Shown here: piece after piece, positions 1 to 34,877 of the stretch
How the letters are laid out: each line of letters starts with the position of its first letter
Position numbering within the stretch: the first letter of the stretch is position 1
IMG/VR virus record: IMGVR_UViG_3300048121_000416
Coordinates: 1-34,877 of that record
Strand: one strand, 5' to 3'
Source: a virus
DNA length: 34,877 nucleotides
The notes under the pieces: generated by a model
What the model was told of the DNA's origin: nothing
The model's input: the letters and a program-made list of their open reading frames with translations, nothing else
The model's database searches: none
Translations under genes and position numbers: made by a program

Positions 1-772
1 AATGCTTCTTGTACTGACAGTAGGAACACTTGATGCCTAGCTTCATGTTACCCGACTTACCATCTGGTACTGTCTTGGTACATAACTCAGTAGGCTCATC
101 TCCCTTAACCATCTCCTTAACGTGCTTAATACGCTCTCTAATGTCTCCCTTGATGTGTTCGTGTATAGGGGCTTGGGTATCCTCTAGGTCGTACTTAAGT
201 ACCGCGAGATGACCATTGGCTTTGTCCATAGCTAACCAACCGAACTCAGTCTCACCACAGGCATGGGCGTAGGCTTTAATCTGGTCAACGTAACCGAAGG
301 CATCGTCCATAGCCAGTGTACCGTCCTTGAACTTCTTGAACCCGAAGGAACTGGCTGACTTAACGTCCACAACAAGCCCGTCAATCTTACAGTCCATGTG
401 TCCCTTGATACCCTCTACTTCACATACACGTTGTTCATCTGATACTTCATGTCCTGCCATACGTGTCATAAACAACAGCATCTCTTCTATCAAGTGACCG
501 TACATAAACTTAATGTAGGTAGCAGGTTTAATCTCTTCCTTCTCAGTACCGTTAACAACATTCCATAAGACCCTATCGTCACGACCAATGTTTGACAGGC
601 GCAATGTTCGTTTGTCTGTTGTACGCTTACGTCCGAACTCGGTACGCATTAGAGTCTTCATGTTCTCACCGAACAGTTCAATCTCAGCTTCTACGTCTAC
701 AGATTCCTCTGCCTCTTTTGTCTCCATCAATCGGTATATATCATCTACTAATGTATGTATTGTTTTACTCAT
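1..772 (-). CDS. PD-(D/E)XK exonuclease, Cas4/RecB type (3' part cut by window edge)
   Basis: This gene is open from an ATG at 772 to the window edge, giving the first 257 residues. It carries a RecB/Cas4-type nuclease core: GHLIEE near residues 92-97, GHMD at 124-127, the D-x-K pair D136/K138, and a QIKAYAHACG helix with Q164. The visible part ends in CSYCQYKKH (C249, C252), the start of a C-x2-C-x5-C cluster that in Cas4/AddB-like nucleases holds an iron-sulfur cluster; C231 could be another ligand. In T7-like replication modules such proteins take the place of the gp6 exonuclease, processing DNA ends and degrading host DNA (family knowledge). The start overlaps the end of the preceding nuclease gene by 8 bp. 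The C-terminus lies outside the window. Confidence 0.86.
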   Translation of the reverse strand, partial: MSKTIHTLVDDIYRLMETKEAEESVDVEAEIELFGENMKTLMRTEFGRKRTTDKRTLRLSNIGRDDRVLWNVVNGTEKEEIKPATYIKFMYGHLIEEMLLFMTRMAGHEVSDEQRVCEVEGIKGHMDCKIDGLVVDVKSASSFGFKKFKDGTLAMDDAFGYVDQIKAYAHACGETEFGWLAMDKANGHLAVLKYDLEDTQAPIHEHIKGDIRERIKHVKEMVKGDEPTELCTKTVPDGKSGNMKLGIKCSYCQYKKH

Positions 773-1178
773 CGTCTATATCCTTGAATGCCTTAATGAC
801 ATCGCTTGAGAATAACTTACGTAGGTTGACCAAGTGCATACGGCTAGCGTTATGGTCTCCTCCTGATACACTCCTGAACGTATCTAACTTATTAACAATC
901 TTCTTCAGTACTGGAGTCTTGAATACTAATGTACAGTACTCATCGTCACCTATGCAGAGGTTATGAAACCAGTAGTCTGACTCAGTAGCCTCAATGCCTG
1001 ACGGCTTACCCCATGACTCATACTCAATACAGATGTTACCAGTCTTCTGCCATAAGTCCTTCTCTGATTTAACCTCAATCTTCTTGTCCTGTAGCATCTC
1101 AGCTACCTTGTCCTCCCTGACTTCTCCGTACTGTAGGTCTAAGTCAAACTTCTTCCTATCTGCTTTACACGGCTTCAT
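765..1178 (-). CDS. Small PD-(D/E)XK-like endonuclease (possible Holliday-junction resolvase)
   Basis: This 137-residue protein has a pattern suggestive of a PD-(D/E)XK fold: E19, then after a helix the strand KKIEVKSEKD (E35, K37), then a conserved-looking segment with NICIEYE at 48-54 and a SDYWFH motif at 68-72. Its place between polymerase and exonuclease is where T7-like phages carry endonuclease I, which resolves branched DNA before packaging, so a junction-resolving or host-DNA-cutting role is likely. Fold assignment rests on motif pattern only. Its ATG overlaps the stop of the zinc-ribbon gene (ATGA) and its end overlaps the exonuclease start, so the three genes are probably translationally coupled. 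Confidence 0.66.
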   Translation of the reverse strand: MKPCKADRKKFDLDLQYGEVREDKVAEMLQDKKIEVKSEKDLWQKTGNICIEYESWGKPSGIEATESDYWFHNLCIGDDEYCTLVFKTPVLKKIVNKLDTFRSVSGGDHNASRMHLVNLRKLFSSDVIKAFKDIDDE

Positions 1179-1474
1179 GCGTTTCTCCCTTTACGCTTCT
1201 TGAGGTTTCTCTTGGTATTAGCTGAGTTACACTTCTTACATATATAGTTCTTCTTAGCCACGGTACTCTTCGCCCAGTTGTCTCCCTCTACTAACACCAC
1301 GCCACAGTGATTACAATTCCTAATGCGTTTCCGACCAGTTGTCTCCGACTTGGTACTCACCTGCGAGGGGACAATTAAGTTTATAATAAATGCCCGCGGC
1401 TTCGATACAAGACACTGCCAAGCGTCCGAAAACATCTGCTTCACTTTCTTTAACTTCTGTTTGAATTTCATCAT
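1175..1474 (-). CDS. Zinc-ribbon protein overlapping the end of DNA polymerase; start uncertain
   Basis: The C-terminal half is a clear small zinc-binding domain: CNHCG (residues 54-58), NWAKSTVAKKNYIC, then CKKC and a Lys/Arg-rich tail ending RKGRNA. Stand-alone proteins of this shape occur beside phage DNA polymerases and look like an HNH- or recombination-endonuclease-VII-like zinc half, though no catalytic HNH residues are visible. The stop overlaps the next ATG (ATGA), which supports a real gene. The start is the problem. The only ATG (1,474, preceded by AGGAAA) lies 155 bp inside the polymerase gene and adds about 50 residues of unconserved-looking sequence, while nearer the zinc domain only GTG or ATT codons exist. 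The domain is well supported; the N-terminus is not. Confidence 0.6.
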   Translation of the reverse strand: MMKFKQKLKKVKQMFSDAWQCLVSKPRAFIINLIVPSQVSTKSETTGRKRIRNCNHCGVVLVEGDNWAKSTVAKKNYICKKCNSANTKRNLKKRKGRNA

Positions 1475-3041
1475 GTATATTTCCTATAAATTTATAATCT
1501 AAGTTCCAAGCCTTAGCGTACTCGTCCAGTAAACATAATGCCTTCTTCATAACGATTGCACCTGCTGACTGTAACAGCGTGTTTAATGCCGCGTGTTCTG
1601 AGCGTACTGCGACTCTGCGCCTGTCCAATCCGTGAACATAACCTCTTCCAGATGCCACGCTAACTCTTTCTCGTAGGTCTCTAAGAGATGGCGTGTTTGA
1701 GAGGAACTTCTTCTTAAGTCTTCTACCATCAACAGCAGTTCCTCCAACGATACTTCCGATTTTTGCGTCCCCTGCTCCATACAAGAACGCATATATGAAA
1801 GTCTTTGCCTGACTTCGTGTGTCAACACCGCTAGCAAGTTGGTTTGCTGTATGAATGTCTCCAGTGAGTATTTCATTTGTATATCCCTCATCGTTCATAT
1901 AATGTGCAAGCATACGTAACTCAAGTCCTGATGCGTCCATACCAACAATCTTGTAGCCTTTAGGTGATGTCCAACAGGCTCTACAATCTGCTCCGTATGG
2001 TGCGCCTGAACTAGGCACTTGTGCTACGTTAGGACTAGAGTGTGTCATACGTCCCGTTACTGCACCGTTAGAATTTACATATCCATGTACACGACCATCG
2101 TCCTCAACAGCATCTAACCATGACTGTACCTGTGCTATACGCTTCTGAACCATTAGGTACTCAGCAATCATATTAGCTTCTGGTATATTAGTTACCTTAG
2201 ATAAGATAGCTTCATCAACAATGGCTTGACCCTTCTCTGTAAACTTCTTAGGCTTCCAACCAAAGTATTGTAAGTATCTACCTATCTGCTGTCTTGAACC
2301 TAAGTTAAACTCTGGGTAATCAACACGACTAAATGGTGCTATATAGTCTGACCAACTGTCCCCTAGAAACTTAAGACCAACCACGGACATCGTACCGTCC
2401 TTCTTGTACTTAGGTGTTATCTCCTTAATGAATGTAGGTAACGGTTTAAATGTTTCATGTACCTTATCTTCGAGGTCGTACTTCTTTTCCTTAAGTTTAG
2501 CAAGTAAAACAAAAGCGTGTTCTTGGTCTAGTAACCAACCGTTGTCCGTTTGTTTTGTGATAATGCTTTGTACTTGATGCTCAAGGCTAATGCTTTCGCT
2601 TCCAAAACCTGCCAGTACACTTCGTAGCGCGTTGTACACTTTGACATTAACCAGTACATCTTGCTTGCAATAGTCCACCATATCCTGAGAAAATGTATTC
2701 CAATCACTGTGTTCTCCTTTAGGGAAACCTAACTGCTGTCCCCAGTTATCTAATGAATGACCACCTTCACGCGATGGTTCAGTGAGTCTTGACAATACTA
2801 ATGTATCTGTAATCTTACAACTACTAAAGTCTGTGCCTAGTAAGCGTTCAAGAACTGGTACGTCATAGCCAATGATGTTGTGACCAATGACCTCAGCATC
2901 TTTGATATAAGCATTGAAGTCCTGTAACGTATCGCCAGAGAATACAGTCATCTCTTGGTTTGATAGGTCACAAGCAACGATTACCCAGACCTTTGTAGGC
3001 TGTAGACCGTTAGCTTCTATATCAAATACTATCTGCTTCAC
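1320..3041 (-). CDS. Family A DNA polymerase with 3'-5' exonuclease (T7 gp5-like)
   Basis: The replicative polymerase, 573 residues. The exonuclease domain shows FDIEANG (D7, E9), HNIIGYD (N55, D60) and YCKQD (Y124, D128). The polymerase domain shows motif A GMDASGLELRMLAH (D369), motif B around R409, K413 and Y417 ending FLYGAGD, and motif C IHDE (H523-E525). Y417 sits at the position of E. coli Pol I F762 and T7 Y526. The protein is shorter than T7 gp5 (704), and the thumb region near 195-255 has no room for the T7 thioredoxin-binding loop, so processivity may depend on something else (inference). It starts with GTG at 3,041, one base into the helicase stop (TAGTG), with AGGAG seven bases upstream. 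This supports coupled translation with the helicase. Confidence 0.97.
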   Translation of the reverse strand: MKQIVFDIEANGLQPTKVWVIVACDLSNQEMTVFSGDTLQDFNAYIKDAEVIGHNIIGYDVPVLERLLGTDFSSCKITDTLVLSRLTEPSREGGHSLDNWGQQLGFPKGEHSDWNTFSQDMVDYCKQDVLVNVKVYNALRSVLAGFGSESISLEHQVQSIITKQTDNGWLLDQEHAFVLLAKLKEKKYDLEDKVHETFKPLPTFIKEITPKYKKDGTMSVVGLKFLGDSWSDYIAPFSRVDYPEFNLGSRQQIGRYLQYFGWKPKKFTEKGQAIVDEAILSKVTNIPEANMIAEYLMVQKRIAQVQSWLDAVEDDGRVHGYVNSNGAVTGRMTHSSPNVAQVPSSGAPYGADCRACWTSPKGYKIVGMDASGLELRMLAHYMNDEGYTNEILTGDIHTANQLASGVDTRSQAKTFIYAFLYGAGDAKIGSIVGGTAVDGRRLKKKFLSNTPSLRDLRERVSVASGRGYVHGLDRRRVAVRSEHAALNTLLQSAGAIVMKKALCLLDEYAKAWNLDYKFIGNIHDEIQTEVKESEADVFGRLAVSCIEAAGIYYKLNCPLAGEYQVGDNWSETH

Positions 3042-4660
3042 TAGAACTCCTGATTGTCATCATTAACTGGACACGTAGTTTCAATCATACGTCCAGTATC
3101 TTTGTCGTAGTAGAGGTAGCAAGCCGCCCCTGTAAGTCCCGCATAACGGTTCTTGAGTACCCTGACCGTGGTGGTGTTGCGTACCTGTGGGTCTTTGTTC
3201 TGTTGGTCACGTTCCAAACCAATCACCATGTCGGATAGCTGTGCGATTGCCGCTGAACCTCGTAACTCAGCCAAGCTAATCTGTCCACCGTCCTCATGTG
3301 CCTTCCCTGATGGTCTGCGTAAGTGTGACACCAAGAACAACCCAACACCTGTTTCCTGTACCAACTGTCTCAGCTTGGTCATGATGCTGTCAATGGCTTT
3401 ACGTTCGTCACCGTTCTCTTGGTCACTAACAACAATACTCAAGTGGTCTAGGATAATCCATTTACAGTCAAGACCTTTAGCCATGTACCTAATACGACTT
3501 AGTAGGTTATCCTCATTGGTAGAACCCCAGTGGTCAAACATATAGATACGTCCTGTGCCTAATGTCTTGTCCCAGAATACCTTTTTATCTTCCCTGCTAA
3601 ACTCTCGGCTCAGATGTAGAGTCTGGTTAGCCTCAATGCTCATAATCCCTAGAGCAGTCTTAGGTATATCTTCCTCTAGCGCAAGTATGCCAATGTTGTC
3701 GTTAGTCGCACCTAGTAAGTAGTGTTCCAACTCTCTGACAATCTGTGACTTACCCATACCTGAGCCACTGGTAATCGTAACCAGTTCCTTTTCCCTAAAG
3801 CCATAAGTAAACTCATTAAGACACTGCCAAGGATACGGAATGGACTTAATATCTTCCTGAGCAACAATTGACTCCCAAGTATCACTACCTGCAATAATAC
3901 CATCAGGACGATAAGTTTTAGCATTCCACCACTCCTTTATAAACCCTTGTACGTTACGTTCCTTCAGCATTTCACCCGCATCCTTGACAGGTAACTTTAC
4001 GTTCTTCGCTTTGTTGGGTGTAAATAAATCTAACACCGCGCGAGATGCTTCCTGACCCGCATTGTCACTGTCGAAACAAATGACTACGTTCTCGAATGAT
4101 TCAAGCCACTCCAAGTTCTGCTTGATGTCCTTGACTGCTCCTGATGCGCCTGACCGTATTGACACAACTGCCCACTTACCGTCAAACATTTCCGACACCG
4201 CTAAGGCATCAGCTTCTCCCTCTACTACTGTTATGTATTTACCACCACCTTTGAATGCTTGCTGACCAAACAGACCTGCATTGTCAAATGTACCGCTTGC
4301 ATAGAATGCTTTGTTATCTACTATGCGAGACTTAGTACCTATCTGTGCGCCTGTGTCCTTGTCAAAGTATGGGTAGTGGTGCTTGCTTATAGTCCCTGCT
4401 GTGTCGTACTCAACAGTAACACCAAACTTCTTACAAGTTGCCTCTGTGATACGTCTGTCGGGGATTGATGCTATAACACCTGTCATCTCTAATTTCCTGT
4501 TCGCTTTAGGTTTGCTTTGTACAACCTCACCGTTGCCTCTCTCGTAGTGGTCACAACCGCCTGTAAAACAAACGGCGTGACCATCGGAGTACCTCGCGAG
4601 ATTGTTCTTAGAGCCACACGATGGGCATGGCTCATGTCTAACAAAATGCGAGTCAGTCAT
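3041..4660 (-). CDS. Bifunctional primase-helicase (T7 gp4-like)
   Basis: The protein has 539 residues; T7 gp4 has 566. In order: an N-terminal primase zinc finger (C12, C15, C31, C36), a Toprim domain with VVEGEADALA (E147) and CFDSDNAG (D197, D199), and a RecA-like DnaB helicase domain with Walker A SGSGMGKS (299-305), a catalytic glutamate segment LALEED near 327-331 and Walker B WIILDHLS (D405). The tail DDNQEF is acidic and ends in Phe, like the gp4 tail that binds the polymerase. It unwinds the fork and makes primers. The ATG shares a base with the SSB stop (TAATG). All key residues are present. Confidence 0.97.
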   Translation of the reverse strand: MTDSHFVRHEPCPSCGSKNNLARYSDGHAVCFTGGCDHYERGNGEVVQSKPKANRKLEMTGVIASIPDRRITEATCKKFGVTVEYDTAGTISKHHYPYFDKDTGAQIGTKSRIVDNKAFYASGTFDNAGLFGQQAFKGGGKYITVVEGEADALAVSEMFDGKWAVVSIRSGASGAVKDIKQNLEWLESFENVVICFDSDNAGQEASRAVLDLFTPNKAKNVKLPVKDAGEMLKERNVQGFIKEWWNAKTYRPDGIIAGSDTWESIVAQEDIKSIPYPWQCLNEFTYGFREKELVTITSGSGMGKSQIVRELEHYLLGATNDNIGILALEEDIPKTALGIMSIEANQTLHLSREFSREDKKVFWDKTLGTGRIYMFDHWGSTNEDNLLSRIRYMAKGLDCKWIILDHLSIVVSDQENGDERKAIDSIMTKLRQLVQETGVGLFLVSHLRRPSGKAHEDGGQISLAELRGSAAIAQLSDMVIGLERDQQNKDPQVRNTTTVRVLKNRYAGLTGAACYLYYDKDTGRMIETTCPVNDDNQEF

Positions 4661-5028
4661 TAGAAGTCCGAGCCTCCCTCGGTAGCTTCCGCTAGTTCTA
4701 GCACCTTAATGGCTGACAAGTAAGTTGACGTTCCGTGTACTGGGTGAGGTTTACCTTCTGCGTACTTAACACGTACCTTAGAACCTCTGGTTAATCGACC
4801 ACTAAACTCATTACCATCTGCATCAAACATGGGTACATCATATTTAGTGCTAAACTTACGCTGTGCTGTTCCCTCATACTCGCGTAGTTTGACACCCTGA
4901 TTGGCTAGTTTATCTGCATCAGCAGGTTCTAGCGACAATACCAATGAGTATTTCCCAGTTGATTGACCCTGATATTCTTCGTGTTCGTCAAGGTTAGCGA
5001 ACGCTACATTTCCTTCTAATACTGCCAT
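4660..5028 (-). CDS. Single-stranded DNA-binding protein (T7 gp2.5-like)
   Basis: This 122-residue protein opens MAVLEGNVAFANLDEHEEYQ, has an OB-fold-like run of alternating beta segments, and ends in a short acidic tail EATEGGSDF with a terminal phenylalanine. T7 gp2.5 uses the same tail design to contact polymerase and helicase. It is shorter than gp2.5 (232 residues) and similar in size to the compact SSB-like proteins of marine phages. It is first in the replication block and has its own promoter just upstream, so SSB, helicase and polymerase can be made together. Position, length and tail support the call; the overall sequence match is from memory of the family. Confidence 0.83.
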   Translation of the reverse strand: MAVLEGNVAFANLDEHEEYQGQSTGKYSLVLSLEPADADKLANQGVKLREYEGTAQRKFSTKYDVPMFDADGNEFSGRLTRGSKVRVKYAEGKPHPVHGTSTYLSAIKVLELAEATEGGSDF

Positions 5029-5061
5029 AGTAATTTACCTTCTGTATAGTTAAAAAAAGAT

Positions 5062-5078
5062 TACTTAAGTATACTTTA
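5062..5078. promoter_or_regulatory. CTTAAG-type palindromic element in the SSB leader
   Basis: TACTTAAGTATACTTTA lies between the SSB promoter and the SSB start, in the predicted untranslated leader. It contains the 11-bp core ACTTAAGTATA that is also found beside the promoters at 9,143 and 14,237. It may be an operator or an RNA-level signal. Confidence 0.5.
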
Positions 5079-5118
5079 GAATTTATCTTTAATGTTAAAA
5101 ACTAAAGTACATAGGTAT

Positions 5119-5147
5119 AGTATATCATGTTTGTTTACCGATTGCAA
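5119..5147 (-). promoter_or_regulatory. Sigma-70-type promoter for the replication genes
   Basis: On the minus strand TTGCAA (5,147-5,142), 17 bases, then TATACT (5,124-5,119). It points at SSB, whose ATG is about 90 bases downstream, with an AGAAGG ribosome site before the ATG. The rest of the 164-bp gap (5,029-5,192) is AT-rich and holds the palindromic element at 5,062; no other gene is seen in it. Confidence 0.65.
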
Positions 5148-5192
5148 CTCCTATATTGTTAATTTGAATTAGGTACTGGTAATGTAGTAAAA

Positions 5193-5369
5193 CTAGTTAT
5201 TACTCCTAATTATACCATTGTCCTCAGCTATTGACCAGTTCTCCTCTATTGCCTCGTCTGATGCAGAATGACAAACCGAACATAAATCAAGGTGTTCGTC
5301 TGTCACTCTGTCACGTTTCCTAAGTTCTGCCTCAGTCAATATAACGTCACAGGCTTTGCATCTACTCAT
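5193..5369 (-). CDS. Small zinc-finger protein, four-cysteine type
   Basis: Starting at the ATG at 5,369 this is a 58-residue protein beginning MSRCKACD, with a second pair CSVC about 22 residues later, then an acidic C-terminal half (SDEAIEENWSIAEDNG). The two CxxC pairs make a zinc-ribbon-like or DksA/TraR-like fold possible, but the spacing between pairs does not clearly match TraR. I prefer this start over one nine codons upstream because AAGGAG lies seven bases before it and it overlaps the previous stop by 8 bp as neighbouring gene pairs do. It is the last gene before the SSB promoter. Function unknown; DNA- or RNA-polymerase-binding is possible. Confidence 0.65.
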   Translation of the reverse strand: MSRCKACDVILTEAELRKRDRVTDEHLDLCSVCHSASDEAIEENWSIAEDNGIIRSNN

Positions 5370-5574
5370 CTTCAATCTCCTTGTAGGGTCTTCCATACGT
5401 CACCACAATGAACGGTAGTAGGATAACTAATCCCTCGAAGGGCATTGTACTATGCTCCTCTGTTTCGCTGTTATACGTCCATACAGGTCTACTATCGACA
5501 AACTCCAAATCTATCCCTACACCATTACGAATCTCTACTGTAAATAACTTATTGAATATAACTGTATTAATCAT
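5362..5574 (-). CDS. Hypothetical small early protein
   Basis: A 70-residue protein with beta-rich N-terminal sequence and a hydrophobic stretch GLVILLPFIVVTYG near residues 48-61, followed by a charged tail KEIEDE. The stretch could be a single membrane segment or just a buried strand. It overlaps both neighbours by 8 bp in the tightly packed leftward early cluster. I do not recognise the family. Confidence 0.62.
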   Translation of the reverse strand: MINTVIFNKLFTVEIRNGVGIDLEFVDSRPVWTYNSETEEHSTMPFEGLVILLPFIVVTYGRPYKEIEDE

Positions 5575-5752
5575 CTTGTTTAACTCCTAGTCTAGTTTTA
5601 ACTTCCTTTAAGCGTTTATACATCTCTGGTTGTTCTATAGGGTCATAGTCTACCTCTCTGCTGTCGTATGGTGTATAGTATCCTGTTTTATCTTCGTAAT
5701 CACTGTAATCATAACTAGGGTCATCGTCTACCCTGCAATATTCTCTGCTCAT
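5567..5752 (-). CDS. Hypothetical acidic, tyrosine-rich early protein
   Basis: 61 residues. The first two thirds are very rich in Asp and Tyr (for example DDDPSYDYSDYED), followed by a basic helix KRLKEVKTRLGVKQDD. Small acidic phage proteins often bind and inhibit host enzymes or mimic DNA, which is one possibility here, but nothing in the sequence shows a target. It overlaps the neighbouring genes by 4 and 8 bp. Confidence 0.62.
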   Translation of the reverse strand: MSREYCRVDDDPSYDYSDYEDKTGYYTPYDSREVDYDPIEQPEMYKRLKEVKTRLGVKQDD

Positions 5753-5961
5753 TTGTCCGCTCCCATTACCTGTAAGTATTCGTAAGCCTTAGCGTAACCA
5801 TCGTAATAATCGTTATCTTCAGCCTCTAAGGCAGGATAACCATGAATGCAATCGTACTCTCCTCTCTCATAGCTTGTCAACTCCTTAAAGTACTGGTACA
5901 TATTGTACGCCTTGTCGGCTATATCTTCTAACTGCTGTTGTTCTCTATAGTCTTTACTCAT
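5749..5961 (-). CDS. Hypothetical small early protein
   Basis: 70 residues, Tyr- and Glu-rich, predicted mainly helical (for example DIADKAYNMYQYFKEL). It contains HGYPALEAEDNDYYDGYAKA, resembling generic phage helical regulators, but no known domain is recognised. It follows the repeated leader ending AGAGAGG and its stop overlaps the next ATG by 4 bp. Confidence 0.62.
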   Translation of the reverse strand: MSKDYREQQQLEDIADKAYNMYQYFKELTSYERGEYDCIHGYPALEAEDNDYYDGYAKAYEYLQVMGADK

Positions 5962-5963
5962 TT

Positions 5964-6272
5964 TTAAACCTCTCTCTGTTTACCAAAACTTGAACGTCTT
6001 AAATAATCGCTTAACTTCATAGGTATAAGCGTCCACTCTATAAAATCAGCCGCAGTATATCTATGCCCATAAACATAGTCAATTATTTTCCCGTCCTCAA
6101 TAATAGCTAGATTAGCCGTATACTTATCACCATTATCATCAGCACCCCATATTTCTATGTGATACTCATCAGCTACCGCCTGTTTGTCTCCGTACTGTAT
6201 CAACGGGACTGGTATTTCTTGAGTCTTCTCAGCCTCAAGCCATGCATGATGGCTTAACTGTGGTCTAGTCAT
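5964..6272 (-). CDS. Hypothetical early protein
   Basis: From the ATG at 6,272 the product is 102 residues, beginning MTRPQLSHHAWLEAEKTQE. It has an alpha-plus-beta look with strands such as YHIEIWGADDNGDKYTANL and a C-terminal DYLRRSSFGKQREV. I chose this start because AGAGAGG precedes it; an upstream ATG at 6,311 lies within the previous gene and has no ribosome site. The C-terminal codons are part of an 18-bp sequence repeated upstream of this gene and of the next. Function unknown. Confidence 0.65.
   Translation of the reverse strand: MTRPQLSHHAWLEAEKTQEIPVPLIQYGDKQAVADEYHIEIWGADDNGDKYTANLAIIEDGKIIDYVYGHRYTAADFIEWTLIPMKLSDYLRRSSFGKQREV
5969..5986 (-). repeat. Repeated leader element, copy 1
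   Basis: TTGGTAAACAGAGAGAGG on the minus strand, identical to 6,281-6,298. It contains the ribosome site of the 70-residue gene at 5,961. Confidence 0.75.
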
Positions 6273-6280
6273 TGTCTTTG

Positions 6281-6298
6281 CCTCTCTCTGTTTACCAA
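6281..6298 (-). repeat. Repeated leader element, copy 2
   Basis: Identical 18-bp sequence 312 bp from copy 1, again at the junction of two small genes and supplying the ribosome site of the gene at 6,272. A shorter related form (AAACAGAGAGG) ends at 6,599. Confidence 0.75.
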
Positions 6299-6459
6299 TT
6301 ATGAATAACACCCGCTATTATAAACAAACAGGTCACAAAATTCAACCCTACAATTACACTTCTAACAATCGCAATGTAATCAGCCTCGCGGTCTGAAGCA
6401 CCCGACTTCTCTCCCAGTGCTTTGACCCATATACGCCATAGTTTAAGAACGTTATGCAT
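6292..6459 (-). CDS. Very small membrane protein
   Basis: A 55-residue protein starting at an ATG that overlaps the preceding stop by 8 bp, with AGAGAGG upstream. The N-terminal half is basic and polar (LKLWRIWVKALGEKSGASDREADY); the C-terminal half is one clear membrane helix (about residues 28-53, VRSVIVGLNFVTCLFIIAG). Its stop sits inside repeated leader copy 2. Function unknown; candidates are superinfection exclusion or altering the host envelope. Confidence 0.6.
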   Translation of the reverse strand: MHNVLKLWRIWVKALGEKSGASDREADYIAIVRSVIVGLNFVTCLFIIAGVIHNW

Positions 6460-6592
6460 AGGGCTTATACCTCTCTATTACTACATCAGTATGGCCATCA
6501 TTACGCCAGTTACTGGCTATCCTGTACGCCTCTTCTCTATTCGTTAGATGCGCTGTTACCTCTACACCTCCTACCCATATTGTATATAACAT
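6452..6592 (-). CDS. Hypothetical 46-residue early protein
   Basis: Starts MLYTIWVGGVEVTAHL and contains TNREEAYRIASNWRNDGH, a strand-strand-helix-strand pattern ending VVIERYKPYA. It looks like a compact folded protein. The ATG shares a base with the previous stop (TAATG) and AGAGAGG lies upstream. The family (small phage proteins of the form strand, helix with NREEA, strand) feels common in T7-like phages, but no function is known to me. Confidence 0.6.
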   Translation of the reverse strand: MLYTIWVGGVEVTAHLTNREEAYRIASNWRNDGHTDVVIERYKPYA

Positions 6593-6702
6593 TATTTACC
6601 TCTCTGTTTGTATTCTGTTTTATTTGCCATATATAACGCTAATGGTAAGCATATAAAGCCTACAATAGCGAATGGAATCAATACCGCCAGATAAACGCTC
6701 AT
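6592..6702 (-). CDS. Single-pass micro membrane protein
   Basis: 36 residues: MSVYLAVLIPFAIVGFICL, PLALYMA, then a polar tail NKTEYKQRGK. One membrane helix covers most of the protein. Start and stop are both TAATG-type one-base overlaps with the neighbours, with GAGG before the start. Function unknown. Confidence 0.58.
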   Translation of the reverse strand: MSVYLAVLIPFAIVGFICLPLALYMANKTEYKQRGK

Positions 6703-6845
6703 TATAAAGCCCTCATTGCTTGAACGGCTAATAATACCACATAACCGCCAATAGTTAGATTAAACAACACCGCACGTATTTTATCGCGCTTCTGCTCCCT
6801 TTCGAACCTCTTAAGGGCTAAATACCTTTCGCTTGTATAATTCAT
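6702..6845 (-). CDS. Small membrane-anchored protein
   Basis: 47 residues. A highly charged helix (YLALKRFEREQKRDKIRAV) is followed by a hydrophobic helix NLTIGGYVVLLAVQAM. This is a tail-anchored design with a basic cytoplasmic part. AGAGGTG precedes the ATG, and the stop overlaps the next ATG by one base. Third of three consecutive or near-consecutive membrane micro-genes. Function unknown. Confidence 0.6.
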   Translation of the reverse strand: MNYTSERYLALKRFEREQKRDKIRAVLFNLTIGGYVVLLAVQAMRAL

Positions 6846-6847
6846 TT

Positions 6848-7084
6848 TTACACCTCTTCTATCAAGTTAAATTGATATAATATATTACTTTTAATATCCT
6901 GCCAAGTTTCATCATCTTGTTTGATATAGTCAATGGTAGTCGTATAATGACCGCTCCCGACTATATAGCCATCTTTGAGAAATATCTCAATCCCTATGCC
7001 ATCAACCCACTCAGAGACAAATATATTCTCTACCTTATCCAGTCTACGCTTACCTAACCACTTTTGCACTGTTTTAATATTCAC
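6848..7084 (-). CDS. Hypothetical early protein, GTG start
   Basis: 78 residues beginning MNIKTVQKWLGKRRLDKVEN, then strands such as FVSEWVDGIGIEIFLKDGYIV and an acidic helix. The start is GTG at 7,084 with GGTGAT upstream. It is the first gene after the intergenic gap at 7,085-7,261, so it may begin a separate transcript. Family not recognised. Confidence 0.62.
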   Translation of the reverse strand: MNIKTVQKWLGKRRLDKVENIFVSEWVDGIGIEIFLKDGYIVGSGHYTTTIDYIKQDDETWQDIKSNILYQFNLIEEV

Positions 7085-7224
7085 TGTTAATCACCATTAA
7101 TTTGTTGTTTGTACCTAGTAAACAATTGAAACGGAATTTTATTCCATTTTATTTTAAATTAATTCTAAGCCGTTCTAAGCCATTTACTGGCTAACCTATA
7201 CTATCCTACTAATAAACACTAGAA
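7085..7224 (-). promoter_or_regulatory. Intergenic leader with direct repeats and a palindrome; weak promoter possible
   Basis: This AT-rich gap holds two copies of TTCTAAGCC (7,163-7,171 and 7,173-7,181, one helical turn apart) and a perfect arm pair GGAAT-TTT-ATTCC near 7,131-7,145. A weak minus-strand promoter (TTAGAA, 16 bases, TAAAAT) overlaps the direct repeats. A regulated start for the 78-residue gene is plausible but not strong. Confidence 0.35.
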
Positions 7225-7252
7225 AACGCCCTACAAGGGATTACAGGGCGTT
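7225..7252 (-). terminator. Intrinsic terminator after the 71-residue gene
   Basis: On the minus strand AACGCCCT, a 12-base loop and AGGGCGTT form an 8-bp stem followed by TTTTC. It begins 10 bases after the stop of the gene at 7,262. Confidence 0.62.
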
Positions 7253-7261
7253 CTATGGTGC

Positions 7262-7477
7262 TTACTGCCTAATATAGCTAATTCCTTTCCTATTCATTAG
7301 CTTTTTATATTCGGGTTTAAACTCACTGCTATAATGCGTATAGCTGAATTTATAACCCATACGGCTTGCATATTGTTCAACAATGGATTGTATGCGTTGA
7401 TAGTTATTACCCGATACGTTTAAAGACTCAACCACTGGCGAATAATTAGTTTTTTGAAAATGTGCTATAGCTTGCAT
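7262..7477 (-). CDS. Hypothetical early protein
   Basis: 71 residues with a central helix YQRIQSIVEQYASRMGY and a basic C-terminal part ending YKKLMNRKGISYIRQ. It follows the Gp88-like gene by 4 bases with GAGGT as ribosome site, and a terminator follows it, so the two probably share a transcript end. Basic and short, possibly nucleic-acid binding. Family not recognised. Confidence 0.62.
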   Translation of the reverse strand: MQAIAHFQKTNYSPVVESLNVSGNNYQRIQSIVEQYASRMGYKFSYTHYSSEFKPEYKKLMNRKGISYIRQ

Positions 7478-7481
7478 TTTG

Positions 7482-8186
7482 TTATACCTCTATTGTTTGA
7501 ATTATATTGCTATCCACTATGAAAGGCGAATTACTTTTCTTAGCATCATTACCCTTAACCCGTAAACCTACGATTTTACCACGTGCGCTAATGTTAGCAA
7601 TATCGCTTTTATCGCCATCTATTACTTTTCTGCCCATATATTCAGTAGGTAAACCATTTTTAAATACTACTGTTATAGGCGTATCAGTCTTAAGCGCAAT
7701 AGATACCTGTTTAGCATATTTTTTTGTTGCTGAATAGCTGAACATTAAATCATAGTTTGATGGCGTTTTGCCTAGTCTATTGGCGCGCTTAGTGTAATCA
7801 TAGAAATATATCGATGGGAAATCCTGTGGGATATTGTGCTTTTCCCATGCTATATCGGACAATACATTCAAGCGCACAATAGCTTTTTTACCATGCTTAT
7901 CAGCGTATTTAACTAGATTAGTTAATTCACGCCTTAAGTCCTTAAGAAATCCCTCCCTATCATTCATATAATATTCAGTCTTAGCCTGACGCGCCTTATT
8001 AACTGAAGTGTAAACTTGAGCCAGTCCGCTAGACTTAAGACAATCGTTAAAACAGTCGGCATTCATAGCACTAGGACACAATTCAATTGTTGGCATTAGT
8101 GATAACCCTGCTAAGACTACTGGTTCGCTTTCACCCTTAGCTGTCTTAATTAGTTTTGTATTACTGTCTCTAGATAATAGTTTCAT
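7482..8186 (-). CDS. Gp88-like conserved phage protein with cysteine cluster
   Basis: 234 residues. The segment LAGLSLMPTIELCPSAMNAD, then CFNDC (C37, C45, C49), followed by NKARQAKTEYYMNDREGF, closely matches my memory of the phage Gp88/DUF7227 family, found in many phages. The biochemical role of that family is not established as far as I know. Later parts alternate strands and helices (IVRLNVLSDIAWE, SIYFYDYTKR, YDLMFSYSATKK), suggesting a TIM-barrel-like or Rossmann-like fold (inference). The cysteines could hold a metal or an iron-sulfur cluster. AAGGTGA precedes the ATG by 8 bases. This is the largest early gene and the most likely enzyme among them. Confidence 0.74.
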   Translation of the reverse strand: MKLLSRDSNTKLIKTAKGESEPVVLAGLSLMPTIELCPSAMNADCFNDCLKSSGLAQVYTSVNKARQAKTEYYMNDREGFLKDLRRELTNLVKYADKHGKKAIVRLNVLSDIAWEKHNIPQDFPSIYFYDYTKRANRLGKTPSNYDLMFSYSATKKYAKQVSIALKTDTPITVVFKNGLPTEYMGRKVIDGDKSDIANISARGKIVGLRVKGNDAKKSNSPFIVDSNIIQTIEV

Positions 8187-8228
8187 AATATAATCACCTT
8201 TTTGGTTAATGTTTAAATAAATATAATG

Positions 8229-8255
8229 GAGCCTACTGATTTAGTCAATAGGCTC
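8229..8255 (-). terminator. Hairpin between first and second early genes
   Basis: GAGCCTA and TAGGCTC form a 7-bp stem that extends by TGA/TCA across a G-T pair. No clean U-tract follows on the minus strand, so it may attenuate transcription or protect RNA ends rather than fully terminate. Confidence 0.45.
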
Positions 8256-8270
8256 GATATATTTACTCAG

Positions 8271-8573
8271 TTAAGCCGCCTCTTTCTGTAAGTTCTCTTT
8301 GATTTCTTTAAGTTCCTGTCTAATGTTCATATATTCCCACATTAATTTGACTGACTCCTCGTTGAGTTTTAGCTTTGATGTATCTGGCAATAGTTCCTTC
8401 AATGCCTTGAACATTCCCATTGCCTCGCTTTGTTTGCGCTCTGCTCTGTCTGTCCAGTCGTTATGCCCGTCTACGTAGTATGACTGCTCCGCCCAGATTA
8501 ACGCCTGTGTTGCCTCAATGTCTAGCTTGTATTCGGCTTGTTTCAATTGGTTATAAATGTCTGTCTTAGTCAT
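8271..8573 (-). CDS. Hypothetical first leftward early protein, helical
   Basis: 100 residues, almost entirely helical and charged (MTKTDIYNQLKQAEYKLDIE; later MNIRQELKEIKENLQKEAA), likely coiled-coil. GAGG lies upstream of the ATG. It is the first gene read from the leftward consensus promoter, a position where phages often put host-takeover or regulatory proteins. No helix-turn-helix can be seen clearly. Family not recognised. Confidence 0.68.
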   Translation of the reverse strand: MTKTDIYNQLKQAEYKLDIEATQALIWAEQSYYVDGHNDWTDRAERKQSEAMGMFKALKELLPDTSKLKLNEESVKLMWEYMNIRQELKEIKENLQKEAA

Positions 8574-8606
8574 AGTCTTGCCTCATTTTGGTGCGTTTTA
8601 GTTAAT

Positions 8607-8626
8607 GCGCTGTTCTTTGCGCTGTT
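8607..8626 (-). repeat. Direct repeats at the leftward transcription start
   Basis: Two copies of AACAGCGC (minus strand, 8,626-8,619 and 8,614-8,607), 12 bp apart, beginning at or just after the expected start point of the leftward promoter. The position suits an operator. Confidence 0.5.
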
Positions 8627-8632
8627 GGGTTC

Positions 8633-8660
8633 ATTATAGTCAATAGCATTATATTGTCAA
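8633..8660 (-). promoter_or_regulatory. Leftward early promoter, consensus sigma-70
   Basis: TTGACA at 8,660-8,655, 16 bases, then TATAAT at 8,638-8,633 on the minus strand; both hexamers are perfect. It drives the 100-residue gene and presumably the early cluster. An inverted-repeat site (8,672-8,695) ends 11 bases upstream of the -35 hexamer. Confidence 0.85.
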
Positions 8661-8671
8661 CACCTAAAGAG

Positions 8672-8695
8672 TGACCAATAAACTAATTGTGGTCA
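8672..8695. promoter_or_regulatory. TGACC-N14-GGTCA site 1
   Basis: Inverted repeat with 14 bases between the arms (arms extend to TGACCA/TGGTCA). It is centred about 57 bases upstream of the leftward start, a typical activator distance. Confidence 0.6.
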
Positions 8696-8830
8696 TACTA
8701 TATTACAACCTTTATATACAGGCGCGTGCGTGCGTATAACATAACTGGTTGAGGTTGTCAAGTGTTTATTCTTGGGTATGTCTATAGGTATCCCCTAGCA
8801 TACTCACACTTCACCCTCAAGTATTCCTTG

Positions 8831-8854
8831 TGACCGCCTTGAGTATCCTGGTCA
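8831..8854. promoter_or_regulatory. TGACC-N14-GGTCA site 2
   Basis: Same arms and the same 14-base gap; here the arms extend to GTGACC/GGTCAC. It lies immediately next to the first DnaA-type box. Confidence 0.6.
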
Positions 8855-8855
8855 C

Positions 8856-8916
8856 TGTGGATTACCTGTGGATAACTCCTGTGCCTGTGGATAACTTGTG
8901 GAAAGCCTGTGGATAA
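8856..8916 (-). other. Cluster of DnaA boxes, putative replication origin
   Basis: TTATCCACA (minus-strand reading; TGTGGATAA on the plus strand) occurs perfectly at 8,867-8,875, 8,886-8,894 and 8,908-8,916. Near matches TGTGGATTA at 8,856-8,864 and TGTGGAAAG at 8,897-8,905 lie in the same orientation. Starts are 11, 19, 11 and 11 bp apart, so most lie on one face of the helix. This is the arrangement of a host-type origin or DnaA-binding array. AT-rich DNA suited to unwinding lies from about 8,970 on. Confidence 0.72.
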
Positions 8917-8918
8917 CA

Positions 8919-8938
8919 GGGGGCGGGGGGTGCGTGGG
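8919..8938 (+). other. G-rich block beside the DnaA boxes
   Basis: Runs of five, six and three guanines on the plus strand within 20 bp, starkly unlike the AT-rich surroundings. A two-tetrad quadruplex is possible; a stable three-tetrad one is not clearly available. Confidence 0.45.
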
Positions 8939-8977
8939 TGGCGTGAGATTGTTACGGTACCCGCTCGTATACAAAAA

Positions 8978-9001
8978 AAGCCAATATTCAATAAAAGGTC
9001 A
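8978..9001. promoter_or_regulatory. Degenerate fourth inverted-repeat site
   Basis: AAGCC-N14-GGTCA. The right arm is exact, the left arm keeps only CC, and the interior resembles site 3 (CCAATAT shared). Confidence 0.4.
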
Positions 9002-9063
9002 TAACCAAAAGTCATACCCTAAGTGTTTGTTTTCCTTAAGTATTCTAATGGCGGGGATATGTA

Positions 9064-9087
9064 TGACCAATATAATAAAAAAGGTCA
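9064..9087. promoter_or_regulatory. TGACC-N14-GGTCA site 3
   Basis: Exact arms with the same 14-base gap, about 55 bases upstream of the -35 hexamer of the rightward promoter. Its right arm runs into ACTTAAGT. Confidence 0.6.
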
Positions 9088-9142
9088 CTTAAGTCGGGAA
9101 CTAATGCTCCAATCGCGGGTCTAAATAAACTAAAGAAATACC

Positions 9143-9171
9143 TTGACATTTAATCTAAAGTATGGTATAAT
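9143..9171 (+). promoter_or_regulatory. Rightward late promoter, consensus sigma-70
   Basis: TTGACA at 9,143-9,148, exactly 17 bases, TATAAT at 9,166-9,171. It drives the terminase and structural genes; the leader to 9,307 is about 130 bases and holds repeated CTTAAG and TATACTTTAA elements. Confidence 0.88.
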
Positions 9172-9199
9172 ATATTTATAATATAGAGTAATTTAAAGC

Positions 9200-9215
9200 C
9201 TTAAGTATACTTAAG
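9200..9215. promoter_or_regulatory. CTTAAGTATACTTAAG perfect palindrome
   Basis: A 16-bp perfect palindrome in the leader of the rightward transcript. Further CTTAAG hexamers lie at 9,035, 9,088, 9,282 and 9,292, and TATACTTTAA occurs twice between 9,230 and 9,255. This suggests an operator cluster. Confidence 0.55.
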
Positions 9216-9306
9216 TAGTCTTAGTTATTATACTTTAATGATTATACTTTAAAGTTAAATACTAAAGCGTTCCTAAGTATTCTTAAGATAACTTAAGGAG
9301 AGTCCA

Positions 9307-9708
9307 TTGGACAATGATAAAGCTACTCCGAAAAGGAGAAGGGGCAGACCACCGAAGTCAGAGATGGTGTCAAGAAAGAAAGGTCAGACTGGTTTGTCAA
9401 GGGGTCGCCCGAAGGGTGATGCCGCTATCATCAACGAGTACAAAGGTAGGATGTTGTCATCTCCTAAGTCTCGTAAAGTATTAGAATCAATATTCGATGC
9501 GGCACTTAACGATGACCATAAGAATCAAGCCGCCGCGTGGAAGTTAGTCATGGATAGGATATTACCTACAGCGGTATTTGAGAATGATGTCGTTAAGGGT
9601 GCAGGTAAGTCAGCAATACAGATAAACATTACTGGAGTTGGTGGAGCAGAGACCACGGTGGTGTCAAACGAAGGTAGTGTCATTGACGATGGGGAAATCA
9701 TAGAGTAA
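9307..9708 (+). CDS. Putative small terminase subunit / DNA-binding protein, TTG start
   Basis: 133 residues. The N-terminus has two AT-hook-like stretches (KRRRGRPPK near residue 10 and SRGRPKGD near 32), followed by a helical region with NDDHKNQAAAWKLVMDRILP and a short beta segment IQINITGV, then an acidic tail. Proteins of this form sit just before the large terminase in related phages and are usually taken as the DNA-recognition subunit; the evidence here is position plus DNA-binding character. The start is TTG at 9,307 with GGAG seven bases before it; the nearby ATG is out of frame. The stop overlaps the next ATG (TAATG). Confidence 0.65.
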   Translation: MDNDKATPKRRRGRPPKSEMVSRKKGQTGLSRGRPKGDAAIINEYKGRMLSSPKSRKVLESIFDAALNDDHKNQAAAWKLVMDRILPTAVFENDVVKGAGKSAIQINITGVGGAETTVVSNEGSVIDDGEIIE

Positions 9709-10064
9709 TGGCTAAGTATTTTAATCGTAAAGAGTTTGCCTGTCAGTACACAGGTAAGAATGAAATAAGTTCTGAGTTGATTGATAAGTTAGATGAACTC
9801 AGAGAAGCCTGTGGTTTCCCATTCATAATCACATCAGGATATAGAGACGCAACACACCCCATTGAAGCTAAAAAAACTAAATCAGGAACTCATGCACAAG
9901 GTATTGCCGCAGACATTAAAGTTAACAACGGTTTACAGCGTTTTAAAATCGTTGAGGAGGCTATCAAACTGGGTTTCACGGGAATTGGAGTTGCTCGTAG
10001 TTTTGTCCATGTTGACATCCGCAGTCCTGACGATACAACCCCTTTTGTAATGTGGACTTACTAA
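9708..10064 (+). CDS. Peptidase M15-type endolysin (murein endopeptidase)
   Basis: 118 residues matching the short phage M15 (Peptidase_M15_3) proteins. Zinc ligands are in the expected pattern: GTHAQGIAADI gives H62 and D69, and FVHVDIR gives H101. The segment FIITSGYRD near 39-46 is also typical. It should cut peptide crosslinks in peptidoglycan to release progeny. There is no signal peptide, so it needs a holin; holin candidates are 11-14 kb downstream at 21,671 and 23,657, so the lysis genes are split. It lies between the terminase subunits with no gaps. Confidence 0.9.
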   Translation: MAKYFNRKEFACQYTGKNEISSELIDKLDELREACGFPFIITSGYRDATHPIEAKKTKSGTHAQGIAADIKVNNGLQRFKIVEEAIKLGFTGIGVARSFVHVDIRSPDDTTPFVMWTY

Positions 10065-11318
10065 GTGACGGAACTTAATGTTTCGCTACTACCGTGGCAA
10101 CAAACTGTATTTGAAGATGAGACTAGATTTAAGGTCATAGCCGCAGGTAGACGTACAGGCAAGTCAAGGTTAGCCGCTTGGATGCTAATCATCAGGGCTT
10201 TACAGACTGAACGTGGTCATGTCTTTTACGTTGCCCCTACACAGGGTCAGGCTAGGGACATTATGTGGCAAGTCTTGATGGAGATAGGCAACCCCGTCAT
10301 AGCCTCTAGTCATGTCAATAACTTACAAATAAAGCTAGTCAATGGTGCAACCATAGCACTTAAAGGGGCAGATAGACCAGAAACCATGCGTGGTGTCAGT
10401 CTTAAGTTCCTAGTTATGGATGAGTACGCTGATATGAAACCAGAGGTCTGGGAGCAAATCCTTAGACCTGCACTAGCTGACCAAAAGGGTGAAGCACTGT
10501 TCATTGGTACGCCAATGGGTCGTAATCACTTCTATGACTTATATACATACGCTTGTGTTGCAGAGGATGAAACCTTTGTAGGTTATCACTTTACAAGCTA
10601 TGATAATCCATTGCTAGACCCTGAAGAGATTGAAGCGGCTAAGAAGTCCATGTCCGCATTTAGTTTCCGTCAGGAGTTCATGGCATCATTTGAGGCGCAG
10701 GGTAGTGAACTCTTTAAAGAAGACTACATCAAGTTTAGTGAGGAAGAACCTGAAACAGGTGGATACTATATTGCAGTCGACTTGGCAGGATTTGCTGACG
10801 TTGCTAAAGCCACAACTAAAACTAAACGACTTGACCAAACTGCCATCTCGGTTGTTAAAGCAAATGAAGAAGGTTGGTGGGTCGCTGACATTATACATGG
10901 TCGGTGGGGTGTTGAAGAGACTGCGCGTAAGATTTTTGAAGCTGTCCGTGACTATAGACCGACTGCTGTGGGAATTGAAAAAGGAGCATTGAAGAATGCT
11001 GTCCTACCGTATCTCTCAGACATAATGAAAAAGAATAATAGGTTCTTCCGTATAGATGAACTTACGCATGGTAATAAGAAAAAAACGGACAGGATTGTCT
11101 GGGCTTTACAAGGTAGGTTTGAACACGGTGCTATAACACTTAACAAGGGTAACTGGAATACAGAGTTTCTTGATGAACTATTCCAATTCCCTAATCAACT
11201 CGTACATGATGATTTAATTGACTCACTCGCCTACATAGACCAACTGGCTAACATAGCCTACACATCGGACTATGAAGAAGAAGATTACGAATACTTAGAC
11301 GCATACGCAGGGTACTAA
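10065..11318 (+). CDS. Terminase large subunit (packaging ATPase-nuclease)
   Basis: 417 residues. The ATPase domain has Walker A AAGRRTGKS (26-34) and Walker B FLVMDEYAD (D119, E120), then the coupling segment FIGTPMG (146-152). The RNase-H-like nuclease domain has IAVDLAG (D239), VGIEKG (E305) and VHDDLIDS (D382-D386). It translocates DNA into the head through the portal and cuts the concatemer. The start is GTG at 10,065, immediately after the endolysin stop, with a poor ribosome site, so coupling to the endolysin is likely. The acidic C-terminus (SDYEEEDYEYLDAYAGY) is consistent with portal docking. Confidence 0.96.
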   Translation: MTELNVSLLPWQQTVFEDETRFKVIAAGRRTGKSRLAAWMLIIRALQTERGHVFYVAPTQGQARDIMWQVLMEIGNPVIASSHVNNLQIKLVNGATIALKGADRPETMRGVSLKFLVMDEYADMKPEVWEQILRPALADQKGEALFIGTPMGRNHFYDLYTYACVAEDETFVGYHFTSYDNPLLDPEEIEAAKKSMSAFSFRQEFMASFEAQGSELFKEDYIKFSEEEPETGGYYIAVDLAGFADVAKATTKTKRLDQTAISVVKANEEGWWVADIIHGRWGVEETARKIFEAVRDYRPTAVGIEKGALKNAVLPYLSDIMKKNNRFFRIDELTHGNKKKTDRIVWALQGRFEHGAITLNKGNWNTEFLDELFQFPNQLVHDDLIDSLAYIDQLANIAYTSDYEEEDYEYLDAYAGY

Positions 11319-11319
11319 T

Positions 11320-13368
11320 ATGTTATTAGAAGATAAAGAAGAATTTACACTGGAACAAGACCTTGAGAACTGGGTCATAGATAAATGTGAAGGTTGGCGT
11401 AATCACTACGAGTCTAACTACTCACAGAAGTTTGATGAGTACTATCGCCTATGGCGTGGACAATGGGCGGCGGAAGACAAGACCAGAGAGTCTGAACGCT
11501 CTAAGATTATATCCCCTGCTCTACAACAAGCAGTTGAGTCATCCGTAGCGGAACTAGAGGAAGCTACATTTGGTCGTGGTAAGTGGTTCGACATTGAGGA
11601 TGACGTTACGGACCAAGAGAAGCGTGATATAGCCCTTTTAAGAGAAACCCTATACAAAGACTTTAAAAAGAATAAAGTCCGTAAGAGCGTAGCTGAGTGC
11701 CTTATAAACGCGGCTGTATTCGGCACAGGTATTGCTGAAGTAGTCCTAGAGGAAGAGAAAGAGTTTCAACCTGCTACACAGCCCGTAATGGGTGGTGAAT
11801 TAACAGCAGTTGGTGTCAACATTGTAGATAAGACCTGTGTTAAGTTACGCCCTGTAATGCCACAGAACTTCCTTATTGACCCACTAGCTACGTCGGTAGA
11901 TGATGCCTTAGGTTGTGCAGTAGATGAGTTTGTCTCTATGCACTCCGTAGAGCAACTACAGGAGCAGGGTGTCTACCGTAACATCTTCGTAGGTGAAGCC
12001 GCTTCGGACTTTGACATTGAACCAGACAAAGACTTAGCTGTATATGACGATGATAAAGTACGTCTAACTAAGTACTACGGTCTTGTACCTCGTCACCTCC
12101 TAGAGAAAGCACAGAAAGAAGATGATGAAGGTGAAGTAGAGGAACTAGTCGCTAGTGAAGAGGATGATTCCTACTACGTAGAAGCTATCGTTGTTATTGC
12201 TAATGACGGTACTTTACTTAAAGCTGAGTCTAATCCATACATGATGGGTGACAGACCTATCGTTGCCTTCCCGTGGGATGTCGTTCCTAGCCGTTTCTGG
12301 GGCAGAGGAGTATGTGAGAAAGGGTATAACTCTCAAAAGGCGTTAGACGCAGAACTACGCGCTAGAATCGATGCTCTTGCATTGACTATACACCCTATGC
12401 TTGCAATGGACGCTACACGTATGCCTAGAGGTGCTAGACCAGAGGTACGTGCGGGTAAAGTTATCTTGACAAATGGTTCACCTAGTGAAGTCATACAGCC
12501 ATTTAACTTTGGTAATGTTAGTCAAGTAACCTTCGGACAAGCCGCTGAGTTACAGAAGATGGTACAGACAGCTACAGGTGCTATTGACTCTGCGGGTATC
12601 TCTGGTTCTATCAACGGTGAAGCTACTGCCGCAGGTATCTCTATGAGCCTCGGTGCTATCATTAAGCGTCATAAACGTACATTGATTAACTTCCAAGAGT
12701 CATTCCTAATTCCATTCGTAACTAAAGCCGCACATCGTTATATGCAGTTTAACCCTGAGAACTACCCTGTTGCGGACTACAAGTTCCACACTTCTAGCAG
12801 TCTAGGTATCATTGCCCGTGAGTATGAGGTTACACAGCTTGTACAGTTACTGCAGACTATGAAGCCAGACAGCCCAATGTACTCACAGTTGATTATGTCA
12901 ATCGTAGACAACATGAACCTAGCTAACCGTGAAGAACTAGTTATGGCTTTACAACAAGCTAATCAGCCTAACCCAGAAGCACAGCAAGCACAACAAGCGG
13001 CTCAACAAGCACAGTTGGCATTCCAAGCGTCACAGACTGCGGCTCTACAGGGTCAAGCCACTGAGTCACAAGCTAGAGCGCAGAAACTTGCGGCAGAGGC
13101 TAGTGTTGTACCACAGGAACTTGAGATTGACCGTATTAAAGCAGTTACGGCTAATCTTAAAACAGGAGATGCTGATGACAAAGAGTTCCAGAAGCGTCTT
13201 AAAATATCAGAGCAGTTACTAAAAGAACGTGAAGTAGCTGTCAAAGAACAAGGAAAACCTAATGATAACACAGTACCAGTTCAACAAAGCACTGGAGGAA
13301 GTCAACCAAGCCTTCTCGAAAACTCTGAAGAGGTTGGAGGAATTGGAAGTCGCGGTCCAAGACCTTAA
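11320..13368 (+). CDS. Portal protein (head-to-tail connector)
   Basis: 682 residues with features of P22-type portals: an N-terminal domain containing YYRLWRGQWAAEDKTRESER and SKIISPALQQAVESSVAELE, a middle part with FPWDVVPSRFWGRGVCEKGY and LDAELRARIDALAL, and a long Gln/Ala-rich C-terminal helix (barrel-like, about residues 545-600) before a low-complexity tail. It forms the dodecameric ring through which DNA enters and leaves and contacts the terminase. The last 107 bp overlap another frame that encodes a separate small protein. Confidence 0.93.
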   Translation: MLLEDKEEFTLEQDLENWVIDKCEGWRNHYESNYSQKFDEYYRLWRGQWAAEDKTRESERSKIISPALQQAVESSVAELEEATFGRGKWFDIEDDVTDQEKRDIALLRETLYKDFKKNKVRKSVAECLINAAVFGTGIAEVVLEEEKEFQPATQPVMGGELTAVGVNIVDKTCVKLRPVMPQNFLIDPLATSVDDALGCAVDEFVSMHSVEQLQEQGVYRNIFVGEAASDFDIEPDKDLAVYDDDKVRLTKYYGLVPRHLLEKAQKEDDEGEVEELVASEEDDSYYVEAIVVIANDGTLLKAESNPYMMGDRPIVAFPWDVVPSRFWGRGVCEKGYNSQKALDAELRARIDALALTIHPMLAMDATRMPRGARPEVRAGKVILTNGSPSEVIQPFNFGNVSQVTFGQAAELQKMVQTATGAIDSAGISGSINGEATAAGISMSLGAIIKRHKRTLINFQESFLIPFVTKAAHRYMQFNPENYPVADYKFHTSSSLGIIAREYEVTQLVQLLQTMKPDSPMYSQLIMSIVDNMNLANREELVMALQQANQPNPEAQQAQQAAQQAQLAFQASQTAALQGQATESQARAQKLAAEASVVPQELEIDRIKAVTANLKTGDADDKEFQKRLKISEQLLKEREVAVKEQGKPNDNTVPVQQSTGGSQPSLLENSEEVGGIGSRGPRP

Positions 13369-13426
13369 GAAAACTAAAGAGGTAAAGCCGAATGCCAGTA
13401 AAAAAACGAGACCCAAGACTAGCTAG
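13262..13426 (+). CDS. Overlapping small coiled-coil protein at the portal 3' end
   Basis: A 54-residue reading frame beginning MITQYQFNKALEEVNQAF with a regular heptad helix (KTLKRLEELEVAVQDLKK) and a basic tail ending KKTRPKTS. AAGGAA lies seven bases before the ATG. It overlaps the portal's disordered tail by 107 bp and the start of the next gene by 35 bp. The sequence looks like a folded protein, whereas the portal frame in the overlap is low-complexity. Similar short helical proteins beginning MIT- occur after portals in related phages as I recall. Function unknown; head assembly is possible. Confidence 0.62.
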   Translation: MITQYQFNKALEEVNQAFSKTLKRLEELEVAVQDLKKTKEVKPNASKKTRPKTS

Positions 13427-13679
13427 AGCAGGAGTCTCTGGTTATAACAAACCTAAGCGTACACCTAGTCATCCTACTAAGTCTCATGTAGTTGTGGCAA
13501 AGGAAGGTGACAAGATTAAGACTATACGCTATGGACAACAGGGAGTTTCAGGTGCAGGTAAGAATCCTAAGACTGCATCTGAGAAAGCAAGACGTAAATC
13601 TTTTAAAGCAAGACACGCCAAGAATATAGCCAAAGGTAAAATGTCTGCGGCTTACTGGGCAAATAAATCTAAATGGTAA
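13392..13679 (+). CDS. Conserved basic phage protein (DUF6321-like)
   Basis: 95 residues, strongly basic, starting MPVKKRDPRLARAGVSGYNK. The middle IRYGQQGVSGAGKNP and the C-terminal SFKARHAKNIAKGKMSAAYW match a conserved phage family I recall as DUF6321, common in marine phages near head genes. Function is not established; charge and position suggest a virion or DNA-associated protein. First of four basic genes in a row. Confidence 0.72.
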   Translation: MPVKKRDPRLARAGVSGYNKPKRTPSHPTKSHVVVAKEGDKIKTIRYGQQGVSGAGKNPKTASEKARRKSFKARHAKNIAKGKMSAAYWANKSKW

Positions 13680-13692
13680 CGAGGAGATAACT

Positions 13693-13794
13693 ATGCCATA
13701 CGGTAAAGGTACATACGGTAGTAAAGTAGGAAGACCACCTAAAAAGAAAACTACAGCTAAACCTAAAAAGAAGCCAATGAAAAAAGGCAAGTAA
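13693..13794 (+). CDS. 33-residue lysine-rich protein
   Basis: MPYGKGTYGSKVGRPPKKKT followed by a tail that is mostly Lys and Pro. GAGGAG lies before the ATG. It contains an AT-hook-like GRPPKK and half of all residues are basic or Gly/Pro, so it may bind DNA. Same cassette as its neighbours; similar tiny proteins are common in phage head regions. Confidence 0.65.
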   Translation: MPYGKGTYGSKVGRPPKKKTTAKPKKKPMKKGK

Positions 13795-13796
13795 TT

Positions 13797-13979
13797 ATGC
13801 CAGTTAAGAAGAAATCCACAGTAAACAAGGCGGGTAACTACACCAAGCCTACTATGCGTAAGAACTTGTTTAATAAGATTAAGGCAGGTTCTAAGGGTGG
13901 TAAGGCAGGACAGTGGTCTGCTAGGAAGGCACAGATGCTCGCTAAGGAGTACAAAGCTAAAGGTGGAGGGTACAGGTAA
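13797..13979 (+). CDS. Conserved basic phage protein
   Basis: 60 residues: MPVKKKSTVNKAGNYTKPTM, then LFNKIKAGSKGGKAGQWSAR and KAQMLAKEYKAKGGGYR. The sequence is typical of a short family seen in many marine T7-like phages next to head genes. It shares the MPVKK opening with the gene at 13,392, which suggests an old duplication of N-termini. No known function; a packaged or scaffold-associated basic protein is possible. The stop overlaps the next ATG (TAATG). Confidence 0.7.
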   Translation: MPVKKKSTVNKAGNYTKPTMRKNLFNKIKAGSKGGKAGQWSARKAQMLAKEYKAKGGGYR

Positions 13980-14233
13980 TGCCACTAAAGAAGTCACAGA
14001 AAAGCCTGAAGAAGTGGACTAAGGAAGAGTGGGGTACTAAGTCTGGTAAACCAAGCACACAGGGTAAGAAAGCTACAGGTGAACGCTATCTGCCCAAGAA
14101 GGCGCGTCAGGCTTTGACCAAGAAGGAATATGCCGCTACGACACGTAAGAAACGTGCTGACACCAAAGCAGGTAAACAAGTTAGTAAACAACCTAAGAAG
14201 ATTGCTAAGAAAACAGCAAGACATAGAAAATAG
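13979..14233 (+). CDS. Conserved basic phage protein (DUF5872-like)
   Basis: 84 residues with KKWTKEEWGTKSGKPSTQGK, ATGERYLPKKARQALTKKEY, AATTRKKRADTKAGKQVSKQ and a KIAKKTARHRK end. This matches a conserved phage family I recall as DUF5872. Very basic. It ends four bases before the -35 hexamer of the next promoter, so it is the last gene of the first rightward segment. Function unknown. Confidence 0.72.
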   Translation: MPLKKSQKSLKKWTKEEWGTKSGKPSTQGKKATGERYLPKKARQALTKKEYAATTRKKRADTKAGKQVSKQPKKIAKKTARHRK

Positions 14234-14236
14234 TTC

Positions 14237-14265
14237 TTGACATTCTTAGTAAAATATGTTATAAT
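14237..14265 (+). promoter_or_regulatory. Internal consensus promoter for the capsid module
   Basis: TTGACA at 14,237-14,242, exactly 17 bases, TATAAT at 14,260-14,265. The spacer and flanks resemble the promoter at 9,143 (both have TTGACATT and TATAATAT). It points at the 84-residue gene, then scaffold and coat. Confidence 0.88.
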
Positions 14266-14275
14266 ATTCCTATAG

Positions 14276-14289
14276 TATACTTAAGTATA
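14276..14289. promoter_or_regulatory. TATACTTAAGTATA perfect palindrome
   Basis: A 14-bp perfect palindrome starting about 11 bases after the -10 hexamer, so over the start point. It shares ACTTAAGTATA with the elements at 5,062 and 9,200. Confidence 0.58.
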
Positions 14290-14335
14290 TTATATAAATT
14301 AACAATTAAAGCTGTCCTTAAAGGAGAAACAGTAA

Positions 14336-14590
14336 ATGAGTGATAGAGAACTAGAAAAGTATTATCGTTCCTTTGAAGAGATGTTCCGTTCAGATGGTTG
14401 GAAGAACTTAATGGAAGACATCAAAGGAAGTGCTGATAATGTCAATTCAGTCGAAGCCTGTAAAGATGACAAAGACCTTTACTTTCGTAAGGGACAACTT
14501 GTAGTCATGGCTAATATGCTGAACCTAGAAGCACAGATAGAAACAGCTAAAGAACAGCAACAAGACGAAGTAGAAGTAGACGTAGACTAA
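14336..14590 (+). CDS. Hypothetical acidic helical protein of the head module
   Basis: 84 residues: MSDRELEKYYRSFEEMFRSD, GWKNLMEDIKGSADNV, and LYFRKGQLVVMANMLNLEAQ, with a very acidic tail DEVEVDVD. It is mostly helical. AAGGAG precedes the ATG. The FRKGQL segment resembles proteins found before scaffolds in related phages. A role in head assembly is inferred only from position. Confidence 0.66.
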   Translation: MSDRELEKYYRSFEEMFRSDGWKNLMEDIKGSADNVNSVEACKDDKDLYFRKGQLVVMANMLNLEAQIETAKEQQQDEVEVDVD

Positions 14591-14814
14591 TGAGGTTTAT
14601 GTTTGACTTCAAATGTGACAACGGACATGTCAATGAGAAGTTTGTAGACTCAGAGACAACTGAAGTACAGTGTCCAGATTGCGACTTAATAGCTAGAAAA
14701 ATCGTTACACCTGTTACAATCAGTGGCGGAGACTCTTGGAAGGAAACACGGAAGTGGGCTAAGAATAGAGAGAAGCAGATTAAGTATGAACGTAAACATG
14801 GCGTAACTTTGTAA
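14590..14814 (+). CDS. FmdB-like zinc-ribbon protein
   Basis: 74 residues. The first 40 form a zinc ribbon of the FmdB type: FDFKCDNGHVNEKFV followed by VQCPDCDLIARKIV, giving C-x2-GH and C-x2-C metal sites. The C-terminal half is a basic helix (WKETRKWAKNREKQIKYERK). It resembles small regulatory zinc ribbons found in phage head regions. The ATG shares a base with the previous stop (TAATG). The role in the capsid module is unknown. Confidence 0.75.
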   Translation: MRFMFDFKCDNGHVNEKFVDSETTEVQCPDCDLIARKIVTPVTISGGDSWKETRKWAKNREKQIKYERKHGVTL

Positions 14815-14891
14815 CCGTAAGGACAACTCCTGACCATAGAACCCTTACATTTAATACACCTCCATAATGATATTAATCACGGAGTTTAATG

Positions 14892-15683
14892 ATGGCAACA
14901 CTAATAGATGAGCGTCCAGAGGACGTAGAAGAGAAAGACATTAACACCCTAGAAGAGACTGAACAAGACCCTCAAGTAGAGGAAACTCCTGAACAGACCG
15001 AAACAGAAGTACCTGAGAAGTATCAAGGAAAGACTACAGCCGAAATAGTAAGGATGCACCAAGAGGCTGAAAAACTCTTAGGTAAGCAAAGTTCTGAAGT
15101 AGGTGAACTTAGAAAGGTTGTCGATGACTACATCCAGACACAACTCACCGACCAAGAAACACAAGCAACAACCTCTGACGAAGAAATAGACTTTTTCTCA
15201 GACCCCGACAAGGCAGTCGAAAGAGCGATTAATAATCACCCTAAGATTAAAGAAGCTGAAGCAGTAACTAATCAGTATCGACAAACAACAGCAATGACTC
15301 AGTTGCAAAGCAAACACCCTGATATGCAGGGAATTTTGCAGGATGAGAAGTTCGCTGATTGGATTAAGGGTTCTAAGATTAGGACAAAACTCTTTGCACA
15401 GGCAGACCAACAGTATGATTATGATGCCGCTGACGAACTCTTTTCCTTATGGAAGGAACGTCAACAGGTAGTCGGTCAAACTGCCGCCTCTGAGAAGCAA
15501 GAGCGTAAGAAGACTGTTAAAGCCGCATCTACAGGTAATGCCCGTGGTAGTGGTGAACAGTCAGCTAAGAAGGTCTATAGACGCGCAGACATTATTAAAC
15601 TTATGAGAACCGACCCAGAAAGATATATGGCATTGTCAGATGAGATTATGCAAGCATATCAAGAAGGGAGGGTTAAACACTAA
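14892..15683 (+). CDS. Head scaffolding protein
   Basis: From the ATG at 14,892 the product is 263 residues: a disordered, Glu/Thr-rich N-terminus (EEKDINTLEETEQDPQVEET), then helices including TTAEIVRMHQEAEKLLGKQS and HPKIKEAEAVTNQYRQTTAM, and a basic helical C-terminus with YRRADIIKLMRTDPERYMAL that would contact the coat. This shape and its place directly before the coat gene fit a scaffold. I chose the second of two adjacent ATGs because its distance from GGAG (7 bases) is normal. Confidence 0.88.
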   Translation: MATLIDERPEDVEEKDINTLEETEQDPQVEETPEQTETEVPEKYQGKTTAEIVRMHQEAEKLLGKQSSEVGELRKVVDDYIQTQLTDQETQATTSDEEIDFFSDPDKAVERAINNHPKIKEAEAVTNQYRQTTAMTQLQSKHPDMQGILQDEKFADWIKGSKIRTKLFAQADQQYDYDAADELFSLWKERQQVVGQTAASEKQERKKTVKAASTGNARGSGEQSAKKVYRRADIIKLMRTDPERYMALSDEIMQAYQEGRVKH

Positions 15684-15708
15684 TATTATTATTTAAGGAA
15701 GTATTATC

Positions 15709-16665
15709 ATGGCTACATCAACATATCCCGCACAAGGCGGCACAGTAGACAACACTAGCGCGGCTACTTTTATCCCAGAAATCTGGAGTGACGAAGTCGT
15801 TGCCGCTTATCAGTCTAACCTTGTACTAGCACCACTAGTTAAGAAAATGGCAATGACTGGTAAGAAAGGTGACACTCTTCACATTCCTAAGCCTGTTCGT
15901 GGCACAGCTAACGCTAAAGCCGAAAACACTGCTGTAACTATTCAGAACGCTACTGAGTCTGAAGTACAAGTAACAATCGACAAGCACTTCGAGTACTCAC
16001 GTTTAATCGAAGACATTACTGAAGCACAAGCACTTGCATCTCTTCGTCAGTTCTACACTGGTGACGCAGGTTACGCTCTAGCTAAACAAGTGGACACTGA
16101 CTTGTTTGCTCTAGGTAAGTCTTTCGGTAACAATAATGCCGCTTATGAAGGTACAGGTTCTTACTTCATTGACGGAACTAATGGCTTGACTCAGTATACT
16201 GATGACACTGCTAACGGTGCTGTTGACGTATTTACTGATGAAGGTTTCCGTGACTTAATTCAAAAAATGGATGATGCTGACGTACCTATGGACAATCGTT
16301 GTCTTGTAGTACCACCATCAGTTCGTAATGCAATCATGGGAATCACTCGTTATTCTTCAAGTGACTTCGTAGACGGTCGTGTTGTAAACAATGGTCAAAT
16401 CGGTAACTTGTATGGTATTGACGTTTTTGTTTCTTCTAACTGTCCTGTTATTGAAACAGCCGCGGCTAACTCTGCAAGTGCTGTAGACCTTAAGCAAGCT
16501 ATGTTATTCCACAAAGATGCTATGGTTCTTGCCGAGCAACAAGGTGTTCGTTCACAGACTCAGTACAAGCAAGAGTTCTTAGGTTCTCTTTACACTGCTG
16601 ATACTCTATACGGCACTGCGGTTCTTCGTCCAGATGCCGCTTTCAACCTAATGGTTGGCGCATAA
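15709..16665 (+). CDS. Major capsid (coat) protein
   Basis: 318 residues with the pattern of HK97-fold coat proteins of the P22-like group: N-terminal FIPEIWSDEVVAAYQSNLVL, LVKKMAMTGKKGDTLHIPKP, VQVTIDKHFEYSRLIEDITE, a helix QVDTDLFALGKSFGNNNAAY, and C-terminal LYGTAVLRPDAAFNLMVGA. It builds the icosahedral shell. AAGGAAG is its ribosome site, and a strong terminator follows directly. Codon use looks more uniform than in neighbours, consistent with high expression (impression, not measured). Confidence 0.94.
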   Translation: MATSTYPAQGGTVDNTSAATFIPEIWSDEVVAAYQSNLVLAPLVKKMAMTGKKGDTLHIPKPVRGTANAKAENTAVTIQNATESEVQVTIDKHFEYSRLIEDITEAQALASLRQFYTGDAGYALAKQVDTDLFALGKSFGNNNAAYEGTGSYFIDGTNGLTQYTDDTANGAVDVFTDEGFRDLIQKMDDADVPMDNRCLVVPPSVRNAIMGITRYSSSDFVDGRVVNNGQIGNLYGIDVFVSSNCPVIETAAANSASAVDLKQAMLFHKDAMVLAEQQGVRSQTQYKQEFLGSLYTADTLYGTAVLRPDAAFNLMVGA

Positions 16666-16678
16666 TAGTAGTACCTAA

Positions 16679-16720
16679 GGGGCTTCCATTCGGGAGTCCC
16701 TTTTTCCTTTCTTTTTTTTA
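16679..16720 (+). terminator. Intrinsic terminator after the coat gene
   Basis: GGGGCTTCC-attc-GGGAGTCCC forms a 9-bp stem with two G-T pairs, followed by TTTTTCCTTTCTTTTTTT. It lies 14 bases after the coat stop. Confidence 0.9.
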
Positions 16721-16739
16721 AACAACAATAGGAAACATC

Positions 16740-19700
16740 ATGGCTATATTCAGAGGAACAGGTGGCTCAGGAAGTTCATCGGACAGCACTATTGTTGATG
16801 CCGTAACCGCTCAAGCAACTATTGCTACTACTAAAGCGGGAGAAGCAAGCACATCAGCTACCACAGCAACTACTAAAGCATCAGAAGCAAGTACATCAGC
16901 TACTACCGCAACTACTAAAGCATCAGAAGCAAGTACTTCAGCAACCACAGCTAGTACAAAAGCTACAGAGGCTACCACAGCAAAGACTGGAGCAGAAACA
17001 GCACAGACTGCCGCAGAAGCCGCAAGAGATGCCGCTTTAGGTCATTCTAACACAGCGAACAGTTCAGCGGTACAAACCGTTGCAGGTTCAAATACACAAG
17101 TTGTCGGTGTTTATAATAACATCGCTAACGTAAATACAGTTGCAGGAGTTAACACAGACGTAACTACTGTAGCGGGTATATCTTCAGACGTAACTACCGT
17201 AGCCGCAGATGCTTCGGACATTGGTACGGTCTCTACAAACATTGCTAACGTAAACAACGTAGGCAACAACATTGCAAACGTCAACGCAGTCCACGGTAAC
17301 GCATCTAACATCAACACAGTTGCGGCAGATGGTACTGACATTGGCACAGTATCCTCAAACATAGCTAATGTAAATACAGTAGCAGGTATCTCTAGCAACG
17401 TAACTACAGTAGCAGGTCTTGAGTCTAAGATGGACACTGTTATTGCAGACGCTAGTGACATCGGTGCTGTAGCAGGAAACATCGGTGACGTTACAACTGT
17501 AGCAGGTATTAACTCAGACGTTGATACTGTTGCAGGTATTGCGGCTAAAGTAACTACCGTTGCAGACAATATTTCAGACGTACAGAATGCTGACACTAAC
17601 GCTACTAACGCGGCTAGTAGTGCATCTAACGCATCCGCTAGTGCTACTTCAGCTAGTAACTCAGCTACCACAGCAACTACTAAAGCTACTGAAGCATCTA
17701 ATAGTGCTACAGCGGCAAGCAACAGTGCAACCACGGCTACAACTAAAGCTAGTCAAGCCGCAGGTTCAGCTACAACAGCAGGTACATCCGCAAGCACAGC
17801 CACTACAAAAGCTAGTGAAGCTAGTGCATCAGCTACAACAGCCACTACAAAGGCAGGAGAAGCCGCCTCTAGTGCTTCAGCCGCCAGTGGTTCTGCTACT
17901 ACAGCAGTAACTAAAGCATCTGAGGCATCAGCCAGTGCCGCCTCAGCTAGTACATCAGCTACCAACTCTTCTAATGCCGCAAGCACTTGGAATGATTTTT
18001 ACACAACTTACTTAGGTGCGGCAGATGCTCCCCCTACTGTTGACGTACAGGGTAATGCTTTACAGACAGGTGCATTTTACTATGACACAGGTGCAGGTAG
18101 TAACACTGTAGGTCTGTATGTATACAATGGTTCATCATGGGTATACTCTACTAACTACAACAACGTAACTGCTCCTTATAGCCTTTCTCAAGACTTAGCG
18201 ACTAACAGCCACGACATTAGCTTTGGTGATAATGCTAAGGCTACATTTGGTGCTAGTGATGACCTACAGATTTACCATGATGGTTCTAATAGTTACATTC
18301 GTGACGACGGAACAGGCGAGTTACGTCTTAATAGTGATAATGCAGTACGCATACGTAAACATGACAATGAAACTTTAGCATTATTTAGCGTAGATGGTTC
18401 TGCAACACTTTACCACAATAACTCAGCTAAGATAGCCACAACATCCACAGGTATAGACGTTACTGGCACAGCCACGATGGATGGGCTTACTGTTGATGGG
18501 ACTGGATACGCATACTTAGGAAACACTGCCGCATATCGAGGTGAGCTTAATTATGATTCTTCAGGCAATACGTCACTAACTATCGCTAACAGTTGGAATA
18601 ATGATAATTCTGAAATAAACTTTAAAGTAAAAACTGCTGGTACTGGGAAAAAAGCACTTCAGATAAAAGGAAGCGGAGACATCAGCTTCTACGAGGACAC
18701 AGGCACAACTCCTAAGTTTTTCTGGGATGCGTCTGCGGAGTCTTTAGGTATTGGTACTACTAGTCCTGCAACGGCTTTAGATATTAGCCAGTCTAACGCT
18801 AGAGGTGCATATTTAAGAAGTAGTACAACAGGGTCTAGGATGCACTTTCTTGATGCTACCACTGCCTCAATAACAACAGTAGGTATAGGTGCAGAGGGTA
18901 ACAACTTAGTCTTACATGGTGGTGGCGCAGAGTTTATGCGAGTTGCCTCATCAGGCAACGTAGGTATAGGCGTTACTAGCCCAACAGGAAAATTACAAAT
19001 ATACAAAGGCGGTCAAAGTTCATATCAAACTTATACTGCTACAAATTCAGGTTTAATTTTACAGTCTTACCAGTCTCAAGGTAGTCCTTATACAAAAACT
19101 TCTGATATTGTAGCGGGTTCTGATGGCACTGTTCCTAGTGAAATAAGACTGTTAACAAGAACAGCAGGTCAGTCTAGCGTAGATGAACGTATGCGTATTA
19201 CCTCTGATGGCAATGTAGGTATAGGTGACACAAATCCTGCAAGAAAGCTAACAGTTCAAGGTGGCTCTGGTGATAACTTACCTGTTCGAGTTGTGGGTGG
19301 CTCTGGGACTACTAAGTCGCACATGGAGTTCCAAGATGCTTCAACGACAGCAGACTATAAGGTTACTTTAGGTTCGGTTGGCGATGGCATGAGTTTTCAG
19401 GCAGGTGGCTCTGAGCGTATGCGTATAGACTCATCAGGCAACGTATTGGTGGGTACTACTGATGCAAACGTGAGCAATAACTCAGGAACTGCAAACAGCG
19501 GTATTAATTTATTAGCTACAGGTCAGATATTTGCGGCTTACGGTGGTAACACTGCAAACTTCAATCGTTTAGGTTCTGATGGGGGTATTATAAATTTTGA
19601 CAAAGACGGCACAACTGTAGGGTCTATTGGTACTTATAGTGGATTACTAACTGTAGGGCATGGTGATGTTGGATTGGTGTTTTCTGAAGGTGGAGACAGT

Positions 19701-20249
19701 ATTCTACCTTTTAATCAAACTTCTAATGCACTTAGAGATGCCGCTATTAACTTAGGAGATAGCACAAGACGCTTCAAAGACCTCTACCTATCTGGCGGTG
19801 TTCACTTAGGCGGCACAGGTACAGCCAACAAGTTAGATGACTATGAGGAAGGCACATTCACCCCCTCACTTACATTTGCAGGACAGAACACAGGTATGGT
19901 TCTTGGGAGTGTTCACGGGACATACACTAAAGTAGGTCGTATGGTTACCTCTAACATAAGAGGAACAATTAGCACTTTAGGTTCTTCGACAGGGCAGTTG
20001 TACTTAGAGGGGCTACCTTTTACTGTGGGTGATACATTACCATCAACAGGATTAGAAGCTGTAGGTCATGTTGGTTTTGTTAGTAAGGTACAGATTACAA
20101 CAACTAATTTGAATTTAATACCTTCTCAAGGCGGAACATTTGCTCGTTTTCCCTACACATCCAGTTCGTATGAAACAGAATATTTAGGAAGCTCAAACAT
20201 AAGTAATGGTTTTGATTTCAGAGCAACCTTAACATACTTTACAGCTTAA
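16740..20249 (+). CDS. Large tail fibre protein
   Basis: 1169 residues. The N-terminus is Ala/Ser/Thr-rich with a 14-residue repeat (about 29-100), then a run of NIANVNTVAGV/DVTTVAGI-type repeats (about 125-285), a second Ala/Ser/Thr repeat block (about 290-418), and TWNDFYTTYLGAADAPPTVD with a small virion-fibre domain. The C-terminal two thirds are beta-rich with DDLQIYHDGSNSYIRDDGTG and repeated NVGIG-type strands, and end LDDYEEGTFTPSL plus a putative receptor-binding tip. It binds the host surface. No S74 chaperone motif is seen at its own end; one is present in a separate downstream gene. Confidence 0.9.
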   Translation: MAIFRGTGGSGSSSDSTIVDAVTAQATIATTKAGEASTSATTATTKASEASTSATTATTKASEASTSATTASTKATEATTAKTGAETAQTAAEAARDAALGHSNTANSSAVQTVAGSNTQVVGVYNNIANVNTVAGVNTDVTTVAGISSDVTTVAADASDIGTVSTNIANVNNVGNNIANVNAVHGNASNINTVAADGTDIGTVSSNIANVNTVAGISSNVTTVAGLESKMDTVIADASDIGAVAGNIGDVTTVAGINSDVDTVAGIAAKVTTVADNISDVQNADTNATNAASSASNASASATSASNSATTATTKATEASNSATAASNSATTATTKASQAAGSATTAGTSASTATTKASEASASATTATTKAGEAASSASAASGSATTAVTKASEASASAASASTSATNSSNAASTWNDFYTTYLGAADAPPTVDVQGNALQTGAFYYDTGAGSNTVGLYVYNGSSWVYSTNYNNVTAPYSLSQDLATNSHDISFGDNAKATFGASDDLQIYHDGSNSYIRDDGTGELRLNSDNAVRIRKHDNETLALFSVDGSATLYHNNSAKIATTSTGIDVTGTATMDGLTVDGTGYAYLGNTAAYRGELNYDSSGNTSLTIANSWNNDNSEINFKVKTAGTGKKALQIKGSGDISFYEDTGTTPKFFWDASAESLGIGTTSPATALDISQSNARGAYLRSSTTGSRMHFLDATTASITTVGIGAEGNNLVLHGGGAEFMRVASSGNVGIGVTSPTGKLQIYKGGQSSYQTYTATNSGLILQSYQSQGSPYTKTSDIVAGSDGTVPSEIRLLTRTAGQSSVDERMRITSDGNVGIGDTNPARKLTVQGGSGDNLPVRVVGGSGTTKSHMEFQDASTTADYKVTLGSVGDGMSFQAGGSERMRIDSSGNVLVGTTDANVSNNSGTANSGINLLATGQIFAAYGGNTANFNRLGSDGGIINFDKDGTTVGSIGTYSGLLTVGHGDVGLVFSEGGDSILPFNQTSNALRDAAINLGDSTRRFKDLYLSGGVHLGGTGTANKLDDYEEGTFTPSLTFAGQNTGMVLGSVHGTYTKVGRMVTSNIRGTISTLGSSTGQLYLEGLPFTVGDTLPSTGLEAVGHVGFVSKVQITTTNLNLIPSQGGTFARFPYTSSSYETEYLGSSNISNGFDFRATLTYFTA
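16827..16952 (+). repeat. 42-bp tandem repeats in the fibre gene
   Basis: Three direct 42-bp units, each encoding about TTKASEASTSATTA, plus a partial fourth. They encode a coiled or extended stalk. A second, more diverged block of the same kind spans about 17,660-17,990. Confidence 0.85.
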
Positions 20250-20255
20250 CCAATA

Positions 20256-20275
20256 CCCCTAGTGGATGCTAGGGG
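20256..20275 (+). terminator. Hairpin after the tail fibre gene
   Basis: CCCCTAG-tggatg-CTAGGGG, a perfect 7-bp stem seven bases after the fibre stop. No T-run follows, so it may act as an mRNA stabiliser or a weak terminator. Confidence 0.5.
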
Positions 20276-20296
20276 CAGACAAAAAGGAAGAAACAA

Positions 20297-20521
20297 ATGG
20301 CTTTAACAAAAGAAGTATCAGCAGACAAAATAGAAGTAGTAACTACAAAAGACGAAAGTAACAATGACGTTACAGTAGTCCAAGTACGTACAGCTACTAA
20401 AGTATTAGAAGATGGTGAAGTAATCTCTAGCAGTTACCATCGTCATGTAATTAACTCAGGTGATGACTACAGTTCTGAACCTACTAACGTACAAGCAGTT
20501 TGTTCTGCTGTATTCTCATAA
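20297..20521 (+). CDS. Hypothetical fibre-associated protein
   Basis: 74 residues beginning MALTKEVSADKIEVVTTKDE, beta-rich with VQVRTATKVLEDGEVISSSY and HRHVINSGDDYSSEP. Short proteins with this VQVRTAT...SRSYHRH pattern are common in phage tail-fibre regions; the function is unknown. AAGGAAG precedes the ATG. It is probably a small structural or assembly protein. Confidence 0.7.
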   Translation: MALTKEVSADKIEVVTTKDESNNDVTVVQVRTATKVLEDGEVISSSYHRHVINSGDDYSSEPTNVQAVCSAVFS

Positions 20522-20531
20522 GGAGCAAACA

Positions 20532-20819
20532 ATGAACTTTTCAATATCAACTTTAGAAAGCAACACAGACGGTGGCGTTATCGTAGCACATTGGCAAGTA
20601 AACAAAGCCTCTGGTGAAAACGTAGCTACTTCTTACGGCACTGTCGGCTTTACTCCTGACGCAGACGCTGATGGCTATGTAGCGTATGACAGCCTAACTG
20701 AAGACGCTGTGGTTGCATGGGTACAAGAAGCATTAGACACAGAAGCACTTGAGGCTTCACTAAACGCAGACCTAGCGGAACAAGCTAGTCCATCTGTAAC
20801 AGTAGGGACACCGTGGTAA
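20532..20819 (+). CDS. Conserved hypothetical tail-region protein (DUF7936-like)
   Basis: 95 residues from the ATG at 20,532, with AGGAG seven bases upstream. Earlier in-frame starts lie inside the previous gene and read as nonsense. Sequence MNFSISTLESNTDGGVIVAH, SYGTVGFTPDADADGYVAYD, VAWVQEALDTEALEASLNAD, ending VGTPW, matches a widespread phage family I recall as DUF7936. It is thought to be a tail or fibre accessory; no activity is known to me. Confidence 0.73.
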   Translation: MNFSISTLESNTDGGVIVAHWQVNKASGENVATSYGTVGFTPDADADGYVAYDSLTEDAVVAWVQEALDTEALEASLNADLAEQASPSVTVGTPW

Positions 20820-20835
20820 ACAATAGGTAAACACT

Positions 20836-21660
20836 ATGGCTACAATCATTACAAAAAATAAAACAACGTCAGGAACTCCTAGCAGTCTTGCTCAAGGTGA
20901 ACTTGCTGTAAACATTGCTGACAAGAAAATGTTTGTTGGTGGTTCAGGCGGCTCGTCTGTAGTAGACCTATCTTTTGACGGTACTATTCAAAAGGCTAAA
21001 TCTAGCACGGATGACAGTCTTTTACAGTTAGTATCAACAAATGGAACTGATGGTACTTTTGTAGATTTTAAAAGAAACACCAACAGTAATATAGGTCGTC
21101 TAGGTATTTCTACAGACAGTTATTCTTCTGTTTTTATATCATCAGGCAGTTCAGGGACTAGTGGCGGTGGTTTAAGATTTGAATATGTTTTTGGAACTAT
21201 TGCTATAAAACCTTGTGATGGTAAAGGATTAAATAAGGATAATGCTATAGATTTAGGTTCTTCTACCGTTCGTTTTGATGATGTATATGCAACTAACGGC
21301 ACTATCCAAACGTCTGACCGTAATGAAAAACAAAACATCGCTGAGTTATCTGACGCTGAAACCAGAGTAGCTGTAGCCGCTAAAGGTTTATTACGTAAGT
21401 TTAAATGGCGTGATGCTGTAGCTTCTAAGGGTGATGACGCTAGGACACACTTTGGTATTATTGCTCAGGACTTACAGGATGCGTTTACTGCTGAAGGTTT
21501 GGACGCAGGTGACTATGCTATGTTTATCAGCACTACTTGGTGGGAGCATAATGGTGAACAATATCCAGTACAGTCTGATGCTCCTGAAGGTGCAGTAGAA
21601 AAAACTAGACTAGGTGTTCGTTATCCAGAACTCCTAGCCTTCATTATAGCCGCAATATAA
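20836..21660 (+). CDS. Short fibre or spike with S74 intramolecular chaperone
   Basis: 274 residues. The N-terminus (TKNKTTSGTPSSLAQGELAV) resembles adhesin N-terminal domains that open many phage fibre genes. The middle is Ser/Gly beta-rich, with AIDLGSSTVRFDDVYATNGT just before the catalytic SDRNEK of a peptidase S74 chaperone (S160, K165). Such domains guide trimer folding and then cut themselves off. AQDLQDAFTAEGLDAGDYAM and GVRYPELLAFIIAAI are typical of the domain. The released product would be only about 159 residues. It may be a minor fibre or a helper for the large one. Confidence 0.85.
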   Translation: MATIITKNKTTSGTPSSLAQGELAVNIADKKMFVGGSGGSSVVDLSFDGTIQKAKSSTDDSLLQLVSTNGTDGTFVDFKRNTNSNIGRLGISTDSYSSVFISSGSSGTSGGGLRFEYVFGTIAIKPCDGKGLNKDNAIDLGSSTVRFDDVYATNGTIQTSDRNEKQNIAELSDAETRVAVAAKGLLRKFKWRDAVASKGDDARTHFGIIAQDLQDAFTAEGLDAGDYAMFISTTWWEHNGEQYPVQSDAPEGAVEKTRLGVRYPELLAFIIAAI

Positions 21661-21670
21661 GGACATAACC

Positions 21671-21829
21671 ATGACTAATGAAACAAAAGAAGCTGTAGAC
21701 GTACTAGCGGCATCCACAGGAATTATGTCTTTAGCGGCTTGGTTGCCGCCTGTAGCCAGTCTGTTTACTATTATATGGTTGGGTTTACGTATCTGGGAAT
21801 CACCTACAGTACAGAACTTACGTAAGTAA
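21671..21829 (+). CDS. Small holin-like membrane protein
   Basis: 52 residues: MTNETKEAVDVLAASTGIMS, LAAWLPPVASLFTIIWLG, LRIWESPTVQNLRK. One long hydrophobic segment interrupted by a PP pair near residue 26, with a basic tail. It resembles the class of short phage holins/T7-like gp17.5 analogues in marine phages. It should let the M15 endolysin reach the wall. The stop overlaps the next ATG (TAATG). Confidence 0.68.
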   Translation: MTNETKEAVDVLAASTGIMSLAAWLPPVASLFTIIWLGLRIWESPTVQNLRK

Positions 21830-22452
21830 TGAGACTATTTTGTTTGTTAATGTTGTTCAGTTGGGTTACACTAGCTGATAATGCACAGGAAGGTTCTCTG
21901 AATACGTTTCATGGGGACAACAGCACAACAAATAGTAATAACAACACAACGGACACATCAACAAGTAATACATACAACGGAGCAGGAAGCAGTAGCGAGA
22001 TACCAGTAGGTTCTGCCATTAGTCCTAGCTATATGTCAAACGGTATGGACACTTGCCTTAAGGGTTCAGGTAGTTCTTTACAGACAGTAGGTGTAGGTAT
22101 ATCAAACGGCAGTTACGAAGTAGACCCTAACTGTGACCGTAGGAGAGATGCTAAGTTATTGTCGGACTTAGGAATGAAGGTAGCCGCAGTAGCCCGTATG
22201 TGTGAAGCAGTAGAAGTATGGAAGAGTATGTTCTTGTCAGGGACACCTTGCCCCATATTGAGTAACGGTAAGTTAGTTGTTGGTAAACGTGCAGTATTAA
22301 TAATGAAGAGACAACCAGAAGTATATATACCTGACTACACAGACAACACCGAATGGTACAACACTATACTAAACATTGGAGGAGAGGACACAGATGAAGA
22401 AGATGATATTATCTCTGTTAGTGCTAAGTTCCGTCGTAGCACACAGCAGTGA
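21829..22452 (+). CDS. Exported conserved phage protein of unknown function
   Basis: 207 residues with a clear signal peptide (MRLFCLLMLFSWVTLA), then a low-complexity Asn/Thr/Ser linker, a core SYMSNGMDTCLKGSGSSLQT, VGVGISNGSYEVDPNCDRRR and DAKLLSDLGMKVAAVARMCE, and four or more cysteines that could form disulfides (periplasm). The core pattern occurs in other marine phage genomes as I recall. The tail DTDEEDDIISVSAKFRRSTQQ overlaps the next gene's start. Its place among membrane genes suggests a periplasmic or virion role. Confidence 0.72.
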   Translation: MRLFCLLMLFSWVTLADNAQEGSLNTFHGDNSTTNSNNNTTDTSTSNTYNGAGSSSEIPVGSAISPSYMSNGMDTCLKGSGSSLQTVGVGISNGSYEVDPNCDRRRDAKLLSDLGMKVAAVARMCEAVEVWKSMFLSGTPCPILSNGKLVVGKRAVLIMKRQPEVYIPDYTDNTEWYNTILNIGGEDTDEEDDIISVSAKFRRSTQQ

Positions 22453-23233
22453 GTTAGACAACCTAATCGACACCTCCAACGCTATTGTTGACCAGATAGA
22501 CAGAGGTATTAAACTTGTGGGTGCGGCACAAGAGTACTCTTATACAGGCTCAGGTTTGTCAGATGGTACGTTGTCAAGCACAGCGCACATCAGTGCAGAA
22601 CAACTACAGGCGTACAACAACGCATTGTCTGGTATGTCTAACTACAAAGCCTTCGGTGACTTACAGACTGTACTTGAGGAAAAAGCATACACTGAGTTGG
22701 ACATGATGGATGAAGCCATTGGTGTATTCACTGAAGTAGTAGTTGACATGATTGCTGTACAGGAAGTAGCAGAAGTAGCAGAGTCAGCCGCTAGTCCTCA
22801 AGAGGAAGCTGAGGTACAAACTTTTGTAGAGAACAACATAGAAGTGTTGACAATCACTCAGGAAGAAGTAGATACGTACAACACCAGTATGGATGACATT
22901 GAGACACACGCTAACAACGCTAGTGCATTCCTAGCGGTAGCAGGTAACAAAGAAGCTGTAGAGTTCCTAGAGCAAGGCATAGAGAACGCTAACACTACAG
23001 CAGAGCAGACTAACATCTTTTATGATGCCAATGCTCAATGGGTAGCTATGGGTTACAACACTACTAGAAACCTTACAGCAGTTTATCTTAACGGTCAAAA
23101 CTACGGTTTAGATTTATATGCGTCTGAAGCTGAAGTACTAGCCTTAGGTAGCGAGTCGGAGTATTATTTAACTGGTCCTACGGCTCAGAGTTATGATTGC
23201 TTTATGAATCAAACTAACTGTGTAGAACTATGA
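22394..23233 (+). CDS. Second exported protein, helical
   Basis: From the ATG at 22,394 (GGAGGAGAGG upstream) 279 residues: signal peptide MKKMILSLLVLSSVVAHS, then mainly helical acidic sequence with Asn/Gln-rich segments (AIVDQIDRGIKLVGAAQEYS, EVAEVAESAASPQEEAEVQT, FLEQGIENANTTAEQTNIFY). Two cysteines near the end (YDCFMNQTNCVEL) could pair. An in-frame TTG at 22,376 is possible but would spoil the signal peptide. It overlaps the previous gene by 59 bp. Unknown function, presumably periplasmic. Confidence 0.7.
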   Translation: MKKMILSLLVLSSVVAHSSELDNLIDTSNAIVDQIDRGIKLVGAAQEYSYTGSGLSDGTLSSTAHISAEQLQAYNNALSGMSNYKAFGDLQTVLEEKAYTELDMMDEAIGVFTEVVVDMIAVQEVAEVAESAASPQEEAEVQTFVENNIEVLTITQEEVDTYNTSMDDIETHANNASAFLAVAGNKEAVEFLEQGIENANTTAEQTNIFYDANAQWVAMGYNTTRNLTAVYLNGQNYGLDLYASEAEVLALGSESEYYLTGPTAQSYDCFMNQTNCVEL

Positions 23234-23649
23234 GCCTAGAGAAGTCAGAACTAAACATTAATGGTACGTCATTCAAAGGTGTGTGGATTGCCATTGTGAT
23301 GACCATAGGTACTAGCATTGGCGGGACTGTCTGGACTGCATCTAGTTTGTACTCAAGACTGGAAGCATTAGAGTCTAAGAAGATACCTGATATAAGCCCC
23401 TTACGTGAGAATCTAGGGACTTTAGGCACAAGGTTAGATACCCTACTAAGTCAGCAAGAAAAGCTGTTAGAACTCAATACAGACGTTTCTAAGCTAGCTA
23501 ATGAGATAGAGGCTATGAAAGGTACAGTAGCTAAGGCTGAGATTATAATAGAAAACATTGGCGATGTTGATGGTAAGATAAAGACATTGACTAAAGAGGT
23601 AGAGGATTTATGGCAAGGTATGGATTACTTGTCTAATCCCCTTAAGTGA
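23230..23649 (+). CDS. Membrane-anchored coiled-coil protein (i-spanin-like candidate)
   Basis: 139 residues: a short N-terminal tail, one membrane helix (GVWIAIVMTIGTSIGGTVWT, about 17-37), then a long heptad coiled coil (SRLEALESKK, LGTRLDTLLSQQEKLLELNT, KTLTKEVEDLWQGM). The topology is that of inner-membrane spanins (Rz-like). No lipoprotein o-spanin is seen as a nested gene, though the exported proteins upstream could substitute. The ATG overlaps the previous stop (ATGA). It could also be a virion-associated protein. Confidence 0.6.
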   Translation: MSLEKSELNINGTSFKGVWIAIVMTIGTSIGGTVWTASSLYSRLEALESKKIPDISPLRENLGTLGTRLDTLLSQQEKLLELNTDVSKLANEIEAMKGTVAKAEIIIENIGDVDGKIKTLTKEVEDLWQGMDYLSNPLK

Positions 23650-23656
23650 GGCATTT

Positions 23657-24055
23657 ATGATACAACAACTAATCGGACCTGTTTCAGGTTTACTTGACAA
23701 ATTCATAGAGGATAAAGACAAGAAGAATGCTATCGCCTTTGAACTTTCGACAATGGCTGAAAAACACGCGCAGGAACTTGCGAAAGCGCAACTTGAAGTT
23801 AATAAGACAGAAGCGGCACACAGAAGCCTGTTTGTGTCGGGTTGGAGACCTGCTGTTGGTTGGACTTGTTGTATTGGACTTGCGAGTCAGTACATTCTTA
23901 TCCCGATGGCAAATTTTGCGCTTGCTCTTGCCGATTCTACCATTGAAATCCCTGTACTAGACATGGCTACTATGATGCCAGTACTAATGGGTATGCTTGG
24001 TTTAGGTGCTATGAGAACTGTAGAGAAGACTAAAAAAGTACAGAGGGATAGATAA
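23657..24055 (+). CDS. Holin of the 3-TM superfamily
   Basis: 132 residues. An N-terminal amphipathic helix region (LIGPVSGLLDKFIEDKDKKN, AQLEVNKTEAAHRSLFVSGW) ends in the signature GWRPAVGW, followed by two or three hydrophobic helices (TCCIGLASQYILIPMANFAL, MMPVLMGMLGLGAMRTVEKT). This is the pattern of the GTA-type 3-TM holin family. It would form the lesion through which the endolysin leaves. The stop overlaps the next ATG (TAATG). Together with the small membrane protein at 21,671 there are two holin-like genes, one of which may be an antiholin. Confidence 0.83.
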   Translation: MIQQLIGPVSGLLDKFIEDKDKKNAIAFELSTMAEKHAQELAKAQLEVNKTEAAHRSLFVSGWRPAVGWTCCIGLASQYILIPMANFALALADSTIEIPVLDMATMMPVLMGMLGLGAMRTVEKTKKVQRDR

Positions 24056-25380
24056 TGTCGCAACCTAAAACTTTTGCAGAAGCTAAAGCACTTGCTGACC
24101 AAACGTACGTACAGTTTTTGCAAGACGAAGCGGATGCTATTACAAGTGAGTGGACTGAAGAAGACTATGATTTAGCAGAAAACCCTCAGTATAGAACAGA
24201 GGGTGTTATGGGTCGTCCTCAAACAAAAGTAAGAATATTACCTGAAGGCTACAAAGAATTACAGGAAATAAACTCGTACATTGAAAAAGGTCCTTTAGAT
24301 TTTACCAGTGAAGAAACGTATGATTTGTTGATTAACACTCCTATGGGTAAGGGAGGGACAATGCCAACAAAAAAACAATACTGGATAAATGAAGACAACC
24401 CATTACGTCAAGCTGTAGAAGCACAATCAGAGGTAATGCAAAACTATTTAGATGAAGCAGGTATTCCAATAGTTCAAAAGTATGAGGACATGGAAGGTTT
24501 TAAAAGACCTGATTCCTTCCGAGGTGAGGGTTTTTATTTAAACACAGGTACTGGGGCGCACATTGACTGGGGTTCGTCACTAAAAAGAAATCAAGATTAT
24601 CGCTCTACTCCTGATTCAGAATTAGGAACATACAGTCAAGTATTTGTCAGACCAGACCCGAGTAATTTTGTTGACGCTATTGTTGCACCTATTGTTAGTT
24701 TAGCCGCACCACAGTTTGCTCCATTACTCACAGCGGCACGGGGTGGTGACTTAGGAGACATAGTTAAATCCTATGCTGTAGGAGAACTAACAGGGGCTGT
24801 TGGTGGGGACTTTCTTGAAGATACTTTAGCTAACTTAGGTGTTGACGCTGACTTGTTTGGTTTAGATGCTGAAACATTTACTGAAGGTTTAGGTAATGTT
24901 CAAGAAACAATGCTAGAGGGTGGTAGCGGTAAAGAAGCCCTGTTAAAAGAGTTTGGTGGTGAAGCCTTAGAAGCTGTAGGTGTAGACTTGCCTGAGTTTG
25001 AGTTACCTGAAACAGGTGTTATAGGCGACATTAGAGAGTTAGGTAGGACAATAGACGACGTACTATTACAACCTGCTAAAGAAGGCGTAGAAGCTGTTAC
25101 TGCTCCAATAGAAGACTTATCGACTCCTTTAAAGGAAGCTGTAGAAACCGTAGGAGAACCTATAGTAGACTTAGTAGATGAGATTATAGATACTGTAGAT
25201 AGTCCTCTAGGAGATTTACTAGAGGGTACGCTAGGTGGCACAGGAGGCATGATGTCGGGGGCTAGGAAACCTTCACAGGTAGAAGGACTATTTGACAAAG
25301 AGTTATTTAAATTTGACACAGAGATTAAGTCTACACAAGAAATGCTTAGTCCAATGATGAACTTAAGAAGGTATGGATAA
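24055..25380 (+). CDS. Structural protein of unknown fold
   Basis: 441 residues. N-terminal part charged and helical (FAEAKALADQTYVQFLQDEA), a middle with VRPDPSNFVDAIVAPIVSLA and AAPQFAPLLTAARGGDLGDI, then a long acidic, Glu/Asp/Leu-rich region with repeated hydrophobic pairs (VEAVTAPIEDLSTPLKEAVE, TVGEPIVDLVDEIIDTVD). It stands between holin and adaptor in a run of virion genes with one-base overlaps, so it is probably a virion or ejection-associated protein. Family not recognised. Confidence 0.68.
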   Translation: MSQPKTFAEAKALADQTYVQFLQDEADAITSEWTEEDYDLAENPQYRTEGVMGRPQTKVRILPEGYKELQEINSYIEKGPLDFTSEETYDLLINTPMGKGGTMPTKKQYWINEDNPLRQAVEAQSEVMQNYLDEAGIPIVQKYEDMEGFKRPDSFRGEGFYLNTGTGAHIDWGSSLKRNQDYRSTPDSELGTYSQVFVRPDPSNFVDAIVAPIVSLAAPQFAPLLTAARGGDLGDIVKSYAVGELTGAVGGDFLEDTLANLGVDADLFGLDAETFTEGLGNVQETMLEGGSGKEALLKEFGGEALEAVGVDLPEFELPETGVIGDIRELGRTIDDVLLQPAKEGVEAVTAPIEDLSTPLKEAVETVGEPIVDLVDEIIDTVDSPLGDLLEGTLGGTGGMMSGARKPSQVEGLFDKELFKFDTEIKSTQEMLSPMMNLRRYG

Positions 25381-26033
25381 TGACTTACTTACAATTAGTA
25401 AATGCTGTATTGCGTAGACTGAGAGAAAATGAAGTAACTACTGCTGTAGGTAATGCTGATAGTTACACTAAACTTATAGGTGACTTTGTTAATGATGCTA
25501 AACGTATCGTAGAGGATTCGTGGGACTGGTCTTCATTGCGTAACACGTTTACTATCAACACAGTAGCTAATACATTTAGTTATAATATAAATGGCACAGG
25601 AACAGCCAGTAAGACGTTAGATGTAATTAACGATACGTCTAACTTCTTTATGCGACAAGCTACTTCTTCTTATATGAACAGTGTTTTCTTAAACTCTGAA
25701 CCACCTAAAGGCGCACCTAACTACTACGCTTGGAATGGTTTTAATGCTAACGGTTATTTAACTGTAGATGTATTCCCTATTCCTGACGGTGTGTATACAT
25801 TACGTTTTAACATGGTGGATAGAACAGCACCATTTACTGCTGATGCTACAGTTCTTGACGTACCTTCAGCACCAGTGATTCAATATGCTGTTGCTTTAGC
25901 TTCTCGTGAACGTGGTGAGACAGGTGGTACATCAGCACAAGAACTGTTTGCTATTGCTGACGCTACATTAGCTGATGCTATAGCTATGGATGCGGCACGA
26001 TTCCCTTCTGAAACTGTATGGACGGCTTGCTAA
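25380..26033 (+). CDS. Head-tail adaptor protein
   Basis: 217 residues. Opens MTYLQLVNAVLRRLRENEVT and has IGDFVNDAKRIVEDSWDWSS, then beta strands, and a C-terminal helix rich in Ala (PVIQYAVALASRERGETGGT, LADAIAMDAARFPSETVW). This is the pattern of adaptor proteins of short-tailed phages (T7 gp11/SU10-type), which form the ring under the portal. The stop shares a base with the next ATG (TAATG). Confidence 0.86.
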   Translation: MTYLQLVNAVLRRLRENEVTTAVGNADSYTKLIGDFVNDAKRIVEDSWDWSSLRNTFTINTVANTFSYNINGTGTASKTLDVINDTSNFFMRQATSSYMNSVFLNSEPPKGAPNYYAWNGFNANGYLTVDVFPIPDGVYTLRFNMVDRTAPFTADATVLDVPSAPVIQYAVALASRERGETGGTSAQELFAIADATLADAIAMDAARFPSETVWTAC

Positions 26034-27661
26034 TGGCTCAACAACTACAAGCAGTATCTATTGTAGCACCTGCGTTTTCTGGTATTAACAATCAGGATTC
26101 GCCTACGGCTATTGATACTTCTTTTGCGGCTACGGCTAACAACTGTGTAATTGACAAGTTTGGTCGTATTGGTTCTCGTAAGGGAAGTGTTTTATTAACT
26201 GAAAGTTATAATGAAGAAATAGTAAAAACAGCTTACTTGTATAATAATCCTGTCGAGTTTATAGATGAGTTTGTGGATAATTTAGGAGTATCTACTGTTT
26301 ACTTTGCGGCAGGACAAGCAAGCGGTAGTGGTCCAAGTCATAGATATATTTACAAAAACCCTGAAAACCCTGTTAATGTAAGACCTGCGGATTACAGTCC
26401 AACAGCTAACAACTGGAAAATGGCTAGTCTTGCTAATAAAGCATACTTTTTTCAACGTGGACATGAACCTTTATCGTCTATAGGTGGTGGTGATTTAAGC
26501 GTAATAAGTGATAACCACGTACCTCAAGCTAATGAAGTTATAGCCGCATACGGTAAACTATGGGCGGCTGATGTTGCTGAAAATAAACACACAGTATATT
26601 GGTCTGATACATTACTGGGCAGTGTATGGCATGGTGGAGCATCAGGTTCTTTAGACTTGCGTACAGTATTTCCTAGTGGCTTTGACGAAGTAACTGCACT
26701 AGCGGCACACAACGGGTTTTTAATTATATTCTGTAAAGATTGTATCTTAATTTACTCTGGTGCTGAAAGCCCTGCTTCTATGGTTTTACAAGATGTTATT
26801 GAGGGTGTAGGTTGTATTGCAAGAGACTCTGTACAAAATACAGGTAGTGACATTATATTCTTGTCTAAAGACGGTGTAAGAACGCTAGGGCGTGTTATAC
26901 AAGAAAAGTCTGCACCTATGCGAGACATCAGTAAAAACATTAGAGATGAGTTAATACTTGAGGTAGGAAGACACTCAGGTCCTATTAAGTCTGTGTATAG
27001 TCCTGAAGAAGCCTTTTATGTGTTGTCGTTACCTGACGAAAACTTAGCTTATTGTTTTGACATGAGAAGTTTCCTACCTGATGGTTCAGCTAGAGTAACT
27101 ACTTGGTCCGATATAAACGCTAAGTGTTTGCTACGTAAACGTAACGGTGACATCTTGTTTGGTAAATTATTCGGTGTTTACAAATATACAGGATACAATG
27201 ACGCTTCAAGAGCAAGCGGTGGTACTGCGGGCAACCCTGCCGCCCTTGAACGTGGAACGTACACAATGAAATACGAAAGTAATTCAATGGACTTTGGTAA
27301 ACCTGCAAACATTAAGTTTTTAAAACAACTGGAAGTATCAGTAGCGGGTAACTTAGGTGAAGACTCTATATTAAGATGGTACTATGACTATGACCCTAAT
27401 ACAGAAGGTAACTTTACTATTACTCCTCCTGCATTAGAGCCTAATGAAGGCGAGTTTAATATAGGAGAGTTTACCGCGGCAGTAGGACAAACAGGATACG
27501 TGGGGACGGAATATGCTTCTGGTGTGTACATACAGACACCACACGCCAATGGTACAGGTAACGGTAGAGTTTTAACAATGGGATTGAATGCAACTATAGA
27601 TGGAAGTCCTTATTCCATACAACGAATTGATTTAAAAGTATTATTAGGGAGAACCTTATAA
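26033..27661 (+). CDS. Tail nozzle protein (tubular B / stabilisation-like)
   Basis: From the ATG at 26,033 the product is 542 residues (an earlier in-frame start lies inside the adaptor gene). N-terminus VSIVAPAFSGINNQDSPTAI, then ANNCVIDKFGRIGSRKGSVL, a propeller-like middle (AAHNGFLIIFCKDCILIYSG, IARDSVQNTGSDIIFLSKDG), and a beta-rich C-terminus. Nozzle proteins of podoviruses hold this architecture and close the tail tube. Adjacent adaptor and portal-type genes support the call. Confidence 0.85.
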   Translation: MAQQLQAVSIVAPAFSGINNQDSPTAIDTSFAATANNCVIDKFGRIGSRKGSVLLTESYNEEIVKTAYLYNNPVEFIDEFVDNLGVSTVYFAAGQASGSGPSHRYIYKNPENPVNVRPADYSPTANNWKMASLANKAYFFQRGHEPLSSIGGGDLSVISDNHVPQANEVIAAYGKLWAADVAENKHTVYWSDTLLGSVWHGGASGSLDLRTVFPSGFDEVTALAAHNGFLIIFCKDCILIYSGAESPASMVLQDVIEGVGCIARDSVQNTGSDIIFLSKDGVRTLGRVIQEKSAPMRDISKNIRDELILEVGRHSGPIKSVYSPEEAFYVLSLPDENLAYCFDMRSFLPDGSARVTTWSDINAKCLLRKRNGDILFGKLFGVYKYTGYNDASRASGGTAGNPAALERGTYTMKYESNSMDFGKPANIKFLKQLEVSVAGNLGEDSILRWYYDYDPNTEGNFTITPPALEPNEGEFNIGEFTAAVGQTGYVGTEYASGVYIQTPHANGTGNGRVLTMGLNATIDGSPYSIQRIDLKVLLGRTL

Positions 27662-27934
27662 ATGAGTAATTATGTTATAACAACGGACTTTAGTGTTAAA
27701 GACGGTCTTGCGTCAGGAAACCCTAATAAACTTATTAAGGGTGTTGATTTTGACACAGAGTTTTTAGCAATACGCGCGGCAATAGAAACTAAAGCTGATT
27801 TAGCTTCCCCTAGTTTTTTAGGGAGTACTAGCTTTGTAAATGCTACAGCATCGGGTAATTTAACAGTCTCAGGCACAACAACACTAGCAGGTACTTTAGC
27901 GGGTACTTTCACTATTGACGGAGGTACGTTCTAA
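27662..27934 (+). CDS. Small tail protein
   Basis: 90 residues. Opens MSNYVITTDFSVKDGLASGN and PNKLIKGVDFDTEFLAIRAA, a segment common at the start of phage fibre genes, followed by a short beta-repeat tail (SGNLTVSGTTTLAGTLAGTF). It looks like a truncated fibre made only of the virion-attachment domain and a stub. The ATG is at 27,662, directly after the nozzle stop; ribosome site GGGAG. The stop overlaps the next ATG (TAATG). Confidence 0.72.
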   Translation: MSNYVITTDFSVKDGLASGNPNKLIKGVDFDTEFLAIRAAIETKADLASPSFLGSTSFVNATASGNLTVSGTTTLAGTLAGTFTIDGGTF

Positions 27935-28887
27935 TGGGTGCGTTTGAAGATTTCCTACAAGCAGGTGCAGGATACTACATAGGGCAAGAAGGCATTCAAG
28001 GTGCTAGAGACATAGGACAACGTGGTTACACAGAATCTATGACTCTTGCTGAAGATGTCGCAGGTAAAGCTACGTTCCAACCCTTTACTGTTACTACAGG
28101 CTTAGGGCAAACAACTACGACACCTACTGGTGGTATAGACATTGGCTTGTCTCCTGAGCAACAGGCTCTACAGACGCAACTAATGGGTCAGGCACAAGGT
28201 TTGTTTGGTCAGGTAGGGGTAGACCCTAGTACAGCACAAGCTGACCTGTATGAGCAAATGAGAGCCGTACAACGCCCTGAGGAAGAACGTCAGCGTTTAG
28301 CCTTAGAAGAGCGTATGTTGTCTCAAGGGCGTATGGGTTTACAGTCAGCGGCATACGGTGGTTCTTCACCAGAGTTGTTAGCACAAGAGACTGCTAGACA
28401 AGAGGCTATGGCTAGAGCAAACTTAGGTGCTAGGACACAATCTATGGTAGAACAAGCGCAAGCGTTGTCTTCAGCTAGTGGTTTGATGGGTCTAGGTTAT
28501 ATGCCACAACAGCAAGCCCTGAGTGCGTTAGGTGCGGGTACAAACGTAGCAGGACTAGCTGACATTGGTAGACGTACTGGCGCACAACTGTTTGGTCAGT
28601 TAGGTCAGTCAGGTGTTGAAGCCTTGATAGGTGGTGAAGACTTAGCTAACCGTTTACAGTTACAACAAATGCAGTCATTATCTGATTCTTTGTTTGGTAG
28701 ACAACCTACAATGCAAGAGCAAATCTTAGGTCAGATTTATGATGTAGACACTAGTGGTGGTAGTTCTTTATTAGATAGTCTGGGCGGTTTATTTGGTGGT
28801 TTGTTTGATAACAGAACTGACCAACAAAAAGAAATAGATGAAACCGAAGAAGACCTAATGGATATGTTTGACGTACTGAACAAATAG
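27934..28887 (+). CDS. Ejection (internal virion) protein 1
   Basis: 317 residues. The N-terminus FEDFLQAGAGYYIGQEGIQG is followed by Gln/Ala/Leu-rich helices (EERQRLALEERMLSQGRMGL, SPELLAQETARQEAMARANL) and a Gly-rich C-terminal patch LLDSLGGLFGGLFDN before an acidic end. It resembles P22 gp7/T7 gp14-type small ejection proteins that pass into the host to build a DNA-delivery tunnel. First of three such genes in a row. Confidence 0.74.
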   Translation: MGAFEDFLQAGAGYYIGQEGIQGARDIGQRGYTESMTLAEDVAGKATFQPFTVTTGLGQTTTTPTGGIDIGLSPEQQALQTQLMGQAQGLFGQVGVDPSTAQADLYEQMRAVQRPEEERQRLALEERMLSQGRMGLQSAAYGGSSPELLAQETARQEAMARANLGARTQSMVEQAQALSSASGLMGLGYMPQQQALSALGAGTNVAGLADIGRRTGAQLFGQLGQSGVEALIGGEDLANRLQLQQMQSLSDSLFGRQPTMQEQILGQIYDVDTSGGSSLLDSLGGLFGGLFDNRTDQQKEIDETEEDLMDMFDVLNK

Positions 28888-28899
28888 GAGACAATGAGA

Positions 28900-30279
28900 A
28901 TGGCTAACAGAGATATAGCAGGATTACTTACAGGCATTCCTAGTGGCGGTCTTAGCCCACTAGCACAGTTGACTCCTGAGCAACAAAGAATGCAAATGGG
29001 CGCACAGGCGGCACAGCGTATGAGTGGTGGATTACGTGGTTTGATGGGCGGTGGGGCTACTCCTCAACAACAAATACAACAGAAGATGAGTCAGGACGTT
29101 CAAGGCTTTGATACGAAAACTATTGATGAACAAAAGAAACTAGTAGCCATGCTTCAGATGTCAGGTCAAGCAGGACTAGCGGCACAGTTAGCATCTCGTT
29201 TAAAAGACAACATAGCAACACAACAACAAACTCAAAAGTTAGAGTTGAATAAAAAGGTTGTCGAAAGGTTATATCCTGATACTGAATGGGCGGCTGACTT
29301 TGCGGCTCAGGGTGTCCCTCTGTCCACCATTAAAGAATTAACTTCAGATACTAACGCAGATAGAGACGCAACTTATAATTGGGTTGTAGACACTTATGGC
29401 GAAGAAGAGGCAACTAAACTTAGACCTGTTATTATGACTGGTCAAGTAAAGCCCCAAGATATTCCTAGCCTAATACCTGACGATTCTATAAGCATATCAT
29501 CTAGACAGAATGTTGATTACATAGATTCTGACGGTAAGGTACAAACAACTTTGGTTATGTTTTCTGGTGACGGGAAAACATATGATGCTTCAGGTAATCC
29601 AATAAAACTACCTGAAAACGCACAGCTTTCTGTTGTAGGTAGAACAGCCGCTGACGTTAATTTTGAAAGAAAATCAGACGGTACGCTAGGCGCACCTCTT
29701 AGCGACACACATAGAAATGAAATAATAGAAGATATAAACAGTTCTGTTGCACTGCTAGATGAGGTTGAAAAGATAGGAACGGAAGAGTTAGAAAATACTT
29801 TAACTTATTTAGGAAAGGCAAAAAGATGGGCAGGTGGTATATCTAGCGCGCTTCAAGTAGGAGAACTTGCAGAAAGTAAAAGCAAGGTTTTAAAAGCTAT
29901 AGGGGAAAAAGCTGAAAGCCTAGAGGACTTCGGTGGCGAGTCTACTATAATTTTTGACAAACTACAGCAGTACTTTAACAAAAGAAGACACGATATTACA
30001 GGGGCGCAAGCGTCAATAAAAGAACTTGCAGAGTTGAGAAAAGGGCTTTTAAGCGGAGAAAGTAAACCTAATGAAGCTAAAGCCCGTATTGCAGAGATTA
30101 TAAGAAGAGAACGAGCCTCTATTGAAAGAAATCAGATGCTTCTTGAGAAAAATCTAATGTCTTGGGATTCCTATACAAACGTGCCTGCTTGGTCTACGGA
30201 TAAACTAAACCTTGTGGGCGAGGAAGAGCAAAGCGTAACACCTACTAGTATTATTAATACAGCATTGGGGATTGACTAA
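28900..30279 (+). CDS. Ejection (internal virion) protein 2
   Basis: About 459 residues from the ATG at 28,900 (another ATG two codons upstream is very close to AGGAG). N-terminus MANRDIAGLLTGIPSGGLSP, then Gln-rich helices and a Gly/Met-rich stretch (QAAQRMSGGLRGLMGGGATP), a beta-rich middle (QNVDYIDSDGKVQTTLVMFS), and long helices to the end. Size, Gln-rich helices and position between proteins 1 and 3 fit an ejection protein. The stop overlaps the next ATG (TAATG). Confidence 0.72.
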   Translation: MANRDIAGLLTGIPSGGLSPLAQLTPEQQRMQMGAQAAQRMSGGLRGLMGGGATPQQQIQQKMSQDVQGFDTKTIDEQKKLVAMLQMSGQAGLAAQLASRLKDNIATQQQTQKLELNKKVVERLYPDTEWAADFAAQGVPLSTIKELTSDTNADRDATYNWVVDTYGEEEATKLRPVIMTGQVKPQDIPSLIPDDSISISSRQNVDYIDSDGKVQTTLVMFSGDGKTYDASGNPIKLPENAQLSVVGRTAADVNFERKSDGTLGAPLSDTHRNEIIEDINSSVALLDEVEKIGTEELENTLTYLGKAKRWAGGISSALQVGELAESKSKVLKAIGEKAESLEDFGGESTIIFDKLQQYFNKRRHDITGAQASIKELAELRKGLLSGESKPNEAKARIAEIIRRERASIERNQMLLEKNLMSWDSYTNVPAWSTDKLNLVGEEEQSVTPTSIINTALGID

Positions 30280-32225
30280 TGACAGACATAAATGTAGAAG
30301 ATTTAAGAAACGCAGTCAATGCTCTCGGTAAAGACAAGCTAGTTGAACAGTATAGTCCAGAGCAACTTGTTGCGTTAGATAATCTACTTGCTCCCGATGA
30401 ACAAGCCAGACAAAGAGCGGCTGAACTTTTAGGTAAAGACAGACCTCAAGATTCTATACGTCCTGTTACTGAGATGGAGTCAGAGGTAGGTAAAATAGTA
30501 GGAGGTTCTTTAGTTCCTTTACTGACAACGGGTAAGGGCGCACAGGTAGGGGAAACAGTAGGTCGTGTAGTAGGCGCAGGAGTTACTAGAACCCCGCAGG
30601 GTGCAGAGATTGCAGGTAAGGTTGGTCGATTCTTAGGGTTTGGTGTTGAGTCAGCTTTATTGGCAGGAGCAGGGGGTTCAACTGGAAGACAGGCTGAGGC
30701 TCTATACAGCAATGCTGTTAATGATACTGAGTTTGATACGTCACTGAAAGCCGCATTAAGTGCGGGTGGTGATGAAGCAATGTGGGACGTAGCGGGTAAC
30801 GCCCTGTTCAAGACTGGTGGTAAACTTTGGAATATGATGAAGTTTAGACCAAAAGACGGAACAAAAGAACTACAAGAAATGTTGAACAAACAAGGGACGA
30901 CACTATCTCTTGACCAAGCTGTTGACAACAAAGTTATTAATTTCATGGGAGAGTTGCTAAGAGGTTCTACACTTTCTGGTGGTGGTTTTGAAAAACTAGC
31001 GTCAGACCAAAGTGATGTTGTTATTAAATTTTATGATGACTTAGTTTCTGATTTTGCGGACGTTACGCGGTCTGGTTTAGAGCGTGGCGGTGTTTCTCGG
31101 ATGTTAAAATTAGCTATCAAAGACGGTAAGGACTTGCATCAGGAAGCCGCTAATGTTTTATTCGGTAAGCTAGACGATGCTGTTATATTAAGAGCGGGTG
31201 GACCTGAGATTGTAAAAACACCTACTGTTGGTCGTATGGGCGGTTTTGTAAAGGAAGAAGTATCTACGTTTAAACCTCCTGTGGATGTGTCCCCTGTACG
31301 AGGGAAGGCAAAAGCTATTTTAAATGAGTTAAAAAATATAGGAAGTGTAGACCCTACTGGTCAGGGCTATAAAGTTTTATCTGACATTTCAAAAGGAAAT
31401 AACAATTTAAGTTTTAGTGAAACACATACTTTAATTTCAGAACTAAAAAGATTACAAAGAGATAAAGATTTTAAAGGTGTATCCTCTAAGCGTATAAACT
31501 CTTTCATAACTGACCTACATAAACAGTTTGATAGTGCCGCGGAAGGTTTACCAAATAATTTATCTAAAGTATATAAACGCGCTAGAACATTTAGTAAATT
31601 AGGAGCTTCTCGTTTCAATCAAGATTTTATTGTTAAGATATTAAATTCAGACAGCCCGAGTGTTGTGGCTAAGATGCTATCTAAAAGCACACCAGAAGAT
31701 ATTATACGTCTTAGAAAGGCTTTGTCATTGGCGGAGAAAAGAGGTGCTAAGGATAGCGCAGGTCTTTGGAAAAAAACACAAGGTGCTGTGTTGAATGAAA
31801 TACTACCTCAAAGGGTTAATGAAATAGGTAAGACTGCTATATCTGCTGATACTAGAGAGTTAAATAGAATGCTCAAGGCTGTTCTTTCTCCAGAAGAATA
31901 TAGTAGAGTCAAAAGAGGTACTAAGCTAGTAGAGCAATTAGCGAATAAAGAAGCGAAAAGAAACACCGTAGGTTATCAACAAAGTCTGTTACTTCTAGGT
32001 ACGGCAGGTGCAGGTTATGGTGCTACTGATGATGCTACAGGTGCTTTACTTAGTCTCTTGGTTGCACCGAGAGTTATGGCAAAAGCTATGACAAGTAAAA
32101 GCGTAGTAAATAGTCTTGTCGCTCTTAACAAATATGACCCATCTAAACCAAGCTACAAACTAGCTTTAGCTAAAACAATGAGGCTGATAGGTGAATTAGA
32201 GGTTGATGAGGAAGAAGAAGAATAA
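30279..32225 (+). CDS. Ejection (internal virion) protein 3
   Basis: 648 residues. Region 70-150 has glycine-zipper-like segments (VGKIVGGSLVPLLTTGKGAQ, VGETVGRVVGAGVT, FLGFGVESALLAGAGGSTGR) that could insert in membranes; the rest is helical and highly basic/acidic, with LLLLGTAGAGYGATDDATGA near residue 570 and an acidic end VDEEEEE. This fits the large ejected virion proteins of short-tailed phages. No lytic transglycosylase or peptidase motif is visible. It is the last rightward gene, ending at the convergent terminator. Confidence 0.74.
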   Translation: MTDINVEDLRNAVNALGKDKLVEQYSPEQLVALDNLLAPDEQARQRAAELLGKDRPQDSIRPVTEMESEVGKIVGGSLVPLLTTGKGAQVGETVGRVVGAGVTRTPQGAEIAGKVGRFLGFGVESALLAGAGGSTGRQAEALYSNAVNDTEFDTSLKAALSAGGDEAMWDVAGNALFKTGGKLWNMMKFRPKDGTKELQEMLNKQGTTLSLDQAVDNKVINFMGELLRGSTLSGGGFEKLASDQSDVVIKFYDDLVSDFADVTRSGLERGGVSRMLKLAIKDGKDLHQEAANVLFGKLDDAVILRAGGPEIVKTPTVGRMGGFVKEEVSTFKPPVDVSPVRGKAKAILNELKNIGSVDPTGQGYKVLSDISKGNNNLSFSETHTLISELKRLQRDKDFKGVSSKRINSFITDLHKQFDSAAEGLPNNLSKVYKRARTFSKLGASRFNQDFIVKILNSDSPSVVAKMLSKSTPEDIIRLRKALSLAEKRGAKDSAGLWKKTQGAVLNEILPQRVNEIGKTAISADTRELNRMLKAVLSPEEYSRVKRGTKLVEQLANKEAKRNTVGYQQSLLLLGTAGAGYGATDDATGALLSLLVAPRVMAKAMTSKSVVNSLVALNKYDPSKPSYKLALAKTMRLIGELEVDEEEEE

Positions 32226-32230
32226 ACAAA

Positions 32231-32249
32231 AGGGGGCATTGCGCCCCCT
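32231..32249. terminator. Bidirectional terminator between convergent units
   Basis: AGGGGGC-attgc-GCCCCCT, a perfect 7-bp GC stem, with TTTTGTTTATT after it on the minus strand and AAGTTTT after it on the plus strand. It is five bases after the rightward stop and ten bases after the RNR stop, ending both units. Confidence 0.93.
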
Positions 32250-32258
32250 AAGTTTTAC

Positions 32259-34136
32259 CTATGCTATTTCACACGCTCCTCCGACACACGCTAGTTCCTG
32301 AGAACCTGTAGTGTTGTCCTCCTTCTCAAAGTGTTCTAGGTCTTCCCATTTAATATCAACTGGCATAGCCGCTAGTAACTCCTCATACTTCTCAGCGGTT
32401 ATGTCCTCATACGGGGCTTGCTGATACACATGGTCACTAACTGGCAACAAACTAATACCACTGACCGAATCAAAGTTATCCCATATCCACTGTGCTATTT
32501 GCAGGAACTCACTATCTGTATAATAAACAGTGATACTTGGCTTATGTTCGCACCAGTGGTCTTGATACTTCTTCCAGACTCTTAGCTGTTCCATAGCACC
32601 TACCTGCTTTACTGTGGTACTGCTCTCAGGTGACTTGATTGGAAAGCCAAAGACCAGAGAAGACTTACTCATTACGTCATCTTCCACAGGGAAACCTGCG
32701 GCTGTCATGTACTGAGCAAGCGGGTCTTTCTTGTCTGAACGTACTCTACGAATGTAATGTTTAGAAAAACGGGGATGTATGCCGCTAGCAGAATCAACAA
32801 GCTGAGACACAGTACCGCTTGGCTTAACACAAGTAATAGCCGCAGACTGATTAATGCCAAGTTTGTCAGCCCATTCTTTATTAGTTTTAACTGCAACATC
32901 CTTCATCTCCTCTAACCACTTATCTAGGTCTGGTGAATCTTTACCCAGTAATTCGTGGTCACATATACCCGTTAAACTGACACCTAATAGTGCTTCTTCT
33001 TCTGTATTCTTTTTCCATACGTTGCGTAGGTAGCGGAAGTCAGTCAAGGTAGCCTGTAGGGTTCCGATAATGGAAGCTACTTCAACTTTCTTTTTAAGAC
33101 TAACAAGGTCATCGTCTGCTCGTATAACGACCTCAGATAGGTTACAGAACTGATTACTGCGTAGGATAATCTCAGAGCAAGGGTTAGTTCCAAAGTCCTG
33201 CTCAGGGTCTCTCCGTCCGTTCTTAGCGGCTATCTTCTGTGCCGCCACACGACTAAAGATACCACGCTCTCCTGCCTTACTGTCGTACATGGTGTGCATC
33301 TCAGTAAGGAATGACTCAAAGTCTGGCTTCTCTGTGTACGCTACGCTGTTGTTAGCTAGTCTACGTTGACCTTCATCCATCCACCACTGACCAGACTTAG
33401 CCTTAGCCATACGTGGGTCTGATAGGTTTGACAAACTAATCAATGCTGACCTACGTACACCACCGACAACTACAATGTCTGCAATCTTACATACAACATC
33501 GTGACACTCAATGCTCGTTAGCTTACGTCCTGATGCCTTCTGGAATATACCCACACAGAAGTTAAACAAATCCTCAAGAGGCTCTGCGCCACTAGCACGA
33601 CCACCGAATGTCTTAAGTCTAGCACCTGATGGACGTACTTTGTGCATATCCCACTTAGGTATCTTACCTGCGTACAGCATAGCAATCAACTCACGGAATG
33701 CACTAGCCCATCCAATCTTACTGTCGGCTACTACAATGGTACTGTCAGTCTCATGGAATGACTCAGCAATGACAGGTAGCTTGGTAATGAAGTTACGCTC
33801 AACACTAAAGCCTACTCCAGTACCACACATAAGGACGTACATAAGTTCATCAAAGCTACGTGGTGAGTCAATGTGTAGATAACTGCAGTTAAACCCTGCT
33901 ACGTTGTCCTTGTCCAATGCCTCACCTGCTGTCATCATACAGCGCATACTGGGCATTACTTCTAGGTTATGAATAGCGTTGAACAACTGTAGTGCTGTCT
34001 TCTCGTTTATCTGACCTCGTCCCTTCCAGAAGTCTACATATCTATTGACTGTCTCATCCCATCGCTCTCGTCTGCCTTCTTCAGGTAGCCAACGTGCATA
34101 GCGGGACTTATGTATAAACTCTTGATACTGATTCAT
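32259..34136 (-). CDS. Monomeric class II (B12-dependent) ribonucleoside-triphosphate reductase
   Basis: 625 residues from the ATG at 34,136 (AGGAGAAG seven bases upstream; a longer start at 34,172 has no ribosome site). It contains NCSYLH (C84), TNPCSEIILRSNQFCNLSEV with N318, C320, E322 and C331, matching N406/C408/E410/C419 of the Lactobacillus enzyme in spacing, and a C-terminal redox pair CVGGAC (C617, C622). No effector-domain partner gene is required because this class is monomeric and uses adenosylcobalamin to make the radical. It supplies dNTPs for phage DNA and does not need oxygen. B12 must come from the host. Confidence 0.95.
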   Translation of the reverse strand: MNQYQEFIHKSRYARWLPEEGRRERWDETVNRYVDFWKGRGQINEKTALQLFNAIHNLEVMPSMRCMMTAGEALDKDNVAGFNCSYLHIDSPRSFDELMYVLMCGTGVGFSVERNFITKLPVIAESFHETDSTIVVADSKIGWASAFRELIAMLYAGKIPKWDMHKVRPSGARLKTFGGRASGAEPLEDLFNFCVGIFQKASGRKLTSIECHDVVCKIADIVVVGGVRRSALISLSNLSDPRMAKAKSGQWWMDEGQRRLANNSVAYTEKPDFESFLTEMHTMYDSKAGERGIFSRVAAQKIAAKNGRRDPEQDFGTNPCSEIILRSNQFCNLSEVVIRADDDLVSLKKKVEVASIIGTLQATLTDFRYLRNVWKKNTEEEALLGVSLTGICDHELLGKDSPDLDKWLEEMKDVAVKTNKEWADKLGINQSAAITCVKPSGTVSQLVDSASGIHPRFSKHYIRRVRSDKKDPLAQYMTAAGFPVEDDVMSKSSLVFGFPIKSPESSTTVKQVGAMEQLRVWKKYQDHWCEHKPSITVYYTDSEFLQIAQWIWDNFDSVSGISLLPVSDHVYQQAPYEDITAEKYEELLAAMPVDIKWEDLEHFEKEDNTTGSQELACVGGACEIA

Positions 34137-34138
34137 TT

Positions 34139-34297
34139 CTATTCTTCTCCTGTTTCTAGGCACGCAGAGCAAGGTGTTGTGTCTGTGTGTTCTGTTTCAC
34201 TATAAGGGTCGAAACCTTCTAGCCTTGAGCCGTGACAAACCTCACAGCCTGTTATTAACTCCCCGTATTCATCTAAAAAACTCCAATCTGTAGGCAT
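34139..34297 (-). CDS. Small zinc-binding protein next to RNR
   Basis: 52 residues: MPTDWSFLDEYGELITGCEV, CHGS, an acidic/Thr-rich middle, and CSACLETGEE at the end. Two CxxC pairs give a compact zinc site. AGGAAA precedes the ATG, which shares a base with the previous stop. It lies two bases from the RNR start and could assist it or act in redox chemistry; unknown. Confidence 0.66.
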   Translation of the reverse strand: MPTDWSFLDEYGELITGCEVCHGSRLEGFDPYSETEHTDTTPCSACLETGEE

Positions 34298-34437
34298 TAT
34301 TTCCTATCCTCTTCCTTTTCTTTGTCTTTAGGTTTCTGTTTGTCTTTACCGAATATGGCATCGTAATTATCTGCATACTTCTTGGAGTCAGTGGGTCGTT
34401 GTCCTGACCCCTTGCCTCCGTGTGTCTGTCCTTGCAT
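34297..34437 (-). CDS. Conserved 46-residue charged protein
   Basis: MQGQTHGGKGSGQRPTDSKK, YADNYDAIFGKDK, then a Lys/Glu tail. Short proteins with the MQGQTHGGKGS...DNWDAIFGK form are common in T7-like marine phages near replication and nucleotide genes as I recall. Function unknown; intrinsically disordered ends. It overlaps both neighbours by single bases (TAATG). Confidence 0.68.
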   Translation of the reverse strand: MQGQTHGGKGSGQRPTDSKKYADNYDAIFGKDKQKPKDKEKEEDRK

Positions 34438-34745
34438 TACTCTACCTCCTCTATCAGCCTGTTCAAGTACCACTGTGCTTTCTTTAAGTCCTCTAGTCCC
34501 TTACCTTTGCGTTCATAACGCCATAGGTACTTCATGGTGTTGCCCTTGAGATAACCCTTGAATGCGTCTGGTGTCATAGACTCTTCTATAGCTTCAATAC
34601 ATTCAACCTTACCATAGTTGTAGTGACTAGGGCTGTTGACTACATCTTCATTCTTGGTCACAAAGTCTTCGTACTTCTTAACCAAAGCAGGGTGTTTATC
34701 TCTAAGTCTGTCCCAGTCTGCGGGACTTGCATCATCAATGCTCAT
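34437..34745 (-). CDS. DUF3310 protein
   Basis: 102 residues from the ATG at 34,745, preceded by GGAGG with 6 bases between; the ATG at 34,751 abuts GGAGG too closely. The C-terminal part VNSPSHYNYGKVECIEAIEE, SMTPDAFKGYLKGNTMKYLW and RYERKGKGLEDLKKAQWYLN is the DUF3310 domain found in many phages, sometimes annotated as a nucleotide-kinase-like protein without strong evidence. It sits between the replication/nuclease genes and RNR, consistent with nucleotide metabolism. Confidence 0.85.
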   Translation of the reverse strand: MSIDDASPADWDRLRDKHPALVKKYEDFVTKNEDVVNSPSHYNYGKVECIEAIEESMTPDAFKGYLKGNTMKYLWRYERKGKGLEDLKKAQWYLNRLIEEVE

Positions 34746-34877
34746 AATCATCCTCCGTAAATAAGTCTCTGTTCCTAATTAATCTATCTTCAAAAGCCTC
34801 TAGCAAGTCCTCAACTGAGATGTCCAAAGCCTCAACTACTAACACCGCATCGTAGTCCCTTGCTACTGCTTCCTTGA
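34735..34877 (-). CDS. Partial C-terminus of a small phage protein (start beyond window)
   Basis: The frame is open from the right window edge to a stop at 34,735. The visible 47 residues include KEAVARDYDAVLVVEALDIS and VEDLLEAFEDRLIRNRDLFT. The design (DYDAVLVVEALD, then ISVEDLLEAF) recalls small T7-like phage proteins of about 50 to 60 residues. It overlaps the DUF3310 start by 11 bp. If the molecule were circularised exactly at the window ends it would fuse in frame to the exonuclease, but that join is doubtful. Confidence 0.6.
   Translation of the reverse strand, partial: KEAVARDYDAVLVVEALDISVEDLLEAFEDRLIRNRDLFTEDDYEH

Follow-up and report, generated by a model that had tools for sequence, protein, structure and literature searches.

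DnaA-box arrays in a non-coding slot of an uncultivated marine phage and its relatives and in the terminal repeats of several T7-like phages

An uncultivated marine phage, many of its relatives, and several laboratory-grown T7-like phages carry an ordered row of predicted binding sites for the host replication initiator DnaA in one particular non-coding stretch, which in the laboratory-grown phages lies at the genome end. Lytic phages of different families thus seem to recruit or tie up the host initiator at this place, a feature that is not included in standard models of T7-like phages. DnaA boxes or DnaA action are already known in phages P1, T5, and lambda; however, in a literature search that left out most subscription journals, no description was found of phased arrays inside the short terminal repeats of T7-like phages or in the present lineage, and no paper joined DnaA boxes with Autographiviridae. 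A phased array kept in one slot across a large uncultivated aquatic lineage and, apparently independently, in the terminal repeats of cultured Enterobacteriaceae phages points to a shared, overlooked use of DnaA. The cultured carriers make this question directly testable, including how terminal repeats are duplicated and whether lytic phages shut host initiation by sequestering DnaA.

The DnaA-box array and its surroundings

The analysed stretch of DNA (the window) is an uncultivated virus record of 34,877 bases from IMG/VR. Its left arm (minus strand) carries replication genes, encoding a Cas4-like exonuclease, a family A DNA polymerase, a T7-type primase-helicase, a gp2.5-like single-strand binding protein, and GP88, whereas its right arm (plus strand) carries the presumed small terminase, a peptidase/endolysin, and the large terminase (terL), portal, capsid, and tail genes. 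A ribonucleotide reductase is located at the right end on the minus strand. The two ends of the window map within a few hundred bases of each other in three relatives (loci L026, L058, and L177), so the contig is nearly a full circle, short by roughly 0.4 kb. The main features are as follows:

1320-3041, minus strand: family A DNA polymerase
3041-4660, minus strand: T7-type primase-helicase
4660-5028, minus strand: gp2.5-like single-strand binding protein
8633-8660, minus strand: perfect sigma-70-type promoter, TTGACA-16-TATAAT, directed towards the left arm
8787-8807, plus strand: element U, GGTATCCCCTAGCATACTCAC, a degenerate direct repeat of element D; left border of the variable slot and candidate left end of a short terminal repeat (inferred)
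8856-8916, minus strand: DnaA-box array, with boxes at 8856 (TAATCCACA, one mismatch), 8867 (TTATCCACA), 8886 (TTATCCACA), 8897 (CTTTCCACA, two mismatches), and 8908 (TTATCCACA)
8919-8930, plus strand: G-block GGGGGCGGGGGG, kept in close relatives with and without boxes
8951-8980, plus strand: element D, GTTACGGTACCCGCTCGTATACAAAAAAAG; right border of the slot and candidate right end of a short terminal repeat (inferred)
9143-9171, plus strand: perfect sigma-70-type promoter, TTGACA-17-TATAAT, directed towards the presumed terS-terL
9166-9265, no strand assigned: least stable 100 bp of the genome (16% GC), candidate melting region
9307-9708, plus strand: first rightward gene, presumed small terminase by its position just before terL (no family match over the cut-off)
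10065-11318, plus strand: large terminase, used as the anchor of the survey

The sequence-only reading had described three perfect boxes and two near matches in one orientation, with steps of 11, 19, 11, and 11 bp, next to AT-rich DNA and a G-rich block, and this observation is confirmed. All boxes read TTATCCACA on the minus strand (TGTGGATAA on the plus strand), and the G-block directly follows the array. One correction is needed: the DNA right beside the boxes is not unusually AT-rich, and the least stable 100 bp lies about 250 bp to the right in the same intergenic region. Random 34.9-kb genomes generated with a second-order Markov model contain on average 0.2 perfect boxes; among 2,000 such genomes, neither a same-strand pair within 61 bp nor a triple occurred (rough expectation 3e-9 per genome). 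One other perfect box, at 26272, lies alone in a gene. No Rfam match and no tRNA were found.

The two promoters diverge from the same intergenic region, and the right one is found at the same place, about 200-260 bp right of the G-block, in box-bearing and box-less relatives. A third perfect sigma-70-type promoter (TTGACA-17-TATAAT) lies at 14237-14265 inside the structural arm, before ORF 14336. Moreover, three imperfect 24-bp inverted repeats of the form TGACC-N14-GGTCA (8672-8695, 8831-8854, and 9064-9087) in the intergenic region are possible operators of an unknown regulator. At 9200-9300, CTTAAG-rich repeats and a long imperfect hairpin are present in the leader of the first rightward gene, with self-complementary matches also in relatives; they loosely recall the CCTAAAG repeats at T7 genome ends.

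Conservation and variation of the array

Whether related phages keep the boxes and their spacing had been set beforehand as a test of the idea. Among relatives found by terminase or neighbouring proteins, arrays recur at the same place. In a survey chosen by terminase protein, which comprised 170 non-redundant loci with at least 1.8 kb upstream of terL, 65 loci carry three or more TTWTNCACA boxes per 120 bp upstream of terL, whereas the reversed motif, the region downstream of terL, and shuffled DNA each gave 0 of 170; chance or low complexity was therefore rejected as the source of the array. Where terL is more than 62% identical to that of the window, arrays read TGTGGATAA relative to terL (some with one or more inverted boxes); where it is less identical, all 23 read the other way. 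Most records contain only one array per genome, with 3-11 boxes per copy in many relatives.

A pattern scan of IMG/VR for two boxes 11 bp apart, blind to gene content, returned 119 loci, of which about 22 belong to this lineage. Contamination of these hits by chromosomal oriC was rejected, as no DnaA gene was found among the 25 commonest families near the arrays, which are mostly phage terminases and replication proteins. Of 113 steps between neighbouring perfect boxes, 62 are exact multiples of 11; however, some of the arrays used here came from the pattern scan, so these step counts lean towards 11, a bias from which the terminase survey is free. Imperfect units number 61 at 4 in-phase offsets against 7 at 8 off-phase offsets, and most of their changes (35, mainly C to A) affect position 5, the N of the DnaA consensus TTATNCACA (PMC5835720), which is the position that DnaA tolerates. 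Boxes of the same orientation separated by 2 bp give maximal cooperative DnaA binding in T. maritima (PMC10316083), and 2 bp is also the gap of the E. coli oriC arrays (PMC6727663).

Alignment shows a fixed frame composed of element U, a variable slot, the G-block, and element D, in which U and D are degenerate copies of each other (GGTAYCC-N-GYATAC). Box-less close relatives keep U, the G-block, and D with a shorter slot (U to D about 136-165 bp in the closest, though up to 216 bp in some), while box carriers reach 238 bp. Some box-less relatives carry unrelated short repeats in about the same place: GTGTTACCG is repeated upstream of terL in L446, L447, L450, L455, L466, and L470 (8 then 13-14 bp apart, with a 21-22-bp period) and is possibly a site of another initiator or regulator, whereas L427 and L431 contain repeated CTATGCAACTATCGTGCCAACT units, and a similar sequence, ATGCAATACCCGTGCCAAC, lies beside the boxes in L015-L027. 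The array is missing in about 60% of surveyed relatives, including close ones, among them one with a 97% identical small terminase, and box state changes at least 29 times on the terL tree (about 50 with shuffled labels). Thus, the array is accessory and is patchily gained and lost, though its site is constant, and it is not an essential origin for the family.

Arguments for a replication origin

The sequence-only reading had proposed that this T7-like phage, having no RNA polymerase, may recruit host DnaA to start replication or use the boxes to titrate DnaA; this interpretation is only partly supported. The boxes look like real DnaA sites, many relatives conserve them with their spacing, and a T7-type RNA polymerase is indeed lacking: a profile search for PF00940 gave no hit in the window and 19 other family records, although it did in a positive-control phage. 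A DnaA-like (C-terminal) domain was likewise not found in family genomes. The argument that DnaA replaces the missing RNA polymerase is not supported, as T7-like phages that do encode this enzyme carry the same kind of array (see below). Titration remains possible. Moreover, the description as T7-like holds only for the replication genes, which include the T7-type DNA polymerase, primase-helicase, and gp2.5; the terminase, portal, and capsid proteins are all under 60% identical to any of 50,697 phage records.

GC skew gives no evidence for an origin. The skew minimum seen in the window is explained by gene direction, since in relative G017 (a family genome record), with nearly all genes on one strand, the skew does not switch at the array. 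Four of the 20 family records (G017, G018, G019, and G022; loci L340, L368, L383, and L470) lack a detectable family A DNA polymerase; G017, which has an array, encodes a primase-helicase, an exonuclease, and a RuvC-like resolvase and so probably uses the host polymerase. Neither a DnaA-trio nor an IHF site lies beside the boxes; a single trio-like run (9073) is within the background frequency and is not next to them. No Rep initiator was recognised among the proteins scanned, many of the small left-arm proteins being unknown. Host assignment yielded only four MAG contigs from different phyla and was unusable.

Arrays in terminal repeats

The natural array used as a query finds cultured T7-like phages, whereas a synthetic perfect-repeat query found nothing in phages or plasmids, probably because it was masked by the low-complexity filter. 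phiEap-1 (Studiervirinae) and Kp7 (Molineuxvirinae), both with annotated RNA polymerases, have five perfect boxes inside their 195- and 238-bp direct terminal repeats, respectively, and the relatives Kp_H01 (218 bp), ZK1 (292 bp), and Shigella A7 (177 bp) likewise carry four to six. These boxes share one orientation, are often 21-22 bp apart, and occupy a compact non-coding region. In contrast to the window, where no RNA polymerase was found and the terminase lies directly right of the array, phiEap-1 and Kp7 have the large terminase in the right part of the genome. P483 and PmP19 carry the same kind of array in records opened elsewhere; T7 itself has none there. In Berlinvirus P483 (locus L547, about 2250-2400), the T7-type repeat CCTAAAG directly adjoins a DnaA box (CCTAAAGTTATCCACA), suggesting that the T7 end repeats and the boxes share a region and perhaps a history.

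In the lineage of the window, family genome G007 has an exact 221-bp terminal repeat that spans its whole seven-box array, which a random overlap would do with a probability of about 0.003. Arrays of three or more boxes lie within 250 bp of a contig end 10 times, against 3.5 expected. By analogy, U and D, about 170 bp apart, would be the borders of a short terminal repeat. However, the window contig itself shows no terminal repeat, most near-complete family contigs show none at the array and several wrap round elsewhere, and contig starts fall inside the slot rather than sharply at U; the terminal-repeat position in this phage is therefore inferred.

Possible roles of the array

The preferred, though tentative, explanation is that the cluster is an array of binding sites for host DnaA, built like a DnaA oligomerisation region, with boxes in the same orientation and mostly 2-bp gaps and, hence, 11-bp steps. 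It would lie in what is probably the concatemer junction or short direct terminal repeat (about 170 bp) of the phage. In this view, host DnaA should bind cooperatively as soon as the DNA is accessible and, most likely, help DNA synthesis start at the genome end or concatemer junction by local opening or helicase loading, with the weakest DNA of the genome 250 bp away. The presence of other repeats in about the same place in some box-less relatives is as expected of a slot for initiator-like proteins. The sequences themselves establish the array, its phasing, the DnaA-type variation, the conserved slot, the G-block, the promoters, and the occurrence of such arrays in terminal repeats of T7-like phages, whereas DnaA binding, the terminal-repeat position in this phage, and the replication role are inferred. 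Confidence that this is a selected DnaA-binding array is high when taken alone, but somewhat below even for the whole chain. The patchy distribution of the array and the absence of DnaA-trios, of an IHF site, and of a skew signal count against this explanation, and the example of P1, in which mutation of two DnaA sites at the proposed lytic origin had no significant effect on RepL-driven amplification (PMC9948254), warns against reading boxes as an origin.

Several alternatives are less likely but remain live. The boxes might mainly soak up host DnaA as phage copies multiply and thereby stop new rounds of host chromosome initiation, their position mattering little. Such an element is cheap, its patchy presence fits an optional anti-host device, and a terminal repeat would double the dose per genome; as a mioC region on a plasmid titrates about 8 DnaA monomers per copy, against about 200 per origin (PMC5835720), tens of phage genomes could deplete DnaA. 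However, a pure sink need not stay in one slot beside the G-block, one array per genome is the rule in most records, and a sink would be ineffective before the phage has replicated. Somewhat less likely is that DnaA bound at the leading genome end anchors, paces, or protects incoming DNA, as proposed for the injection stop signal of T5, an annotated region in the T5 terminal repeat that is described as holding DnaA boxes (PMC13250531). The arrays of T7-like phages do lie in about the first 200 bp of the genome, but T5 has only a few scattered boxes in its repeat, and neither the entry order in this family nor any direct evidence for DnaA acting on entry is known. It is also possible, though doubtful, that DnaA at the array tunes the flanking host-type promoters, which might, for example, be held down early and released when phage copies titrate DnaA. 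DnaA is a known transcription factor and stimulates transcription at ori-lambda (PMC8203912); however, the array is about 195 bp (left) and 227 bp (right) from the promoters, too far for simple repression, the right promoter is the same in box-less relatives, genes on both sides are on one strand in G017, and the array is at the genome end in T7-like phages.

Two further possibilities are improbable. Sites for a phage-encoded protein that happen to resemble DnaA boxes are suggested by the unrelated repeats such as GTGTTACCG, since phage-specific binders may exist there, but the same 9-mer occurs in unrelated phages of Klebsiella, Enterobacter, Proteus, and Shigella, the variation follows the DnaA consensus, and family genomes contain no DnaA-like domain. 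A cos or pac packaging site with incidental boxes is the least likely; the G-block and the U/D repeats lie just upstream of the presumed terS and are kept without boxes, yet packaging would explain these elements (and, as to them, is compatible with the preferred explanation) but not the selected box array. In particular, a cos site with fixed ends at the G-block was rejected, as near-complete contigs run through the G-block and wrap elsewhere and no single end position is seen. A broader and more speculative reading, which is unlikely on present evidence but not excluded, is that short-terminal-repeat phages from unrelated lineages have repeatedly placed phased DnaA-box arrays inside the repeat, so that host DnaA acts at the concatemer junction, for example, to start the DNA synthesis that duplicates the terminal repeat or fills genome ends, a step whose mechanism in T7-type phages is not known to have been settled.

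Comparison with other DnaA-box systems

The T5 injection stop signal (Heusterspreute 1987; Davison 2015, as cited in PMC13250531) likewise places DnaA boxes in the terminal repeat of a lytic phage, but the T5 repeat is 10 kb long, with few scattered boxes (three at 6.1-6.2 kb and one at 9.5 kb) and no phased array. The DnaA oligomerisation region and basal unwinding system of bacterial oriC share with the window same-orientation boxes with 2-bp gaps and unstable DNA in the same intergenic region; in the window, however, the unstable DNA is 250 bp away, and the arrangement of boxes next to a GC-rich stretch and DnaA-trios was not found. Iteron plasmid origins with DnaA boxes (RK2 oriV, P1, F, and pSC101; PMC4980987) also combine clustered boxes with nearby AT-rich DNA, and other direct repeats occupy about the same place in relatives of the window, but no Rep initiator was recognised here. 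The P1 lytic origin oriL has DnaA sites at a GC-skew change in a lytic replicon, but only two, located inside a gene and dispensable in a reporter assay (PMC9948254). Large arrays of 5-7 DnaA boxes were also present in other unclassified phages among the IMG/VR pattern hits (loci L139, L195, L201, L202, L207, L210, and L217), two of which (L207 and L210) lie close to contig ends.
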